Origin: Flavobacteriales bacterium | GTDB taxonomy: Bacteria > Bacteroidota > Bacteroidia > Flavobacteriales_D > Sanyastnellaceae | Length of the DNA: 64,000 nucleotides | Direction of reading: 5' to 3' | Assembly: GCA_019694805.1 (NCBI GenBank) | Contig: JAIBBG010000002.1 | Span: 62,001 to 126,000, forward strand | Shown: positions 1-64,000 of the stretch, piece after piece | How the letters are laid out: each line of letters starts with the position of its first letter | Position numbering within the stretch: the stretch's first letter is position 1 | Notes under the pieces: generated by a model | Told to the model about the DNA's origin: nothing | The model's database searches: none | What the model saw: only the letters and a program-made list of their open reading frames with translations | Position numbers and translations under genes: made by a program

Positions 1-19
1 TAACTGTAACCTTTGCCAT
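1..19 (-). CDS. Start of an unidentified gene, cut by the window edge
   Basis: On the minus strand an ATG at 19-17 opens a frame reading M-A-K-V-T-V and then leaves the window. It begins 8 nt after the stop codon of the TlpA-like gene, on the same strand, which is the spacing expected inside an operon. Six codons are too few to identify a product, and the ATG could be chance. Confidence 0.35.
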
Positions 20-27
20 GTCTTTTC

Positions 28-516
28 TTATTGTTTGAATCGGTTGATGATTTCTTCGTGGTTTTTCCAATCCACGGGATCAACTTGTTGTGATGTTATT
101 TTTTGATTGAGGAGAAAGTATGAAGTAGGAATGGTATAAATCCCTGCATCTTGTAAGGAGGGAATTTGCAGGAATAGGGCGTCATCCGGCATTTGTTTTC
201 TAAACGGCTGTATTCTGTTTTCCGGATCATCTGTAAGGAAAATGATTTGAATGCCTTCATCACGTAACGTAGACCATTCGGTACGAAGTTCATTCATTTC
301 CCGAATGCATGGACCACACCATGAGGCATAAAAATGAATCACGCATTTTTCTTTCATCATGGATCCAAGAGGAATGGTATTGCCGTCTTGTTGAGTCACC
401 ATCAATTCCGCAAAGTTGATTGCTGGTGCGCTACGGTATCTGAAGTGATAAAATGCCAATAAGCCGGCGATAATCACTACATAAGGCAGGTACTTTTTCA
501 AATGACTTCCCTTCAT
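28..516 (-). CDS. TlpA-like membrane-anchored thioredoxin-fold protein
   Basis: This is probably a periplasmic thiol-disulfide oxidoreductase of the TlpA/ResA type, which reduces or isomerises disulfides in exported proteins or apocytochromes. An N-terminal hydrophobic segment (about residues 10-23) works as an uncleaved anchor. The redox motif WCGPC follows (Cys67 and Cys70 counted from the ATG), and the cis-proline region is visible as IPTSYF. At 162 residues it is a minimal thioredoxin domain without the extra N-terminal domain of longer TlpA homologues. An in-frame GTG lies three codons upstream at 525; I prefer the ATG at 516. The DUF4412 gene ends 27 nt upstream, so the two are probably co-transcribed. 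The physiological substrate is unknown. Confidence 0.85.
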   Translation of the reverse strand: MKGSHLKKYLPYVVIIAGLLAFYHFRYRSAPAINFAELMVTQQDGNTIPLGSMMKEKCVIHFYASWCGPCIREMNELRTEWSTLRDEGIQIIFLTDDPENRIQPFRKQMPDDALFLQIPSLQDAGIYTIPTSYFLLNQKITSQQVDPVDWKNHEEIINRFKQ

Positions 517-543
517 TTCAATCACAAATGCAGCACTGAAATA

Positions 544-1209
544 TTACTTACCACCGAAATTCTTTTCAAATTCCTGTGAGGTCATTTTTTTATATCCCGT
601 GGGAATTGTAAACAGACTTTCATCCACTTTTTTCTCCTGAATTTCAGTAACGATAAAATGCATGTTGATGCCTTCAGTAGTAATGTTGTACTCCAGAGGC
701 ATTCCCGGATATTCATCCATCTCCGTATTCACATTTTGAATATCCTGAGCACACCATACTTCCATTTCAAGGGTGCCATCACTGGTCTTCATTGTAGCGA
801 TTACTTTTTCACATTTATGTCCGGCAATGGTTTTCGTCTGACCAGTTTTTTTAATCTGAGTTTCTACATTGTCCTGAGATTTTTTTTGTGCTTTGTATTC
901 ATCAAGCTTATAGGTTACCGCTGATTTTTCCCCCATCATATCAAGAAGCATGATGAATTCATTTTTGGAAGGATCAGACATCATGATCATGTTGCCTGTT
1001 ACCGGATTTGTCATTTCAGTTCTTGATCGTTCTCCTTTCACATCAATGCTGATGTTGCTTTCAAACATAGATTTCATACTCTCTAATTCAGCAGGAACTT
1101 CCAAGACCTCCATTTTCATGGTGAGATGTCCTTCGAAATTCTGAGCGTGGATGACAGTTTGACTTATGGTGATGATTGCGGCAAATAGGAATGCTATGAC
1201 TTTTTTCAT
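544..1209 (-). CDS. DUF4412-like exported protein
   Basis: A 221-residue exported protein. Residues 1-22 form a signal peptide ending in HAQ, followed by a beta-rich body containing an internal Met-rich stretch (NMIMMSDPSKNEF). The pattern of a Met-rich strand, a GHKCEKV-type loop and a C-terminal short helix resembles DUF4412, a periplasmic or outer-membrane-associated family of Bacteroidota with no established function and a LolA/LolB-like fold suggested for relatives. It lies 11 nt downstream of the E1 dehydrogenase gene and just upstream of the TlpA-like gene. Operon membership is likely, but a shared function with the dehydrogenase is not obvious. The family assignment is from pattern recognition only. 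Confidence 0.7.
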   Translation of the reverse strand: MKKVIAFLFAAIITISQTVIHAQNFEGHLTMKMEVLEVPAELESMKSMFESNISIDVKGERSRTEMTNPVTGNMIMMSDPSKNEFIMLLDMMGEKSAVTYKLDEYKAQKKSQDNVETQIKKTGQTKTIAGHKCEKVIATMKTSDGTLEMEVWCAQDIQNVNTEMDEYPGMPLEYNITTEGINMHFIVTEIQEKKVDESLFTIPTGYKKMTSQEFEKNFGGK

Positions 1210-1220
1210 GTTAGATATGA

Positions 1221-3296
1221 TTAGTATTTAAGTATATCTTGAATTTTTTGGAACACTTTTTCAGCGTTAGGCAGCATAGTGGATTCCAAAGTTGAATTCA
1301 ATGGAATAGCAGGCAAACATTCTGAACCGATGATGCTCACCGGCGCATCTAAATATTCAAAACACATTTCAGAAATTCGACCTGCAAGTGCTTGAGCAAA
1401 ACTGTTGGATGGAGCTTCTTCTGTAACCACGAGACAACGTCCACATTTTTTTACAGATTCAAATACCCTGTTCTCATCTAAAGGGACAATGGTTCTAAGG
1501 TCAATGATTTCGACCTGACCGGGCAATTCTTTGGCTGCACCCAACGCCCAATACACCCCCATACCATAAGTGATGACGGCAATTGATTGGTCTGAGGTAG
1601 CAGTGGTTACTTCGCGCGCTTTACCAAATGGTACCACATAATCTTCAGATGGTTCAATCGTCCTGGCTTCTTCCGTGCCTTTTACTTTACTCCAATACAA
1701 ACCTTTGTGTTCTAAGATCACAACAGGATTTGGATCATAAAATGCGGCTTTGAGCAAACCCTTTAGGTCAGCTCCAGTGGAAGGATAGGCCACTTTGATT
1801 CCACGGATATTGGCGAGGACACTTTCAACACTGCTGCTGTGATATGGTCCGCCACTGCCATAGGCCCCAATCGGAACACGCACCACAGCGCTAACAGGCC
1901 ATTTACCATTGCTCAGGTAATAACTGCGACTGGCTTCGGTGAACAATTGATTCAAACCTGGCCAGATATAATCTGCAAATTGAACTTCAACAATGGGTTT
2001 AAGCCCTGCTGCACTCATACCAACGGTGCTGCCAATGATAAAGGCTTCTTGTATCGGAGTGTTAAATACTCTGTCGTCACCAAATTTTTCAGCCAGTGTT
2101 GCCGCTTCACGAAAAACACCGCCAAGTCTTTTACCTACATCCTGGCCGTATAGCAGTGCTTCAGGATGTTTAGCTAAAATTTCTTGCATCGCAAACAGTG
2201 CAGAATCTACCATCACCGTCGGTTCTTTTCCGGCTGGTTCCCGTTCTCCTCTTTCTTCTGTGATCGGCGTAGGAGCATAGTCATATAAAAATAAATCAGA
2301 TGGACGTGGATCTTCGGCGTTTGTCGCACGCAGATAGGCTAATTCTACATCCGCTCTGGAATCTCCAGTGATTTTTTCCAATTCACCTTCTGCAAATCCG
2401 AGTGATTTAAGTTGTTTGGTGAATTTTGGCAATGGATCTCTTTTTTGAGCACTTTCCAAATCATCTCTGTACCATTCACGCCTTACACCTGATGTGTGGT
2501 GACCGAGTAGTGGAACTTTACAATGAACCAACCACGGTCTTCTGTTCTTTCTAACATCCTGAACAACTTCATCAATCGCATTGTAACACTCGATAAAATC
2601 TGTTCCATCAAGTGTTTTTACACGAATACCGGGAAAGGCTTTGGCAAATGTGGTAGCGTCTCCAAAACGGATTTCTGAAGAATGAGCGCTGATATCCCAT
2701 TCATTATCCTGAACGAAATAAATGATTGGAAGCTTCTTCAATGATGCCATATGAAAGGCTTCACTGACTTCTCCTTCGGTCATGGCCGCATCACCAATGG
2801 AACATACAACGATGGCGCCTTTTTCGTTTTCAGCGGCAATGCCTTGTGATTCTTTATACTGGATACCCATAGCAATGCCGGTGGTCGGTATAGCTTGCAT
2901 ACCGGTTGCCGAGCTTTGATGCGGGATTTTGGGCATATCATCTCTGCGAAGTGCTGGGTGCGAATAATAAGTTCTGCCACCACTGAAGGGGTCATCACGC
3001 TTGGCCATCAATTGAAGCATCAATTCATAAGGCTGCATGCCGATGGCAAGCAGGATGCTATCATCTCGATAATAAGCGCTCAGAAAATCGCAGGGTTTTA
3101 GTTGAAGTCCAAGCGCCAATTGACATGCTTCATGGCCACGAGATGTTGCATGGACATATTTAGCCGTGATTTTGGCGTTTTCTTCATAAATGTCTGCCAT
3201 ACTGCGGGCAGTGGTCATCAACCTGTAAGCTCTCAGCAAGGTATCACTGCTCAATGCCGGAGCATGACTTGTTTCTGTTTTCTCCAATGTAGGCAT
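1221..3296 (-). CDS. 2-oxo acid dehydrogenase E1, fused alpha and beta subunits (copy 1)
   Basis: Thiamine-diphosphate-dependent E1 component of a branched-chain 2-oxo acid or pyruvate-type dehydrogenase complex, decarboxylating the 2-oxo acid and passing the acyl group to a lipoyl E2. The E1-alpha half is about residues 1-350 and the E1-beta half about 365-691. The ThDP/Mg site is a variant of GDG-x(n)-NN, reading GDA at 168-170 and DN at 197-198. The beta half carries the usual EVQFADYIWPGLNQ and GAYGSGGPYHSSS blocks. Fused E1 proteins of about 660-700 residues are normal in Bacteroidota. No E2 or E3 gene is adjacent. A second fused E1 lies at 22635-24650 and keeps the canonical GDG...NN. 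The gene is divergent from dapF with 121 nt between starts. Confidence 0.88.
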   Translation of the reverse strand: MPTLEKTETSHAPALSSDTLLRAYRLMTTARSMADIYEENAKITAKYVHATSRGHEACQLALGLQLKPCDFLSAYYRDDSILLAIGMQPYELMLQLMAKRDDPFSGGRTYYSHPALRRDDMPKIPHQSSATGMQAIPTTGIAMGIQYKESQGIAAENEKGAIVVCSIGDAAMTEGEVSEAFHMASLKKLPIIYFVQDNEWDISAHSSEIRFGDATTFAKAFPGIRVKTLDGTDFIECYNAIDEVVQDVRKNRRPWLVHCKVPLLGHHTSGVRREWYRDDLESAQKRDPLPKFTKQLKSLGFAEGELEKITGDSRADVELAYLRATNAEDPRPSDLFLYDYAPTPITEERGEREPAGKEPTVMVDSALFAMQEILAKHPEALLYGQDVGKRLGGVFREAATLAEKFGDDRVFNTPIQEAFIIGSTVGMSAAGLKPIVEVQFADYIWPGLNQLFTEASRSYYLSNGKWPVSAVVRVPIGAYGSGGPYHSSSVESVLANIRGIKVAYPSTGADLKGLLKAAFYDPNPVVILEHKGLYWSKVKGTEEARTIEPSEDYVVPFGKAREVTTATSDQSIAVITYGMGVYWALGAAKELPGQVEIIDLRTIVPLDENRVFESVKKCGRCLVVTEEAPSNSFAQALAGRISEMCFEYLDAPVSIIGSECLPAIPLNSTLESTMLPNAEKVFQKIQDILKY

Positions 3297-3417
3297 GTTT
3301 CAAACAAATGCAGCGCGCAAGTTAACTCTGCAGAAGGCTTTGAACCGTATTTTGAGGAAAATATGGTGGGTTTCTTTTTTCGGCCTCAGGTCGAATCCGG
3401 TTAAATTGCACCCGTCT

Positions 3418-4188
3418 ATGCACTTGCGATTCAGGAAATATCAAGGAACCGGTAATGATTTCGTCATGATCGATAACCGTGATGGTCTTGTAAAATTGAC
3501 CCCTGATCAAATCATCCACATCTGTGACAGAAAATTCGGCATTGGAAGCGATGGCGTCATTCTATTGCAAAGAGCTGAAGGTGTAGATTTCGAAATGAAT
3601 TTTTACAATCCGGATGCATCACAAAGTTTTTGTGGTAATGGCAGTCGTTGCGTTGTCCTTTTCGCTCATGATCTTGGGTTGGTGAATAATTCCGGAACAT
3701 TTCGTGCCATCGATGGTATTCACGAATTTTCTCTAAATGATGATTCCATTGCCATTCACATGAAAGACATTGAAGGTATTTCAATGGATGGTGATGCTTA
3801 TGTAATCAATACTGGATCCCCGCACTATATCAGCTATATGCGTGAATTGGATCAATTGGATATTCTTCCTGAAGCCAGAAAGGTGCGTTATCATGAGAAG
3901 TACAAGCCCGGAGGCATCAATGTGAATTACATCGAAGAGCATGGCGATGGTATCCAAATGCGCACCTATGAGAGGGGTGTGGAGGACGAAACACTAAGTT
4001 GCGGCACTGGTGTGACTGCTGCTGCATTGAGTTTTGCCTACAGAAACCCGGGAAGAAAGAGCGTGAATGTTACCACCCGCGGTGGTTCTTTAATGGTAAC
4101 CTATACACAACATGATCCGGAAAGATTCTCCAACATTTGGTTGAGCGGTCCGGCAGAATTTGTTTTTTCAGGAGAAATCAATCTATGA
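3418..4188 (+). CDS. dapF: Diaminopimelate epimerase
   Basis: Converts LL- to meso-diaminopimelate for lysine and peptidoglycan synthesis in the cytoplasm. The two catalytic cysteines are both present in their family motifs: Cys72 in CGNGSRC and Cys195 in SCGTGVTAAA. The N-terminal Q-G-T-G-N-D-F signature is also intact. At 256 residues it is close to the usual length. The frame is open further upstream to 3295, but that extension overlaps the start of the divergent E1 gene and has no family similarity, so the ATG at 3418 is preferred. The stop codon overlaps the start of the next gene in an ATGA, indicating translational coupling to the DUF4105 gene. Confidence 0.95.
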   Translation: MHLRFRKYQGTGNDFVMIDNRDGLVKLTPDQIIHICDRKFGIGSDGVILLQRAEGVDFEMNFYNPDASQSFCGNGSRCVVLFAHDLGLVNNSGTFRAIDGIHEFSLNDDSIAIHMKDIEGISMDGDAYVINTGSPHYISYMRELDQLDILPEARKVRYHEKYKPGGINVNYIEEHGDGIQMRTYERGVEDETLSCGTGVTAAALSFAYRNPGRKSVNVTTRGGSLMVTYTQHDPERFSNIWLSGPAEFVFSGEINL

Positions 4189-5459
4189 CCAATATTTTTA
4201 GAAAATTCTTGCTTCAGTTTGGGTTATCGTTTTTAGTAACGTTCATTTTGTCCGTGAATATTTTCATGGCCCACGCTTCTGAATATCAGGTATCGCCCGG
4301 GTCGAAAATGTCCATCATCACTTGCACACCAGGTTCGGATTTATACAGTTTGTTCGGCCATACTGCTATCCGATTTCAAGATACGGTCAATGGAAAATAC
4401 CTTGATTTGGTTTACAATTATGGCACTTTCATTTTTGATGAAGATTTTTATGTGAAGTTCACCCGGGGTAAACTCGACTATGTGTTGAGTCGCGAAAAAT
4501 TCGGAGAATTCCAGCAAGAGTATATCATGACTGGAAGGGGTATCTACGAACAGGATCTCATGCTTTCTCAAGATGAAAGACAAAAGTTATTTGATTTGTT
4601 GGAGGAGAATGCTGCGCCTGAAAACAGAACATACCGATACGATTTCTTCTATGACAATTGTGCCACCAGAGTTCGCGATGCCATCATCCGTGCTACAACG
4701 GGCAATTCACAACCGGATGGACTGGGTTATGTATTTGTTCCCCAAAGTCAACTTGAATCCAACAGCAGGATCAATTTCTCTTATGTATATCCACAGGAAT
4801 TCACCTTTAGACATGCGATTCAGAATTATCTGCAGTATCAACCATGGAGTGATTTTGGTATCGACCTCGCATTGGGCATGCCATGCGATCGGGTGATGGA
4901 GAAGAATCAATGTATGTTCCTGCCCGATAGCTTGATGCGTGATTTCAATTATGCCATTTATCAGAACGCACAACTCACAGCCCGTACAAATGAAATCCTT
5001 CCACAGGAATACGAGCCGGCGAATGATACTTTGTTTACTCCGCTCATTGTTATGGCTATCGTTTTGGCTGTTCACATGGTGTTTCTTTTATTCATAGAGA
5101 AAAAAAGAAAAATTTCTCTTTCATCGAGATTCATTTTTCTAGTAACGGGATTGTTAGGATTGCTCATCGTGTTTTTGTGGTTTTTTACTGATCACCAAGC
5201 CACAAAATGGAATCTGAATATTTTATGGGCCAACCCACTCAATATTTTGCTCGCATTTCTACCAACAAAAAAATACGCTGGCTTTTGGTTAAAATGGTTG
5301 AATATTTATTTCTATGTGATGGTTGCTATGCTATTATTGTGGTTCGTGTTGCCACAAACAATGCACCCGGCAATCATTCCACTTACAGTGGCCGTGCTTG
5401 CTAGCATCATGAAAATTATCCGACCTCGTTTTTTAGGGTATAAAACACCAATGATGTAG
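4185..5459 (+). CDS. DUF4105 membrane protein (Lnb-type N-terminal domain)
   Basis: A 424-residue envelope protein. A signal or anchor segment (about residues 5-30) leads into a periplasmic DUF4105 domain, recognised by LFGHTAIR and YDNCATR. These supply the conserved His and Cys of a fold related to papain-like and NlpC-like enzymes. Four or more hydrophobic helices fill residues about 285-420. Relatives are loosely called lipoprotein N-acyltransferase Lnb N-terminal domain proteins; an enzymatic role here is inference. The start is set by the ATGA overlap with dapF. The stop overlaps the GTG of the next gene by one base, so dapF, this gene and the lipoprotein look like one coupled unit. Confidence 0.82.
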   Translation: MTNIFRKFLLQFGLSFLVTFILSVNIFMAHASEYQVSPGSKMSIITCTPGSDLYSLFGHTAIRFQDTVNGKYLDLVYNYGTFIFDEDFYVKFTRGKLDYVLSREKFGEFQQEYIMTGRGIYEQDLMLSQDERQKLFDLLEENAAPENRTYRYDFFYDNCATRVRDAIIRATTGNSQPDGLGYVFVPQSQLESNSRINFSYVYPQEFTFRHAIQNYLQYQPWSDFGIDLALGMPCDRVMEKNQCMFLPDSLMRDFNYAIYQNAQLTARTNEILPQEYEPANDTLFTPLIVMAIVLAVHMVFLLFIEKKRKISLSSRFIFLVTGLLGLLIVFLWFFTDHQATKWNLNILWANPLNILLAFLPTKKYAGFWLKWLNIYFYVMVAMLLLWFVLPQTMHPAIIPLTVAVLASIMKIIRPRFLGYKTPMM

Positions 5460-7054
5460 TGAAAAAAATGCAAATCAGGTTTTTGAAATATGTAGCGTTT
5501 TTTCTATTGACCAACATGATACTCTCAGGTTGTCAAAAGGTAGAAAATACATCTTGGGACAGTGACCTTGTTGTGCCTTTAGCTTTTGGTCGAATCGATA
5601 TAGGTGATATCGTTCCGGATTCTCTCATTGTTGCAGATGAAAATCAATTGTGGCATTTGATCTTGAATGAAAATCTTACTGATTTTGATCTTGATTCACT
5701 GGTGAGTATGCCAGACACCGTGATCAGGGAGAGTTTTGTTGTCCCAATAGTAGGAGGTCCATTTCCCATTCCCAATGGTCAGGAAATCATCAACGAAGAA
5801 GAAAATAATTTAATTCGGGTGAATGATGTCGAATTGCGGGAGATCAGAGTTCAATCTGGTTTTCTTGAATACAGTATCAAAAGCTACATCGATGGATATC
5901 TTACATGTACCTATGAAATTCCTGGGGTCATGAATAACAATCAGGGCGTTTTGATTGAAACCACAACCGAGCCATCCACCGGTGATATTCCTTATACGCA
6001 CTTTGGTTCGATTGACCTTTCAGGTTACACCTTTGATCTCACCGGTGAAACCGGATTTATGTTCAACAGACTATACACGCATCTCACCATCAGCACTGCG
6101 GTGGATGCTCCTACACAGGCCATGATCAGTGGCAATGACAGCGTAGTGGTAGAATTGAAATTTGTTGATCCTGTGATCAGTTATGCAAGAGGTTATTTCG
6201 GAGAACAACATTATGTTTTGGATGAAAGTGTAGATTTCAGTGAGGATGTCAATTTTCCAACCGGAATATTGAATCTCGAAAATGTCAGGATGAATTTGAA
6301 TCTTACGAATTATGTGGGAGCTGATGCAAGGATCCAATTCAATTCATTGTTCGACTTCAATTCTACTACGAACAATCAGGTTGAACTTGCACATAGTCCG
6401 CTATATCAACCCATCAATCTTACCAGGGCATTTGATCAATCTGGCAGCATTATTCCCACAAGCATTGCCTTTGAGATGAATGAAACCAATAGCAACATTG
6501 ATGCTTTTATAGAGAATCTTCCCAATCTCATTCATCTCGATGCCGATGTGACCATCAATCCTCTCGGTGATATTTCTGATGGAAATGATTTTATCTACAC
6601 CGCAAATACTTTGGATGCTGAAATGAATCTCGATATTCCACTCAATGTTGGAATGCATCAAATTCAATTTGTGGATACACTCGATATAGGTTCATCCGTT
6701 GAACTTTCTGCCGATGGACATCTTTATTTGAATGTAGATAACTGGTTTCCATTTACAGCAACTTGTGATGCCTATCTGATCAATGAACAAGGATATTTGT
6801 TGGATATGTTATGTAAAAACCAGAGTATTGAAGCAGCTACGGAAACCAATGTTCCTGGTACAACCATTCCAACTCATTCAACCATTGATATTGCAGTAGA
6901 TGATCAAGTGATCACATCATTCACTCCCGAACATAAAATTGTGATCAGACTTACATTAAACACACCTGATGTGAATGTACCGAGTGGTTTGTATACTTCG
7001 TATAAAATGGAGTTTCAGGTTGTCACGGATGGTACAATAACTCTTGATTATTGA
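5459..7054 (+). CDS. Large predicted lipoprotein of unknown function
   Basis: I do not recognise the family. The N-terminus is a lipoprotein signal with lipobox LSGC, followed by about 500 residues rich in beta-strand and Asn/Asp/Thr/Ile, without long helices. This suggests an extended beta-sandwich protein on the outer membrane. Start choice: GTG at 5459 overlaps the preceding stop (TAGTG), and ATG at 5468 is an alternative three codons later. The next gene, encoding a probable outer-membrane beta-barrel, starts one base after this stop, so the two are probably made together and may form an outer-membrane pair. That partnership is inferred from gene order only. Confidence 0.75.
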   Translation: MKKMQIRFLKYVAFFLLTNMILSGCQKVENTSWDSDLVVPLAFGRIDIGDIVPDSLIVADENQLWHLILNENLTDFDLDSLVSMPDTVIRESFVVPIVGGPFPIPNGQEIINEEENNLIRVNDVELREIRVQSGFLEYSIKSYIDGYLTCTYEIPGVMNNNQGVLIETTTEPSTGDIPYTHFGSIDLSGYTFDLTGETGFMFNRLYTHLTISTAVDAPTQAMISGNDSVVVELKFVDPVISYARGYFGEQHYVLDESVDFSEDVNFPTGILNLENVRMNLNLTNYVGADARIQFNSLFDFNSTTNNQVELAHSPLYQPINLTRAFDQSGSIIPTSIAFEMNETNSNIDAFIENLPNLIHLDADVTINPLGDISDGNDFIYTANTLDAEMNLDIPLNVGMHQIQFVDTLDIGSSVELSADGHLYLNVDNWFPFTATCDAYLINEQGYLLDMLCKNQSIEAATETNVPGTTIPTHSTIDIAVDDQVITSFTPEHKIVIRLTLNTPDVNVPSGLYTSYKMEFQVVTDGTITLDY

Positions 7055-7055
7055 G

Positions 7056-8333
7056 ATGAGATTCTGCCATCATATTCACAACATCGCCTCAAGGAAAACC
7101 TTGATGCTGATTGTCATATCGATGCTGTGTGTAGTAAATGGTCAAGCTCAAACGCCATCAATTTTACTTTTATCTCCTGACTCTGCCTATAAAACCAAAG
7201 ACGGTTTGTTTATGCTCCATGCTGATGGGGCAATAGGCTCGAATGTCTTAGACAATCGATTCATGAAGAAATCCTTTTTCGGTGGACATATCGATAGGAC
7301 GCATATTGCCAATCTGAAAGATGATATGCGTGATCAAAATCGTGCAGGCTTTTTTCTGAATGGCGGATTGGATGTACTTAACTTTCGGGACACGATTTTC
7401 AATCATCCACACTGGGGCATTCGGGTTGGTGTGAGCACCAATTATCATGCTTCGATGAGTTTCGGTCGTGATCTGTTTTCATTGATTTATCAAGGAAACA
7501 ATCAGTTTAGAAATGACACAGCAAACCTAGGCCCGTTGTATTATCAATTTCAATCGTGGCAAAAGATTGGCCTGGGTTTTTTCAATAAGCATACTTTGAG
7601 TTCATTGAGTATTTCACTCGTGGAAGGTCAATCATATCAATCACTCATGTTATCGGATGCTGGTTTGTATACCAGTCCATCGGGTGATAGTCTCGCTCTT
7701 TATTATCAAGGTGATTATTGGAGGTCGGATACTACCAAAACCGGTCCGATGAATGGAAGTGGGATGGGGGCTGCTTTAGATTTGGAATACAATTTACCAT
7801 TGGCTGATCATCAAGGTGTCATCAGCATTGCTGTTTATGACGCTGGATTCATGATATGGAATCGTATGAGTGAGCACTTTGAATTCGATTCACTCACCAC
7901 ATGGAAAGGTGTGGATGCCAACGATATTTTTTCACTTGCCGGAGATTCGCTCGACCTCCCTGCATTGACAGACACGCTTGAGTATGCGGTGAATAAGAGT
8001 GTTTATGTTGCTCCGCTTCCCATGTCGATTCATTTGCGTTATGTGCGTCATTTTGGTCGTGGTAATTTTTATGAAGCCGGCTTAAGTATGTGGCCCAATA
8101 AAGCATCCGTACCTCGTGTGCATGCGGGATTGACACATTTTATTCACCAGAATCTTTTTGTGAGTGAAAGAATAACTTATGGTGGCTATAGTCGATTTGG
8201 ACTTGGCGCCGAAATAAGTTGGATGCCTTGTGGAACGTGGCTATTCAGATTGGGAACCCATCACATTGGCGGATTTACATCAGGAAGAGCTTACGGAAGA
8301 GATCTATATTTTACGTTGGCTAAATCGTTTTAA
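7056..8333 (+). CDS. DUF5723-like outer-membrane protein
   Basis: A 425-residue protein with a signal peptide (cleavage near GQAQ, about residue 32) and a repeating pattern of amphipathic beta-strands ending in an aromatic terminal residue (YFTLAKSF). This is typical of outer-membrane beta-barrels. The layout resembles DUF5723, a Bacteroidota family of unknown function; I am moderately sure of that. Translation could in principle begin at TTG 7044 inside the preceding gene, but ATG 7056 directly after the TGA gives a normal signal peptide and is preferred. It follows the lipoprotein gene without a gap and precedes kdsA by 15 nt. Confidence 0.72.
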   Translation: MRFCHHIHNIASRKTLMLIVISMLCVVNGQAQTPSILLLSPDSAYKTKDGLFMLHADGAIGSNVLDNRFMKKSFFGGHIDRTHIANLKDDMRDQNRAGFFLNGGLDVLNFRDTIFNHPHWGIRVGVSTNYHASMSFGRDLFSLIYQGNNQFRNDTANLGPLYYQFQSWQKIGLGFFNKHTLSSLSISLVEGQSYQSLMLSDAGLYTSPSGDSLALYYQGDYWRSDTTKTGPMNGSGMGAALDLEYNLPLADHQGVISIAVYDAGFMIWNRMSEHFEFDSLTTWKGVDANDIFSLAGDSLDLPALTDTLEYAVNKSVYVAPLPMSIHLRYVRHFGRGNFYEAGLSMWPNKASVPRVHAGLTHFIHQNLFVSERITYGGYSRFGLGAEISWMPCGTWLFRLGTHHIGGFTSGRAYGRDLYFTLAKSF

Positions 8334-8348
8334 ACAGAAAGGACAAAC

Positions 8349-9152
8349 ATGAATTTTCCCCATCCAAGAAATACCCAAAGCGGTAACTTTTTTCTGCTTG
8401 CAGGCCCATGTGTAGTAGAGAGTGAAGCACTCGTGATGGAAGTCGCAGAAAAAGTTTTTGAAATGACCAGTCGCTTACAAATCCCTTATGTGTTTAAGTC
8501 ATCATATCGCAAGGCAAATCGCTCACGGAGTGATAGTTTCACTGGCATAGGAGATGAGAAGGCGTTGGAAATTCTCGCCAGGGTGAAAGAGAAATTTGAT
8601 GTACCTGTGGTTACAGACATACATACTGCTGGTGAAGCTGCGCTCGCTGCGCAATATGTTGATGTATTGCAAATCCCCGCCTTCTTATGCAGACAAACGG
8701 ATTTGTTGCAAGCGGCTGGCGAGACCGGGAAATATGTCAACGTGAAGAAGGGCCAATTTCTTTCACCTGAAAGTATGGAGCACGCAGTGCGTAAAGTGAA
8801 GGAAACAGGCAATGACAATGTTTGGCTCACCGAACGAGGAACCACTTTTGGTTATCAGGATTTGGTAGTTGATTTTCGTGGAATTCCTGTGATGAAACAA
8901 TTTGCACCTGCAATCATGGACTGCACCCACAGTTTGCAACAACCCAATCAATCGAGCGGAGTTACTGGAGGTAGACCGGATATGATTGAGACCATCGCGA
9001 AAGCTGCCATAGCTGTAGGCGCTGATGGTTTATTCATTGAAACCCATCCCAACCCGGCTATTGCAAAAAGCGATGGCGCAAACATGTTAAGACTAGACCT
9101 TCTCGAAGGCATGCTCGAAAAACTGGTGAGGATTCGAAAGGCGATAGGATAA
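8349..9152 (+). CDS. kdsA: 3-deoxy-8-phosphooctulonate synthase
   Basis: Condenses phosphoenolpyruvate with arabinose 5-phosphate to Kdo-8-phosphate, the committed step to the Kdo of lipopolysaccharide. The 267-residue TIM-barrel is clearly of the KdsA family: LAGPCVVES at the N-terminus, KSSYRKANRS, TDIH, QIPAFLCRQTDLL, the KKGQF loop, and the C-terminal ETHPNP block. Length is normal. The upstream genes are envelope proteins on the same strand with 15 nt spacing, so it may be transcribed with them, which fits an outer-membrane theme. The start ATG gives the usual short N-terminus before the first strand. Confidence 0.95.
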   Translation: MNFPHPRNTQSGNFFLLAGPCVVESEALVMEVAEKVFEMTSRLQIPYVFKSSYRKANRSRSDSFTGIGDEKALEILARVKEKFDVPVVTDIHTAGEAALAAQYVDVLQIPAFLCRQTDLLQAAGETGKYVNVKKGQFLSPESMEHAVRKVKETGNDNVWLTERGTTFGYQDLVVDFRGIPVMKQFAPAIMDCTHSLQQPNQSSGVTGGRPDMIETIAKAAIAVGADGLFIETHPNPAIAKSDGANMLRLDLLEGMLEKLVRIRKAIG

Positions 9153-9174
9153 TATTTCCATGGAGATTAGAACA

Positions 9175-10578
9175 ATGTATACAATAAAACTTTTGTGCTG
9201 TGTACTTATTGGTATCACAACTTGCTCTCCATTAGTCGCTCAGGTGGATACAACTCAAGTATATCTACTTGGAGGAATATACTCTGAAGAAGGAAGTAAA
9301 TTGTTGAGATCTGCGGATGGAGGGTTTTTGTTGTTAGGAACATCGGGTAGCATACAGTCTGAGCTCACAGACATTTATGTTGTAAAATTAAATAATGAGC
9401 TTGAATGTATGTGGAATGTTCAATTAGGTGGAGTAGGCGTCGATCATGGCAGTGGCATTTCTGAGAATGCCGATGGTGAAATCGTCGTTTGTGGATTTTC
9501 TGCTTCTGTTGATGGAACAGGTTACAATATCAGTGCATTTAAATTATCTGCAGATGGAGTTTTGATTTGGACAAAATCGTATGGAGGCGACAATTGGGAT
9601 TTCGGCAATGGTGTAGTTATTCATCCAACTGGCGGCTACATCATTTATGGACAAACATATTCATTCGGAAATGGCAATGGAGATGGCTATGTACTACAAA
9701 TTGATGAAGAGGGTTCCGTAATTCAAACCTGGACATTTGGTGGCAGTGGGGAGGATAATATTCTTGATGTAGATATCGAAGAGAATCGAATTTATTTTTC
9801 TGGATACCAAACGCAAGGTGAGGACGATGTTCCATACAGGAGTATCACGGCTACAGACTATACAGGCGCTATTGTTTGGAATTCAATATTGGAGACACCT
9901 GGCGGTGAAAGTAGTTACTCCAATAGTATTATCGTTGATGACCTGATATATGCCGTTGCAAATTCACAATCAGAGAATGGATATAGGCAGGGGATGATCG
10001 TGGCTATTCACAAATCGGATGGAAGCCTTTTCTACAATAATTTTGAAGAACATAATGGAGATTTTGTTTTTAATGATTTGTCTTTCGTGCAAGATCAAAT
10101 AATCATTACAGGCTTCACGAATGCATACGGTGACGGAAACGACAATGGTTTAATAGCGGTTAAAGATATTTTTGGCAACTATGTCAATTCGATCACAATC
10201 GGTGCTGAGTCTTTAAAATTCAATTCTCAAGTGATAAATAATGACAAACTTTATGTTGGTGTAGAAGCATTGCATGTATTGTCTGATCCTTCTTTTCAGG
10301 CCGCGATTTTAGTTTATCCTGATTTGACTTTTGAACCTAATTCCGAAACTGAATGGCATAACTTAGGTTGTTTTACCGTGGATATACCAGAAGAAGAACA
10401 AAGTTCATTTGAGCCGAAGTACATCAAAATATTTGATGTTACTGGAAGATGTATTAGAGAGATGAATGTAAATGATGAAAGCTATCACGACGCATTATCC
10501 TCAAATATGATCTATTTGAAAGTCTATTATGATGTTTGGAATAGGGCTGTTAGATCCGAACTCATAGGGAAATACTAA
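9175..10578 (+). CDS. Secreted beta-propeller-like repeat protein
   Basis: A signal peptide (first 18-20 residues, ending VAQ) is followed by repeating units of the form W-x-x-x-x-G-G ... D-x-G ... G-G-[FY]-x-x-x-G. Examples are VQLGGVGVDHGSG and TKSYGGDNWDFGNG. These resemble the SBBP/beta-propeller repeats common in secreted Bacteroidota proteins. The last ~50 residues contain IKIFDVTGR, as in a T9SS-type C-terminal domain, but there is no YPNP box and the tail reads NMIYLKVYYD rather than G-x-Y. A second ATG at 9160 is possible; 9175 gives the more normal signal peptide and has GGAG 9 nt upstream. The stop abuts the stop of the convergent membrane gene. Function unknown. Confidence 0.7.
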   Translation: MYTIKLLCCVLIGITTCSPLVAQVDTTQVYLLGGIYSEEGSKLLRSADGGFLLLGTSGSIQSELTDIYVVKLNNELECMWNVQLGGVGVDHGSGISENADGEIVVCGFSASVDGTGYNISAFKLSADGVLIWTKSYGGDNWDFGNGVVIHPTGGYIIYGQTYSFGNGNGDGYVLQIDEEGSVIQTWTFGGSGEDNILDVDIEENRIYFSGYQTQGEDDVPYRSITATDYTGAIVWNSILETPGGESSYSNSIIVDDLIYAVANSQSENGYRQGMIVAIHKSDGSLFYNNFEEHNGDFVFNDLSFVQDQIIITGFTNAYGDGNDNGLIAVKDIFGNYVNSITIGAESLKFNSQVINNDKLYVGVEALHVLSDPSFQAAILVYPDLTFEPNSETEWHNLGCFTVDIPEEEQSSFEPKYIKIFDVTGRCIREMNVNDESYHDALSSNMIYLKVYYDVWNRAVRSELIGKY

Positions 10579-11871
10579 TCACTTGGTAGGTCCAGTCACA
10601 AGTTGAAAAAGCTCAAGAAAATCCCAATCTCCAGCATACCAGCATCCATCGTATGAATAAATGGTTTTCATATTGATGAAAATTAAAAGAGTGATTAAGA
10701 TATATAATGGAGTGCTTTTCCTTTGAAATTCAAGGTTGCGTGCGACCATAATATAGAAGACGGAACTGTATTCCACCATCGTTCTCGATCCATATCCACA
10801 ACCATAATTCCAAGACCACCAAGAAGCGAATAAGAAGACAATTATCAAAAAGGCAAAAGTGTACGAAACTTTTATTTTGTGTTTTAGTTTCTTGGAAAAC
10901 CAAAGTGACACCAAGATGACCAACCATAATGGTGTGTAGGTGAATAAACCATTATTCGTAGAAAAAAGAAATTCAACAATCGCTGGATGGCTCAAATTGT
11001 CAAACCCTTCATTCGTGTAACTGTAATGGAATAAACTGCCTGTGAGATAATGCCAATAAAGTAGCTGTGGTAAAATGAGCAAAACAACCGGTATAATGAC
11101 ATAGATTGAACCAAGGAGTTGAAGGATGTTTTTCCAGTTGGCTTTTTTTTCAGCAATACTCAGCAGAGGGAGTATGAAGATAAATAGTGCATTAATTGGT
11201 CTAATGACAAGTATGAGTCCGCAACTAATTCCAACAAGGAATAGATTGAATTTTCTTTGATGCAATAACCAATTTTCAAAGGAAAAAATCAACAATACAA
11301 AAGCGAAAAAGGAATACACATGAGACATTCCAGTCTCACAAATGCCGTAGTAATACAAATTGGTACTCAGAAGTAATGCCAAAGAGCATAGAATTGCCTT
11401 TTTGCTTTCGATGGATTTGGAAAGTATTTTGAAAAGAATGAATAACCCTAAGGTTAGGAAGATGACAGCACTGATATCAATGGCATAAGCAAATGATCTT
11501 TCAAATCCAGAAGGATTATGATTATGCATGACCTCATATAGATATGCACCTCCGAACGCGGGGCTTTCGCAGAGTGAAACACCGTAGGTATATTTTGTGG
11601 TTATTCGTGAATGAAGCGAATCGATACTAAATCCATTTCCTGTTTTTACGGAAATACTATCAGGTAGTTGAACGGCATCCCAATGTTGTAAAAAGGTTGC
11701 AGGTAGATATATATAGTAACCTGCCTTGTCAGCCCAAATTTCACTGTGATATTCGAACAGACGCGATTTACTATGTCTGTTCAAGGTGAGGAATACAAAT
11801 GTGAAAAAGAGAAGAAGCCAAAACCAAAGTCTTGATATTGGTGGTACAGAGACGGGTTTAGAATTCATCAA
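10579..11871 (-). CDS. Polytopic membrane protein, possibly GT-C glycosyltransferase-like
   Basis: A 430-residue integral membrane protein with about ten hydrophobic helices. Between the first and second helices is a soluble loop (about residues 30-130) carrying YYIYLPATF and a series of charged and aromatic residues. Helices separated by short loops and one large early extracytoplasmic loop resemble GT-C (dolichyl-phosphate-mannose transferase type) proteins, but I cannot point to a definite catalytic motif. Members of this layout are widespread and unassigned in Bacteroidota. It starts 14 nt downstream of the acylphosphatase stop on the same strand, so the two may be co-transcribed. Confidence 0.65.
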   Translation of the reverse strand: MMNSKPVSVPPISRLWFWLLLFFTFVFLTLNRHSKSRLFEYHSEIWADKAGYYIYLPATFLQHWDAVQLPDSISVKTGNGFSIDSLHSRITTKYTYGVSLCESPAFGGAYLYEVMHNHNPSGFERSFAYAIDISAVIFLTLGLFILFKILSKSIESKKAILCSLALLLSTNLYYYGICETGMSHVYSFFAFVLLIFSFENWLLHQRKFNLFLVGISCGLILVIRPINALFIFILPLLSIAEKKANWKNILQLLGSIYVIIPVVLLILPQLLYWHYLTGSLFHYSYTNEGFDNLSHPAIVEFLFSTNNGLFTYTPLWLVILVSLWFSKKLKHKIKVSYTFAFLIIVFLFASWWSWNYGCGYGSRTMVEYSSVFYIMVARNLEFQRKSTPLYILITLLIFINMKTIYSYDGCWYAGDWDFLELFQLVTGPTK

Positions 11872-11885
11872 TGATAAAGATTGGT

Positions 11886-12152
11886 TTACCTCCTCACCTC
11901 AAAGCATTCCGTAGGCTCATCATTTTTAATACTCACTTCTACTGATGTCACATGCGACATCGGCGGACCTTCACCACACCAGTCTGTAAACATTTCCAAT
12001 TGATCTTTGAGTCCCTGAGCTTCTACATAGACAGAACCGTCCGATTCGTTGCGCACAAAGCCGGTGAGACCCAATGAAACCGCCTTCTCCTGTGCGCTCT
12101 TGCGGAAGAATACCCCCTGAACTTTTCCCTTTATTTTGATGCTAAATCGCAT
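11886..12152 (-). CDS. Acylphosphatase
   Basis: A small cytoplasmic enzyme hydrolysing acyl phosphates such as carbamoyl phosphate. At 88 residues it has the family's full length and signature: GKVQGVFFRKS with the catalytic Arg17, and GFVRNESDGSV with the catalytic Asn35. The start ATG is clear. It runs divergently from the tRNA-Ala gene, whose 5' end is 71 nt away, and upstream of the polytopic membrane protein. The in vivo substrate is not established for the family in general. Confidence 0.92.
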   Translation of the reverse strand: MRFSIKIKGKVQGVFFRKSAQEKAVSLGLTGFVRNESDGSVYVEAQGLKDQLEMFTDWCGEGPPMSHVTSVEVSIKNDEPTECFEVRR

Positions 12153-12155
12153 GTG

Positions 12156-12182
12156 TTGTGTTTAAAGACATTCCTATATTTG
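12156..12182 (+). promoter_or_regulatory. Bacteroidota-type promoter for tRNA-Ala
   Basis: A perfect TAnnTTTG -7 box (TATATTTG, 12175-12182) lies 40 nt before the tRNA, with a TTG at 12156-12158 as a possible -33 element. The 16-nt gap between them is shorter than the usual 19-20, so the -33 assignment is weaker than the -7. Confidence 0.5.
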
Positions 12183-12222
12183 CGCCCGCAATTTCGGTAC
12201 GGAATCGCTCATTTTTACATAA

Positions 12223-12299
<77 letters not shown>

Positions 12300-12306
12300 A
12301 TTTCAG

Positions 12307-12338
12307 AACATCCCGGGCTCCCGGGATGTTTTCTTTTT
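12307..12338 (+). terminator. Terminator of tRNA-Ala
   Basis: A 10-bp perfect stem (12307-12316 with 12321-12330), loop GCTC, then a T-rich run TTCTTTTT. Confidence 0.9.
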
Positions 12339-12593
12339 GGTAACAGCCATGAATAGCTGGCTTTTCTGGAATCCATTTTATTACTCAAATCATAACAGCA
12401 ATACCCTTAACCTTCGCTTGACACCTTGCTATTCGGCTGATTCCCAATGTGAATTTTCCTGTTCAAGTAAAGAAAATGTCAATTCGGGAGTTTTTTCATG
12501 GTCTTGAGCAACCTCTCGTCGAGTTTTGGTGTTCTGTAATACAGAAGCTGTATTGTCATGTAAGCGGCTTTGGTTATGGTTAAGGAAATAAAA

Positions 12594-12617
12594 TCGCCCC
12601 GAAAGGGGCGTTTTTAT
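12594..12617. terminator. Hairpin terminator-like element
   Basis: Stem CGCCCC/GGGGCG with a GAAA tetraloop, flanked by an A-rich left side and TTTTTATT on the right. It could stop transcription in either direction. No gene on the plus strand ends nearby except the tRNA unit, so it may shield the downstream pyrophosphohydrolase gene. The stretch 12340-12590 otherwise shows nothing I can name. Confidence 0.6.
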
Positions 12618-12735
12618 TGATTGCCAGTCCATTCTATATATTCCTGCCCCGGTTGGTAATCTGTTCGAAAATGCACCCGCTTTGTTTTGGTGAATCAATC
12701 ACCCGGGCTTCTCTTTGAGTCTTAATTCTGATCTC

Positions 12736-13158
12736 ATGTCCCAAGAAGTAAAAACAACTCTCACCCTGGAACAAACCATCAATTTCGTCAAGGAATTTCA
12801 TGAAGCATTCGCTTTACCGGTCCGTCATGAAATGACCGGTCAACTTTCAGAAAAAGAATTGATGCTGCGTTACAACTTAATGAAAGAAGAAAATGAAGAA
12901 TACCTCGAGGCAGCACAGCGCGGAGATATCGTTGAAATTGCGGATGCTCTTGGCGACATGCTTTACATCTTATGTGGTACCATCAACGCACACGGTTTAC
13001 AAAACAAAATGGCCGAAGTCTTCGAAGAAATTCAAAGAAGCAACATGAGCAAACTGGATGAAAACGGACAACCCATTTATCGTGAAGATGGCAAAGTGAT
13101 GAAAAGTGAAAAGTACTTCAAACCCGATATCGCGGGAGTTCTTGCATCTATGCACTGA
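12736..13158 (+). CDS. MazG/PRA-PH-like nucleotide pyrophosphohydrolase
   Basis: A 140-residue all-alpha NTP pyrophosphohydrolase of the MazG/HisE-like superfamily. The metal-binding helices show EENEEYLEAAQRG and, about 20 residues on, EIADALGDMLYI, which together give the ExxE...ExxD arrangement. Such proteins usually hydrolyse nucleoside triphosphates to monophosphates. The sequence starts with a VKEFHEAF helix like phosphoribosyl-ATP pyrophosphohydrolase-type relatives, but no his genes are near. An upstream in-frame TTG at 12715 is less likely than the ATG at 12736. The epimerase gene begins 15 nt after the stop, so the two are probably in one transcript. Confidence 0.82.
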   Translation: MSQEVKTTLTLEQTINFVKEFHEAFALPVRHEMTGQLSEKELMLRYNLMKEENEEYLEAAQRGDIVEIADALGDMLYILCGTINAHGLQNKMAEVFEEIQRSNMSKLDENGQPIYREDGKVMKSEKYFKPDIAGVLASMH

Positions 13159-13173
13159 TCGTCGGGGGTTTTT

Positions 13174-14178
13174 ATGGGTGAAAAAATCAAAATCAAATCA
13201 CTTGTAGATAGACTACAATTCAGGTTTCCTTTTCATATCGCACATGGTGTGCGAACAGGTACTGATGTGGTTTTTATTGTTGTTGAAGTGAACGGACACT
13301 TCGGAATCGGCGAAGCTACACTGCCTCCTTATCTTCATGATACCATTCAAACAACGCTTGATTTTTTCAACCGACCCGAAGTCAAGAATATTGAATGGCC
13401 ATTTCATCCTCGAGATGTATTCTACAGCATTCATCAATCAGTAAGTGAGCATATGCCTGCAAAAGCAGCATTGGACTTGGCATTGTGGAGATTGTATGCT
13501 TCCATCACGGGCAAAGACATTGCAACGGAACTGGGCATTCGACAAGGCACATGGGAAGTGCCGCATTGTTATACCATTGATGTTAGTGATACGAATACAT
13601 TGCGGGAAAAGTATGCTTTTGCTTTGGAGCATGGATTCACTTTTTTCAAATTGAAACTCGATGGCCTGTGTGATGAAAGGATGATTGGGGATTTTAGAGA
13701 AATCAGCCAACTACCATTTGCTGTTGATGCCAATCAGTCATGGAAAGATGTGAAAGAAGGAATGGCTAAAGCTACATGGCTAAAGAGTCAGGGCTGTGTT
13801 TTTATTGAACAACCATTTCGCAAAGATGATGTGAGAAATACGAAGGTATTGATGCAAGAATCTGAAATGTTCATCATGGCAGATGAAGCTTTGCAACTTG
13901 CTTCTGATTTCCCTCGCATTGCTGAAAGTTTTAATGCTATCAATCTAAAACTTCAGAAGTGTGGTGGTTTGTCACCAGCTGTTTCTTTGCTTCAACAAGC
14001 GGCACATGCGAATGTGCCCGTGATGGTGGGGTGTATGAGCGAATCTTCAATAGGATGCGATGCTGGAGAATTGATTGCAAAGGCATGCAAATGGGCGGAC
14101 CTGGATGGTCCTTATCTCATCAAGAATGATGAAGAACTAAGTGGAAAACTGAAAGCCATGATCAATCAGTGGTCATGA
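13174..14178 (+). CDS. L-Ala-D/L-Glu-type dipeptide epimerase (enolase superfamily)
   Basis: Probably epimerises L-Ala-D-Glu, or a similar dipeptide, released from peptidoglycan during murein recycling. The enolase-superfamily (MLE subgroup) catalytic set is complete. It comprises the KxK motif (Lys159, Lys161), metal ligands Asp185 (VDANQSW), Glu212 (IEQPF) and Asp237 (ADEAL), and the second-side Lys259 (NLKLQKCGG). Length (334) is normal. Substrate specificity inside the subgroup cannot be read from sequence alone. It follows the pyrophosphohydrolase gene by 15 nt and is convergent with the YwqK-like gene. Confidence 0.85.
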   Translation: MGEKIKIKSLVDRLQFRFPFHIAHGVRTGTDVVFIVVEVNGHFGIGEATLPPYLHDTIQTTLDFFNRPEVKNIEWPFHPRDVFYSIHQSVSEHMPAKAALDLALWRLYASITGKDIATELGIRQGTWEVPHCYTIDVSDTNTLREKYAFALEHGFTFFKLKLDGLCDERMIGDFREISQLPFAVDANQSWKDVKEGMAKATWLKSQGCVFIEQPFRKDDVRNTKVLMQESEMFIMADEALQLASDFPRIAESFNAINLKLQKCGGLSPAVSLLQQAAHANVPVMVGCMSESSIGCDAGELIAKACKWADLDGPYLIKNDEELSGKLKAMINQWS

Positions 14179-14220
14179 TTACTTTCGGTGTGCTTCGAAT
14201 TCACAGAAGCAAATCGTCAT

Positions 14221-14679
14221 TTATTCGTATCGTCTTTCACTCACCAAATTGGAATTCTCATCCCACATCTTCCAAACATCTACTTTTTTACCCATGGAAT
14301 AAACCATGTGATATCGCTTCACTCCGTGATCATCCCAAACAGTCCAAATTCCATCCTTCAAACCATTGCGGTAATAAGCTTCACCAGTGCAAACAGATTG
14401 TGCATTGAATGATTGCCACTTGCCATCTTTTTTACCCATATGATGATGCCCGGTTTCTATGAGGATACCACTGGCGTCAAAGTATTTGGCTTCGCCATGC
14501 AGTTGTCCTTCGAAAACTTGAGCAACCATGGTAAGACCATCTTCAGTAGTTGTCTTTATTTCTCCGCTATAGAGATTGTGTTCTTGATCGTAGTAATATC
14601 CGCCTGCTTCAAGACTTTGTGCGAATGTTGCCATTGAACATATCATGGCCAAAGAAAAAATAATGTGTTTCATCTTCAT
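14221..14679 (-). CDS. Exported MORN/YwqK-like repeat protein
   Basis: A 152-residue exported protein: an 18-20 residue signal peptide ending FAQ, then three to four tandem units of about 23 residues. Examples are GEAKYFDASGILIETG, GKWQSFNAQSVCTGEAYYRNG and GIWTVWDDHGVKRYHM. These match the MORN-like repeats of the YwqK family (sometimes labelled toxin-antitoxin YwqK antitoxin, a name that implies nothing here because no toxin is next to it). Function is unknown and surface scaffolding is a guess. ATG at 14673 is an alternative start two codons in. Confidence 0.75.
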   Translation of the reverse strand: MKMKHIIFSLAMICSMATFAQSLEAGGYYYDQEHNLYSGEIKTTTEDGLTMVAQVFEGQLHGEAKYFDASGILIETGHHHMGKKDGKWQSFNAQSVCTGEAYYRNGLKDGIWTVWDDHGVKRYHMVYSMGKKVDVWKMWDENSNLVSERRYE

Positions 14680-14762
14680 GTGTTTATGTTGATGTGACGA
14701 TCTGTCAACACAAACATAACGTTGCCTTAATGAAGAAGTTTACATTTCTGTGTTAAGCTTTT

Positions 14763-14787
14763 TAACGCACAGAAATACAGTGCGTTA
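14763..14787. other. Short inverted repeat in a 149-nt intergenic region
   Basis: TAACGCAC and GTGCGTTA form an 8-bp stem around a 9-nt loop, between the carboxypeptidase-like and YwqK-like genes. There is no U-run on the minus strand after it, so it is not a standard terminator for the upstream minus-strand gene. It could be an operator for the YwqK-like gene. Confidence 0.4.
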
Positions 14788-14828
14788 CAAATTTTCTATT
14801 GTTACGCCAGTGTTAAGTGAAGTGGGTA

Positions 14829-15152
14829 TTACCTCGGATTGAGTGATACGTCAATCTTGTTGTCAGAAATTTCCAATGTATCCAATTGAAGTTTTTCTGT
14901 GGAAAAAGAAACAAGTGAAAATTCAATTTCAAAATTTCCTTCCGGTAAATTATCAAGAATGAAATTTCCTTCCTTGTCAGTGAAGGTGAAAAGTGATGTG
15001 CCCTTGATTGAAACCTTTACACCACTGAGGGTTTCAGTAGTTCCTGCTTCATTCACCTTTCCTGTGAGTGTTCTTGTTGATTTACCAGGTTCATGGTGGG
15101 CAAATGCAGTTTGTCCAATTAGAAAAACAAGAATGAAAATGGCGTTTCTCAT
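14829..15152 (-). CDS. Small exported carboxypeptidase-regulatory-like domain protein
   Basis: A 107-residue protein with a signal peptide (ending FAH) and a single CarboxypepD_reg-like beta-sandwich. It is recognisable from LTGKVNEAGTTETLSGVKVSIKG, then FTFTDKEGNFILDNLPEG. This is the domain usually found at the N-terminus of TonB-dependent receptors. Here it stands alone with no barrel, and 107 residues is complete for the domain, so it is not obviously a truncated receptor. A pilin-like adhesion or docking role is conceivable but unproven. It lies downstream of the arsR-type gene on the same strand, with 135 nt between. Confidence 0.75.
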   Translation of the reverse strand: MRNAIFILVFLIGQTAFAHHEPGKSTRTLTGKVNEAGTTETLSGVKVSIKGTSLFTFTDKEGNFILDNLPEGNFEIEFSLVSFSTEKLQLDTLEISDNKIDVSLNPR

Positions 15153-15287
15153 GATGCTAATAAACCAACGCTAGGCAAATTGTGTATGAGTAGGATGTTA
15201 TGAAATGGTGAACACTAAATCAACCTCGAATGAATGACTTCTTCCAACGAAAGATGATAAGTTGATTCTATCATCCAGCGACAAACA

Positions 15288-15617
15288 TCATTTGTCAGCT
15301 TGAAATTTCTGTTCTTCCATTTCTTTCATGAAAGCTGCAAAAACAGTATTAAATTCTTTAAGAAGTGTTTCGTCGAGATGGAATTCAGCACGTGCACCAA
15401 AAATTCTACCTTGGATAAATCCGGCTCGTTTCAATTCCCGCAGATGTTGAAGGACTGTAGCTTTTGAAAGTTGTGGCACTTCAATAATCTCTCCCTGTAC
15501 TTTATTTCCTCTTTTAGCGATCTCCAGTAGCACAGCAATGCGCGCAGGATGACCAACTGCTCTGGTAAAATGAGCGAGCTTTTTCTCGAGGTTGCCGTAT
15601 TCAGGATTTTCGTTCAG
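15288..15617 (-). CDS. ArsR-family winged-helix regulator; start codon unclear
   Basis: The reading frame encodes a typical ArsR helix bundle: NLEKKLAHFTRAVGHPARIA as helices 1-2, then QLSKATVLQHLRELKRAGFI as the recognition helix region, then a GARAEFHLD wing. The first ordinary start codon in frame is GTG at 15533. That lies after the HPARIA block and would delete helix 1 and part of helix 2. Upstream the frame stays open to a TAG at 15705-15707 but contains no ATG, GTG or TTG. The coordinates given use a CTG at 15617; ATT at 15632 is another candidate. It may use a rare start, or a base may be wrong. No metal-binding CxC motif is visible, so the signal it senses is unknown. Confidence 0.7.
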   Translation of the reverse strand: MNENPEYGNLEKKLAHFTRAVGHPARIAVLLEIAKRGNKVQGEIIEVPQLSKATVLQHLRELKRAGFIQGRIFGARAEFHLDETLLKEFNTVFAAFMKEMEEQKFQADK

Positions 15618-15622
15618 AGCAG

Positions 15623-15648
15623 CGGAATTAATAAATTCAAAATTCCGC
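15623..15648. promoter_or_regulatory. Inverted repeat, candidate operator of the ArsR-type gene
   Basis: GCGGAATT (15623-15630) and AATTCCGC (15641-15648) form a perfect 8+8 inverted repeat with a 10-nt centre, placed where the arsR promoter or start should be. A second palindrome, AGTGT-T-ACACT, lies at 15675-15685. ArsR-family repressors usually bind such dyads in their own promoters. Confidence 0.5.
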
Positions 15649-15704
15649 GACCGATATTGATGTGGAGTTATTACAGTGTTACACTTTTGTGAATTCCATT
15701 CGCA

Positions 15705-16529
15705 CTATTCATGAGGTTTTAACAAAAATTCCTCCAGCTTATCTCTGAATAAAGGGAAACTGTTAAGGTTTCCATGTTTGCCATTAACAATGGTGATCAT
15801 TCGAACATTGCGATGATGTGCTTCTGCTTGTCTGAATAATCTTAATGCATGAGCATGTGGTACAACAATGTCTTTCGTTCCATGTAAAATGAGAATCGGT
15901 GAAACGATGTGTTGTATGTATAAGTCTGATCTGAATCGATACCTGAGCAAGAGTTTTACAGGAAGAAAGGGGAGGTAGTGCGCAGCCACTTCCAGCATAT
16001 TATAAAAGGGAGTTTCGAGCACCACTTTATCTGCATGTTTTCTGGAGGCAAGTCTTGTGGCAAAACCTGTTCCCAGTGATCTTCCATAAATGATGATTTC
16101 CTGATTTGGATATCTGTTGGTGACGAACTCATAACATGATTCCATATCGCGATGCATATAAGCTTCACTTCTTTTTCCTTTGCTCTGTCCGTAACCTCTG
16201 AAATCCGGTACGAAAACATCGAATCCATAAGCACTGATTTCTTCAGCCATGAATTGCCATCTTTTGAGATTGCCTGTATTACCATGCAGATAGATCACTA
16301 CACCGTTGGGTGAATCACACTTGAGAAGTAATGCATGAATGGACCCGTGGTTAGGGGTTTCCAAATGAAATTCTTCTGAAGGGGTCGCAATTTTATTGGT
16401 AAAAGGATCAATGTTGAAAGTTGGAACGAAGATGAATTTTTCCTGAATGAAAAAGTAAACCACACAAATAAGGGCATATATGCAAAATGCCAATGCAATG
16501 ACATGTATGATGATTTCTGCAGTTTTCAT
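15705..16529 (-). CDS. Membrane-anchored alpha/beta hydrolase
   Basis: A 274-residue serine hydrolase of the alpha/beta fold (BAAT/S33-like, similar to the YfhR/ABHD13 group). One N-terminal transmembrane helix (residues 6-28) anchors it. The oxyanion region is LHGNTGN, the nucleophile elbow is GRSLGTG with Ser151, the acid is in HGTKDIVVP, and the catalytic His is in NGKHGN. All three catalytic residues are therefore present. Substrate is unknown; relatives are annotated as esterases or peptidases. ATG at 16529 is preferred over an upstream in-frame TTG at 16541. The arsR-type gene follows on the same strand. Confidence 0.85.
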   Translation of the reverse strand: MKTAEIIIHVIALAFCIYALICVVYFFIQEKFIFVPTFNIDPFTNKIATPSEEFHLETPNHGSIHALLLKCDSPNGVVIYLHGNTGNLKRWQFMAEEISAYGFDVFVPDFRGYGQSKGKRSEAYMHRDMESCYEFVTNRYPNQEIIIYGRSLGTGFATRLASRKHADKVVLETPFYNMLEVAAHYLPFLPVKLLLRYRFRSDLYIQHIVSPILILHGTKDIVVPHAHALRLFRQAEAHHRNVRMITIVNGKHGNLNSFPLFRDKLEEFLLKPHE

Positions 16530-16860
16530 AGATGATGCCAATACTAGCTCTTACGAAGATAGTGAAGAGAGTTCTGGAATTCAATCTATGGTTTTCAGGT
16601 TAAAGATAAAGGCCACCATGGGTGGCCTATATCGCAGATCATATTGTGAATTGAATTCAACTCTGAAAGACTCAATGACAAGTACTTTCTAGATTTTTAT
16701 TTTCACCGAATGAAACAACCGTGAAAGTTTGTACGATTTCAAGTAAAAATCGTGTGGCATGTTCCGATGCAATTTTGAAACATGGATCCTTTTCGGCTCT
16801 CGGGGTTTCATGACGATCCCATGGGTATGATCTAGTTTTGTGGAATAAAACGGAATGATT
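16530..16860. other. 331-nt intergenic region with a hairpin and a repeat copy
   Basis: No convincing gene. An 8-bp hairpin (AGGCCACC, loop ATG, GGTGGCCT; 16610-16628) is followed on the minus strand by TTTATCTTT and could terminate the secreted-protein transcript coming from 16861. The part 16784-16840 resembles the dispersed repeat described separately. Confidence 0.5.
16784..16840 (+). repeat. Dispersed intergenic repeat, diverged copy
   Basis: TTCATGACGATCCC followed by ATGATCTAGTT matches the order of blocks in the copy at 31045-31109 (TTCATCACGATCCC ... ATGATCGGAGTTAAA). Both copies begin with GGATC. The similarity is patchy, so this is the least certain member. Confidence 0.4.
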
Positions 16861-19407
16861 TTAGTTTTTCACTGCAAGCTGAATGGTTTCGGTTTTGTCA
16901 CCAACCACGACCTTTACGATATAAATTCCTGAACCAAAAGTTGAAGCAGGAATGGTGAAAATTCGTTCGCCCGAAATATCCAATATCCCGCTCATCCACA
17001 CTTGTTTACCAGTCATGTCGAAAACCTGGTATTGAGCGCTGGTATGATTGATAGACGAAATGGACAGCGTTGCATCACCATTCGTTGGATTAGGATAAAC
17101 CATGAATTGTTCAGAGCTTCCAACTTCTGTTAATCCCACATTCATCAATGTGAAAGTATAAACATCGTCACAATCACCGTTAGTTGCAGTGAGCACCACT
17201 TCATAATCACCAGATGCATTGTACGTATGTATTGGATTCACTTCAGAGCTGGTATTGCCATCTCCAAAATTCCATGAATAGGAGGTGGCATTTGTAGAAT
17301 TATTACTAAAGTCATAAGTGCCACTGCCGAAATCGAAATCAAATGTGAAATTCGCTGTTGGAGTTGGATTGACTTGAATGAAGACAAAGTTTGAAGTACC
17401 AACACCATCGCACTGATCTGCATTAGTGACTGTCACGGTATATGCGCCTTCTTCTGTAGCTTCAATGGTTTGACTTGTCTCGTTCATTAACTCATTTCCA
17501 TTGAGGTTCCATACGTAGCTATCAGATGTGCTGGCAGTAAGTGTTACGCTTTCTCCCTCGCAAATAGAAATATCGCTGTTGGTTGTAATGGTTGGAACTG
17601 GAGAGTCACTTACTGATACTTCGATGGTATTGGATGTAGCTTCACAACCGTTTTCATCAGTATAGTTGAGTGAATAAACGCCTGAAGCAGTCACTGTGAT
17701 ACTGGCAGAAGTGGCATCATTTGACCACACATTACCCGAAGTCTCACTTGAGGAAAGAACAACCGAACCTCCAGTGCAGAATGAAGTGGGTCCATCTGCA
17801 GAAATGTTCACTGAAGGTGTCGGATAGGTACTTACTTCAGCCACGGATGAAGCAGAAGTACAGCCTCTTCCTGATGTTACTTCTAAAGTAACACTCGCAG
17901 GAGCTGCAACACTGATGGAGTTACTTTCCTCTCCTGTGCTCCAAGTATAAACAGGATTTACGGCTGTGGTCACTGCATTCATAACAACAGACTCACCTTC
18001 GCACACGGTAGCATTTCCAATCAATTCTATAGAAGAAGTGAAAGCGTAGTTGATAAGGCTGGTATAATCGGCATTTTGTGGATTGAATTCTGCCCAACAT
18101 GAGGTCCAGTTTTCTGTTCCGAATGCACCGCGATAAGTGGTAGTTTCAAAAAATGAATTGTTCAAGTAACTGTCCGTGAATGATGCTCCACTGAGTAGTG
18201 GAGATCCAGCAGTGAGTGTGAAATTAGGTTGTGCATTGTCAACTTGTGCAAACATCAGTTCGCTCACATTGGTGATATTGCTATTGCCATATCCAGATGT
18301 GTTGAACCATGAATCAATATTAAATGTTCCGCTAACATTGTTCGGGTTTGCATTGGATGAAGTAGCCAACGTATCGTTCATGAAACACAATACACTATTC
18401 ATAAAACGTAAGTCATTATTTTGTGCATTGGCGTGCGTGGTGGAACCATCAATGAGCAAACCTGTTGGATATCCAACGAAAACAGAGTTGAACACGCTGG
18501 TTTTGGTGTTTCTTCTCAAGTGCAGCGCACGTTTGTAATTTGAATTGATGGTGCTGCTGAACGCCAGTGGTCCTACTACAGTAATATTAGAGAATACCGG
18601 TTGAGTGATAGGGGTGTTCGTTGTGCCCTGACCATCATTGTCAGATTCGAAACCATTTGATCCGGACTGATCTGCGATATTGGGATCGCGCACAATAAGT
18701 CCGAATTGGATGTTTCCTCTGAATCCGAAGTCAGTATCAAAATCATCATCCCAATTGTTATAAGAAATCAAGTTGGTACAGTTTACTGTTCCACCAAACC
18801 ATTCGAAACCGTCGTCTCCAGAATAAGAAACTTGCACGTGGTCAATGGTTGTGCCTCGTCCAACACCACCACAAGTGAGACCATTGATTTCGCTGTTAGG
18901 TTGGAAAGGAATTCCACCGAACTCAATGCGAACATATCTCAAGGTTCCACTATTATCATTATCATCTGGCGTAGCCCCTCCACCATAAATTGACCCCACA
19001 CCTCCTTCGATGATGGCTTCACCGGCTGCAGTTCCGTTACCTGCATTTTCAGGAGTGTTGACAGATGCACGACCACAAAGTATTAATCCACCCCAATCAC
19101 CATAACTTCTTTGTCCTGCTGGTTTTTGTGATGTAAAAACAATAGGCTGTTCGGCTGTTCCTTCAGCCATAATCATAGCACCGCGTTCGATGATCAAAGA
19201 TCCTTTGGTAGTGAAGTCTCCTTTGATGATAGTACCGGGTTCAATGGTGAGTGTTGCACCATTGCGCACATAAACCCAACCGTCCAATAGATAAATGTTG
19301 TCATTTGTCCAGGTTGTGTTGGAAGCAATTTCACCACTTACAATGATCTGTGCCCCCGTAAGTAGTGTGATCAGCAAGAGCTGAAGAGAAAGTAGAACTT
19401 TTTTCAT
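16861..19407 (-). CDS. T9SS-secreted beta-helix/PKD protein
   Basis: An 848-residue secreted protein. In order it has a signal peptide (1-19), a right-handed beta-helix-like region (about 25-450) with many short strand turns and DDG/DND motifs, and three bacterial Ig-like repeats. Those repeats (about 460-680) each begin with a C-x-G-E-S-V or C-x-G-G-S-V type block. A PKD domain (about 680-750, YSWNFGDGNTSS) and a T9SS type A sorting domain (from about 767: YPNPTNG ... GIYIVKVVVGDK) follow. It is expected to be exported through T9SS and anchored or released at the surface. It lies 137 nt downstream of a TonB-dependent receptor on the same strand, suggesting a receptor plus surface partner. 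Ligand unknown. Confidence 0.88.
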   Translation of the reverse strand: MKKVLLSLQLLLITLLTGAQIIVSGEIASNTTWTNDNIYLLDGWVYVRNGATLTIEPGTIIKGDFTTKGSLIIERGAMIMAEGTAEQPIVFTSQKPAGQRSYGDWGGLILCGRASVNTPENAGNGTAAGEAIIEGGVGSIYGGGATPDDNDNSGTLRYVRIEFGGIPFQPNSEINGLTCGGVGRGTTIDHVQVSYSGDDGFEWFGGTVNCTNLISYNNWDDDFDTDFGFRGNIQFGLIVRDPNIADQSGSNGFESDNDGQGTTNTPITQPVFSNITVVGPLAFSSTINSNYKRALHLRRNTKTSVFNSVFVGYPTGLLIDGSTTHANAQNNDLRFMNSVLCFMNDTLATSSNANPNNVSGTFNIDSWFNTSGYGNSNITNVSELMFAQVDNAQPNFTLTAGSPLLSGASFTDSYLNNSFFETTTYRGAFGTENWTSCWAEFNPQNADYTSLINYAFTSSIELIGNATVCEGESVVMNAVTTAVNPVYTWSTGEESNSISVAAPASVTLEVTSGRGCTSASSVAEVSTYPTPSVNISADGPTSFCTGGSVVLSSSETSGNVWSNDATSASITVTASGVYSLNYTDENGCEATSNTIEVSVSDSPVPTITTNSDISICEGESVTLTASTSDSYVWNLNGNELMNETSQTIEATEEGAYTVTVTNADQCDGVGTSNFVFIQVNPTPTANFTFDFDFGSGTYDFSNNSTNATSYSWNFGDGNTSSEVNPIHTYNASGDYEVVLTATNGDCDDVYTFTLMNVGLTEVGSSEQFMVYPNPTNGDATLSISSINHTSAQYQVFDMTGKQVWMSGILDISGERIFTIPASTFGSGIYIVKVVVGDKTETIQLAVKN

Positions 19408-19544
19408 CGGTAATTATTTGTTGTGCAAAACTCCCGACTACATTTTATTCTGTGATTACATCTGAATTAATCAACAGTTAACTCCCATGTCTTATTCTGT
19501 AATCAGAATGTAAATTCTACATGAAGCAATGGATCCTATATGAA

Positions 19545-22415
19545 TCAATCTTGCTTAAATTGATATGAAACACCAAAGTTGAAATAGGTTCCTCGTTGGA
19601 AAATTTGAAGTTGTTGGTCTTCGTCTCGTTGAAGTTTGCCGTCATGATTAGCATCTTGGATCCAAGCGATGGGTTGATTCAACAAATCCTGTATACCGAA
19701 ACGGACCTCAAACGAACGTCCAATCTTTTTGCCAATGGTCAAGTCGATTTGATTTCTTGGCATTTCCCAAACTTCTGGAATTCCCGGAATGCCTGCAACA
19801 ACAACACGCTCGCCGATGACATTGTACATAGCACTAACACTTAATCCTATGCTATCATTTTGATAAAAAATTCCAGCATTGATGATGTAGGGTGATTGTC
19901 CCATCATTGGCCTGTTGTTATCTATTCCCGTTTCTGAATTATTCTCACTCAGTTCTATTTTACTATTGATCCATGAGGCATTCGCTACAAGCGTGAATTG
20001 ATTCATAAATCCTTCTGATGGATCATATTCACTACCCGTGAGCAGGGATGCAATGTGACCTATGCGGATTCTCGAATCCACTTCAACGCCATAATTGGTT
20101 GCGCTCGGAGCATTGCCAGGTATAAAACTGAGTGTTCCTCCACTTCCGACTCCTGGTTGAAAATAGAGCTCAATCGGATTTTCGAAATATTTATAGAATG
20201 CACCGATACTGAACATCTCTGTGGACGATGGATACAATTCCCATCTGATGTCATAATTCTGTATGGTGGCAAAAGTCAAATCTGGATTACCTGTCATGAT
20301 AGCATTGCGTTTGTAATCGTAAAAGGAGAATGGAGCAAGTTCCCTGAATTCCGGACGATTTACAGTTACACCATATGATGCTCGGATCAAATTACCTGAA
20401 TTGAAATTGTAACTCAAGTTAGCAGATGGAAGCAATATGATGCTATCAAGTGCTACATTGAATTCTTTGTTCTGAAGATCTTTGGTTGATAATCTTTGTT
20501 GATTGTTCTCCATCCTCAAACCCCCACTGAGGTTCCACTTTTGATATGGCAGATTGATCATGGCGTATGTCGCAAGCAGTGTATTGGATGCGTCATAAGA
20601 ATCCTGCGGCTTGGTATCTTCATCTAGAATAAGGCCATTCATGGCGTTGATATTTGTTGTGTCAAGAATGTCATCAATTGCTTGATAAGCCAAATCCTGA
20701 TTCATAAAAGTCTGGAATGATGCTGCCTTATAGCCAATGTTCCTTACACTAAATGAGCGATCCTTTTTTTCGTGATAAACACCCGCCTTCACTGAAAGGT
20801 GTTGTTCATTGCCTTGATCATCCTGTCCTGTTTTCCAGATTTTATGTTCATAGGATGCAGAGAACATTGGTGTAGTTTCTTTCATTTCTAAAAATAACCT
20901 GCCGAAATAGTTGGGATCTGCACTGAAAGGTATATAAGCCTGATATGCTGGATTGCTCAAGTCGAGCGGTTTGGTGTACCTGATACGACGCCAATCTGGA
21001 TCACTGCTTTTAGCACTGGCAAAACCAATTGTCCATTCGAGTTTTCCTTTCTTTTGGAAAATTTCATGGTTGCCCAACAATTGACTGCTGGTGATTACTC
21101 GTTCATTGTAACCATAAAAATTTGAGCGGACATAATTGCCTTGTTCTTGTTCTATCCCTCTTCTAAGTAAGTCTTCGGCTTGACCCATTTGGGTTGCGAA
21201 ATTTTTGAATTCAATGCTGTGTTTTTTATTTCTGAAACCAATGTTCAACAATCCACCAACACGCGCATTCGTCTGATATGTGCTATCCAGCATAAAGGAT
21301 ACTGTGTCGCTTTCGTGAAGAATGTCATCGTACACATTATATACCCCGGATTTGTTTTCGAAAAAGGTGCGCGTTCGACTGTAGTTCAACGCCGCGAGAA
21401 TTCCAAACTCGCCATATTCTTTGGTGAATTTTTTTCCGATGTATAGGTTGGAACGAAGATCCAGTGGTGCTTTCTCGGATTGAATTCCAATGCCGTTGGT
21501 AAGCGATCGACTCACATCAACCCTTTCTTGTCCTTCAGTATCACGAACATTTTCCGGAAAGGAGGATGGAAGTGCCCTCATGCCATCATCCTTGCCAAGC
21601 CAATCCTTGGAACTTCTTTCACTGAAATAAAAATCTTGACCAGTGGTTCCTTGTCTGTATCCAAATTGTTGCGTAAAGCTTACTTCAAAATTTTTGGTCG
21701 GAAAATTCTTCGTAAAAACCTTAATACTTCCACCTGCAAATTCGCCTGGAAGATCCGGAGATGGTGACTTATATATCAGAAATCGATCTATCAAACCGCT
21801 GGAAATGATGTCGAATGAAAATGATCTCACATCACTTTCCATGCTTGGAGCGAACGCGTTATTGATCATGACAGAATTGTAACGCTCACTCAATCCACGA
21901 ACAATCACAAATCTGTTATCCACTACAGTAACTCCAGGAATTCTTCTGGCAACTTCTGAAGCATCTCTATCCTGCGATTTTGCAATTTGTGCTGAACCAA
22001 TACCATTGACAACACCTTTCGCTTCTTTCATTTCCATGAGCACCGCTGCTTCGGTTGATGTTGTTTTGTATTCAACAATTTCCACTGCACCTGTTTCAAT
22101 AGGAGCATTGCTCAATGCTACCATCAATTCTGTGGTTTCGCCATCTTTGACAACAATGTCTTTTATCTTTTGGGTTTGATATGAAATGAATGTGATGGTG
22201 ACTTCATATGTACCTGCAGGAATTTTTTTTAAGGTAAATGAGCCGAATAAGTCGGATGCTGTTCCAAGTTGAAGGGATTCTATTTGAACCACTGCGCCTA
22301 CCAAGTCTTCGCCAGTTAATTCATCAACCACTTTTCCGGTAATGGTACCGGTCTGCGCAGTGGCGACCAAGGCTGAAAAAAGCGAAATAAAAAGCGTTGA
22401 TAGGAAATTTTTCAT
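19545..22415 (-). CDS. TonB-dependent receptor with N-terminal carboxypeptidase-like domain
   Basis: A 956-residue outer-membrane transporter: signal peptide (about 1-20), CarboxypepD_reg-like domain (about 20-105, TGTITGKVVDELTGEDLVGA), plug domain (about 130-245, including IPGVTVVDNRFVIVRGLSERYNSVMIN) and a long 22-strand-type barrel ending in FNFGVSYQFKQD. It imports an unknown ligand using TonB energy. The frame extends 20 codons upstream to 22475, but ATG 22415 begins a proper signal peptide. The secreted beta-helix protein follows on the same strand. No SusD partner is present, so a SusCD glycan system is unlikely; peptide, siderophore or phosphorus ligands remain possible. Confidence 0.9.
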   Translation of the reverse strand: MKNFLSTLFISLFSALVATAQTGTITGKVVDELTGEDLVGAVVQIESLQLGTASDLFGSFTLKKIPAGTYEVTITFISYQTQKIKDIVVKDGETTELMVALSNAPIETGAVEIVEYKTTSTEAAVLMEMKEAKGVVNGIGSAQIAKSQDRDASEVARRIPGVTVVDNRFVIVRGLSERYNSVMINNAFAPSMESDVRSFSFDIISSGLIDRFLIYKSPSPDLPGEFAGGSIKVFTKNFPTKNFEVSFTQQFGYRQGTTGQDFYFSERSSKDWLGKDDGMRALPSSFPENVRDTEGQERVDVSRSLTNGIGIQSEKAPLDLRSNLYIGKKFTKEYGEFGILAALNYSRTRTFFENKSGVYNVYDDILHESDTVSFMLDSTYQTNARVGGLLNIGFRNKKHSIEFKNFATQMGQAEDLLRRGIEQEQGNYVRSNFYGYNERVITSSQLLGNHEIFQKKGKLEWTIGFASAKSSDPDWRRIRYTKPLDLSNPAYQAYIPFSADPNYFGRLFLEMKETTPMFSASYEHKIWKTGQDDQGNEQHLSVKAGVYHEKKDRSFSVRNIGYKAASFQTFMNQDLAYQAIDDILDTTNINAMNGLILDEDTKPQDSYDASNTLLATYAMINLPYQKWNLSGGLRMENNQQRLSTKDLQNKEFNVALDSIILLPSANLSYNFNSGNLIRASYGVTVNRPEFRELAPFSFYDYKRNAIMTGNPDLTFATIQNYDIRWELYPSSTEMFSIGAFYKYFENPIELYFQPGVGSGGTLSFIPGNAPSATNYGVEVDSRIRIGHIASLLTGSEYDPSEGFMNQFTLVANASWINSKIELSENNSETGIDNNRPMMGQSPYIINAGIFYQNDSIGLSVSAMYNVIGERVVVAGIPGIPEVWEMPRNQIDLTIGKKIGRSFEVRFGIQDLLNQPIAWIQDANHDGKLQRDEDQQLQIFQRGTYFNFGVSYQFKQD

Positions 22416-22634
22416 GTGATATCGGTAATCTGGTGCAAAACAAATTCCACCGGATTGCCGGAAAGTCACGACCACATTATGACTGTGTTATCTAAAATGT
22501 CCCTCAATGTTTTCTACATTGATTTTAGGCAACGAATTCCAGGATATTCAATTCATCAAAAACCTTTGCTACGCCTATTGTATCGCATCTTTTGATCGGC
22601 GTTTGCTGAATTTGATAATAAGATGAGCTCGAAC

Positions 22635-24650
22635 TTAATATTGAACAAGACTCAGCAACATGTCCTGAAATCTTTTGTTGGCCAAAAAGTTCTTTTCGAG
22701 TGATGCATTGAATGGCACCGGAGTGTCAAGGCTCGCGCATCGTTTAACTGGTGCATCCAAATATTCAAAACAATTTTCAGTGATAAGTGAAGATATCTCT
22801 CCACCAATACCACCAGTGAGACAGTCTTCATGAAGAACGATCGCCCGACCGGTTTTCTTCACGGAGTTGTAGACGGTTTCTGTATCCAAAGGAAGAAGAG
22901 TTCTCAAATCGATGAGATCAGCTTGAATCTCAGGGTGATTTTTCAGTGTTTCCATCGCCCAGTGTACACCTAATCCATAGGTGATGATAGTTACCTGGTC
23001 GCCAGTTGTGATAAGGCGAGCTTTGCCGAATGGTATGGTGTAAAATCCTTCCGGCACTTGTGTTGCCACACTTCGATACAGAGCTTTGTGTTCAAAGAAT
23101 ATAACGGGATTCGGATCCTCAAACGCCTGGCAGAGGAGTCCTTTTGCATCTTCAGGAAATGCAGGATAAACAACCCTTAATCCTGGTGTATGTGTGAACC
23201 AAGCTTCATTACTTTGACTATGAAATGGTCCTGCTGCAACTGATGCACCCGTCGGCATGCGCACCACCACATCTGCTTTTTCTTCCCAACGATAGTGAAG
23301 CTTCGCCAGATTATTGACAATCTGATTGAAACCACATGTGACAAAATCCGCGAATTGCATTTCAACCATCGCTTTATATCCACTCATGGATAAACCCAAT
23401 CCGGTTCCAATGATGGCAGATTCGCAAAGTGGCGTATTGCGAACACGGTCTTTTCCAAATTCTTCCACAAAACCTTCGGTCACTTTGAAAACTCCGCCAT
23501 ACTCTGCAATATCTTGTCCCATCAGTATGAGGTTTTGATGTTTACGCATGGATAGTTTTAATCCATCACTGATCGCATCAATAAATCTCTTCTCTGAGGT
23601 CGTTGAATCCTCTGGTTTAATTTCAACATTGGAAAAAGGTGCGAACAAATCTTGCAACTCAATCTCAGTATCCGGGGTGATATCCGGTTCAGCATAAGCT
23701 TCTTTGAGAGAGTCATTGATTTCTTGTTTAATAGCACTTCTGTATTGCTGGATATCATTTTCATCGATCAGGCCTTTCTCAAAAAGCCAGGCTTCAAAAT
23801 TGTCAACCGGGTCTTTTTTCTCCCAGGATTCGATGAGACCATCAGGGTAGTATTTTGTACCACTGGCCTCTTCGTGCCCGCGAATGCGGAATGTCATAAA
23901 CTCCATGAGGATTGGTCTGGGACGCTGGCGAATACTTTCCGCGGCTTTTTTCACTGCCTTATATACTTCAACGATATTGTTGCCATCTACCTGTATAGCG
24001 TCTTCTGCAGGCATACCATATCCAATGGCTTTATCGATGAATTGTTTACAACGGAATTGTTCTCTGCTTGGCGTAGAAAGTCCCCATGAATTGTTTTCAA
24101 TGGCAATGATCACAGGAAGATCCCAAACTGTAGCCACATTGAGTGCTTCATGGAAATCACCTTCACTTGCACCACCATCGCCACAAAAGACAATCGTTGC
24201 TTTTTGGGTTTGACCTATTTTGCTGGCCAGCGCCATGCCATCTGCAATGCCCAATTGAGGACCCAGGTGGGAAATCATTCCAACTACCCGATGCTTCATG
24301 GTGCCAAAGTGGAAGGACCTATCGCGCCCCTTGGTGAACCCGTGTTCTTTTCCTTGAAATTGAAGAAAAAGTTGTTTCAGTGGAAGGTTCCTGCCAGTGA
24401 AAATGCCCAGGTTTCTATGCATGGGCAAAATGAATTCATCTTCGTTCATAGCCAAAGCAACACCCACAGAAATTGCTTCTTGTCCAAAGCTGCTGAACCA
24501 TTTGGATATTTTACCCAAACGCAATTGACTGAGCATTTTTTCTTCGATCAAACGTGGCTTCAGAATGGCTTTGTAAAGCTTCAACAACTCTTCATCAGAA
24601 AGACCATGGTTCTTCTGAAATTTAATCACGGGTTTCGTAAGTAACGACAT
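22635..24650 (-). CDS. 2-oxo acid dehydrogenase E1, fused alpha and beta subunits (copy 2)
   Basis: A 671-residue fused E1 of the branched-chain 2-oxo acid dehydrogenase type. The alpha half is about 1-335, with the canonical ThDP motif GDG at 157-159 and NN at 186-187. The beta half is about 355-671, with EMQFADF and ASVAAGPFHSQS. The enzyme decarboxylates branched-chain 2-oxo acids for fatty-acid precursor synthesis or degradation. Its alpha half keeps the family's conserved RSFHFG, where the copy at 1221-3296 differs (HPALRRDDMP). The two are clearly paralogous but not recent duplicates. An inverted repeat ATTTCG-GTTG-CGAAAT (24660-24675) just upstream overlaps a TAATTTCG that could serve as the -7 box. 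Confidence 0.9.
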   Translation of the reverse strand: MSLLTKPVIKFQKNHGLSDEELLKLYKAILKPRLIEEKMLSQLRLGKISKWFSSFGQEAISVGVALAMNEDEFILPMHRNLGIFTGRNLPLKQLFLQFQGKEHGFTKGRDRSFHFGTMKHRVVGMISHLGPQLGIADGMALASKIGQTQKATIVFCGDGGASEGDFHEALNVATVWDLPVIIAIENNSWGLSTPSREQFRCKQFIDKAIGYGMPAEDAIQVDGNNIVEVYKAVKKAAESIRQRPRPILMEFMTFRIRGHEEASGTKYYPDGLIESWEKKDPVDNFEAWLFEKGLIDENDIQQYRSAIKQEINDSLKEAYAEPDITPDTEIELQDLFAPFSNVEIKPEDSTTSEKRFIDAISDGLKLSMRKHQNLILMGQDIAEYGGVFKVTEGFVEEFGKDRVRNTPLCESAIIGTGLGLSMSGYKAMVEMQFADFVTCGFNQIVNNLAKLHYRWEEKADVVVRMPTGASVAAGPFHSQSNEAWFTHTPGLRVVYPAFPEDAKGLLCQAFEDPNPVIFFEHKALYRSVATQVPEGFYTIPFGKARLITTGDQVTIITYGLGVHWAMETLKNHPEIQADLIDLRTLLPLDTETVYNSVKKTGRAIVLHEDCLTGGIGGEISSLITENCFEYLDAPVKRCASLDTPVPFNASLEKNFLANKRFQDMLLSLVQY

Positions 24651-24847
24651 GAGGCTAATATTTCGGTTGCGAAATTAATCTGTTATGCATGGCTCGCGAT
24701 TCAAAATTAGTTTCAGGGATGAAAAGATGGATGATCCCAGATCATATGGTCGATTTCGTCAATGAGATTCAAAACACCAAAGAATATGAGCATACGCGAA
24801 AGTTTCTGACGCACAAACATGGAAACCTTGAACGGTTTCTCTCCCAT

Positions 24848-24952
24848 GGTGAGCAACCGAAACGAGCAAAGCTTGTCCCGCCAAAGCGGGATGCGAGTAT
24901 TCAAAGGTGTTTTGGATCGGAATAGAAATTCGACTTCATGATCTGGGTTAAA
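24848..24952 (+). repeat. Dispersed intergenic repeat, long copy
   Basis: This 105-nt stretch aligns almost end to end with 49312-49415, at roughly three quarters identity by hand count. Shared blocks are GGTGAGCA, CGAAACGA, GTCCCGCC, AAGCGG, ATCGGAAT and the 3' end ATCTGGGTTAAA. It contains a small hairpin (TCCCGC/GCGGGA). Similarity may begin earlier, at about 24800 (GCGCACAAACA-like block). The reading frame across it is not conserved between copies. Confidence 0.75.
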
Positions 24953-25265
24953 CTATGTATGATTGGAAAAATAATAATCCTCAGTGGGAAATATTTTAAT
25001 CTGATCAGGATATCAATTATGAAGAGGATCGTATATGTTGTTCATGGGCTCAATGGATGTAAAGTGTTTTAGAATATTAACACGATATAGATCAAGAGAA
25101 TTCAATTCACTTTAGGAATCTTATAATGCATTGATTGTAGCAAAAACCAAAAGCCTAGCGTTGTTGCTGCTTTTCATGAAGGTTCTAAGGGGATTCTGAA
25201 CTTTATCAAGAGTGAGTCCTGAATATGTAACATTTGAATCATGTTTATTTCACAATTGATAGATA

Positions 25266-25273
25266 TATATTTG
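25266..25273 (+). promoter_or_regulatory. -7 box upstream of the AT-hook-like gene
   Basis: A perfect TAnnTTTG (TATATTTG) ends 23 nt before the ATG at 25297, predicting a 5' leader of about 15-20 nt. I see no good TTG about 20 nt further upstream. Confidence 0.5.
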
Positions 25274-25296
25274 ACCACTTTAATATAAAACTCAAA

Positions 25297-25854
25297 ATGG
25301 CAAAAGCAAACTATTTGGGTCAGATCAGAAAGCGTATGGATTCGTTGCGTAAAGAGTATAGTGCTCTTACCGAAGCGTATACGTTGCTTTCCTCTGCATC
25401 AGGAACACGCGGCAGAAAAGCTGCAATTCCATCACTTGAAGCACTGGTTTCAGTTGCTTCCGTTACGAATGGTCGAAAGGCTGGTAAGAAAACCAAAGGA
25501 ACCGGTAAACGCGGTCGCCCAGCTTTGAAACCAAAGGCTGCTAAAAGCGTTGGTCGTCCCAGCGGTAAACGCAGACGCAATGGCAACATCTCAACAAAAA
25601 TTGTTGACATTGTCACTAAAAACAATCGTTTCACCACAAACTCAGTGATTACTGACAAGCTGGTATCGCTTTACCCAGGTAAAGACAGAGCCGAGCTCGG
25701 AAAGTACATTTCTGTGATCCTTGCTAACATGAAAGCACGCAAGGAACTGGTTGTCCTGACGACTGACGCACAGGGCAAGAAAATGAGATCTGGTTTGTGG
25801 GGTCTGCCTTCTTGGGTGGAAGGCAATAAGCCAAAAGCAACCTATCTCAAATAA
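25297..25854 (+). CDS. AT-hook-like basic protein with a C-terminal winged-helix-like domain
   Basis: I do not recognise a named family. The 185 residues divide into an N-terminal helix (about 5-30), a basic linker (36-95) and a globular C-terminal part (about 98-165). The linker has repeated GR[KP] motifs: RGRK at 38-41, GRK at 59-61, KRGRP at 71-75 and VGRP at 85-88. The RGRP core is the DNA minor-groove contact of AT-hooks. The C-terminal part has helix-turn-helix-like spacing, ending SGLWGLPSWVEG. I infer a nucleoid-associated or histone-like DNA-binding protein. The start at 25297 is set by the -7 box 24 nt upstream, ruling out the TTG at 25234. It lies between two copies of the dispersed repeat. 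Confidence 0.7.
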   Translation: MAKANYLGQIRKRMDSLRKEYSALTEAYTLLSSASGTRGRKAAIPSLEALVSVASVTNGRKAGKKTKGTGKRGRPALKPKAAKSVGRPSGKRRRNGNISTKIVDIVTKNNRFTTNSVITDKLVSLYPGKDRAELGKYISVILANMKARKELVVLTTDAQGKKMRSGLWGLPSWVEGNKPKATYLK

Positions 25855-25872
25855 TTCATTGAGATAATTTGA

Positions 25873-25955
25873 TTTAAACCCGGATCATGCAGTCGGAATC
25901 GCTATTGAATGCGTCCAGCGCTTTTATAGATTTCGACGGCACGATCCGGGTTAAA
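25873..25955. repeat. Dispersed repeat, paired inverted copies
   Basis: Two copies of the repeat's terminal block face each other. The left arm 25873-25900 (TTTAAACCCGGATCATGC...) is nearly the reverse complement of the right arm 25929-25955 (...GGCACGATCCGGGTTAAA). The centre contains AGCGCTT, as in the copy at 31045. It can form a long cruciform or RNA stem just downstream of the AT-hook-like gene. Confidence 0.75.
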
Positions 25956-25984
25956 ATGAGCAGGAATTTCCTGCTCATTTTATT
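25953..25984. terminator. Perfect palindromic terminator
   Basis: A 14-bp perfect stem: 25953-25966 (AAAATGAGCAGGAA) pairs with 25968-25981, giving A-run/T-run flanks on both strands. It should terminate transcription of the AT-hook-like gene and could act in both directions. It overlaps the last three bases of the repeat. Confidence 0.8.
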
Positions 25985-26026
25985 ATTGTCTATTCAATTT
26001 CGCAAACAAGCAATTGTATACCAATC

Positions 26027-27586
26027 GTGTCGGAAATTATTGATCTTGTAACGTCTCCGGAAATAGCCCATCACGAGGCTGCACTGCTTCGCTTGGTTTA
26101 TGATAAATCAGGAAAAAAGATTGGCTCAATTCGCATTTTGAAAAGGTCAATCGATGCAAGGCACCGACAAATAAAATATAACCTAAGGATTGAAGTTTTC
26201 GGTCCAGAAGAACGCCAGCCTTCACTGATTACACCGGTTGAGTACAATCAAGTGCAAAATGCCAAAACTGTCGTCATCGCAGGTGCCGGCCCTGCTGGTT
26301 TGTTCGCGGCATTAAAATGTATTGAAAGAGGATTAAAACCAATAATCATTGAACGCGGAAAGGATGTTCGTGAGCGACGTCGAGATCTGGCCGCCATCAA
26401 TAAAGAGCACATAGTTGACCCAGATTCCAACTACTGTTTTGGTGAAGGCGGAGCCGGCACTTATTCTGATGGTAAGTTATACACCAGAAGCACCAAAAGG
26501 GGTGATGTTCGAGCGGTATTAGAAACACTCGTTCAGTTTGGAGCTTCGGAGGATATTCTGGTGGATGCGCATCCACATATTGGAACCAATAAGCTCCCAG
26601 GTATTATTCAATCTATGCGCGAAACCATATTGCATTGTGGCGGTGAGGTTCATTTCAATTGCAGACTTACTGATATCATTCTTGAAAACGATCAGGTCAT
26701 CGGTTTCCAAAATCAGCATGGCGATATTTTCAAAGGAGAGTCTTATATTCTTGCCACAGGCCACAGTGCGCGTGATATTTTTCATTTATTACACAGCAAG
26801 GGTATTGTCATCGAGTTTAAACCATTCGCTCTTGGGGTTCGGGCTGAACACCCGCAACAATTGATCGATTCTGTGCAGTACCACTGTGATATTCGTCCCG
26901 ACTTATTGCCGCCCGCATCTTATAGTTTGGTACATCAGGCGAAGACTCGCGGTGTATACTCGTTCTGCATGTGTCCCGGTGGTATCATCGCTCCATGTGC
27001 TACTGATCAACATGAAATTGTCACGAATGGCTGGTCACCCAGTAAAAGAAATAACCCGTTTGCCAATAGCGGTATCGTAGTGCCAGTGCACGAAGAGGAT
27101 ATTCTTCAATACGTTCATGAAGGCCCACTGATGGGTTTGGCATTTCAACAAAAAGTAGAGCATGATGCCTGGCTTATGGCCGGTAAAACTCAAGCCGCTC
27201 CCGCTCAACGTCTTGTTGATTTTGTGGAAAATAAACTATCCACCGATCTGCCCGAATGTTCATACATACCAGGAATTGTTTCAGTGAATCTGAATGATTT
27301 GTTTCCTGATTTTATCCGGGAAACCTTGAGGGAAGGCTTCAAGGCTTTTGGTCAAAAAATGAAAGGTTATTATTCGAACGACGCTGTATTGGTCGCGCCA
27401 GAATCACGCACGTCCTCACCAGTGCGAATTCCACGGGATCAGGAAAATCTCCACCATATTCAATTGAGCAATTTTTATCCTTGTGCTGAAGGAGCGGGTT
27501 ATGCTGGTGGTATCGTCAGTGCAGCTATTGATGGTCAAAAAATCGCCGATAAAATTGCCGACAGAATGGTTCTTGTGAACCCATAA
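26027..27586 (+). CDS. FAD-dependent oxidoreductase (COG2509-type)
   Basis: A 519-residue flavoprotein of unknown substrate. An N-terminal domain of about 75 residues precedes the dinucleotide-binding GAGPAG (86-91), followed by the E-R-G-K-x-x-x-x-R-R segment. Further features are FGEGGAGTYSDGKLYTR (a hallmark of this uncharacterised FAD-dependent group), the second nucleotide-binding ATGHSARD, and a C-terminal GAGYAGGIVSAAIDG. Length and domain order match the family. The start is GTG at 26027. The gene has its own transcription unit after the palindromic terminator. Related proteins are widespread and have no settled biochemical role. Confidence 0.85.
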   Translation: MSEIIDLVTSPEIAHHEAALLRLVYDKSGKKIGSIRILKRSIDARHRQIKYNLRIEVFGPEERQPSLITPVEYNQVQNAKTVVIAGAGPAGLFAALKCIERGLKPIIIERGKDVRERRRDLAAINKEHIVDPDSNYCFGEGGAGTYSDGKLYTRSTKRGDVRAVLETLVQFGASEDILVDAHPHIGTNKLPGIIQSMRETILHCGGEVHFNCRLTDIILENDQVIGFQNQHGDIFKGESYILATGHSARDIFHLLHSKGIVIEFKPFALGVRAEHPQQLIDSVQYHCDIRPDLLPPASYSLVHQAKTRGVYSFCMCPGGIIAPCATDQHEIVTNGWSPSKRNNPFANSGIVVPVHEEDILQYVHEGPLMGLAFQQKVEHDAWLMAGKTQAAPAQRLVDFVENKLSTDLPECSYIPGIVSVNLNDLFPDFIRETLREGFKAFGQKMKGYYSNDAVLVAPESRTSSPVRIPRDQENLHHIQLSNFYPCAEGAGYAGGIVSAAIDGQKIADKIADRMVLVNP

Positions 27587-27790
27587 CTCATCAAGGTCAT
27601 GTAGGCTTTTTTGCACGTTGTTGCTTTAGTTTAATGTTCAGAAAATCAATGCGATACGGTTTTTATCAAGCGGTTTTTCGAATGGGTCACATTTCGACTG
27701 GTTCATGAAGTCATGAGTAAATTTCTCGGATAATCGTTACGGATATAACAATTTCCTGTATTTTTACGTTCCAAGGAAGATTGTGTAATC

Positions 27791-30523
27791 ATGAAATCAT
27801 TGCTGTTCAGATATCCACTGCTGCTCACCCTCTGTATGTTGGTCATCAATCTGAGTGCTCAGAATGAGTTCGCGCACGTTTATGGTCAGCTTAAAGATAC
27901 CGGCACAAAAAAGAAATTGGATGGCTGTCTTGTTCAGGTGATGAAAGACGGAATGTTGTTCGACAGCTACGATGCTGGTTCCTCCGGCAAATACGATTTT
28001 AAACTACCTCTCGGTTTTACTTACGATATCAAATTTTCAAAGGACAATTACTTGTCAAAAGTGATCAGGATTGACACCAGAAACATTCCTGAAGAAGACC
28101 GTTATGGCGGATTTGACATGAATGTTGATGGTACCTTGTTTCCTTATCGTGAAGGATTTAATACAGACCTCCTCAAAGATCCAATGGCCGTTGCCAGCTA
28201 TGATAAAAGCGGTGATGGATTCGGATTCGACGCTGATTACAGCGAAAAGAAACAAAAGATGATTGACGCTGAGTTCAAGCGTCTCGATGATATTGAGAAA
28301 AACTTTGCGAAACTGAAAGAGGATTTCGACAATTATGTGAAGGCTGGTGATCAGAAAATGTTGGAGAAAAAATATGCCGATGCCGTGTCGAATTACAAAA
28401 TGGCATTGGCCATTTTTCCCAAAGAAGAACCTGTTAAAGTGAAATTAGCGGATGCTCAAGCAAAACTAGATGCGGAGAATGCCAACAAAGATGCTGAAGC
28501 AAAATACAAGAAACTCATTGATGATGGTGATGCAGCATTCAAGGATAGAAAGTGGGATGCCGCTTTGAAAAATTTCAAGGATGCCAACAAAATGAAGCCT
28601 GCGGAAACATATCCGAAGGAAATGATTTATCAGGTTGAGCAGGCCATGGCCGGTGCATCTAAACGCGCAGATTATGATGCTGTTATTGCCGACGCTGACA
28701 AAAAGTTCAACAACAATGATTTTGCTGTCGCGATTGAACGATACAAGATCGCATCTACGATGTTCCCAACAGAGGATTATCCGAAAAGTCAGATTCTGAA
28801 GGCTGAAGCGGCGTTAAAAGATTTGCTGGCTTTGGAAGCAGAAAAGATCAGAATCCAAAAGGAATACGACGATAAAATCGCTCTGGCAGAAAGAAGTGTT
28901 GGTGAGGACAAACTTGAACAAGCTATCACACATTACAAAGCTGCCAATAACATCAAGCCTTTGGAACAGATGCCAAAGGACAAAATTGCAGAACTGGAGA
29001 AATTGATTGCGGACAGAAAGGCGCAGCGTGAATTGGATGATGCAACTGCCGCTGCCAATGCTGAGAAGGAAAGAATTGAAAAGGAATACAACGACATCAT
29101 TGCTGCAGCGGATGCGATGTTCATCGCAGAACAATTGCCTGAAGCACGAGTGAAATATGAATCCGCCCTTCTCGTGAAAGCTGATGCACTTTATCCGAAA
29201 TCTAAAATTGAAGCCATTGATCTATTGTTGGCTCAAAGGGAAGATCAAAAGAATGCTGATTTAGCCAAAGCACTTCAGGATTCATTGGATGCCGCCAATC
29301 TCGCCGCGCAACTCGCACTCGAAGAACGATTAAAACTGGAGGAGGAGCAACAAAGACTCGATGCGGAAAGACGCAGACTGGAACTCGAAGAACAGAGGCT
29401 CGCAGAAGAGGCCAAATTGAAAGCAAAACGCAAAAATTGGGATTCTAATGTCGACGTGAATGCTGAGGATGAAGTCGAAGAATTCTATCGACATGCGTCA
29501 GAAACGGAATATCATGCCTTGGTCGATTCAATTGCACAACGCAAGAGAGATTTCGAAGTTTATGCGGATCAAAAATCGACTGAGTCCGACGCTCAGATCT
29601 CAGCAAATAGATCGCGTATAAAAACAAAATTTGAAGATCAGCTCGAATTGGCAAGCATTGGATCAAGTATTCAAAGTGCTGCCATTTCCGACAACGACAG
29701 AAAGAAAAAGGATACAGGCAAAGAGCAAAAGGAATACAGGCAACGTGAGGCCATCCAGATCATGGAGAATAAGCAGGATATTGAGGAGAAGAAAGAAATG
29801 AATGCGGCGATTGAAAACAATGACCGCGTTAGAACTACCATGATCACGGAGAATGACCGGAAGAAAGAAGAGACTCAAAAGAATGAATCAAAGTATCGCA
29901 GACAAGGTGATACACAAGTAGCTGGGAATAGAATGGAGAAGGAAGGCGAAAAAGAAAGTTTCCAGACCATGGCATTCAATGGAGAACAAACGCGCAAGGA
30001 AAATGAAGTCCTTGTGGAATCAAAAATTCACGATGAAAAAGTGAGAGATCAGGATCTGCGTCAAGCTGCTGATCAGAATATTCTGAATTCAGCAATGGTT
30101 ATCGACAATAAGAAATCCGAAGCGGACGCCGTAGGTGATGGTAAAGAACTTGATGCACGCAAGAATGCCCAGGAGATCGATATGAAAAAGCGTGATATTG
30201 CTTTCTCAGAAACTCAGCAAGCTAATCGCTCTTCCAACGATCGCTATGATGCCCGTAAAAATGCATTTTCCAAAAAGGCAGGTGAACCCAAAAGCGAGGA
30301 TGAATATTTGCCCGTTCCCGGAACAGAGAGTCTGAAAGAAGGTGTCACTGAAAACAGTTATAAGTTAGGTAACAAAATGGTTACCGAACGTATCGTAAAA
30401 ATTGGCAATAAGGTCGATAAGTATAAAAAGGTCGTTTCGAAATCAGCGATCTATTATTTCAGGAATGGTCAGAGCATCACCGAAGTGACCTGGCGTCAGG
30501 CAACACTCTCAGAGCCTGAATAA
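27791..30523 (+). CDS. Exported TPR/coiled-coil repeat protein (long paralogue)
   Basis: A 910-residue exported protein of no family I can name. Signal peptide 1-24; carboxypeptidase-regulatory-like beta domain about 28-100; five TPR-like units starting near residues 191, 241, 296, 361 and 434, each with an A-x-x-x-Y-[KE]-x-A pattern. A charged coiled coil follows (about 485-550), then a very hydrophilic region (560-840) with recurring NDRKK blocks. A compact C-terminal domain (about 855-905, YKLGNKMVTERIV ... YYFRNGQSITEVTW) ends it. The first and last domains and the TPR units are shared with the protein at 31109-33094. A periplasmic or surface scaffold is inferred. aroQ follows after 6 nt, so they are co-transcribed. 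Confidence 0.8.
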   Translation: MKSLLFRYPLLLTLCMLVINLSAQNEFAHVYGQLKDTGTKKKLDGCLVQVMKDGMLFDSYDAGSSGKYDFKLPLGFTYDIKFSKDNYLSKVIRIDTRNIPEEDRYGGFDMNVDGTLFPYREGFNTDLLKDPMAVASYDKSGDGFGFDADYSEKKQKMIDAEFKRLDDIEKNFAKLKEDFDNYVKAGDQKMLEKKYADAVSNYKMALAIFPKEEPVKVKLADAQAKLDAENANKDAEAKYKKLIDDGDAAFKDRKWDAALKNFKDANKMKPAETYPKEMIYQVEQAMAGASKRADYDAVIADADKKFNNNDFAVAIERYKIASTMFPTEDYPKSQILKAEAALKDLLALEAEKIRIQKEYDDKIALAERSVGEDKLEQAITHYKAANNIKPLEQMPKDKIAELEKLIADRKAQRELDDATAAANAEKERIEKEYNDIIAAADAMFIAEQLPEARVKYESALLVKADALYPKSKIEAIDLLLAQREDQKNADLAKALQDSLDAANLAAQLALEERLKLEEEQQRLDAERRRLELEEQRLAEEAKLKAKRKNWDSNVDVNAEDEVEEFYRHASETEYHALVDSIAQRKRDFEVYADQKSTESDAQISANRSRIKTKFEDQLELASIGSSIQSAAISDNDRKKKDTGKEQKEYRQREAIQIMENKQDIEEKKEMNAAIENNDRVRTTMITENDRKKEETQKNESKYRRQGDTQVAGNRMEKEGEKESFQTMAFNGEQTRKENEVLVESKIHDEKVRDQDLRQAADQNILNSAMVIDNKKSEADAVGDGKELDARKNAQEIDMKKRDIAFSETQQANRSSNDRYDARKNAFSKKAGEPKSEDEYLPVPGTESLKEGVTENSYKLGNKMVTERIVKIGNKVDKYKKVVSKSAIYYFRNGQSITEVTWRQATLSEPE

Positions 30524-30529
30524 TTTCTT

Positions 30530-30955
30530 ATGAGTAAAAGAATCATCATCATCAATGGTCCCAACCTGAATTTATTGGGCAAACGCGAACCAGAAAAATA
30601 CGGGTATCAGGATTTTGAAAGTTACTTCATGGCGCTGCGAAAATCTTACAGCGATATTAGGCTTGATTACTTTCAAAGTAATGTCGAAGGCGAGCTCATC
30701 AATAAACTTCATGAAACTGGTTTTGCTTATGATGGCATTGTGATGAATCCCGGAGGTTACAGTCATACCAGTGTTTCATTGGCTGACGCCATTGCGGCGA
30801 TTCAGACCAAAGTCATTGAAGTGCATATCACCAATATTCACGCACGCGAAGATTATCGCCACCATACACTCACTGGTGCCAAATGCTCAGGCATCATTTC
30901 TGGTTTTGGTCTTGTAGGTTATGAAATGGCTATAGAGTATTTTCTGAGTTTATAG
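30530..30955 (+). CDS. aroQ: Type II 3-dehydroquinate dehydratase
   Basis: Dehydrates 3-dehydroquinate to 3-dehydroshikimate in the shikimate pathway (cytoplasmic dodecamer). The 141 residues carry all family landmarks: NGPNLNLLGKREPEKYG with the catalytic Tyr at its end, FQSNVEGELIN, NPGGYSHTSVSLADAI, and EVHITNIHAREDYRHHT with the catalytic His. One small variation is NPGGYSHTS where most members have NPGAYTHTS. It sits between the two paralogous TPR/coiled-coil genes, 6 nt after the first and 153 nt before the second. A functional connection is not evident. Confidence 0.95.
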   Translation: MSKRIIIINGPNLNLLGKREPEKYGYQDFESYFMALRKSYSDIRLDYFQSNVEGELINKLHETGFAYDGIVMNPGGYSHTSVSLADAIAAIQTKVIEVHITNIHAREDYRHHTLTGAKCSGIISGFGLVGYEMAIEYFLSL

Positions 30956-31044
30956 TTTCCATGTTTATCGGTCTGTAAGAAATAATTGATCAACAATGGT
31001 CGAGCAAGTGTGATTTTGATTTACCTTTCAGAAGGATAATATCT

Positions 31045-31109
31045 GGATCGTAGAGTCGAAATCTATTTCAGCGCTTCATCACGATCCCGACAACATGATC
31101 GGAGTTAAA
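31045..31109 (+). repeat. Dispersed intergenic repeat ending at a start codon
   Basis: GGATCGTAGAGTCGAAATC ... AGCGCTT ... CATGATCGGAGTTAAA shares block order with 25873-25955. The last A of the repeat is the A of the ATG at 31109, so the repeat forms the whole immediate 5' region of the next gene. Confidence 0.65.
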
Positions 31110-33094
31110 TGAGTTCATTCACTATGCGCGGATTCATTCTCATTTGGAGTTTTTTGTTGCTCAGAATCTTTGCTTCTGGTCAAGTAAAAGACATCGTCAT
31201 TTTCGGCAAACTCAATGATCAAAATAGACCGTCCTTTTCATTAGATGGTGCAATACATGTCTACAGGGATAGTCATAAAATTCAAGAAGAAATTTGCAAT
31301 TCCTCAGGCGCTTATCGTTTCCAATTGAAGCCGGGATATCTCTACGACTTGATTTTCACCAGTGAAGGTTATCATACCAAAGGTGTGCGAATAGACACCC
31401 GAAATATTCCAGAAGATGCACTTCTGGATGGCTTTGAGTTGGATGTGAATGGAAAGTTGTTTGCGTTCATGTCGGAATTCAATCTTGATGTTTTGCAAGA
31501 ACCAGTAGCTGTGTTGAAGTACGATGATGAAGAACGAAACTTCGTTGGAGATGAAGCATTGACTGAACGCCGAACTCAGGAAATCAATATCGAACTGAAT
31601 AGGGTTGAGAGATTGAGAAAAGATCCGGATGGTGAGGCATCGAAATTCAGTGAATTGATAAGAGAAGGAGACGACTACATGTCGAAAGCCATTTACGATA
31701 TGGCTGTTGGAAAATATCGTCAGGCGTTGTTGATTTTCCCGAAGGATGAAGTTGGTCTTATCAAACTTGCCCATGCTTTGGAAGCTTGGAATCGCTTTGT
31801 GAAAGAGCGCACAGCGGATTCACTTTATCATCTGGCCATGGGAGTCGGATTAGGTCATTTCCTGAATGGACAATGGGATTTGGCCATTGCGGGATACAAC
31901 GCTGCGTTGAAACATAAGCCAGGTGATCACGACGCGGGTGATATGTTATATCTGATCAGTTTAATCCAAAATGGTGCTGATACGAACGATGAATACGCGT
32001 TATGGCTAAGAAAGGCTGACGCGGAATTCGAAAATAAATCATGGGAAAGTGCATGGCAATTCTATCGCATTGCTCAACGCATTCAGCCGCATCAAACATA
32101 TCCAACGACACAAATTGAAATCATCCTCGGAATCATGCATCCTCATGATGATTCCGTTGTTATGGAAGGAGTAGGAGACATGCCTCCGTTCATTGAAATC
32201 GATAACGAGCCGGATGATGAAGATTTTTTTGTCATGGCGCATCGACTGGATTATCTATCAAATGCACGATTGATCGATAGCCTTAAAACTGCTTTCATCC
32301 ATATGCTTTTGGATTACGAGAAAAAGAGTATTCAACTGATTCAGGATAACCACGATGCTATGTCTGAAGCGAAAGCACATTATCAGGAATATGATCAGGA
32401 CCTCCAACTCAAAATCTATCGTGAAATCAAAGATCGCGAGTTGCGGTTGATACATTCTTACAAAGATTTGAGCAGTTGTGCTTTGCGCGCTGATATGGAG
32501 ATGCATGATTATTTGCTCAAATTGGAATCCCTCAAACAAGGATGGAATGATCTGTCATTATTGGATAAATACCGATTGACCAACATTGAAACAATAGAAC
32601 ACGCAAGAGCTTTGCTGATATTAACCCACGAAAAAATGTCAGCGATGTGTGAGTCATTCACCAAAGAATCACTTGATGCCATCGCTTTCAAAAGACAGGT
32701 ATTAAGTGCATTTGATGAGTTGGCGGAGCTTCATCTTCAAATGATGCAAAAACGAATTGATGAAAAAATCGATGAGGTTCATGCGTTCTACATTGAGCAT
32801 AAATCAAGTGAAGGAAACCAAATTGAAGAAGCACTTGTTGAGATTCAAGACGACAAGAATGTTTTGCTCAATATTGATGGTTCAACGTCTAAAGTGCCCA
32901 TCGAAGAGATGGATATTCAGAAGAGTGAGTACACCTTGGGTAACATGCGAATTACTGAGTATTCAGTTGTTAAAGCAGCGGAAACGATTCACTATAAAAT
33001 GGTAAAAACAGATCATTCCACTTTCTATTTTCTCAACGAGAGAAGTATTACAGAAGCAGCGTGGAAGAATGCCCAGGTTGCCTTTTCCGAATAA
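31109..33094 (+). CDS. Exported TPR repeat protein (short paralogue)
   Basis: A 661-residue paralogue of the 27791-30523 product. Signal peptide about 1-24; carboxypeptidase-like domain about 30-100 with the shared block VRIDTRNIPE; three TPR-like units near residues 181, 238 and 297. A long helical region (about 380-570) rich in charged residues replaces the NDRKK region of the longer protein. The shared C-terminal domain is about 605-655 (YTLGNMRITEYSV ... YFLNERSITEAAW). It has fewer TPR units and no classic Lys/Glu coiled coil. The start may be 31109 or ATG 31124. It ends directly against the stop of the convergent membrane-protein gene. Function unknown. Confidence 0.78.
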   Translation: MSSFTMRGFILIWSFLLLRIFASGQVKDIVIFGKLNDQNRPSFSLDGAIHVYRDSHKIQEEICNSSGAYRFQLKPGYLYDLIFTSEGYHTKGVRIDTRNIPEDALLDGFELDVNGKLFAFMSEFNLDVLQEPVAVLKYDDEERNFVGDEALTERRTQEINIELNRVERLRKDPDGEASKFSELIREGDDYMSKAIYDMAVGKYRQALLIFPKDEVGLIKLAHALEAWNRFVKERTADSLYHLAMGVGLGHFLNGQWDLAIAGYNAALKHKPGDHDAGDMLYLISLIQNGADTNDEYALWLRKADAEFENKSWESAWQFYRIAQRIQPHQTYPTTQIEIILGIMHPHDDSVVMEGVGDMPPFIEIDNEPDDEDFFVMAHRLDYLSNARLIDSLKTAFIHMLLDYEKKSIQLIQDNHDAMSEAKAHYQEYDQDLQLKIYREIKDRELRLIHSYKDLSSCALRADMEMHDYLLKLESLKQGWNDLSLLDKYRLTNIETIEHARALLILTHEKMSAMCESFTKESLDAIAFKRQVLSAFDELAELHLQMMQKRIDEKIDEVHAFYIEHKSSEGNQIEEALVEIQDDKNVLLNIDGSTSKVPIEEMDIQKSEYTLGNMRITEYSVVKAAETIHYKMVKTDHSTFYFLNERSITEAAWKNAQVAFSE

Positions 33095-33664
33095 TCAAAC
33101 GGATTTGATTTCTCTCAATCCACTTTCAATCACACGAACCAGAAGTTCTGTATCCCGAACATTGAGTTGTTTACCCAGTCTGATTTTTTTTCCGTTGTAA
33201 TTGAACCCGACCCTATCGCCTCCAATAATCCAAAAGCTATCATCCAGGAAGGCAAAAAAATTAGTCGGAGATTTTTTGATCACACCTAATTTAAAAATGT
33301 TGTGTGATGCAAATTTTTCAGTTCTGCCGAATCTACCAAAAGCATTCTTGATACTCACTTCACCCGGTACAATGGTAATGATTTCCTTACCGATTCTTCT
33401 CCAAATAAAGACCTTGGCTATTCTCACAAAGAAGAAGAGCCAAAGCGACGAACAAATGGTGAAGAAGATCTGTTCATTGGGATCTTGTGAAGTGAATGCA
33501 TACCCAATGAATACCGCTCCGCAAAAAGTCCAGGCCGAAAACCACGCAATAAGTAAAGCTTCTTGCCAGCGTTCAATTTGTTGGCCAATTTCAATTCTCA
33601 GTGATTGTTTGGATCGTTGAACGGTAATTCTTTTACCAATAAACTTCGGTTCAGACTGGTTCAT
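33095..33664 (-). CDS. Small membrane protein, unknown family
   Basis: A 189-residue protein with two transmembrane helices (about 36-56 and 66-85), preceded by a basic N-terminal segment. A mostly beta-strand C-terminal half contains IITIVPGEVSIKNAFGRFGRTEKF. The layout, two helices followed by a PH-like beta domain, resembles bacterial membrane PH-domain proteins, but I see no firm signature. Its start codon overlaps the stop of bshA (ATGA), so it is translationally coupled to it, although nothing in the sequence points to bacillithiol metabolism. The stop abuts that of the convergent TPR gene with no spacer. Confidence 0.65.
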   Translation of the reverse strand: MNQSEPKFIGKRITVQRSKQSLRIEIGQQIERWQEALLIAWFSAWTFCGAVFIGYAFTSQDPNEQIFFTICSSLWLFFFVRIAKVFIWRRIGKEIITIVPGEVSIKNAFGRFGRTEKFASHNIFKLGVIKKSPTNFFAFLDDSFWIIGGDRVGFNYNGKKIRLGKQLNVRDTELLVRVIESGLREIKSV

Positions 33665-34800
33665 ACTGTTGCCAAAACTGATTTATATACCTTTTCATAC
33701 ATGGGCAGAATTTTTTCAATCGAAAAATCTGCAGCACGCAGTCTTGCCTGTGAACTGAATTTCTCGAGACGTTTGTCATCACTCAACAGGAAGATGACAT
33801 TTTTAGCCATGTCTTCAATATCGCCTACATTGCTCATCATGCCGGATACACCATGACGATTGATTTCAGGAAGTCCACCTGTGTTGGTGGAGATAACTGG
33901 AAGTCCTACAGACATGGCTTCAAGTGCAGCGAGGCCAAAACTTTCAGATTCGGATGGCAACATAAAGATGTCACCAATGCTCAGCAGTTCCATTGGATTT
34001 TTAACATTACCCACAAAGATCACATCATCACACAATCCAAGTTCTCTGCATTTCTGTTCGGCACGAGATCTTTCCGGTCCATCACCGATAAGAATGAGTT
34101 TCGATTTAACCTGTTCTTTCACCATCGCATAAACCTCTACGATATCAAGAATTCGTTTGACCGGACGAAAGTTTGAAATGTGAATCAATAATTTTTCATC
34201 AGGAGAAGCGAATTCTGCTCTGAGTTCATCCCGGTTTCCAAATTCTGTTTTTTCGAGATTGAGAAAATTGGGGATAACCTCAATATCCTTATTGATACCG
34301 AAAAGCTTATAGGTGTCGTTTTTAAGACTATGTGAAACTGCTGTAACAGCATCACTCTTGTTGATGGCAAAAGAAATCACAGGTTCGAATGATGCATCTT
34401 TACCCAAAAGCGTAATGTCTGTACCATGTAAAGTGGTGATGACTGGCAAATGAATACCTTCTTCAGCCAATACTTGTTTGGCAGTGATGGCAGCCGATGC
34501 GTGTGGAATCGCATAGTGAACATGCAAAAGATCCAACTTCTCATATTTCACCACATCTACCATCTTACTCGCTAAAACCAGTTCATAAGGCGGATAAATG
34601 AAGAGTGGGTAATCGCTAACGTTCACCTCATGATATCTTACCCGTTTATGAGCAGAACCTAATCTTACAGGTTGACTGTATGTGATGAAGTGAATTTCAT
34701 GGCCTTTGTCTGAAAGTGCCTTACCCAATTCTGTTGCCACTACGCCGCTTCCACCATAGGTAGGATAACAGACTATTCCAATCTTTAAGTGATTTTCCAT
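33661..34800 (-). CDS. bshA: N-acetyl-alpha-D-glucosaminyl L-malate synthase
   Basis: A GT4-family glycosyltransferase transferring GlcNAc from UDP-GlcNAc to L-malate, the first step of bacillithiol synthesis. The 379 residues show the GT-B layout with the BshA-typical N-terminus KIGIVCYPTYGGSGVVATELG, HVHYAIPHA, TTLHGTDITLLG, HISNFRPVKR and the C-terminal ESFGLAALEAMSVG nucleotide-sugar site. The frame is open 29 codons further upstream, but ATG 34800 matches the family N-terminus. Low-molecular-weight thiol production by BshA is known in many Bacteroidota. bshB and bshC are not in this window. It is coupled by ATGA overlap to the small membrane protein gene. Confidence 0.9.
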   Translation of the reverse strand: MENHLKIGIVCYPTYGGSGVVATELGKALSDKGHEIHFITYSQPVRLGSAHKRVRYHEVNVSDYPLFIYPPYELVLASKMVDVVKYEKLDLLHVHYAIPHASAAITAKQVLAEEGIHLPVITTLHGTDITLLGKDASFEPVISFAINKSDAVTAVSHSLKNDTYKLFGINKDIEVIPNFLNLEKTEFGNRDELRAEFASPDEKLLIHISNFRPVKRILDIVEVYAMVKEQVKSKLILIGDGPERSRAEQKCRELGLCDDVIFVGNVKNPMELLSIGDIFMLPSESESFGLAALEAMSVGLPVISTNTGGLPEINRHGVSGMMSNVGDIEDMAKNVIFLLSDDKRLEKFSSQARLRAADFSIEKILPMYEKVYKSVLATV

Positions 34801-35074
34801 TTCCGGCACAAAATTAAGCCTAAGGTCCGACAACGACCGATGAAACTTCAGATATCGACATGGGTCAATGAATGAAGAGAATATCATCTCATTCTTAACG
34901 TATTATCATGATGTAATTCACTGATCAAAAGTTCATAACTCGGTAGGTTGTTTGACGGTTACGATCAATGTTCGGATACTTTAGACCTGTCTGAACAATG
35001 GTCGGTTCAAACGTGAACTTCGGCCGCGAAGGACAGATATGAAAAGCGGATTAACCTAAAACAAGTGTTGCCTT

Positions 35075-36505
35075 ATGCCATTAGCGAGAAAAACTTCCAC
35101 TTCAGCCAAAAAGAATGCGGTGAAAAAAACAGCTAAAGTGGTTAACCTGAAGTCGGAGAACACCAAGACACCGGCAGCCAAATCGAAGAAGATCTACGTA
35201 CTCGATACTTCCGTTCTACTGCATGACCACAACAGCATCAATAGCTTCGAAGATAATCAAGTGGCTATTCCCATCACCGTATTGGAGGAATTGGACAAAT
35301 TCAAGATGGGTAACGATACCAAAAATTTTGAAGCCAGAGAATGCATTCGAATCATTGACAGGCTCTCGTCTGAACACACTTTGCAGGAATGGATACCGTT
35401 GGAAAACGGTGAGGGTGGAAGCCTTAGGATAATTCTGAATACATCCGATGAGTTACCTAAAAATGCTGAAGCCATTTTCGATGCCAGAAAAAATGACCAC
35501 AAAATTCTCAATGCGGCCATTCAACTTCAGGAGGAAGAAAAGAAAGCAAGAGTTGTCCTCGTTACCAAAGACATCAATCTTCGGTTAAAGGCTAAAGCAC
35601 TTGATCTTCCAGCCGAGGACTACAAAACAGGAAAGGTGAAAGAAACCATGATGATGTACAGCGGCAGAACGACGCTGGAAAACATGGATTCCGAATTCAT
35701 ACGCAAACTTTATCAAGAAGGCAGATCTGAAGATGTGAATGCACTTGGTAAAGAGAAACACAACAACCACTTCTACATTCTTAAGAATTGTTCTTCGTCT
35801 GCCCTCGCATACTACAATGGCAAAGAACAGGAGATTGAGCGCGTTGATAAAGTGTATGCTTATGGCATTAAACCTAAGAATGCAGAACAAGCCTTCGCAT
35901 TACATGCCATCCTGAATCCTGATATCAAACTCGTGACGATCTCGGGCGTTGCAGGAACCGGTAAAACATTGCTTGCATTGGCTGGTTCTTTGGAAATGAA
36001 AAATATGTATGATCAAGTGATCCTGGCCCGACCAATTGTTCCGTTGAGCAATAAAGAAATCGGCTATTTGCCAGGTGATGCAGAAGAAAAGGTCAATCCA
36101 TACATGCAACCACTTTGGGATAACCTCAATTTCATCAAGAATCAATTTGGTGACAATGAAAAAAAGAGGAAAGCCATAGATGATATGCAGGCGCAAGGAA
36201 AAATTACCATTTGCCCGCTGGCATTCATCCGTGGTCGCAGTCTTTCAAATTGCATCTTCATTGTGGATGAAGCCCAGAATTTAACACCTCATGAAGTGAA
36301 AACAATCATCACCAGAGCTGGTGAAAACACCAAAGTCATTCTCACGGGAGATGTGAGACAAATTGATACACCATATCTCGATGAGCAATCGAATGGTATG
36401 TCTTATGTCATTGAAAGATTAAAGGGACAAGATCTGTATTGTCACGTTACGCTGGAGAGAGGAGAAAGAAGTGAATTGGCCAATCTTGCAAATGAGATGT
36501 TGTAA
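35075..36505 (+). CDS. PIN-PhoH fusion protein (ATPase/RNA helicase type)
   Basis: A 476-residue protein of the PhoH2 type: a Lys/Thr/Ser-rich N-terminal tail (1-38), a PIN ribonuclease domain (about 39-175, YVLDTSVLLHD with Asp44, then VTKD near 165), and a PhoH ATPase domain (about 265-470). The Walker A motif is GVAGTGKT (291-298) and Walker B is IFIVDEAQN (394-402). PhoH2 proteins unwind and cleave RNA in an ATP-dependent way. The ATP site and the first PIN acidic residue are intact. A bidirectional terminator follows at 36560-36586. The gene stands alone, with 274 nt upstream in which I see no clear promoter. Confidence 0.9.
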   Translation: MPLARKTSTSAKKNAVKKTAKVVNLKSENTKTPAAKSKKIYVLDTSVLLHDHNSINSFEDNQVAIPITVLEELDKFKMGNDTKNFEARECIRIIDRLSSEHTLQEWIPLENGEGGSLRIILNTSDELPKNAEAIFDARKNDHKILNAAIQLQEEEKKARVVLVTKDINLRLKAKALDLPAEDYKTGKVKETMMMYSGRTTLENMDSEFIRKLYQEGRSEDVNALGKEKHNNHFYILKNCSSSALAYYNGKEQEIERVDKVYAYGIKPKNAEQAFALHAILNPDIKLVTISGVAGTGKTLLALAGSLEMKNMYDQVILARPIVPLSNKEIGYLPGDAEEKVNPYMQPLWDNLNFIKNQFGDNEKKRKAIDDMQAQGKITICPLAFIRGRSLSNCIFIVDEAQNLTPHEVKTIITRAGENTKVILTGDVRQIDTPYLDEQSNGMSYVIERLKGQDLYCHVTLERGERSELANLANEML

Positions 36506-36555
36506 ATTTTTTTTGAATTGAAAAGATCAGATGATAGATTGAGATGTTTGGATAA

Positions 36556-36586
36556 AAAGAATCCCGGTTATTCCGGGATTTTTTTT
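36556..36586. terminator. Bidirectional terminator between PhoH and PspC genes
   Basis: AATCCCGG (36560-36567) pairs with CCGGGATT (36573-36580), loop TTATT, with an eight-T run on the plus strand and CTTTTT on the minus strand. Confidence 0.88.
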
Positions 36587-36592
36587 GATGTA

Positions 36593-36817
36593 TTACAATT
36601 CGAGTTTTCTGCCGCGCCATAGCCATGGCTTCCATATCCTGGAATGTCTCCTCCAGAAAATTAAAACGAGGTAGGCGAAAATGGGTGATCCGAATGTGAG
36701 AAATGAGAGGTAGATAAATGATAATCTCACATGACGGGTCTTGACTCCCATATAGTCCGCAATACCCGCACATACCCCGAAGAGTTGTTTTTCAAGTAAT
36801 GATGGAAACCGCTTCAT
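36593..36817 (-). CDS. PspC-domain membrane protein
   Basis: A 74-residue PspC-type protein. The signature LLEKQLFGVCAGIADYMGVKTRHVRL is followed by one hydrophobic hairpin or helix (about 33-53) and a basic, Trp-rich tail. PspC domains insert in the inner membrane and, in the phage-shock system, sense membrane stress; short stand-alone versions are common in Bacteroidota. No pspA/B homologue is nearby. It starts 3 nt after the stop of the DUF2851 gene, so the two are co-transcribed. Confidence 0.85.
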   Translation of the reverse strand: MKRFPSLLEKQLFGVCAGIADYMGVKTRHVRLSFIYLSFLTFGSPIFAYLVLIFWRRHSRIWKPWLWRGRKLEL

Positions 36818-36820
36818 GTT

Positions 36821-38113
36821 TTATCCTTTCAAAAGTTTAAGTCCGATTTGACATTCCAAACACCTCTTATTCGCACAATATGCATTGTACAATTGAAGAA
36901 GCGATTGAGAATCTCCAGAGTGTGTCACTTTCATTCCTGATGATATCCAGTTTCTGATTATCCGGTTATCCTCAGCATCGCAAATTTCGAAAAGTCGGAG
37001 GCTTTTGTCAACTTGATCGTGCTCACCCTTGAATTTTCCGTAACTAAACAAAATTACGGCAATTGTGTTCACTAAAATATTTTGAAGTGAATCAGCTCCC
37101 AATCGTGCTCCTGTCTTGGGTTTTAGATGCGAAGATTTTTCAGTATGGGCATCAAACCTGTAATGATCTACCCAATATTCGTGCGTTTCAATGGCCAGTA
37201 AATCTGGTATTTCCCGGATTTCCTCCAGTTGTAGGATTTTGGAAAATAGATGATCCGATTGACAGACAAGTGATGCGAATTGTGCAATCCTGATGGTTGG
37301 GAAATTCGAAGGCCTCAGTCTTCCAAAATTCCATGCTGATGAATTCATCGGTGTAAGTCCATACTTTTTAGCAAGAAACTGATATTCTCTCTGCAATTCC
37401 GAAGGGTATTCTTCCGCAAATATTTCACCCAATAAACCAGCTTGACCAAATAGCAAGGCTTCTACCTGAAAGGGATCACTTTTATGTTTGGCCAAAATGC
37501 GCATCGGTGTTGATGATGCCAATCTTTCCATCGCATCGCCATTCACTTTGAAACCAAAGTTTCTCGCAAGTTTCCGATAAAAGACTTCCGACCAATCGCC
37601 CTGTGTTTCATCCAACAATTGAAGGAACGATTCAGATTTTTTTTCAAGTCTTTCGACCAATAAACGGTCCTTCCAATTGGTGATGGTAAGCGTATCCACC
37701 TCACGCAGCGAAGGTTCACAGGGTACCCAGGTCTTGTTTTTGAGCCAAATCTGGTATCGCTCCCATTGATTGCCGATGAGATAGGTTGAAAGATCAAAAA
37801 CTGGTAAATCGCCCTCTTGATGAAGGAATATTTCTCGATCTGGTTGATAAACCACATGTAAAATGACATTTTTGTAATGCTCATCTTCAGTATGTCCATG
37901 CTTGTGCCAGTCACTGGCTTTCAAATGGATCTCCACATGCCCGCTCCAGGTTTTATCACCAATTTTAAGTCTTGCATTGAGAAAATCAGGGCCGCCATGT
38001 CTGTTGTAAATTCCAGGCTGAATCACAATAAGTCGCTCGCCAGAAGTCGTAAAAAGCTCTGGTTTATTGAAAAGCCGGTATTGCCAAGTGTAATGAAGAT
38101 AGTCTTCCGTCAT
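36821..38113 (-). CDS. DUF2851 family protein
   Basis: A 430-residue soluble protein of DUF2851, a family confined largely to Bacteroidota and relatives and without known function. It is recognised from the N-terminal block YLHYTWQYRLFNKPEL, then IQPGIYNRHGGPDFLNARL, GHVEIHLKASDWHKHGH, and a C-terminal Cys cluster (YNAYCANKRCLECQIG) that could bind a metal. The G-P-D-F, E-x-H and D-W spacing recalls the acidic pattern of PD-(D/E)xK nucleases, which is my inference only. The pspC gene follows after 3 nt. Divergent from the lipoprotein gene at 38193. Confidence 0.85.
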   Translation of the reverse strand: MTEDYLHYTWQYRLFNKPELFTTSGERLIVIQPGIYNRHGGPDFLNARLKIGDKTWSGHVEIHLKASDWHKHGHTEDEHYKNVILHVVYQPDREIFLHQEGDLPVFDLSTYLIGNQWERYQIWLKNKTWVPCEPSLREVDTLTITNWKDRLLVERLEKKSESFLQLLDETQGDWSEVFYRKLARNFGFKVNGDAMERLASSTPMRILAKHKSDPFQVEALLFGQAGLLGEIFAEEYPSELQREYQFLAKKYGLTPMNSSAWNFGRLRPSNFPTIRIAQFASLVCQSDHLFSKILQLEEIREIPDLLAIETHEYWVDHYRFDAHTEKSSHLKPKTGARLGADSLQNILVNTIAVILFSYGKFKGEHDQVDKSLRLFEICDAEDNRIIRNWISSGMKVTHSGDSQSLLQLYNAYCANKRCLECQIGLKLLKG

Positions 38114-38134
38114 GGGGCGTGATTCATGTCATAC

Positions 38135-38165
38135 TTGTCAGTTATACTCATTTTCAGTATCTTTG
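38135..38165 (+). promoter_or_regulatory. Bacteroidota-type promoter of the 38193 lipoprotein gene
   Basis: TTG (38135-38137), 20-nt spacer, TATCTTTG (38158-38165, perfect TAnnTTTG). It lies 27 nt upstream of the ATG and fixes the start at 38193 rather than the earlier frame opening at 38112. Confidence 0.8.
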
Positions 38166-38192
38166 CTCTGGATTAACCAAAACACATTCTCA

Positions 38193-38735
38193 ATGAAAGC
38201 CACACGTATTTTCTTCTTATTCGCAGTTGTCGCAATGGCGCTCAGTAGCTGCGATAAATTCAAAGAAAAAAGATTCTCGACGACCATTCCATATGATTTT
38301 GTGGTTGAAATTCCAGCCGATGGATCAACAGTGGTAGACCTTACAGGTGATGTCACTTCAATGATCAACAAAGAGCTCGAAAAAGTAAAGGACAAAATAA
38401 AGCGTTATGAGCTTGTGAGCGTTGATTATAAAATATGGGAATTTTATGGAGCTTCTCCGAATACCTTTTCCGGTTCGGTTGGTTTTGGAAATGCCAATGC
38501 CACATCAGCAGGACTTACTTATGAGTTCAATGGAATCGATCTTCAAGTGAATAGCGATAATCCTGATCGGGTGAAAATGAACCTGAATAGTCAGGATATC
38601 GCCAATATTCAGCAGTATTTCATGGATACCAATGGCCTGAAAATGTTCTTCAAAGGGGATGTTGATCAAGCACCTTGTCACTTCATCATGCAGATCGTTG
38701 TCAACATCGACGCCATTGCTGAGGTGAAAAAATAA
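38193..38735 (+). CDS. Small lipoprotein of unknown function
   Basis: A 181-residue predicted lipoprotein: N-terminal signal with lipobox ALSSC (Cys20), then a soluble beta-rich body. It contains DLTGDVTSMINKELEKVKDKI, ending in an exported beta-sandwich-like region (QIVVNIDAIAEV). I do not recognise the family. A strong promoter (38135-38165) and its own terminator (38758-38788) frame it as a single-gene transcript. Nothing adjacent suggests a pathway. Outer-membrane location is likely because no retention signal such as Asp follows the Cys-Asp-Lys start; however, rules for Bacteroidota differ and I leave this open. Confidence 0.75.
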   Translation: MKATRIFFLFAVVAMALSSCDKFKEKRFSTTIPYDFVVEIPADGSTVVDLTGDVTSMINKELEKVKDKIKRYELVSVDYKIWEFYGASPNTFSGSVGFGNANATSAGLTYEFNGIDLQVNSDNPDRVKMNLNSQDIANIQQYFMDTNGLKMFFKGDVDQAPCHFIMQIVVNIDAIAEVKK

Positions 38736-38757
38736 TTGATTCCATTTTGGAATAAGT

Positions 38758-38788
38758 AACTGCCATCCTTCGGGTGGCAGTTTTTTTT
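38758..38788 (+). terminator. Terminator after the lipoprotein gene
   Basis: An 11-bp stem AACTGCCATCC/GGGTGGCAGTT (one T-G pair) with a tiny loop, then eight T residues. Confidence 0.88.
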
Positions 38789-38864
38789 GAAATACAATTT
38801 TTGGACATCTATTGTGACAAATGATGGCCATTTCTTCTTCAGATTGCAACGCATAATCTTAACT

Positions 38865-41800
38865 ATGAGAGCGTCATTTTTCCTGTCTGTTTTTTTAATC
38901 ATCGCCAACCTTGCTTCATCTCAAGCCGGCGATACGACGATCATTCAGACATTTTCACCAGATATTCAGAACAATCCTAACGCGGCATATGATTCGCCGG
39001 GTAGAAGATGGTTCGAGTTTCCATCTTCCGATAATGGTGTCGAATACCAGAAAATCCTGATGTATTACAACCTCAGGTGTTTTTCTGATGGTACCGCTGG
39101 TGGTCTTGGTTTTCCTTGTGGTGAGTGGGATTATCTCACTTATACCTACCTTTTCCAACACACTGGATTGCTGGATAGTACTCAGACGACCCATCCTCAT
39201 TACAAAGTCAATAACCTCGATTTTGATGTGGCTCATCTCACTGAACAGCCTGTCTTCATTTTTCATCAGCATGCATTAGATACCACTGTTACCGATGCGT
39301 TGATCAATTCAACAGAACATCAGATAGGAGCAGAAAACGTGCTCATAGCTCAACCACTTGGAAGTGATTATGCACAAAGGCATCAGTTTTTGTATTCGCC
39401 GGAAGACCTCACAAATGCTGGTCTCATTGCGGGCACTCAAATCGGCAGATTTGCATTTCATTTTCCTGATGGCGGGGTGGTGATGGATTGGATGAAGGTA
39501 GAATTTGCATGGGGCGACGCATTGCTAACGAACGCGAATGATCCCTCCTTGGATTTTGTGGAGGTGTTTCATCATCCTTCAGCAATCCAAACTTCGGGCT
39601 GGTTTGAATTCGGTGTAAATGGCAACTTGGCCTGGGATGGCACTTCCTCTTTGGTCGTTCGTGTGTCCAATAGAAATTATACCAACCAACCTGCCGCGAA
39701 TTGGAGCGTCGAACCATCTTCAACAGCCAATGCTTATAGCTATCGTGCAACAGATCGTTACATGAAATTCGATTGGCAAGATGAAGTCAAAGTTCCTGCT
39801 GAAGCGTTCGCTCAAATCACAGATGAAATTTCTATCTCATTCTGGCAATATGGTGATCCGGATTTTCAACCACAGGACGGAACCATTTTCGAAGGAGTGA
39901 ACGCACAAAATCAGCGTGTATTGAATGTACATCTACCTTGGAGCAATGGACGTGTGTATTGGGATGCCGGTTATGATGATGGATATGATCGAATAGATAA
40001 GCAGGCGCAACCACTAAATTTTGAAGGCCAATGGAACCATTGGTGTTTTACAAAAAATACAACCACCGGAAGTATGAAGATATATCTGAATGGTGTGTTG
40101 TGGCATAGCGGTAGTGGTAAGGATAATCCTATGAATGGCATCACCAGATTCAGTATTGGTGGCGCAACAAGTTGGTCGAATTTCTATCGTGGTTATGTAG
40201 ATGAATTTGCAGTTTTCAATGTGGAACTCGATGCCGCTACCATTCAACAATGGATGAATAAGGATATCAATTCTGATCACATGGCATGGTACAATCTTCA
40301 GGTATACTACCACTTTGATGAAATGAATGGCGAGATGGTCATGGATGCCAGTCCAAATGCTCACCACGCATGGATGCACGGTAATGCATCTCGTGTGCTT
40401 TATGAGCCCGAAGAATTGTGGAAAAATGAAATAATTGAAACACAACGCCCGGTAATAAAACTGATCAACGGCGATTTTACGATCCATACTGAAGTCGAAA
40501 CTTTAACCCTTTCAGAAGAAATACCACCAGTATCCATCGTTGAATATGATATTCAGAATTATCAGCCTACTGCAATTTCGGTTGACTATGATTATGAAGA
40601 ACAGAATTCTTTCACCATTGATTTGAATGGCGATACCATCGAAGTAACACTCATACCGGCAGAATACACTTTGAATAACGATGACCTTACCTACTGGCAG
40701 GCACCATTTGAAATCGTCAACAGGTATGAACTCAACCGATTCATCACACCCTATGGCATTCAACTGACACTTGGTCCAGATGGTTGGACATGGATTACGG
40801 ATGTCACCGATTGGGCTCCATTGCTTCGCGATTCGGTTGAATTGGAATCGGGCAATTGGCAAGAGTTACTCGATTTGAAATTTGTTTTCATCGAAGGGCC
40901 ACCAGCAAGGGATGTGATGCGTGTTGAAAGGGTATGGGATAGAAATGTTGGAATTGCGGACTTCGACAATCAGATAGTCCCAGTGACCATTGATAAGCAA
41001 GATGGCGAAGCCATGTGGAAACTTGCAACCACCAACACAGGTCATGGTTTCGGTTATGACGCGAACAATTGCGGAGAATTCTGCAACAATATTCAGCATG
41101 TTGAAGTGAATGGAACTGAACACTGGACATGGGACATCATGCAGGAATGCGCTCAGAATCCGCTTTATCCTCAAGGTGGAACATGGATATACGACCGCGC
41201 AGGCTGGTGTCCTGGAATGAATAGTGCGACAAAAGAATTCGAAATCACACCATATGCTGGAGATGGTGATTCATTTACCATTGATTATGATGTGCAATAT
41301 GATCCTTATGGCAATTATGTCTTCTTCGGAACCCTTTTCGGATATGGCCAGGCCAACCATCAGCACGATCCCGAAATAGAAATGATCACTGCACCAAGTT
41401 CATGGAAAATTCACAGCAGATGGAATCCGATTTGTGATAATCCATCTTTTATTCTTCGGAATAAAGGTGCACAACCGCTCACGGATCTCAATATCTATTA
41501 TGGTGTTCAAGGTGGAGCTACAGAAGCATTTCATTGGACGGGTAATCTTGGTTTTATGGAAAGTGAAGAAGTGGTGCTCACCTACACAGACCCTATCTTG
41601 TGGACGGGAGATTCCAATGAAGAACTCATGTTCTTTATCAATCTTGGAATGAGTGCTGATGGTGCAGATGAAAATACATCGAATAACAATGCGACTAGCA
41701 CTTTCAATAGACCTGTGGTTTATCAGTATGCGAATCTGGATGACAATAGAGTCATTATCCAATTGAAAACAAACAGTGCTTATCTCGAAACGAGTTACAC

Positions 41801-42341
41801 TTTATACGATATCAACGACAACGTGATATTTAGCAGAAACAATTTTGATGCGCCCAATACCACCTATAAAGATACCATTGCCTTGAACAGTGGTTGTTAC
41901 AAATTTCATTTGAAAGATTCCGATGATGATGGATTGAGTTTTTTCGCCAATGATGATGGCAATGGAAACTGCAAATTGGATAAAGTAGCTGGTTTTGATT
42001 TCATCAATTTCGAAACTGATTTTGGAAAAGAAATCATCCATTATTTTTATTTCAAAACAGATTTGGTTCAAGTAGATGAGCAAAACACCACGCCGTTGAG
42101 CATGAGCCTGTATCCTAATCCAACAAGAGGCCAGGTTACACTGCGCACTGAAGGCTTGGACCGCAACCTAAGTATCCGAATTTTCAATGCTACCGGTAAA
42201 ATGATTCAAGAAGAAAATCATAAAAGGAAGTCAACAACAGACGGAATTGAACTTTCTACCGCTAACTTTAGTCCGGGTATTTATCACCTTTGGATCACCG
42301 ATGGTGAAAGATATGCTACTGTGAAGCTGGTGAAGGAGTAA
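38865..42341 (+). CDS. T9SS-secreted PNGase F-like protein with an inserted LamG domain
   Basis: A 1158-residue secreted protein related to peptide-N-glycosidase F, which cleaves N-glycans from glycoproteins. After the signal peptide (1-19), a first PNGase-like piece contains CGEWD (Asp89, matching the catalytic Asp60 of mature PNGase F). About 530 residues later the rest of the core appears: RFITPYG (625-631), a region with CGEFC (Glu738, matching catalytic Glu206) and the highly specific DRAGWCPGM (777-785). Between them sits a LamG-like jellyroll (about 295-505). A T9SS type A sorting domain (about 1079-1158, YPNPTRG) ends the protein. ATG 38865 begins a proper signal peptide. Activity is plausible but the split core is unusual. 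Confidence 0.85.
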   Translation: MRASFFLSVFLIIANLASSQAGDTTIIQTFSPDIQNNPNAAYDSPGRRWFEFPSSDNGVEYQKILMYYNLRCFSDGTAGGLGFPCGEWDYLTYTYLFQHTGLLDSTQTTHPHYKVNNLDFDVAHLTEQPVFIFHQHALDTTVTDALINSTEHQIGAENVLIAQPLGSDYAQRHQFLYSPEDLTNAGLIAGTQIGRFAFHFPDGGVVMDWMKVEFAWGDALLTNANDPSLDFVEVFHHPSAIQTSGWFEFGVNGNLAWDGTSSLVVRVSNRNYTNQPAANWSVEPSSTANAYSYRATDRYMKFDWQDEVKVPAEAFAQITDEISISFWQYGDPDFQPQDGTIFEGVNAQNQRVLNVHLPWSNGRVYWDAGYDDGYDRIDKQAQPLNFEGQWNHWCFTKNTTTGSMKIYLNGVLWHSGSGKDNPMNGITRFSIGGATSWSNFYRGYVDEFAVFNVELDAATIQQWMNKDINSDHMAWYNLQVYYHFDEMNGEMVMDASPNAHHAWMHGNASRVLYEPEELWKNEIIETQRPVIKLINGDFTIHTEVETLTLSEEIPPVSIVEYDIQNYQPTAISVDYDYEEQNSFTIDLNGDTIEVTLIPAEYTLNNDDLTYWQAPFEIVNRYELNRFITPYGIQLTLGPDGWTWITDVTDWAPLLRDSVELESGNWQELLDLKFVFIEGPPARDVMRVERVWDRNVGIADFDNQIVPVTIDKQDGEAMWKLATTNTGHGFGYDANNCGEFCNNIQHVEVNGTEHWTWDIMQECAQNPLYPQGGTWIYDRAGWCPGMNSATKEFEITPYAGDGDSFTIDYDVQYDPYGNYVFFGTLFGYGQANHQHDPEIEMITAPSSWKIHSRWNPICDNPSFILRNKGAQPLTDLNIYYGVQGGATEAFHWTGNLGFMESEEVVLTYTDPILWTGDSNEELMFFINLGMSADGADENTSNNNATSTFNRPVVYQYANLDDNRVIIQLKTNSAYLETSYTLYDINDNVIFSRNNFDAPNTTYKDTIALNSGCYKFHLKDSDDDGLSFFANDDGNGNCKLDKVAGFDFINFETDFGKEIIHYFYFKTDLVQVDEQNTTPLSMSLYPNPTRGQVTLRTEGLDRNLSIRIFNATGKMIQEENHKRKSTTDGIELSTANFSPGIYHLWITDGERYATVKLVKE

Positions 42342-42369
42342 TTTCACCACTGAAAAAAATGACCACACT

Positions 42370-42963
42370 ATGTCTGAAGTATTAAAAGCCAATATCACCA
42401 AACGCATCAATGTCACCGATGCTGAATGGAAAGGGTTAATGGATATCATGCATCCGCTTAAGATCAAGAAGCGTGAATTTTTGCTCAAAGCTGGAGATGT
42501 GTGTGAGTTCAATGCCTTTATTGTTAAAGGATGTCTGCGTACATTTTTCACCGACGACAAAGGCCATGAACATATTTTTCAAATCGGATTTGAAGATTGG
42601 TGGGCCAGTGATCTATCCAGTTTTGTAACCGGTGAACCCGCCAACTACAGCATTGAAGCACTTGAAGATTGTGAGTTACTTCAGATGCATCGCGATGATT
42701 ATGATAAACTCTTTTTGAACTATCCGGTTTATGAGCGCTTCTTCAGGATACTTACGCAACGAGCCTATGTAGCTGGTCAGCAAAGAATGATCGACAGTAT
42801 GAGTTACAATGCGGAAAGACGATATCTTGAATTGGTGAAGAAGTATCCTAATATGGAAATGCGTGTCGCGCAGCATCACATAGCTTCATACTTGGGAATA
42901 ACACCAGAAGCACTGAGTAGAATCAAGCGAGGCATCATCGAAAAGAGCCGGTCAAATTCTTAA
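42370..42963 (+). CDS. Crp/Fnr family transcriptional regulator
   Basis: A 197-residue regulator: cyclic-nucleotide-binding-like beta barrel (about 25-120), a dimer helix, and a C-terminal HTH (about 150-195, VAQHHIASYLGITPEALSRIKRG). The four cysteines of oxygen-sensing FNR are absent, and the residues that grip cAMP in Crp are not evident, so the signal is unknown. Many such short Crp-like regulators occur in Bacteroidota. It is 28 nt downstream of the PNGase-like gene on the same strand and could be read through from it. It is convergent with a cytochrome c gene across a bidirectional terminator. Confidence 0.88.
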   Translation: MSEVLKANITKRINVTDAEWKGLMDIMHPLKIKKREFLLKAGDVCEFNAFIVKGCLRTFFTDDKGHEHIFQIGFEDWWASDLSSFVTGEPANYSIEALEDCELLQMHRDDYDKLFLNYPVYERFFRILTQRAYVAGQQRMIDSMSYNAERRYLELVKKYPNMEMRVAQHHIASYLGITPEALSRIKRGIIEKSRSNS

Positions 42964-43073
42964 TGTTTATCAATTACATTTCTCAATACATTTGCTGACA
43001 ATCACCTGATACAACGAGAAATTGGTAGAAACCACTGCCAGTTTCTGGTTAGTGTTAAAGTGAGTCAAAAAAG

Positions 43074-43124
43074 AATCCTGCCGTATATGGAAATTTCCAC
43101 CCTGCGGCAGGATTTGCTTTTTAT
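43074..43124. terminator. Bidirectional terminator between crp-like and cytochrome c genes
   Basis: AATCCTGCCG (43074-43083) pairs with CGGCAGGATT (43105-43114). The loop itself contains GGAAATTTCC. A T-rich run lies on both strands (TTTGCTTTTTAT on plus, CTTTTTTG on minus). Confidence 0.85.
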
Positions 43125-43139
43125 CGGACTACGTTCGCT

Positions 43140-44120
43140 TTATGAAGGCAGGTCTATCACTGCGGTACCCGTCTCTTTTTTCACCGGCTTCAGGGTTTTC
43201 AGATAAGCATATATCGCTTTCAAATCGGTATCACTCATTTGTTGAAACTGATCCCATGGCATTTCACTAAGAGGTATAATTCTGCCTTTGCGAATCCTTT
43301 CAATGAATTTTTGTTCATCCCAGTCAAAAATTCTACCTGTTTCCGGGTCAGGAGTGAGATTACAAGACACTACTGCTTTGCCGGGTTGCATGGTAGATGG
43401 CATCGCGAAGCCACCTGAATAGTATTCCCCTATATATGCACCGGTTTTCAGATCTCGGTTGGTATGGCAGCCTCTGCAGTTGGCCACATAATTAGCGAGA
43501 TATTCCCCATATTTTGCTGATGAATCAGGTGTGATTTTTTTTGGAATATCCACCCCGGCTTCAGGACCAATAGGTTCAATCAACAACGCATAAACCACCT
43601 TACCCAGGAAATTGAGCTCTTTTTTGGGTACCACGTTTTTTACCGGAGGCATTTGTCTCAAATAAGATATCACTGCCTGAAGATCCTCATCACTAAGGTT
43701 GTGAAATGGCATCACATCAAACAGTGGCCTGCCATCGAAACCAACGCCATACCTGAGTGATCTCGCAATTTGTTGGTCGGTGAGTTTTCCAATACCTGTC
43801 TCTGGATCTGGAGTAATGTTTGGGGTGTAGAGGTTTCCAATAGGCAATGGAAACAAAAATCCACCTTGAAGAGGAATGTGCTCACCTGAGGCCAAGGCAG
43901 CTTGTTTCTCGATAGGACTATGACATCCGCTGCAATGTGCCGGACCATAGACCAGGTATTCGCCACGCGCAAGGACAGCACTGTCTTGAACCGCTGTAAT
44001 GTCAGGGTATTCAGCATCATAGGTTTTACTTTGTTTTGAAAAGACGAAGGCAACGAAGCCTCCGATGACCAAGACAAGGACAATCAATGTCCATTTCAGG
44101 ATTTTGACTAAGGTTCTCAT
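43140..44120 (-). CDS. Membrane-anchored diheme cytochrome c
   Basis: A 326-residue electron-transfer protein: N-terminal transmembrane anchor (about 10-28), then two class I cytochrome c domains. The heme sites are CSGCH (63-67) and CRGCH (215-219). Candidate axial methionines lie in FDVMPFHNLSD and SEMPWDQF, each in the usual position after its heme. The arrangement resembles the cytochrome subunits of periplasmic alcohol or gluconate dehydrogenases, but no dehydrogenase gene is beside it. ATG at 44120 is preferred; the frame opens 14 codons earlier. Electron partner unknown. Confidence 0.88.
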   Translation of the reverse strand: MRTLVKILKWTLIVLVLVIGGFVAFVFSKQSKTYDAEYPDITAVQDSAVLARGEYLVYGPAHCSGCHSPIEKQAALASGEHIPLQGGFLFPLPIGNLYTPNITPDPETGIGKLTDQQIARSLRYGVGFDGRPLFDVMPFHNLSDEDLQAVISYLRQMPPVKNVVPKKELNFLGKVVYALLIEPIGPEAGVDIPKKITPDSSAKYGEYLANYVANCRGCHTNRDLKTGAYIGEYYSGGFAMPSTMQPGKAVVSCNLTPDPETGRIFDWDEQKFIERIRKGRIIPLSEMPWDQFQQMSDTDLKAIYAYLKTLKPVKKETGTAVIDLPS

Positions 44121-44315
44121 AGATGTGGTTTTGGTCTGGTAAACATATAGGATATGTCTCACTGCGAGACTTAATTTTCAAAAGACAATCCTAATATGTT
44201 GAAAAACAATGATTATTCGATGAAATTCAAAGCTTGCGGACCTTTGCTTTGATACACCGGAAATGGAAAATCTTTTAACATTCGGATAAAAATCATGGTT
44301 TTAGGCATTTCTGAC

Positions 44316-44345
44316 TTGTGAAGAAAACATAATTGCCTATTTTCG
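44316..44345 (+). promoter_or_regulatory. Promoter of the PorE-like gene
   Basis: TTG (44316-44318), 19-nt spacer, TATTTTCG (44338-44345; one mismatch to TAnnTTTG). It lies 36 nt before the ATG at 44382, in an otherwise featureless 261-nt intergenic region. Confidence 0.7.
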
Positions 44346-44381
44346 TCACCTTCAAAAAAGACAGAATCCAAAAATTACACT

Positions 44382-46424
44382 ATGAAAATTGCACGTCTTA
44401 TTGTTTTGGCAACGGTTACTCTTTGCTACTCTTTGACCGGTTACAGCCAGGCTACCAAGAAGGCTGACCAGCAATTCGAAAACCGCGGATATTTTGATGC
44501 CGCGCGTTTGTACAAAGTCGCTGAGCCAAATGCAAAATCCCTTGAAGACAAAGCAAGGATTTTCTTTCAATTGGGTGAATGCTACAGATTGGTAGCAGAT
44601 TACCAACAGGCACTTGAGTGGTACGAAAAGGCAATCACCGCACAGTACTACAACTCCAATCCAGAAGTTTACTATAACTACGGTCTTTGTCTCCAGGAAT
44701 TGGAAAAATGGGAAGACTCAGTAGCTCAGTTCAACAAATACATCGCTAAAGGTGGTGAAAAGAGCAAGGCCAACAATCGCATCAAAGCATCGCAGGATGC
44801 TGCTGCGAAGAAGGCTGCTAAAACCAAGTTGGTCGTAGAAAATATGGTAGAGTTGAATACTCCATTCTTCGACTACAGCATGGTATACTCTTCAAAGAAA
44901 GGTGATCAGATTTTGATTTCTTCAAGCCGTCAGGCTTCTACTGGTCCTAATGTCGACCCTATCACAGGCGAAAGTTTCATGGACCTTTTCTATTCTGATC
45001 AGGATAAAAAGGGAAAATGGAGCGCTCCTCAACCCATCTCTGGAGAAGTGAATACCACAAGCAATGAAGGTGCTTGCTCATTCAACAAAGACTATAGTGC
45101 GATGTATTACACATCTTGCCGCTATGAGAGTGATAAGAAATGGTTTGCTTGCGATATCATGCGCGCTACCAAACAGGGTGATAAGTACACACAAGTAAGT
45201 AATTTGAATATCATTGATCGTTCACAAAACGATACATCAGTAGTTGGTCATCCTTTCATCACGCCTGATGAGAAATATCTTTTGTTCGCATCTGACATGC
45301 CAGGTGGAAAGGGTGGAAAAGACCTTTGGTACATCAGCTATGATAAAGCAAGCTCACAATGGTCAAAACCAGTGAACATGGGAGCTGTGAACTCTACAGG
45401 TGATGATATGTTCCCATACATCGGTGAAGATGGCACATTGTATTTCTCTTCAGATGGACATGGTGGTTTCGGTGGACTTGACATATTCAAAGCAAGCAAA
45501 ACTGGAGAAATGACTTTTGGCGCGGTAACTGGTTTGGAATACCCAATCAATTCATCGGCTAATGACTTCGGATTAATCCTCGAAGTGAAGAAGGATGGTG
45601 ATAAGAGTTTCTCTGGTTATTTCACTTCAAGCCGTCCGGGTGGTAAGGGTAAAGATGATATCTACCATTTTATGGAACCACCTTTGGAATTCACGATCGT
45701 TGGTACTGTATACGACAAGGACAACGGCAATACCATCGCAGGTGCTGATGTAACTGTAGTTGGTACAAGCAATTCTGGTGACCCAATCAACCTTCAGGCT
45801 AAAACCGATGGTAACGGAGGTTTTTCATTCGACAAGACTCAAATCAAAGGGAACTATACTTATTCTATCGATGTGAAGAAAGATAAATACATCGGTACCG
45901 GCGATAAACTCTCAACTGTTGGTTTGGCTTCAAGCACCAACTTCGCACGTGAGTATTTCCTCATTCCAATCCCGGATGCATCCAAGGAAATCGAAATGCC
46001 ACTCGTGCTTTACCCTTATAATGAAGCGACATTGTTGGTTGATGACAAAATCAATTCACCTGACTCATTGAACTTCCTCTATGATATCTTGGTGAAAAAT
46101 CCAACTCTCGTTGTACAGTTAGAGGCGCACACCGATGCTCGCGGTAAAGACGATTACAACTTGGATTTGTCCAACCGTCGCGCTCAAACTTGTGTGAATT
46201 ACCTGATTTCAAAAGGTATTCCTGCAGACCGACTTGTAGCGAAGGGTATGGGTGAAACACAACCACGTACTTTGTCGCGTGCTACTCAGGGCTTTGCTGC
46301 TGGCACAGTGCTTACTGAAGCATACATCAGCAAATTGCCAGCAGATCGACAAGAAGTTGCACATACATTGAACAGAAGAACAATCTTTAAAGTAATCGCT
46401 ACGAACTACGTACCGAAGAAATAG
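44382..46424 (+). CDS. PorE-like OmpA family protein
   Basis: A 680-residue envelope protein with signal peptide (1-24), TPR units (about 25-125), a PD40/WD40-like propeller (about 150-440; repeated YSSDGHGGFGGLDIF-type blades), a carboxypeptidase-like domain (about 445-530) and an OmpA peptidoglycan-binding domain (about 565-675, LEAHTDARGKDDYNLDLSNRRA). TPR, propeller, CRD and OmpA in this order is the architecture described for PorE, which ties the T9SS machinery to peptidoglycan. Several paralogues with this layout exist per genome, so the T9SS role is likely but not certain. It uses frequent GGT/AAG codons, typical of a highly expressed gene, and has a good promoter. Confidence 0.85.
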   Translation: MKIARLIVLATVTLCYSLTGYSQATKKADQQFENRGYFDAARLYKVAEPNAKSLEDKARIFFQLGECYRLVADYQQALEWYEKAITAQYYNSNPEVYYNYGLCLQELEKWEDSVAQFNKYIAKGGEKSKANNRIKASQDAAAKKAAKTKLVVENMVELNTPFFDYSMVYSSKKGDQILISSSRQASTGPNVDPITGESFMDLFYSDQDKKGKWSAPQPISGEVNTTSNEGACSFNKDYSAMYYTSCRYESDKKWFACDIMRATKQGDKYTQVSNLNIIDRSQNDTSVVGHPFITPDEKYLLFASDMPGGKGGKDLWYISYDKASSQWSKPVNMGAVNSTGDDMFPYIGEDGTLYFSSDGHGGFGGLDIFKASKTGEMTFGAVTGLEYPINSSANDFGLILEVKKDGDKSFSGYFTSSRPGGKGKDDIYHFMEPPLEFTIVGTVYDKDNGNTIAGADVTVVGTSNSGDPINLQAKTDGNGGFSFDKTQIKGNYTYSIDVKKDKYIGTGDKLSTVGLASSTNFAREYFLIPIPDASKEIEMPLVLYPYNEATLLVDDKINSPDSLNFLYDILVKNPTLVVQLEAHTDARGKDDYNLDLSNRRAQTCVNYLISKGIPADRLVAKGMGETQPRTLSRATQGFAAGTVLTEAYISKLPADRQEVAHTLNRRTIFKVIATNYVPKK

Positions 46425-46443
46425 CTGGATTGAAAGACATACC

Positions 46444-46484
46444 GGGGCGGACTGTTCTTTGAACAGTTCGCCCCTTTTATTTTA
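46444..46484 (+). terminator. Terminator of the PorE-like gene
   Basis: A 14-bp stem GGGGCGGACTGTTC/GAACAGTTCGCCCC (one G-T pair), loop TTT, then TTTTATTTTAT. It stops 7 nt before the purM start. Confidence 0.9.
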
Positions 46485-46490
46485 TATCAC

Positions 46491-47660
46491 ATGAATGATT
46501 CAAGATATGGTGCGCGTGGAGTCTCCTCTCAAAAGGAGGATGTACATGCTGCAATCAAAAACATTGACAAAGGCCTTTTTCCAAAAGCATTTTGCAAAGT
46601 CGTACCGGATTATTTAACAGGCAGCAATGAACACTGTATCATCATGCATGCTGATGGTGCCGGTACAAAATCATCTTTGGCATATCTCTATTGGAAAGAA
46701 ACTGGAGATATGTCTGTTTGGAAAGGTATAGCACAGGACGCTTTGGTCATGAATTTAGATGACCTTATGTGTGTTGGCGCTGTTGATCAAATCATGTTGA
46801 GCAGCACCATCGGTCGCAACAAAAACCTCATCCCGGGTGAAGTGATTTCAGCCATCATTGCCGGAACTGAAGAATTGATCTCTGAACTTGCCGCACAAGG
46901 AGTAAGAATCATGGCCACTGGAGGTGAAACGGCTGATGTAGGCGATCTCGTTCGCACAATCATCGTTGACTCTACTGTTGTGGCAAGAATGAAGAGATCA
47001 GATGTTATTGATAATGCAAAAATTGCCGCTGGTAATGTGATTGTCGGCTTCGCTTCTTATGGCCAGGCTCGTTATGAAAATGAATATAACGGTGGTATGG
47101 GGAGCAATGGCTTAACAAGCGCTCGACATGACGTTTTCTATCATAATCTCGCTGAAAAATATCCTGAGAGTTTTGATCCTTCAGTTCCTGAAAATCTTGT
47201 TTATTGTGGATCATACGCATTGACCGATCCGGTAGATGATACTCCGTGTGATGCAGGGAAACTGGTGCTTTCGCCAACCAGGACTTATGTACCACTTGTC
47301 AAAAGAATATTAGAAAGTCATCACAGTGATATCTCTGGTATGGTGCATTGTTCTGGCGGCGGTCAAACAAAAATTCTACACTTCATCACTGATGATCTTC
47401 ATGTAATCAAAGACAATCTGCTGCCTGTGCCTCCATTATTCCGCATGATTCAGCAAGAATCAAAAACAGAATGGAAAGAAATGTATAGGGTCTTCAACAT
47501 GGGACATCGATTGGAAATCTATACCCATGAGCAAGCGGCTCAAGACATGATTGGTATCGCTGGCGAATTTGGAATCGAAGCCAAAGTAATTGGAAGAGTC
47601 GAAGCTGCCGATCAGAAAAAGCTTACGATCGTGGGCGAAGGAGGAACATATATTTACTAA
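46491..47660 (+). CDS. purM: Phosphoribosylformylglycinamidine cyclo-ligase-type protein (AIR synthase)
   Basis: A PurM-superfamily enzyme making aminoimidazole ribonucleotide in purine synthesis. The 389 residues carry the AIRS_N and AIRS_C domains, with HADGAGTKSSLAYLYW, DLMCVGAVDQIMLSST, MATGGETADVGD, and VHCSGGGQTKI. The sequence is the longer Bacteroidota variant, which differs noticeably from the E. coli form, so I hold the symbol with some reserve (AIR synthase-related protein is the alternative). prfA follows 12 nt later, indicating an operon purM-prfA-GNAT. Confidence 0.8.
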   Translation: MNDSRYGARGVSSQKEDVHAAIKNIDKGLFPKAFCKVVPDYLTGSNEHCIIMHADGAGTKSSLAYLYWKETGDMSVWKGIAQDALVMNLDDLMCVGAVDQIMLSSTIGRNKNLIPGEVISAIIAGTEELISELAAQGVRIMATGGETADVGDLVRTIIVDSTVVARMKRSDVIDNAKIAAGNVIVGFASYGQARYENEYNGGMGSNGLTSARHDVFYHNLAEKYPESFDPSVPENLVYCGSYALTDPVDDTPCDAGKLVLSPTRTYVPLVKRILESHHSDISGMVHCSGGGQTKILHFITDDLHVIKDNLLPVPPLFRMIQQESKTEWKEMYRVFNMGHRLEIYTHEQAAQDMIGIAGEFGIEAKVIGRVEAADQKKLTIVGEGGTYIY

Positions 47661-47672
47661 GCAGAAAGCAAG

Positions 47673-48755
47673 ATGCAGGATTTATTAGACAGATTGGCTG
47701 CCATTGCCGACAGATACAATGAAGTGGGTAAAATGATTACCGATCCCACCGTCATTGCAGATATGAAACGATATCCTTCACTCATGAAGGAATACAAGGA
47801 CCTTGGTGTACTGGTAGACAAATACCATGAATACAAAAAGGTTATCGACGACCTGAAAGCGGCTAAGGATATTTTGTATTCAAATGAAGATCCTGATCTG
47901 AAATCTTTGGCTCAGGAAGAGTTTGATACACTCACTCCAATCAAGGAACAGCTCGATGAAGAAGTGAAGTATATGCTGATCCCAAAAGATCCAGAGGATA
48001 CCAAAAACTGTATCGTAGAAATTCGCGCAGGTACCGGTGGTGATGAAGCATCCATTTTTGCGGGCGATTTGTATCGTATGTACACCCGATACATTCAGAC
48101 CAAAGGATGGAAGTTTGATGTGCTTAACCTGAATGAAGGTACAATGGGTGGATTCAAGGAAATTTCGTTTGAAGTTTCTGGCGTCGAGGTTTATGGCACA
48201 TTGAAATTTGAAAGTGGTGTGCATCGAGTACAAAGAGTTCCTGAAACCGAAACTCAGGGACGTGTGCATACCAGCGCCGCCACAGTTGCGGTGTTGCCAG
48301 AGGCTGAAGAATTTGATGTAGTGATCAATCCAGCCGACATCAAAAGAGATACATACAGAGCCAGCGGTGCTGGCGGCCAGCACGTCAATAAAACAGAATC
48401 TGCAGTACGACTTACTCACATTCCGACTGGAGTCGTGGTGGAATGTCAGGAGGGAAGATCCCAACATGAGAATTCTGAAAAAGCGATGACAATGCTACGC
48501 ACAAGAATCTTCGAGGCTGAAGTAAATCGCAGACAGGAGGAAAGAGCCAAGATGAGAAAGTCGTTGGTAAGCACAGGAGATAGAAGTGCGAAAATCCGCA
48601 CGTATAACTATCCTCAAGGAAGAGTTACAGATCATCGAATCAACCTCACCATGTATAATCTCGATGCCATCATGAATGGCGAAATTGAAGAAATCATTGA
48701 CGCGTTGAAGTTGGCTGAAAACACCGAGAAACTCAAAGAGGGTTCGATGGCATAA
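47673..48755 (+). CDS. prfA: Peptide chain release factor 1
   Basis: Recognises UAA and UAG stop codons and triggers peptide release. The catalytic GGQ loop is intact ([21 protein letters not shown]), as is the RF1-specific codon-recognition region [14 protein letters not shown], where the usual P-[AV]-T tripeptide reads PET. RF2 instead has SPF in this place, so the RF1 call is firm. Length (360) is normal. It sits between purM (12 nt) and a GNAT gene (1 nt gap). Confidence 0.95.
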
Positions 48756-48756
48756 C

Positions 48757-49194
48757 ATGATTGTTAGAAGAATCATATCAAGTCAAACGCGTCCATTGCG
48801 ACATACAGTGTTATGGCCGCACATTTTGAAGGAGGAGGATTGTGTCATTGATATTGATGAGCGAGAAGATGCGATTCATTTAGGAACCTTCTTGAATGAT
48901 GAATTGGTTGCCGTAGGATCTTTTTTTAAGATGTCGTCACCAAAATTATCATTCGAACGTCAATACCGATTGCGTGCCATGGCGACACACCCCGATGTTC
49001 GTGGAACTGGTGCAGGCAAGTTATTGGTGCAAACAGGAATTCAACTACTGCGTGATCTTCGATGTGATGTGCTGTGGTGCGATGCCAGAATCAAAGCGGT
49101 AGGGTTTTATGCATCGATAGGTTTTCACCGACTAGAAGAAATTTATCAGGTACCTCAAATAGGTCCCCATCAATTCATGTGGATTGAATTGTAG
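48757..49194 (+). CDS. GNAT family N-acetyltransferase
   Basis: A 145-residue GNAT-fold protein with the acetyl-CoA-binding pattern RLRAMATHPDVRGTGAGKLL (pyrophosphate loop R82-G-T-G-A-G87) and a C-terminal GFYASIGFHRLEEIY block. It likely acetylates a small amine or protein N-terminus; substrate is unknown. The start is one base after the prfA stop, so it is translationally linked to prfA. This context hints at, but does not prove, a role around translation. The closest general type is the ElaA/PhnO-like group. Confidence 0.85.
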   Translation: MIVRRIISSQTRPLRHTVLWPHILKEEDCVIDIDEREDAIHLGTFLNDELVAVGSFFKMSSPKLSFERQYRLRAMATHPDVRGTGAGKLLVQTGIQLLRDLRCDVLWCDARIKAVGFYASIGFHRLEEIYQVPQIGPHQFMWIEL

Positions 49195-49311
49195 CCGACA
49201 GAACGGCGGTCAATCCCAGAAGAAGCGGTGTGTTTCGATAGTGGATTTCACCGGCCCTTTGAATTTGCGAACTCGCACTAGTTTCGAGCGCACAAACACA
49301 GTCATCATAGT

Positions 49312-49415
49312 GGTGAGCACTCGAAACGAACATAACAAGTCCCGCCCAAGCGGAATGCTTGAATTCATCGGGATTTTGAATCGGAATGGAAAGGCACTGC
49401 ATAATCTGGGTTAAA
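49312..49415 (+). repeat. Dispersed intergenic repeat, long copy
   Basis: Partner of 24848-24952. It ends in ATCTGGGTTAAA, and four bases later comes a TATTTTTG -7 box of the next gene. The block GTTTCGAGCGCACAAACA at 49281-49298 also has a counterpart upstream of the other copy, at a different distance. It occupies most of the 251-nt gap between the GNAT and aminotransferase genes. Confidence 0.75.
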
Positions 49416-49418
49416 GAT

Positions 49419-49426
49419 TATTTTTG
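49419..49426 (+). promoter_or_regulatory. -7 box upstream of the aminotransferase gene
   Basis: TATTTTTG is a perfect TAnnTTTG, 19 nt before the ATG at 49446. The -33 position falls inside the 3' block of the dispersed repeat and reads CTG rather than TTG. Confidence 0.55.
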
Positions 49427-49445
49427 CGCACCAAAAATTCAACAA

Positions 49446-50645
49446 ATGCCAGGAATTTCCCAGAAGGCCCATGATATGCCAGCATCTCCGATCAGGAAGC
49501 TGGTGCCCTACGCAGAAGCAGCAAAAAAGGCAGGCAGAAAAGTATATCACCTGAACATAGGACAACCGGATATTGAAACTCCGGAAGTGGTGCGTCATCA
49601 GATGAAGCAATTGGATCTTCGTGTTGTTGAATACAGCAACAGTGAAGGTATTGCCGCCTATCGTCAAGGCCTTGTGAAGTATTATGCTTCGAAAAATATC
49701 CAACTCAGTACAGAAAACATCATGGTGACAACAGGTGGAAGTGAAGCGCTCGTTTTCGCTTTCATGACTTGTTTCAATCCTGGTGATGAATTAATCGTTC
49801 CAGAGCCTTTTTACGCAAATTACAATGGCTTTGCAGTGATGGCTGGTGTCAAGGTTGTACCCGTGATGAGCTATATAGAAAGTGGTTTTGCATTGCCTTC
49901 TATAGCGGAATTTGAAAAATTGATCACGCCCAAAACCAAGGGAATTCTAATCTGCAATCCGGGTAATCCAACTGGATACCTTTATTCTAAAGAGGAACTT
50001 GAGCAATTAAAGGATGTTGTCAAAAAACATGATTTGTTTTTGATGGCTGATGAAGTATATCGCGAATTTGCTTATGATGGTGCAACACCACACAGTGTTA
50101 TGAATCTTGAAGGAATTGAAGACAATGCCATCATGATCGACAGTGTAAGCAAGCGATACAGTATGTGTGGTGCGAGAATAGGCGCGATGATCACCCGCAA
50201 TAGATTGGTGATGGCAGCAGCGCTCAAGTTCGCACAGGCAAGATTATCACCGCCAACATTTGGCCAAATGGCTTCCCTATATGCGCTCGAAACTCCTCAA
50301 TCATATTTTGATGGTGTGGTAGAAGAATATATTGAACGTCGTGACATACTCATCGACGGATTAAATAGAATCCCAGGAGTCATATGCCCAAAACCAAAAG
50401 GAGCTTTCTATTGTATTGCTCAATTGCCGATCGATGATTCGGATATGTTTTGTCAGTGGATGCTGGAAGAGTTTCATCACAACAATGAAACAGTTATGAT
50501 GGCACCTGCTACAGGATTTTACTCGAGACCAGAACCAGGAAAACAACAAGTGAGATTGGCATATGTGCTGAATAAAGAGTCGCTACGAAACGCATTAATC
50601 GTTCTCGAAGAAGCTTTGAAAGTCTATCCGGGTAGAAGAGGATAG
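49446..50645 (+). CDS. PLP-dependent aminotransferase, class I (aspartate aminotransferase-like)
   Basis: A 399-residue fold-type I aminotransferase. Key residues are NPGNPTG (171-177), Asp202 and Tyr205 in ADEVYREF, the PLP-lysine Lys236 in DSVSKRYSMCGARIG, and the substrate carboxylate Arg near the C-terminus (VRLAYV). The subgroup (I-gamma/AspC-like, MalY-like or tyrosine aminotransferase-like) cannot be told by eye, so the amino acid used is open. ATG 49446 is set by the promoter at 49419; an in-frame opening at 49386 lies inside the repeat. A terminator at 50700-50729 follows. Confidence 0.9.
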   Translation: MPGISQKAHDMPASPIRKLVPYAEAAKKAGRKVYHLNIGQPDIETPEVVRHQMKQLDLRVVEYSNSEGIAAYRQGLVKYYASKNIQLSTENIMVTTGGSEALVFAFMTCFNPGDELIVPEPFYANYNGFAVMAGVKVVPVMSYIESGFALPSIAEFEKLITPKTKGILICNPGNPTGYLYSKEELEQLKDVVKKHDLFLMADEVYREFAYDGATPHSVMNLEGIEDNAIMIDSVSKRYSMCGARIGAMITRNRLVMAAALKFAQARLSPPTFGQMASLYALETPQSYFDGVVEEYIERRDILIDGLNRIPGVICPKPKGAFYCIAQLPIDDSDMFCQWMLEEFHHNNETVMMAPATGFYSRPEPGKQQVRLAYVLNKESLRNALIVLEEALKVYPGRRG

Positions 50646-50699
50646 ATCTTTACTGGAATCATGGCCAATATGTGCCATGGATTGAATCATAACACTAAA

Positions 50700-50729
50700 C
50701 CGGGCATGAATTACATGCCCGGTTTTTTT
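50700..50729 (+). terminator. Terminator after the aminotransferase gene
   Basis: CCGGGCATG/CATGCCCGG stem (50700-50708 with 50714-50722), loop AATTA, followed by seven T residues. Confidence 0.92.
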
Positions 50730-50746
50730 ATTGGCTTCTTTGTTGA

Positions 50747-51532
50747 TCATTCCTGCGAATCAAAATGTGTAGGACCACCAGCTGACTTTTCTCTGCTTTT
50801 TGTGACATTGACCTTTATCATAAATATGAACAAAGGAATAACAAAGAATAGGGTTAAATAAAGCAGACCGAGTATGATGGTAAGTATGGCTTGCCATCGA
50901 TTGATGAAAATTTCTGGCGTTCTACCCATTTCCCAAATGGAATACATGGCTTTCACCGATGCAATGATGGCGAGAATAATTGAAGCAATAATGGCTATAA
51001 TTCCGAACATAGATGTTATGATTAATCCCGAAGACAGGTAGAAGAAATACGCCACGAAAAAGATCAACCCTATTGAAATCATGGTCAACAGATAACTTAA
51101 CAGCATTATGCGAAGTGAAGAACTGGCGCCTACATGGACTTGAGGTGTGGTTTGATCATTTTGGAGATTTTCTCTTGTATCTATGTTCACATTTCGATGT
51201 TGGTCCTGATGATGTCGGAACTTTTTATGCTCATGCCGAATTGTTTTATGCTTATTGGATTGTTTTTCTTCCTTATCAGAAACAGAAGGTAAAATGTTGC
51301 TTTCATGCACAACAACAGGATTTGAAATCGAGTCTTCCGCCTCACTCACCATTCGAGCATTTTCTGATTTTTGGTTGGTAGATTGAGAATCATCATCGCT
51401 CTCCAAAGGCTTATTGTTATGCCACTCAACATGGAAACCACCGGTGTATCGACGTTTTTGAATAGAGCAACTTTGAAGGATAAGTAAAATAGATAGGCAC
51501 AATAGTGCCTTTTGAAAAAAAGGATTTTTCAT
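50747..51532 (-). CDS. Lipobox protein with three C-terminal membrane helices (paralogue 1)
   Basis: A 261-residue protein. A lipoprotein signal with lipobox LQSC (Cys22) is followed by the motif SIQKRRYTGGFHVEW. A low-complexity, His/Asn/Lys-rich linker (about 40-135) and three strongly hydrophobic helices (about 141-240) come next. The same layout and the KRRYT-[GS]-GFH-[VI]-E motif occur in the neighbouring gene 51567-52328, so the two are tandem paralogues. An N-terminal lipid anchor together with a polytopic membrane domain is unusual. I recognise no functional family; similar short C-x-[IV]-x-KR-x-Y-x-x-G motifs occur in other Bacteroidota lipoproteins. Confidence 0.75.
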   Translation of the reverse strand: MKNPFFQKALLCLSILLILQSCSIQKRRYTGGFHVEWHNNKPLESDDDSQSTNQKSENARMVSEAEDSISNPVVVHESNILPSVSDKEEKQSNKHKTIRHEHKKFRHHQDQHRNVNIDTRENLQNDQTTPQVHVGASSSLRIMLLSYLLTMISIGLIFFVAYFFYLSSGLIITSMFGIIAIIASIILAIIASVKAMYSIWEMGRTPEIFINRWQAILTIILGLLYLTLFFVIPLFIFMIKVNVTKSREKSAGGPTHFDSQE

Positions 51533-51566
51533 GGTTAAAAGAGTTTAGTGACGCAAAAGTAGTAGA

Positions 51567-52328
51567 TCAGGTCAAATTGACAAATGCTATACCGAGCACC
51601 ACGATAGTGATCAACCCTAAAAATGCTACAATGCTCAACACGCCGAGTAGCATTCCTAAGGCTGCCATAGCCTTACCACCAAATCGATCGCGCGCATAAT
51701 GCATGTCTTTGAAAGCACGTTTCGCAAGTCTTGTGGCAAAGAATGCCAATATCACCATGGCAATCAAAAAGGCTATGAACAATGCAATAGGCGTCGCGCC
51801 TGTAAGAAAAATCCCAGCAAGACAGCCCATTGCAGCAATACCACAAATTAGACTTGAAAATGCATCAGGATGCACGTTGCTTCGTCCTTTTGTAGGTTGA
51901 TTCGCATCTGATTCGGCACGTGATATTTTTTGTATGAGGATGTCCCCGGTTAATACATGGATCAATTTCACATCTTTTCTGCCGGCAGAAATCACGACAT
52001 CATGATTGCTTCTTGTCTTGCTTTTCGGATCTTCCGATTGTGGGATCACATTTGTTTCGAGAATAGATTCATCTGCATGTTGTCCATCGGTAGTATCGGT
52101 GACTTCTTCGAGTACAATGCTATTGCCTGTTTCCGAGCTGACTTGTTTCTCCGAATTCATAGCAGTACCCTTGTTATGTCCTCTACCTTCAATGTGAAAG
52201 CCGGATGTATATCTTCTTTTTTCAATGGTGCATCCTGAAAGTATTATCAAAGTGAATCCAGCCAAAACAAACACAGAGAAACATGTTGTTCTTGTGAGCC
52301 ATTTGTTGATCGAAAAAGGCTGGTTCAT
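51567..52328 (-). CDS. Lipobox protein with three C-terminal membrane helices (paralogue 2)
   Basis: A 253-residue paralogue of the 50747-51532 product. The lipobox LSGC (Cys33) precedes TIEKRRYTSGFHIEG, then a hydrophilic linker with many Ser/Glu/Asp (about 50-150), then three hydrophobic segments (about 152-250). These have the Gly/Ala-rich character of DUF4190-like membrane regions. The signal is longer than in the neighbour, with a charged N-terminal stretch. Spacing is 34 nt to the downstream paralogue on the same strand, so one transcript is likely. The linker sequences have diverged fully while the N-terminal motif is kept, suggesting the motif is the functional contact. Confidence 0.75.
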   Translation of the reverse strand: MNQPFSINKWLTRTTCFSVFVLAGFTLIILSGCTIEKRRYTSGFHIEGRGHNKGTAMNSEKQVSSETGNSIVLEEVTDTTDGQHADESILETNVIPQSEDPKSKTRSNHDVVISAGRKDVKLIHVLTGDILIQKISRAESDANQPTKGRSNVHPDAFSSLICGIAAMGCLAGIFLTGATPIALFIAFLIAMVILAFFATRLAKRAFKDMHYARDRFGGKAMAALGMLLGVLSIVAFLGLITIVVLGIAFVNLT

Positions 52329-52420
52329 TGCTATGGGTTTAAGTACAGTGAACGAATGTAATGGATTGTTTGAGATGTTTTTTGTGCGTGTATTTGTATC
52401 TTCTGCACATAGCTTTTCAC

Positions 52421-52459
52421 AAAAAAAAAACTGCTGGCTCCTCAGAGACCAGCAGTTTT
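52421..52459 (-). terminator. Terminator of glnN
   Basis: On the minus strand, AAAACTGCTGG pairs with CCAGCAGTTTT across a 11-nt loop and continues into a ten-T run. The stem starts 22 nt after the glnN stop. Confidence 0.9.
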
Positions 52460-52480
52460 AAGAAATAAACAATCAAAAAA

Positions 52481-54667
52481 TTATCTTGTAAAGAGTAATT
52501 CTCTCATCTTGGGCAAAGGCCATGATTCGTCTTCTGTTATCATTTCAAGTTTATCAGAAGCTTCGCGAACTTGATCCATCAAAGGTTTGATCTTATGGCA
52601 ATAAGCGTCTGCTTGTTTTTCCAGATCAAGTTTTGCTGCTTTTTCGCGTTCCGCATTCATTTTATCAGCAGCCATTTTCATCTCGTTGAGGAATTCTGAA
52701 ATGTTTTTGATAAGATCAACCTGTGTTTTGGACAGATTTTTTGCATCAGCAGGCGACAGCACTTCTTTGAGTCCGATCACGTTATCGATCAACTTTGTCT
52801 GATAATCTATGACGGCCGGAATAATGTGATTGATGGCGAGATCAGAAGTTATTCGCGCTTCAATTTCACGCTTGCGGATATATGTTTCAACCTCAATTTC
52901 GTAACGTGCATGTACTTCCTCATGGGTCAATACATTCAATGATTCAAACATTTTCTGAACGTTTTTATCCTTCCAGACCTTCAGTGCGCTTGGCGTATCC
53001 TTTAGGTTGCTCAAACCGCGTTTTGCTGCTTCTTTCACCCATTCGTCACCATAACCATTTCCTTCGAAACGAATAGCCTTGCTCATTTTGATGAGGCGCT
53101 GAAGTTCTTTGAGAATGGCTTCGTCCTTGTCATCACCTTTTGCAATTCTCGCATCAACATCTTTCTTGAACTGGATCAAACGATTGGCAACGATGGTATT
53201 CAACACAATCATCGCATTGGCGCAGTTGGCACTGCTTCCAACAGCTCGGAACTCAAATTTATTTCCAGTGAAAGCGAATGGAGATGTCCTGTTTCTGTCT
53301 GTATTATCGAGAAGCGCTTGTGGTAGTTTACCAATGTTGAGTTTCAGATCTGTCTTGTCTTCCGGAGTCATTTTGCCCGCCTTAATGTTTTTCTCCAAAT
53401 CATCGAGCATGCTGCTGAGGTGGCCACCAAGGAATGTTGACATGATTGCAGGAGGCGCTTCATTAGCACCTAAACGATGGTCGTTACCCACGCTGGCAAT
53501 TGATGCACGGAGAACGTCTGCATTTTCATAAATCGCTGCAACAGTATTCACAAAGAAGGTGAGGAACTGAAGATTTGTCTTTGGGTTTTTACCAGGTTTA
53601 AGCAAGTTGACACCTGTATTCGTGCTCAGTGCCCAGTTATTGTGTTTACCACTTCCGTTGATTCCTTCGAATGGTTTTTCATGCAATAGAATTCGGAAGT
53701 TGTGTTTGCGCGCTGTTTTTTCTAAAACATCCATCACCAATTGGTTGTGGTCATTGGCAAGGTTGGCTTCTTCAAACATTGGGGCGAGCTCAAACTGATT
53801 CGGCGCTACCTCATTATGTCGTGTGGTTACAGGGATTCCAAGAAGGTGTGATTCATTTTCGAAATCCTGCATAAAAGCCATCACACGTTCTGGAATACTG
53901 CCGAAATAATGGTCTTCCAATTGCTGACCTTTAGCTGGACGCGCTCCAAAGAGAGCACGGCCCGTCATAGCAATGTCCGGACGTGCGTTATACAATGAAC
54001 TATCAATAAGGAAATACTCCTGTTCCCAACCAAGAGTTACACTCACTTTGTTCACATCCTTATCGAAGTATTGACATACAGCGGTTGCAGCCTGATCTAC
54101 TACATGCAATGCTTTGAGCAAAGGCATTTTATAGTCCAGTGCATGGCCGGTATAAGAAATGAAAATGGTAGGTATACACAGAGTATTACCAACAATAAAA
54201 GCAGGCGATGTAGGATCCCACAAAGTATATCCGCGTGCTTCGAAAGTATTTCTCAATCCACCTGATGGAAACGATGAGGCATCAGGTTCCTGCTGCACAA
54301 GCATACTTCCATCGAATTTTTCCAATGCACGTCCATCACTCAGCGGTTTGAAAAAACTGTCGTGTTTTTCTGCTGTACTTCCTGTAAGAGGTTGAAACCA
54401 GTGAGTGTAGTGCGTTACACCTTTTTGAATTGACCATTCTTTCATAGCAGCCGCTACGTGGTCCGCAGTTTGTCGGTCGATTCTGGTTCCTGTTTCAATG
54501 CATTCCATGAGTTTGTTGTAAGCATCTTCGGTGAGGTGTTCTCGCATTTTGAAATAATGGAAAACATTGGCTCCAAAGAATTCGCTGATGCGTTCGCCAT
54601 GAGACTCCACTTTGACAGGTTGGCGCTGATGGAGTTCTGAAAGTGCCTGAAATCTTGTACTGGACAT
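52481..54667 (-). CDS. glnN: Glutamine synthetase, type III
   Basis: Makes glutamine from glutamate, ammonia and ATP. The 728 residues match the GSIII class, which is much longer than GSI and common in Bacteroidota. Recognisable blocks are FFGANVFHYFKMREHL at the N-terminus, GWEQEYFLID (active-site Glu), RHNEVAPNQFELAP, the ATP-site NGSGKHNNWAL and NRTSPFAFTGNKFEFRAVGSS. Regulation is probably transcriptional in response to nitrogen, but no operator is recognisable. The start ATG 54667 fits the family; the frame opens earlier at 54754 across a poly-G tract without similarity. Confidence 0.95.
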   Translation of the reverse strand: MSSTRFQALSELHQRQPVKVESHGERISEFFGANVFHYFKMREHLTEDAYNKLMECIETGTRIDRQTADHVAAAMKEWSIQKGVTHYTHWFQPLTGSTAEKHDSFFKPLSDGRALEKFDGSMLVQQEPDASSFPSGGLRNTFEARGYTLWDPTSPAFIVGNTLCIPTIFISYTGHALDYKMPLLKALHVVDQAATAVCQYFDKDVNKVSVTLGWEQEYFLIDSSLYNARPDIAMTGRALFGARPAKGQQLEDHYFGSIPERVMAFMQDFENESHLLGIPVTTRHNEVAPNQFELAPMFEEANLANDHNQLVMDVLEKTARKHNFRILLHEKPFEGINGSGKHNNWALSTNTGVNLLKPGKNPKTNLQFLTFFVNTVAAIYENADVLRASIASVGNDHRLGANEAPPAIMSTFLGGHLSSMLDDLEKNIKAGKMTPEDKTDLKLNIGKLPQALLDNTDRNRTSPFAFTGNKFEFRAVGSSANCANAMIVLNTIVANRLIQFKKDVDARIAKGDDKDEAILKELQRLIKMSKAIRFEGNGYGDEWVKEAAKRGLSNLKDTPSALKVWKDKNVQKMFESLNVLTHEEVHARYEIEVETYIRKREIEARITSDLAINHIIPAVIDYQTKLIDNVIGLKEVLSPADAKNLSKTQVDLIKNISEFLNEMKMAADKMNAEREKAAKLDLEKQADAYCHKIKPLMDQVREASDKLEMITEDESWPLPKMRELLFTR

Positions 54668-54686
54668 GTGTTTTGGGATAAAATTT

Positions 54687-54760
54687 GTTTTTTTTGGTTC
54701 TGGACCCCCATTTTTAAGGGGGGGGAACTTCCAAAAAGGAAATAATTTTGGCAAATGTAA
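54687..54760. other. Homopolymer-rich spacer with a G8 run
   Basis: Between the divergent glnN and S9-like genes there is a T8 run, CCCCC (54705-54709), ATTTTTAA, an eight-G run (54718-54725), and an A-rich segment. The C and G runs can pair across an 8-nt loop. In a Bacteroidota intergenic region this is a candidate site for slippage, but no gene frame crosses it. Confidence 0.5.
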
Positions 54761-54845
54761 AAAAAATATGGGGGTAAGGATTGAAAAAAATAATTTTTTG
54801 GAATTTTACTGCATTGGAAGAGTCAAATTGATTTGTTGTTGGAAG

Positions 54846-54879
54846 TTTGAAAAACTATGCTCAACTTTAGTTATGTTCG
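54846..54879 (+). promoter_or_regulatory. Possible promoter of the S9-like gene
   Basis: TTTG (54846-54849) and TATGTTCG (54872-54879), with a 22-nt spacer, slightly longer than ideal and with one -7 mismatch. It ends 21 nt before the ATG at 54900. Confidence 0.5.
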
Positions 54880-54899
54880 CGTTCCATTTTAAGATTCAC

Positions 54900-56867
54900 A
54901 TGAAGAAGATTTGTAATTTGAAAATTGTTACCCTGGTTGCTTGGATGATGTTGGGCACTGTGTTAGGTAATAGTCAGGAAAAACCTGTTCAAAAGGATGC
55001 TGATTTGATTAAAGCGGAAAATGAAAAATTTGGACCGAGACTTGATCCATTGAAATATTTCAATCTAGAATTAGTCAGCCATTGTCAACTTTCTCCTGAT
55101 GGTTCGAAGCTGGCATATGTAGTTTCAAAGGGTGAAGAATTCAAGCTCTATAAAAAAAATGTGACAGACGGAGAGCCTGTGCTTATAACCGAATTTTCTT
55201 CAATTTCAAAGGTTGAACTGAGATGGCTAAATGACAGCTTTCTTGCTTTTAAGTCGACAGAACGCAATCAATCACGGGCTAACATATTTTTCTTGAATAT
55301 CGAGAACCCAAAGAGGATAATTCCTTTGGCAAAACCGGGTCAAATGGTTGATTGGGTCAATGGGATCAAGCCACATCCTGAACATTTCTATTTTGCATTG
55401 GATAATAACTTAGATAACTCACCCGACCTCATGATTTATCAACTCAAAACCGATCAAGCAGTCATGAAGATTGAAAATCCGGGCTATGTGTTTCAATGGA
55501 TTATCAACAACAAAGGTGAGCTCGCTGGAGTGATGACATGTGAAGATGGGCGCAGGAAATTGCATAAAGAAATAACTAAGAAAAATTTTGAAGGTGGACT
55601 GTCAATTGAAATCCAAATTATGGATGATTTAAGGCCTATAGGCGTAACTGCTGATGACCAGCGCTTAATATGTCTTTCAAACTTGAATAGGGAGAATATG
55701 GCGCTTGTCGAGGTGGACTTAGCTTCTATGACTGAAAAGACAGTTTTGTATACGGCTGCGAATATGGATGTTTTGGATTGTTATTTCTCTAATGTGCTTG
55801 GTAAACCAATATGTGCTTTTTATGGACCAGGTCAGCCTAATACAGAAATTTTGGACGACCAATGCAAAAAGGCGTTCACCGCAGCAAAGCAAAAATTAAA
55901 TAAGGAGGATCATGTTGAAATCGTAAGCGCGAATGCTTCAGGTTCAATTGTTGTATTCAAAGTTTCGAGTCCAAAGTTTCCTACCGAATTTTATGTATAC
56001 AATGCACAATCCAATAAACTCGACGCAATTCATCGGCCAGTTCTGAGAGAAAGTGTTGAAAAAACGATTGTCAACAGGGAAATCGATATTAAATCCAGAA
56101 ATGGGTACTTGTTGAAGGGTTATATATCAAGTCCACCATCATCGCAAACAGTAATTGGTTTAGTCGTCTTGGTTGGTGATTTACCTTTTGAAAGAGTTTC
56201 TCTTGAATACAATCCGATTGTAAATTACCTATGTGCTCATGGATTGATGGTACTACAGGTGGATCATGTTGGCGTTTCGGGTTATGGTAAAAAATTTAAG
56301 GCAAGTGGTTATGGTGAATTGGACGGTAAAATGATAGATGATTTTGTAGATGCTGTCCAGGCTTGTAAAAGTCAGCAATTGTACAATGGAAGAAAAGTCG
56401 GAATAGTTGGTCGCGGATATGGAGGACACGCGGCCTTGCTTTGCATGTTAAAGTATTCAGATGTATTCTCCGTATATGCTTGCGAATCGGGTATCATGAC
56501 CATATCCAATTATGCAGAACATATGGTGAAAGGAACGCAGGAATGCAAAAATATAATCAATAGGTACTATTCAAATGATGCCATCCCTTCGAATGGAGAT
56601 TTGTTCTCGGCATTTCTCGCGTTGGATTTGGAAAACGGGTTAGATGAGCGTTTATTGATGGGCATTACATCTGAGTTTGAAATGTTTGACTCAGAAGAAG
56701 CGTTAAATATTGCAACCATTTGTGAACAAAAAAATGTTGGGGTGAATGTTCTAGAAATGGGTATCTCAACAACACAGGATAAAAAAAAGGTTACGCAAAT
56801 GGATTATTACAAAAAGATGATTGATGTGCTCAAGTTGGGTCTTTTGACGTCTAGATCTGAAAAGTAA
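54900..56867 (+). CDS. S9 peptidase-like protein lacking catalytic residues
   Basis: A 655-residue exported protein with the prolyl-oligopeptidase architecture. Signal peptide about 1-22, an N-terminal propeller-like region (LSPDGSKLAYV and similar strands to about 400), then a C-terminal alpha/beta hydrolase domain. The domain shows the S9 landmarks HVGVSGYGKKFKASGYGELDGKMIDDFVDAV and VGIVGRGYGGHAALL. The nucleophile position in G-x-S-x-G-G is Gly506 (G-R-G-Y-G-G, 504-509). The expected Asp and His loops near the C-terminus are also replaced (GITSEFEMFDSEEA; ISTTQDKKKV). It should therefore not be an active serine peptidase. ATG 54900 begins a normal signal peptide; the open frame extending to 54666 does not. 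Confidence 0.82.
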   Translation: MKKICNLKIVTLVAWMMLGTVLGNSQEKPVQKDADLIKAENEKFGPRLDPLKYFNLELVSHCQLSPDGSKLAYVVSKGEEFKLYKKNVTDGEPVLITEFSSISKVELRWLNDSFLAFKSTERNQSRANIFFLNIENPKRIIPLAKPGQMVDWVNGIKPHPEHFYFALDNNLDNSPDLMIYQLKTDQAVMKIENPGYVFQWIINNKGELAGVMTCEDGRRKLHKEITKKNFEGGLSIEIQIMDDLRPIGVTADDQRLICLSNLNRENMALVEVDLASMTEKTVLYTAANMDVLDCYFSNVLGKPICAFYGPGQPNTEILDDQCKKAFTAAKQKLNKEDHVEIVSANASGSIVVFKVSSPKFPTEFYVYNAQSNKLDAIHRPVLRESVEKTIVNREIDIKSRNGYLLKGYISSPPSSQTVIGLVVLVGDLPFERVSLEYNPIVNYLCAHGLMVLQVDHVGVSGYGKKFKASGYGELDGKMIDDFVDAVQACKSQQLYNGRKVGIVGRGYGGHAALLCMLKYSDVFSVYACESGIMTISNYAEHMVKGTQECKNIINRYYSNDAIPSNGDLFSAFLALDLENGLDERLLMGITSEFEMFDSEEALNIATICEQKNVGVNVLEMGISTTQDKKKVTQMDYYKKMIDVLKLGLLTSRSEK

Positions 56868-56943
56868 TCTTTGCAATTTGATGCACTTTCATTTTTCTTG
56901 GCAGAATTAATTGGACCGAGAACATGAGTTTATTATTCGGTGC

Positions 56944-57600
56944 TCAAATTTTGAAAATACCATTTTTTATGGCAAACAGCACGAGTCCTACACGAGAAGT
57001 CAAGCCTGTTTTAGCATAAACACTGTCGCGGTAGCCATCAATGGTTCGATGGCTCATTCCTACTTTTATTCCAATTTCTTTGTGACTCATGTCGCTACAG
57101 GCATATTTGATATAATCCAATTCATGAGGCGCCAATGAGGCGAGAATCCTCTGATTCCGTGATTCTTCCGACTCTTCACTCATGGTATTCATGAGTTTAC
57201 TTGAGATCATTTCTGAATGGAAAAATCCTTTTTCTGCGAGTTCGACAATTGCAGATTTTAAAGTAAAAATTTCACTGTCTTTGAGCAAATAACCCTTGGC
57301 ACCAGATCGAATCATCTTAATCACATCCATGTCAGCATCGGACATGGTTAGCGCAAGTACTTTCACCTTGGGCATATTCTGTTTGATCCATTCGGTCGCT
57401 TCAAATCCATTCATGATTGGCATATTGACATCCATAAGGACAACTTGAATGTCCGGATTTTTGGTCAATTGATCAATCAAGTCCTTCCCATTGTCTGCCT
57501 GTATCTGAATATTGAAAATATCATCAGCAAGAAGTTGCGCCAATCCTTTCCTAAATAAGAGATGATCGTCTGCAATGGCTATTTTTATTTTCGCTTTCAT
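56944..57600 (-). CDS. NarL/LuxR-type response regulator
   Basis: A 218-residue two-component regulator. The receiver domain (1-125) has the acidic pair Asp11-Asp12, the phospho-acceptor Asp57 in VLMDVNMP, and the conserved Lys in GYLLKDSE. A LuxR-type HTH follows (about 150-205, ELDYIKYACSDMSHKEIGIKVGMSHRTIDGYRD). It should activate transcription as a dimer after phosphorylation. It is the last gene of a four-gene minus-strand cluster, 21 nt after the histidine kinase. Convergent with the S9-like gene. Confidence 0.92.
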   Translation of the reverse strand: MKAKIKIAIADDHLLFRKGLAQLLADDIFNIQIQADNGKDLIDQLTKNPDIQVVLMDVNMPIMNGFEATEWIKQNMPKVKVLALTMSDADMDVIKMIRSGAKGYLLKDSEIFTLKSAIVELAEKGFFHSEMISSKLMNTMSEESEESRNQRILASLAPHELDYIKYACSDMSHKEIGIKVGMSHRTIDGYRDSVYAKTGLTSRVGLVLFAIKNGIFKI

Positions 57601-57621
57601 GATGTAGTAGTATTTGTGTAA

Positions 57622-58398
57622 TTAAACAAATGGAACTTGGAATATGAGTTCTGTTCCTGTTTGCTGAGATGAATGGATCATAAAATTTCCCTGTATCATT
57701 TTCATACGATCGCGCATGCTTCTCATGCCGAGTCCATCATCATGGCCATCGAGAAATTCAGATGGAATTCCTTTGCCATTATCCTTGACCGATACCTGGA
57801 GCATGTCTTTATTCACGCCTATCTTTATTTTCAGCACTTTGGCTTCTGCATGTTTGATACAGTTGTTGATGGCTTCCTGAATGCAACGGAAGAGTATGAC
57901 TTCATTGTTGTCGCTGATGTTTTTTTCATGAAGATCACATTCGAATTCGCATCGCAGTTTGCCCGTACCGTTGATGGCTTTAACTTCTCTTTCCAGGGAT
58001 TCTATTAATCCATTTTCACGGATAAAATTCCCATTGAGTGATTTCGATAAATGTCTGAGAACACCAATAGCACGTGTGATGATTTCGGTAGTATGAGCAG
58101 CTTGAGTTTTGTAATTTTCTTCTGATACTGACTGAATTGAAATTTTGGCGAGTGAAAGCAATTGACCAACATTATCATGAATTTCCAAGGAAATATTTTT
58201 CATGATGTCTTCACTGATTTCCAATTGAGCTTTGGTCACCTCGAAAGTTTTTTGGGCTTCGAGAAATGCTTTTTCTTTTTCATGTTCTTCCTGTCGATGT
58301 TTATACCGTATGATAAACAATACAATGAATAGACTCATGATAAAAATGAGAACAAGAACGGAAATGACTATGGTGAGTATTTCAGTTTCTGGATTCAT
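57622..58398 (-). CDS. Sensor histidine kinase (HisKA_3/NarX type), no sensory domain
   Basis: A 258-residue kinase that should phosphorylate the response regulator encoded next to it. One transmembrane helix (about 8-30) is followed by a helix, the HisKA_3 H-box LEIHDNVGQLL with the phospho-acceptor His74, and a HATPase domain (about 165-258; DNGKGIP, then GLGMRSMRDRMK). There is no periplasmic loop beyond about seven residues and no PAS or GAF domain, so sensing must come from the membrane segment or a partner. Its start overlaps the end of the upstream membrane protein gene by 17 nt, which suggests that partner. Confidence 0.9.
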   Translation of the reverse strand: MNPETEILTIVISVLVLIFIMSLFIVLFIIRYKHRQEEHEKEKAFLEAQKTFEVTKAQLEISEDIMKNISLEIHDNVGQLLSLAKISIQSVSEENYKTQAAHTTEIITRAIGVLRHLSKSLNGNFIRENGLIESLEREVKAINGTGKLRCEFECDLHEKNISDNNEVILFRCIQEAINNCIKHAEAKVLKIKIGVNKDMLQVSVKDNGKGIPSEFLDGHDDGLGMRSMRDRMKMIQGNFMIHSSQQTGTELIFQVPFV

Positions 58399-59032
58399 AT
58401 TTTAGTCTATTCGCATTGAGATAGAATGTATAGCCAATAATCGGATAATATATCAAGCACATGGTCATATTGATTCCGCCTAAAGTATTTACATTGATGT
58501 GTTTAGAGATTAAGTAATATGGAATAGTAAAGATAAAGTAGCTCGTGGAGTAATAAATAAATGTCGATGTATTAAACCAAAATACAGCATCCCGAAAAAT
58601 CGGGATGCTGTTTGGTTCATTCAAAAGATGTAAGAACAAAGTACACGCATTAATGACTACGAACAATTGAAAGATATTTATACTAATTGTAGGTAGTGTA
58701 TGAATGTCTTGTAAGAACAATGAGTTGCCAATTATTGCTATTAAGGCTATAAGAAAAAGAACCTTTAAATAATGCCACATTTTGCTGGTCTTCAAAAGCG
58801 TTCTAAAAACGAGAAAGAAAAGGGTAGTCATGACAACGCAAAATAGGTGCGCCGCAACCTGTGAATTCTCTAAGAACTGAAAGAGGAATGATTGATTTTC
58901 ATGTATGTTAATGTACACAATGATCCAAAGAATAATCTTGAACATGGCATCCAATTTCTTATATAATAAGAAACCGATTAACACGATGAAGATGTAAATT
59001 CCCGTTATGATATCAGCAATGAGGTGGAGCAT
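58382..59032 (-). CDS. Polytopic membrane protein in the two-component cassette
   Basis: A 216-residue integral membrane protein with about seven hydrophobic helices and short loops. I recognise no family. Start: TAATG, the ATG at 59032 sharing a base with the preceding stop; the in-frame opening at 59062 is less likely. It overlaps the kinase gene by 17 nt at the other end. Translational coupling on both sides indicates that the four proteins are made together. I infer that it acts as the membrane sensor or as an accessory subunit of the kinase, which has no sensor domain of its own. Confidence 0.75.
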   Translation of the reverse strand: MLHLIADIITGIYIFIVLIGFLLYKKLDAMFKIILWIIVYINIHENQSFLFQFLENSQVAAHLFCVVMTTLFFLVFRTLLKTSKMWHYLKVLFLIALIAIIGNSLFLQDIHTLPTISINIFQLFVVINACTLFLHLLNEPNSIPIFRDAVFWFNTSTFIYYSTSYFIFTIPYYLISKHINVNTLGGINMTMCLIYYPIIGYTFYLNANRLKYESRN

Positions 59033-59574
59033 TAATTTGGCAGTGGGTTTTTCGTTGGACAATAGGTTGGGCAGCCTTTTGCCAAGTCAATAACTGTATT
59101 CTCGATTGAGTTGCAATTTTGTCTCACAAAATCATTTCCCTCTTTAACCAACTGCGAAGCCATCCAAACCAAATCGTTATAAGCGGGCCGACCTTGTGGT
59201 GTTTTTAACCCGATATAAAGTTGTAGACCATCACTTTCAGGATACAACCTGAACAAATCTTCAATGATGCATCTGTCCAAGAACCATCCATTGAGTATGC
59301 CGTCACCATTTGTATTCAGGTGAGGTGTATTCGTAGTTCCTTGATATGCGCCAACCATTGATTGCGCGGTTGCCCAAGTGATGGCATGATCCCTTCGAAT
59401 CGGGCATTCTTCTTCTTGAGGCAATGCTGCTGCAGCGACCATTTCATTGTTTTTCAATTCAGGGGCCGGAGTCTCTATGCCGGCGGCAGAAGCATTTTGT
59501 GTAGTGAAGTACCATGCTGCAGAGGCAATTACCGCCCCTGCCAGACCAGAAATGATCGAACTTTGTGTGCTCAT
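59032..59574 (-). CDS. Exported or anchored Cys-containing protein, first gene of the cassette
   Basis: A 180-residue protein with an N-terminal hydrophobic segment (about 6-32) and then a soluble domain containing NGWFLDRCIIEDLF and DGLQLYIGL. This pattern, a tryptophan-containing helix followed by G-L-x-[IL]-Y-x-G-L, recurs in small uncharacterised Bacteroidota proteins, in my recollection. Five cysteines (in EECPIRR, DRCII, QNCNS and GCPTYC) suggest disulfides or metal binding in the periplasm. It may be the ligand-binding part of the signalling unit. Function unknown. Confidence 0.72.
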   Translation of the reverse strand: MSTQSSIISGLAGAVIASAAWYFTTQNASAAGIETPAPELKNNEMVAAAALPQEEECPIRRDHAITWATAQSMVGAYQGTTNTPHLNTNGDGILNGWFLDRCIIEDLFRLYPESDGLQLYIGLKTPQGRPAYNDLVWMASQLVKEGNDFVRQNCNSIENTVIDLAKGCPTYCPTKNPLPN

Positions 59575-59768
59575 AATTTATTTTGTTTATAGGGTTGTAG
59601 AACGATGTGAAGATGTGATGATTTCATTAAAATTCTGAGCGCGATCATAAAAATAATCCCAAAGTCAAAGTTGACTTTTCTCTATTGACAGGAATTGCAA
59701 GGGTTTCAGCAAGTGTCATTTCGACACTATACGTTACCTCACTTTTTCCAGCACCGTTAAGTAACGGT

Positions 59769-59798
59769 AAAAAAATACCCGCGCGACGGCGCGGGTAT
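59769..59798 (-). terminator. Terminator of the hsp20 gene
   Basis: A 10-bp perfect stem (59775-59784 with 59789-59798) with loop GACG, followed on the minus strand by a seven-T run. A second smaller dyad ACCGTTA-AG-TAACGGT-like sits just beyond at about 59752-59767. The rest of 59575-59834 shows nothing. Confidence 0.88.
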
Positions 59799-59834
59799 CT
59801 ACCAAAGTAAACCAAACCAATTCTAACTACATCA

Positions 59835-60275
59835 TTACACGATTTCAATCATTTTCTTATTGCTCTTCACAACCTCTGTCTTTTTGGGGAGTTCAACTGA
59901 TAGAATTCCATTTTCATACACAGCCTTTACAAGGTCATGATCAATGGTTTCAGGAAGGGTGAATGACCTACTGAATGATCTGTACGCGAACTCTTGGCGG
60001 GTATATTTTTCATCCTGAACTTTCTCCTCTTGTTTCTTCTCAGAGGAAATTGTAAGTACATCTTTCTCAATTTGTACATTGAAATCTGATTTTTCCATCC
60101 CGGGTGCGGCAAGCTCAATTTTAAAACTCTTTTCCGTCTCGATGATGTTTGCCGATGGAATGGTCAAACCAACTGCATGTTTGTTCTGGAAAAAATCTCT
60201 CATGACGAAATCATCAAAGAATGAGGGATTTCGAAATCCTGGAACTTGATAGTTGCGAAATTTTGCGATGTTCAT
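59835..60275 (-). CDS. Hsp20/alpha-crystallin small heat shock protein
   Basis: A 146-residue ATP-independent holdase. The alpha-crystallin domain spans about residues 40-135, with FKIELAAPGMEKSDFNVQIEKDVLTIS, the strand FSRSFTLPE, and a VYENGILSVELPKK block ending in the conserved A/V-x-x-x-N-G-x-L motif. The short N-terminal arm (FRNYQVPGFRNPSFFDD) and the tail EVVKSNKKMIEIV, with an I-x-I/V-like terminal motif, are normal. It forms its own transcription unit with a strong terminator, divergent from tgt. No CIRCE-like inverted repeat is seen in the upstream 215 nt. Confidence 0.93.
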   Translation of the reverse strand: MNIAKFRNYQVPGFRNPSFFDDFVMRDFFQNKHAVGLTIPSANIIETEKSFKIELAAPGMEKSDFNVQIEKDVLTISSEKKQEEKVQDEKYTRQEFAYRSFSRSFTLPETIDHDLVKAVYENGILSVELPKKTEVVKSNKKMIEIV

Positions 60276-60454
60276 GGTATTTATTTTTTTGTTGTTTGAT
60301 CCGTCGTTTTCAAATCAAAGACCATTGCTTTTTTTCGGTAAAATCATCAGGATTTCTGAAAAATTTAGGACAAAATTTCCGGTCGCAGCGCTGTTGTGCA
60401 GTCTTTTTGGCAGTTCTCGTGAAGTGACGGAACATTCCTGCGTGTAGATTCAGG

Positions 60455-60484
60455 TTGTCGTTTGCATGATGTAGAATAGCTTTG
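60455..60484 (+). promoter_or_regulatory. Promoter of tgt, placed for a leaderless mRNA
   Basis: TTG (60455-60457), 19-nt spacer, TAGCTTTG (60477-60484, perfect TAnnTTTG). The -7 box ends only 6 nt before the ATG at 60491, so transcription should start at or within a base or two of the start codon. Confidence 0.8.
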
Positions 60485-60490
60485 CCGCGT

Positions 60491-61627
60491 ATGCCATTGA
60501 CATTTGAATTACAAAAAAATGATCCGCAGAGTAATGCAAGAGCTGGACTGATCAATACGGATCATGGACAAATCCACACGCCGATATTCATGCCGGTTGG
60601 AACCGCAGGAACGGTGAAGGCGATTACTCAACAAGATCTCAAAAATGATGTGAACGCAGAAATCATATTGGGGAATACCTATCATTTATATCTGCGTCCG
60701 GGTACTGACATCCTTCAAAATGCAGGCGGCCTGCATAAGTTCAATGGCTGGGACCGCCCCATTTTGACGGATAGCGGCGGTTATCAGGTGTATTCCCTTT
60801 CTGCGAATCGAAAAATCAATCCGGAAGGCGTCAAGTTCAAATCACATATCGATGGAAGTGCGCATTTGTTTACTCCAGAGAATGTCATGGATATTCAGAG
60901 GATTATCGGGGCTGATATCATCATGGCTTTTGATGAATGTCCACCTTATCCTTGCGAAAGGGATTACGCTTCAAAATCTTTGAAAATTACTCATCAATGG
61001 CTGGACAGATGTTTTAGTAGAATCCAAAGCACAGAGCCATTATATGGTCATCATCAAGCATTATTTCCGATTGTGCAGGGGAGTGTATTTCACGATTTGA
61101 GAAAGGAGAGTGCTGAGTTCGTTGCATCGAAAGGAGCAGAGGGTAATGCGATTGGTGGTTTAAGTGTCGGTGAACCTCATGAAATGATGTATGAAATGAC
61201 CTCACTTGTATGTGATATTCTACCTAAAGACAAACCTCGATATCTAATGGGAGTTGGCACTCCGGTCAATATTCTTGAGTCTATAGCGCTCGGAGTGGAT
61301 ATGTTCGATTGTGTGATGCCAACACGAAATGCGCGCAATGGCCAACTATTCACGTGGAATGGCATCATGAATATGCGCAACAAAAAATGGGAGAATGATT
61401 TTAGTCCTTTAGATCCGGATGGAGAAAGTTTTGTCGATACATTTTATTCCAAAGCTTATGTTCGGCATTTATTTGTGGCTGAAGAAATATTAGCACTTCA
61501 AATCGGAACTTTACACAATCTCAATTTTTATCTACGTTTAGTAAGGAAGGCCCGAGAGAAAATTTTGGAAGGGACTTTTACTGGTTGGAAAAACGAAATG
61601 GTGAAAAAACTCAGTACTAGATTGTAA
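60491..61627 (+). CDS. tgt: tRNA-guanine transglycosylase, zinc cysteines replaced
   Basis: Exchanges guanine for preQ1 at position 34 of GUN tRNAs during queuosine synthesis. The 378-residue TIM barrel keeps catalytic Asp94 (LTDSGGYQV) and nucleophile Asp273 (MFDCVMPTR), plus FDECPPY and AIGGLSVGE. The C-terminal zinc site normally contains C-x-C-x-x-C plus a His. Here the three cysteine positions are Gly311, Ser313 and Asp316 (DGESFVDTFYSKAYVRHL), while His342 (TLHNLNFYL) remains. ATG 60491 is chosen because the -7 promoter box ends at 60484, which excludes the in-frame TTG at 60482. The LptF/G gene starts with GTG directly after this stop. Confidence 0.92.
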   Translation: MPLTFELQKNDPQSNARAGLINTDHGQIHTPIFMPVGTAGTVKAITQQDLKNDVNAEIILGNTYHLYLRPGTDILQNAGGLHKFNGWDRPILTDSGGYQVYSLSANRKINPEGVKFKSHIDGSAHLFTPENVMDIQRIIGADIIMAFDECPPYPCERDYASKSLKITHQWLDRCFSRIQSTEPLYGHHQALFPIVQGSVFHDLRKESAEFVASKGAEGNAIGGLSVGEPHEMMYEMTSLVCDILPKDKPRYLMGVGTPVNILESIALGVDMFDCVMPTRNARNGQLFTWNGIMNMRNKKWENDFSPLDPDGESFVDTFYSKAYVRHLFVAEEILALQIGTLHNLNFYLRLVRKAREKILEGTFTGWKNEMVKKLSTRL

Positions 61628-62710
61628 GTGATTAAAAAACTTGATCTATACATCATCAAAAAATTCCTGGGGACTTTTGTCTTCATGATTCTCGCATTTG
61701 TCATCATCGCGGTAGTATTTGATATCAGCGAGAACATCGATGAATTATTGAAATCAAGAGCTCCGTGGTATAAAATCATCACTGACTATTACCTCAATTT
61801 TTGTTTCTACTTCGGCACACTGCTTAGTTCCTTCATCATTTTTCTCACCATCATTTGGTTCACCAGTAAGTTGGCACAACAATCAGAGATCATTGCCATG
61901 CTGAGTGGTGGTATCAGTTACAGGAGAATCATTCGGCCTTATTTTATAGCATCTGGAATTTTGGTAGCAATACTCTTATTGCTTACACATGTGGTTGTAC
62001 CAAGGGCGAATCGGGTCAAGTATAACTTTGAGGTGGAGTTCATGCGTGATCCACTTACAGTTGCTGAGCGCAACGTACATCGTGAAATTGAACCAGGAAC
62101 AATAGCCTACTTTTTCGCATTTCACCCGGAAACAAATTCAGGAGATAATTTTTCGCTTGAAACTTGGAAGGACGGAAAATTGAAAAGAAAAATCATGGCT
62201 TCCAATGCGGTATATGATATCGAAAAAAAAATCTGGACCATCAACAGTGCTGTCATTCGGAACTTCGGAGAAGATGGTAAAGAATATGTTGAAATGCGCT
62301 CGCGTATGGATACGACACTCAATATGGATGATCAGGATTTTGGTTTAAGAGCCGAAATTTCTGGTGCCATGACTTGGTCTGAACTGAACAATTTTATAGA
62401 GGAACAACGACTTGGGGGATCCGGCAGGGTGGCACAATTCGAAATTGAGAAGTACAATCGTACCGCTGGACCATTTTCAATTTTTGTGCTTACTCTCATT
62501 GGGGTTTCTATCGCATCGCGCAAACAAAGAGGAGGCACAGGCCTTCATTTGATGTTGGCTGTCATCATAGGTTTTGTATTCGTATTCATATCCAGAATGA
62601 CAACTGTAAGCGCGATGAATCTTGGGTTTTCAGCATCACTTGCTGTTTGGATACCGAATGTACTCTTCGCATTTGTAGGTTTGTTTTTGTACAGAAGGGC
62701 GCAGAAATAG
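61628..62710 (+). CDS. LptF/LptG-type permease (YjgP/YjgQ family)
   Basis: A 360-residue inner-membrane subunit of the lipopolysaccharide ABC exporter LptB2FG. Three N-terminal helices (about 13-34, 56-78, 100-120) include KLAQQSEIIAMLSGGISYRRI, the typical coupling-helix region contacting LptB. A periplasmic beta-jellyroll-like part (about 120-270) follows, then three C-terminal helices (about 280-355). Bacteroidota often carry one YjgP/YjgQ protein at this position next to tgt. It starts with GTG directly after the tgt TAA and is therefore probably coupled to it. I cannot assign F versus G. Confidence 0.87.
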   Translation: MIKKLDLYIIKKFLGTFVFMILAFVIIAVVFDISENIDELLKSRAPWYKIITDYYLNFCFYFGTLLSSFIIFLTIIWFTSKLAQQSEIIAMLSGGISYRRIIRPYFIASGILVAILLLLTHVVVPRANRVKYNFEVEFMRDPLTVAERNVHREIEPGTIAYFFAFHPETNSGDNFSLETWKDGKLKRKIMASNAVYDIEKKIWTINSAVIRNFGEDGKEYVEMRSRMDTTLNMDDQDFGLRAEISGAMTWSELNNFIEEQRLGGSGRVAQFEIEKYNRTAGPFSIFVLTLIGVSIASRKQRGGTGLHLMLAVIIGFVFVFISRMTTVSAMNLGFSASLAVWIPNVLFAFVGLFLYRRAQK

Positions 62711-62747
62711 TGATTCGGTATTTTGCTCACATTTTATAAAATTAAAA

Positions 62748-63566
62748 TTACAGAGGGATTTGCTTAAACAAGTATTTTTTGGGGAATCCGAAATCCTTTG
62801 GTGGGCAATCTCTGGGAAAGAGGCCAAAAATTGCAGATCCACTCCCACTCATAGATGCAAATACAGCCCCTTCTTTATAAAGTTTACGTTTGATATCACC
62901 TAATTCTGAAAACTTCGAAAAGAGTGGCAATTCGAAATCGTTTCTGATAATTTCTTTCCATGAATGAATATCAATTTGTTCAATGGACTTGAGATCAATA
63001 TCTGCGGGCATTGGTTTTATATGAGCGAATGCTTCTTTCGTACTCACGTGAATACCAGGGTGTACAAGAATCAAAAGATAATCTGATAAATTAAGGTTTT
63101 GTGGATGAAGAATTTCACCTCTGCCTGACGCAAAACATGGTTTATTGTGAATGAAAAAGGGACAATCACTTCCTAACACAGATGCATACTCAATCAGTTT
63201 TTGAGTAGATAGGTTCAATTTGAAGTAGTCGTTCAGCATCAAGAGCATTTTCGCTCCATCAGAAGACCCTCCTCCTAAACCGGCACCAGTTGGAATATTT
63301 TTGATTAGACTAATCTGTAACTTGGGTAGCTTGTGTTCTTCTGATAACTTGTTATATGCTTTTATAATTAGGTTTTCTTGACTTGCTCCAGGAATAGTTA
63401 TACCATGAATGCGCAATAGGGTTCGTTCATCACTCGCTGGGGCAAATTCCAGTACATCATGAAATGCAATAGGATAAAAAATGGTTTCCAAATTGTGAAA
63501 ACCATCATCACGTTTTTCTGTTATGAATAAACCAATATTGATTTTAGCATTCGCGAAACCAATCAT
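62748..63566 (-). CDS. ispE: 4-diphosphocytidyl-2-C-methyl-D-erythritol kinase
   Basis: A GHMP kinase phosphorylating CDP-methylerythritol in the MEP isoprenoid pathway. The 272 residues show the N-terminal ANAKINIGLFI (catalytic Lys/Asp region), the ATP-binding loop IPTGAGLGGGSSDGAKML, and the C-terminal SGSGSAIFGLF block. Length is normal. It begins 1 nt after the era stop on the same strand, so the two are co-transcribed. It is convergent with the LptF/G-type gene, with 37 nt between stops and no obvious terminator. Confidence 0.95.
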   Translation of the reverse strand: MIGFANAKINIGLFITEKRDDGFHNLETIFYPIAFHDVLEFAPASDERTLLRIHGITIPGASQENLIIKAYNKLSEEHKLPKLQISLIKNIPTGAGLGGGSSDGAKMLLMLNDYFKLNLSTQKLIEYASVLGSDCPFFIHNKPCFASGRGEILHPQNLNLSDYLLILVHPGIHVSTKEAFAHIKPMPADIDLKSIEQIDIHSWKEIIRNDFELPLFSKFSELGDIKRKLYKEGAVFASMSGSGSAIFGLFPRDCPPKDFGFPKKYLFKQIPL

Positions 63567-63567
63567 A

Positions 63568-64000
63568 TCAATCTAGATAACCGAGGTTTTTTAATTTTCG
63601 CTCATCGTTTCTCCAGTTATCATCTACCTTGACGAAAGTCTTGAGCATGACTTTTTTTCCAATGAAAGATTCCATGTCTTTTCTTGCTTGGGTTCCAACA
63701 CGCTTTAATGCGCTTCCTTGATGTCCAATGATGATGCGCTTTTGCGATTCTCGTTCAGCATTGATAATGGCTGATATGGTTACAAGCTCAGGCTCATCTA
63801 TGTATTCTTCAATGTAGACTTCACATGAATAGGGGATTTCCTTGTCATAATTCATGAAGATTTTTTCTCGAATAATTTCACTTACAAAAAAGCGCATACT
63901 GCGATCACTCACTTCATCTTTGGGGAAGTATGGTGGACTTTCCGGAATTACTCTCATGATTTGATCGAAGAGCTCTTTTGTATGGATTTTTTCCAGTGCA
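63568..64000 (-). CDS. era: GTPase Era, C-terminal part (cut by window edge)
   Basis: Only the C-terminal ~143 residues are in the window. They hold the linker ALEKIHTKELFDQIMRVIPE and PPYFPKDEVSDRSMRFFVSE, followed by the KH domain with the RNA-binding GxxG as IIIGHQGSALKRVG. This is the ribosome-assembly GTPase that binds the 3' end of 16S rRNA. The GTPase domain lies beyond position 64000. The internal ATG at 63957 is not the true start because the Era sequence continues upstream in frame. Confidence 0.93.
   Translation of the reverse strand, partial: ALEKIHTKELFDQIMRVIPESPPYFPKDEVSDRSMRFFVSEIIREKIFMNYDKEIPYSCEVYIEEYIDEPELVTISAIINAERESQKRIIIGHQGSALKRVGTQARKDMESFIGKKVMLKTFVKVDDNWRNDERKLKNLGYLD

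Follow-up and report, generated by a model that had tools for sequence, protein, structure and literature searches.

A probable exported non-peptidase homologue of S9C peptidases in a Flavobacteriales bacterium, and recurrent triad loss in a related kinase operon

The best-known dead members of the S9 peptidase family are animal proteins (DPP6, DPP10); CspC, a spore protein, has a subtilisin-like (S8) fold. The cited part of PMC4350108 describes DPP10 as an inactive S9 homologue that modulates Kv4, in which the sequence GKGYGG has Gly in place of the Ser. DPP10 (DPPY) and DPP6, which are human S9B proteins, combine a propeller with an alpha/beta-hydrolase fold and have a non-catalytic role; DPP10 is a membrane glycoprotein that keeps the His and the Asp (PMC4350108, same part). 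In Clostridioides difficile, CspC is presented as a dead protease, soluble, through which signals from the environment are detected (PMC6636752, in the part cited). Inactive homologues have been counted in five serine protease families, 42 in all, and the families named in the cited part of that work are S1, S8, S12, S14 and S16, with S9 not among the five (PMC2605481). A part of PMC4522959 that leaves Bacteroidetes unmentioned reports that the subtypes of bacterial prolyl oligopeptidase conserve the triad highly, and on that account losses would not be expected. Among the matches listed in a search of open-licence literature, no paper dealt with a dead S9 peptidase in Bacteroidota or with an operon joining an S9 protein to a kinase.

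Here we describe an S9C-like gene that has lost all three catalytic residues. It lies in a window of 64,000 nucleotides, which is the whole stretch of DNA analysed, and its features are summarized in Table 1. The frame opens at ATG 54900 and has no internal stop codon; its coding score is 0.129, versus -0.093 to 0.03 in the five other frames. A longer reading from 54666 is possible, and ATG 54900 opens an apparent signal peptide. No lipobox was seen by eye in this peptide, and export of the protein is likely, judged from the sequence.

Table 1. Features of the pseudo-S9C gene and its divergent neighbour (positions in the window).
Feature	Position	Strand	Basis or remark
Pseudo-S9C gene, 655 aa	54900..56867	+	ORF, Pfam, model, alignment
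Likely Sec signal peptide, residues 1-27	54900..54980	+	KK, hydrophobic stretch next; judged from sequence
Beta-propeller domain, approximately residues 55-380	55062..56039	+	Predicted secondary structure, fold match
Alpha/beta-hydrolase domain, approximately residues 388-655	56061..56864	+	C-terminal half eroded in sequence
Former nucleophile elbow GRGYGG, G504-R-G506-Y-G-G	56409..56426	+	Gly506 at the Ser position
Phe593 in catalytic Asp column	56676..56678	+	Alignment A3
Thr625 in catalytic His column	56772..56774	+	Alignment A3
Glutamine synthetase type III (presumed), divergent neighbour of the pseudo-S9C gene	52481..54754	-	Start taken at 54676
Upstream region common to glutamine synthetase III and the pseudo-S9C gene	54677..54899	.	

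In a 33-row alignment (A3), the Ser, Asp and His columns are occupied by G506 (codon GGA at 56415-56417), F593 and T625 in the window protein, and by S, D and H in the 25 homologues that had been chosen for bearing the triad motifs. The final His of the protein is residue 541, and both the usual His loop and the C-terminal 114 residues are devoid of His. The Ser-Asp-His triad of active S9C enzymes is thus absent, and the preliminary description, which had read Gly506 in GRGYGG at the Ser position and changed Asp and His loops, holds on these points. These substitutions all but demonstrate that S9 catalysis has been lost, and by its sequence the gene is a bacterial non-peptidase homologue of S9C. 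The same genome contains eight matches to PF00326. Besides the window protein, four of these are strong, and all four retain a Ser motif (GGSAGG, GGSNGG, GWSYGG and GWSFGG); therefore, the loss is specific to the window copy. In the window protein PF00326 matches residues 441-541 (profile positions 7-107 of 213; 61.3 bits, cut-off 22.6), and since the match is confined to this stretch, the C-terminal half of the hydrolase domain is eroded in sequence.

We predicted the fold with AlphaFold2 (pLDDT 76.6, pTM 0.80), using the 33-row alignment, which holds active S9C rows. In the model 27 strands run from residue 58 to residue 378, a number that suits seven blades, and an alpha/beta-hydrolase pattern comes next; stretches of low confidence are residues 558-576, and 622-628 around the lost His loop. 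The top Foldseek match is the acylaminoacyl peptidase 5l8s (E 5.7e-26, TM 0.68/0.73), which is also the best solved match by VIA-align (Z 27.1, rmsd 3.8, 565 residues). Because active S9C sequences were part of the input, the model leans towards the S9C fold and supports it without being an independent proof. On this model the protein likely keeps the whole S9 architecture, with a seven-bladed propeller and an alpha/beta-hydrolase domain. The earlier claim of a fold signature intact over the full length therefore stands as to the absence of stop codons and the predicted architecture, but not as to the Pfam signature, which covers residues 441-541 only.

Compared with the known systems, the window protein shares its predicted whole-length fold with S9C acylaminoacyl peptidases (5l8s, 1ve6), and it is homologous over approximately residues 50-540, at 22-26% identity, to active S9C proteins from its own family and order (L002-L006); unlike these S/D/H enzymes, it has none of the three triad residues. 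As in DPP6 and DPP10, the elbow Ser is replaced and the fold, here as predicted, is kept, and the elbows of DPP10 and the window protein, both with Gly for Ser, are nearly identical (PMC4350108, in the part cited). Unlike DPP10, the window protein is bacterial, probably exported and S9C-like, and has lost all three residues.

Homologues were present in all eight genomes of the window's genus (g1) that were examined, the window's own included, and in each of them Gly replaces the catalytic Ser while Asp and His are both missing. The preliminary description had asked whether this pattern is conserved in orthologues; in g1 it is, without exception. The seven other homologues are open frames of 593-641 codons, two of them running to the contig end. 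Full-length identity between the window protein and these counterparts is 16-20%. When genome contigs were searched with the window protein, none of the 52 pattern matches was a relative. The 60 nearest genomes yielded no close orthologue either; their five top matches, at 22-26% identity, come from outside the genus. None of the five counterparts scanned with Pfam, out of seven, and neither of the two scanned with NCBIfam passed a cut-off. This carries a warning for annotation: the triad-less window copy passes the Pfam S9 cut-off, and the five scanned counterparts pass none.

The divergent neighbour of the gene is one that we take to be glutamine synthetase III, judging from its sequence and from the features of that family. 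It adjoins the pseudo-S9C gene divergently in the window and in G001, G002, G003, G005 and G006, that is, in six of six contigs reaching it; the contigs of G004 and G007 end before this side and are not counted. On the other side lie tgt and lptF in six g1 relatives (the G001 contig ends there), and in the window this place is occupied by a convergent response regulator and kinase. Because of the position and the shared loss, we regard the g1 copies as orthologues of the window gene despite their low identity. The upstream region shared with glutamine synthetase, not with another peptidase, is the only conserved positional clue in the window lineage, and by itself this fixed divergent position weakly hints at co-regulation with nitrogen supply. 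G-runs recur in the shared region and in the matching regions of G001, G002, G003, G005 and G006; the G-run AGGGGGTGTTTT is found in three of these five relatives and is a possible regulatory site.

The same locus was followed by taking the region upstream of glutamine synthetase III from 40 genomes of the window's family, in a scan that kept the best 80 of 398. In a second genus, g20, seven of eight loci have a gene placed and oriented like the pseudo-S9C gene, 594-617 codons long and in one case cut by its contig, and the eighth locus has only about 229 bases of contig upstream. At the six loci with continuing contigs, tgt and lptF come after the pseudo-S9C gene, as in g1. The gene of a ninth genome, G069, sits on another contig; the gene is present in eight of nine g20 genomes, and the contig of the remaining one ends there. 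Seven g20 copies are complete, with elbows that read EGLGA (three), DGLGA (two) and ESLGG (one, G070) or are not recognisable (one); six of the seven lack the Ser, and the Asp and His motifs are gone from all seven, as read by eye from the alignment. A model of one g20 copy (pLDDT 68.4) has a confident propeller and a poor hydrolase half, and S9-family structures head the list of its fold matches. At 24 loci of other genera with at least 3 kb beside glutamine synthetase III, no gene matched the g1 or g20 profiles. Fifteen loci from other genera of the family (L112, L113, L115-L117, L119-L121, L123-L129) have, in its stead, an open reading frame of 1146-1240 aa upstream of glutamine synthetase III and on the same strand as it.

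Selection was estimated from 12 pairs of g1 and g20 copies, of which six were saturated and two more had dS above 2 (G006/G007, dN/dS 0.258; G068/G069, 0.07). The four unsaturated close pairs gave dN/dS (NG86) of 0.127, 0.171, 0.151 and 0.128, and in three of them the neighbours tgt and lptF gave 0.025-0.029 and 0.026-0.057. With values of five to six times those of tgt and two to six times those of lptF, the pseudo-S9C gene is constrained, yet less so than these neighbours. The dN/dS check proposed in the preliminary description thus returns purifying selection in close pairs of both genera; no measurable pair contains the window copy, for which no close relative was found, and we infer selection on that copy itself.

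In a tree that carries a warning of long branches, a branch supported at 84/80 sets the window protein and the seven g1 copies apart from the rest. In a larger tree, which omits two of the seven g20 rows (L108 and L054) and also has long branches, the window, g1 and g20 proteins group together at 80/62, and window plus g1 are not on one side of a branch.

A profile of both genera was scanned against 395 genomes from across the phylum, and no additional g1/g20-type protein turned up. The next matches, at 195 bits and below, include S9C proteins with Gly elbows from f14, a family in another order of the same class. The scan matched 37 genomes, the window's own included, and among the 31 from which sequences were read, the triad is complete, by eye, in the 22 copies that do not belong to f14. 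Of all proteins fetched, those of f14 give the highest score with the window protein (175.5 bits), followed by f28 (159.6), other active S9C proteins (139.8) and its own g1 counterparts (71.0); the last score fits a faster divergence of the g1 sequences. The f14 proteins, nearest to the window protein among the sequences fetched, share with it the replacement of Ser by Gly, which is recurrent in f14. They differ from it in that ten aligned copies have a lipobox-like Cys, the Asp is mostly kept, and the gene precedes a kinase, whereas the window lineage adjoins glutamine synthetase III.

An S9C homologue occurs in 100 of the 101 genomes searched in f14's order. We read 50 f14 copies, a non-random sample of the 30 best scoring and 20 hand-picked from the lower part of the 100-genome list. 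The Ser position holds Gly in 38, Arg in three and Ser in nine; the His is kept in eight of the 50, the Asp in 48 and all three residues in five (G656, G709, G644, G696 and G366), while 45 are without Ser and/or His. On a tree of 49 copies, from which G721 was left out for its split gene, at least eight changes of the Ser state and five of the His state are needed, some of which may be regains. The G721 gene (L279) is split into two open reading frames of 500 and 176 aa, possibly a real pseudogene or an assembly error. Six close f14 pairs gave dN/dS of 0.023-0.062 (NG86; one pair with dS 3.6) for the S9C gene, like the adjacent kinase; constraint on the gene is strong.

This kinase, a histidine kinase, is encoded immediately after the S9C gene and in the same direction at 48 of the 50 f14 loci (L249-L278, L280-L285, L287-L298), and a response regulator follows it in all 15 larger loci (L299-L313). 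Pfam found HisKA and HATPase_c in all five kinases run, and a receiver domain with Trans_reg_C, the OmpR type, in all four regulators run. Thirteen of the 15 larger loci also have a divergent open reading frame of about 600 aa, with TPR by Pfam in the one scanned. The arrangement is common to the five intact-triad copies and the dead ones. Since intact and dead versions stand in the same operon, binding or sensing is suggested as what is kept, and the simplest reading is that the retained task of the f14 protein is linked with the kinase and can be done without catalysis.

With intact triads in five of the 50 copies, the losses seen in f14 arose inside that family, separately from that of the window lineage, unless triads were regained; for the same reason, a single dead ancestor of both was considered and is unlikely. 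The larger tree favours no particular branching order.

The f14 kinase-regulator pair was not seen downstream of the S9C gene at 13 loci outside f14, and a profile of the f14 kinase matched none of the kinases of these loci save that of G383, weakly (105 bits). Three of the 13 loci have other two-component genes beside a triad-bearing S9C gene, and so has the window beside its own copy, possibly by chance since such systems are common. In G589 (L317) the S9C gene is followed, on its own strand, by genes for a propeller-type sensor kinase and two response regulators; in G507 (L319) it is preceded by a LytTR regulator; and in G383 (L321) a convergent OmpR-type regulator-kinase pair lies beside it. 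At L323:6952-7440 a 163-aa fragment resembles the nearby full-length active S9C protein of G050, perhaps a partial duplication. With the sensor half of the f14 kinase as query, in a search run without a positive control, none of the eight window-genus genomes gave a match, so by gene content the sensing idea does not carry over to the window genus.

The window gene has no same-strand kinase downstream, and convergent genes lie there instead. Positions 56944-59062 on the minus strand hold a NarL/LuxR-type regulator, a short histidine kinase and a 226-aa open reading frame without a Pfam match. We considered this regulator and kinase (56944-58398) as the f14 pair and rejected them: the regulator is of the NarL/LuxR type versus the OmpR type in f14, both genes are on the opposite strand, and relatives with contigs long enough to cover this position do not have the pair there.

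We consider it probable that the window gene encodes an exported protein of the S9C fold which does not cut in the S9 manner and has been retained, still folded, for binding in place of catalysis. The selected non-enzymatic role that had been proposed at the outset draws support from the shared loss and from the constraint in close pairs, and as regards the window copy itself it depends on the selection inferred above. A gene in decay, with catalysis lost, constraint relaxed and a frame that is simply unbroken so far, is unlikely. The low identity (16-20%) to the g1 counterparts and a PF00326 match to half of the hydrolase profile would fit slow relaxation, as fast divergence and a half-length domain; the coding score also lies below the 0.187-0.237 of three other window genes (which themselves helped to train the score), one g20 copy has no elbow, and the hydrolase half of the modelled g20 copy has low confidence. 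However, the window copy and all complete copies from both genera have an open frame, the gene is retained throughout g1 and in g20 wherever contigs reach it (eight of eight and eight of nine genomes), and dN/dS stays at 0.13-0.17 in the four unsaturated pairs. Orthologues with intact triads, combined with relaxed selection on this copy, had been named as what would point to decay; the g1 and g20 copies are dead as well, and their close pairs are constrained.

That the protein is still an enzyme, by another mechanism or with moved residues, is very improbable: the predicted persistence of the fold and two-domain layout and the presence of His510 and His541 after the elbow would allow it, but the elbow residue is Gly in all eight g1 copies, the last 114 residues are free of His, and the columns invariant in all eight g1 proteins include neither His nor Cys. 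We also find it quite unlikely that the protein acts on one of the cell's active S9 peptidases by regulating or titrating it, a role that the preliminary description had suggested. The genome does encode four S9 proteins with the Ser motif, yet these (open frames of 739, 730, 760 and 762 aa) look like other S9 types, to which we presumptively assign them by motif and length, and all four genes are on contigs other than that of the window gene. Precedent for such a role exists in dead homologues that modulate other proteins (DPP10; PMC4350108, in the part cited).

Returning to the reading of a non-catalytic binding protein, we hypothesize that the cavity between propeller and hydrolase domain may still serve, in the periplasm, as a binding site for a peptide or for another protein, because the fold is predicted to be kept and because DPP10 and CspC offer precedents. 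The output would be a regulatory or binding function in place of hydrolysis. In f14, the S9C protein would deliver a signal to the adjacent histidine kinase; in the window lineage, the position beside glutamine synthetase III may point to co-regulation with nitrogen supply. The role proposed for the window and f14 proteins resembles that of CspC, a dead protease fold serving signal detection (PMC6636752, in the part cited).

More tentatively, we speculate that one S9C lineage of Bacteroidota may have given up its enzymatic role repeatedly and taken on binding or sensing outside the cytoplasm, in most cases through replacement of the nucleophile Ser by Gly. In one order it would have become the signal-input subunit of an adjacent kinase, and the window protein would be a separate, further diverged end point tied to glutamine synthetase. 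The repeated loss beside a kinase is a more surprising result than the window gene itself. The f14 family is a replicated natural experiment, in which intact, half-dead and dead versions of orthologues precede the same kinase at the same operon position, and this series makes what remains after the loss of catalysis directly testable.
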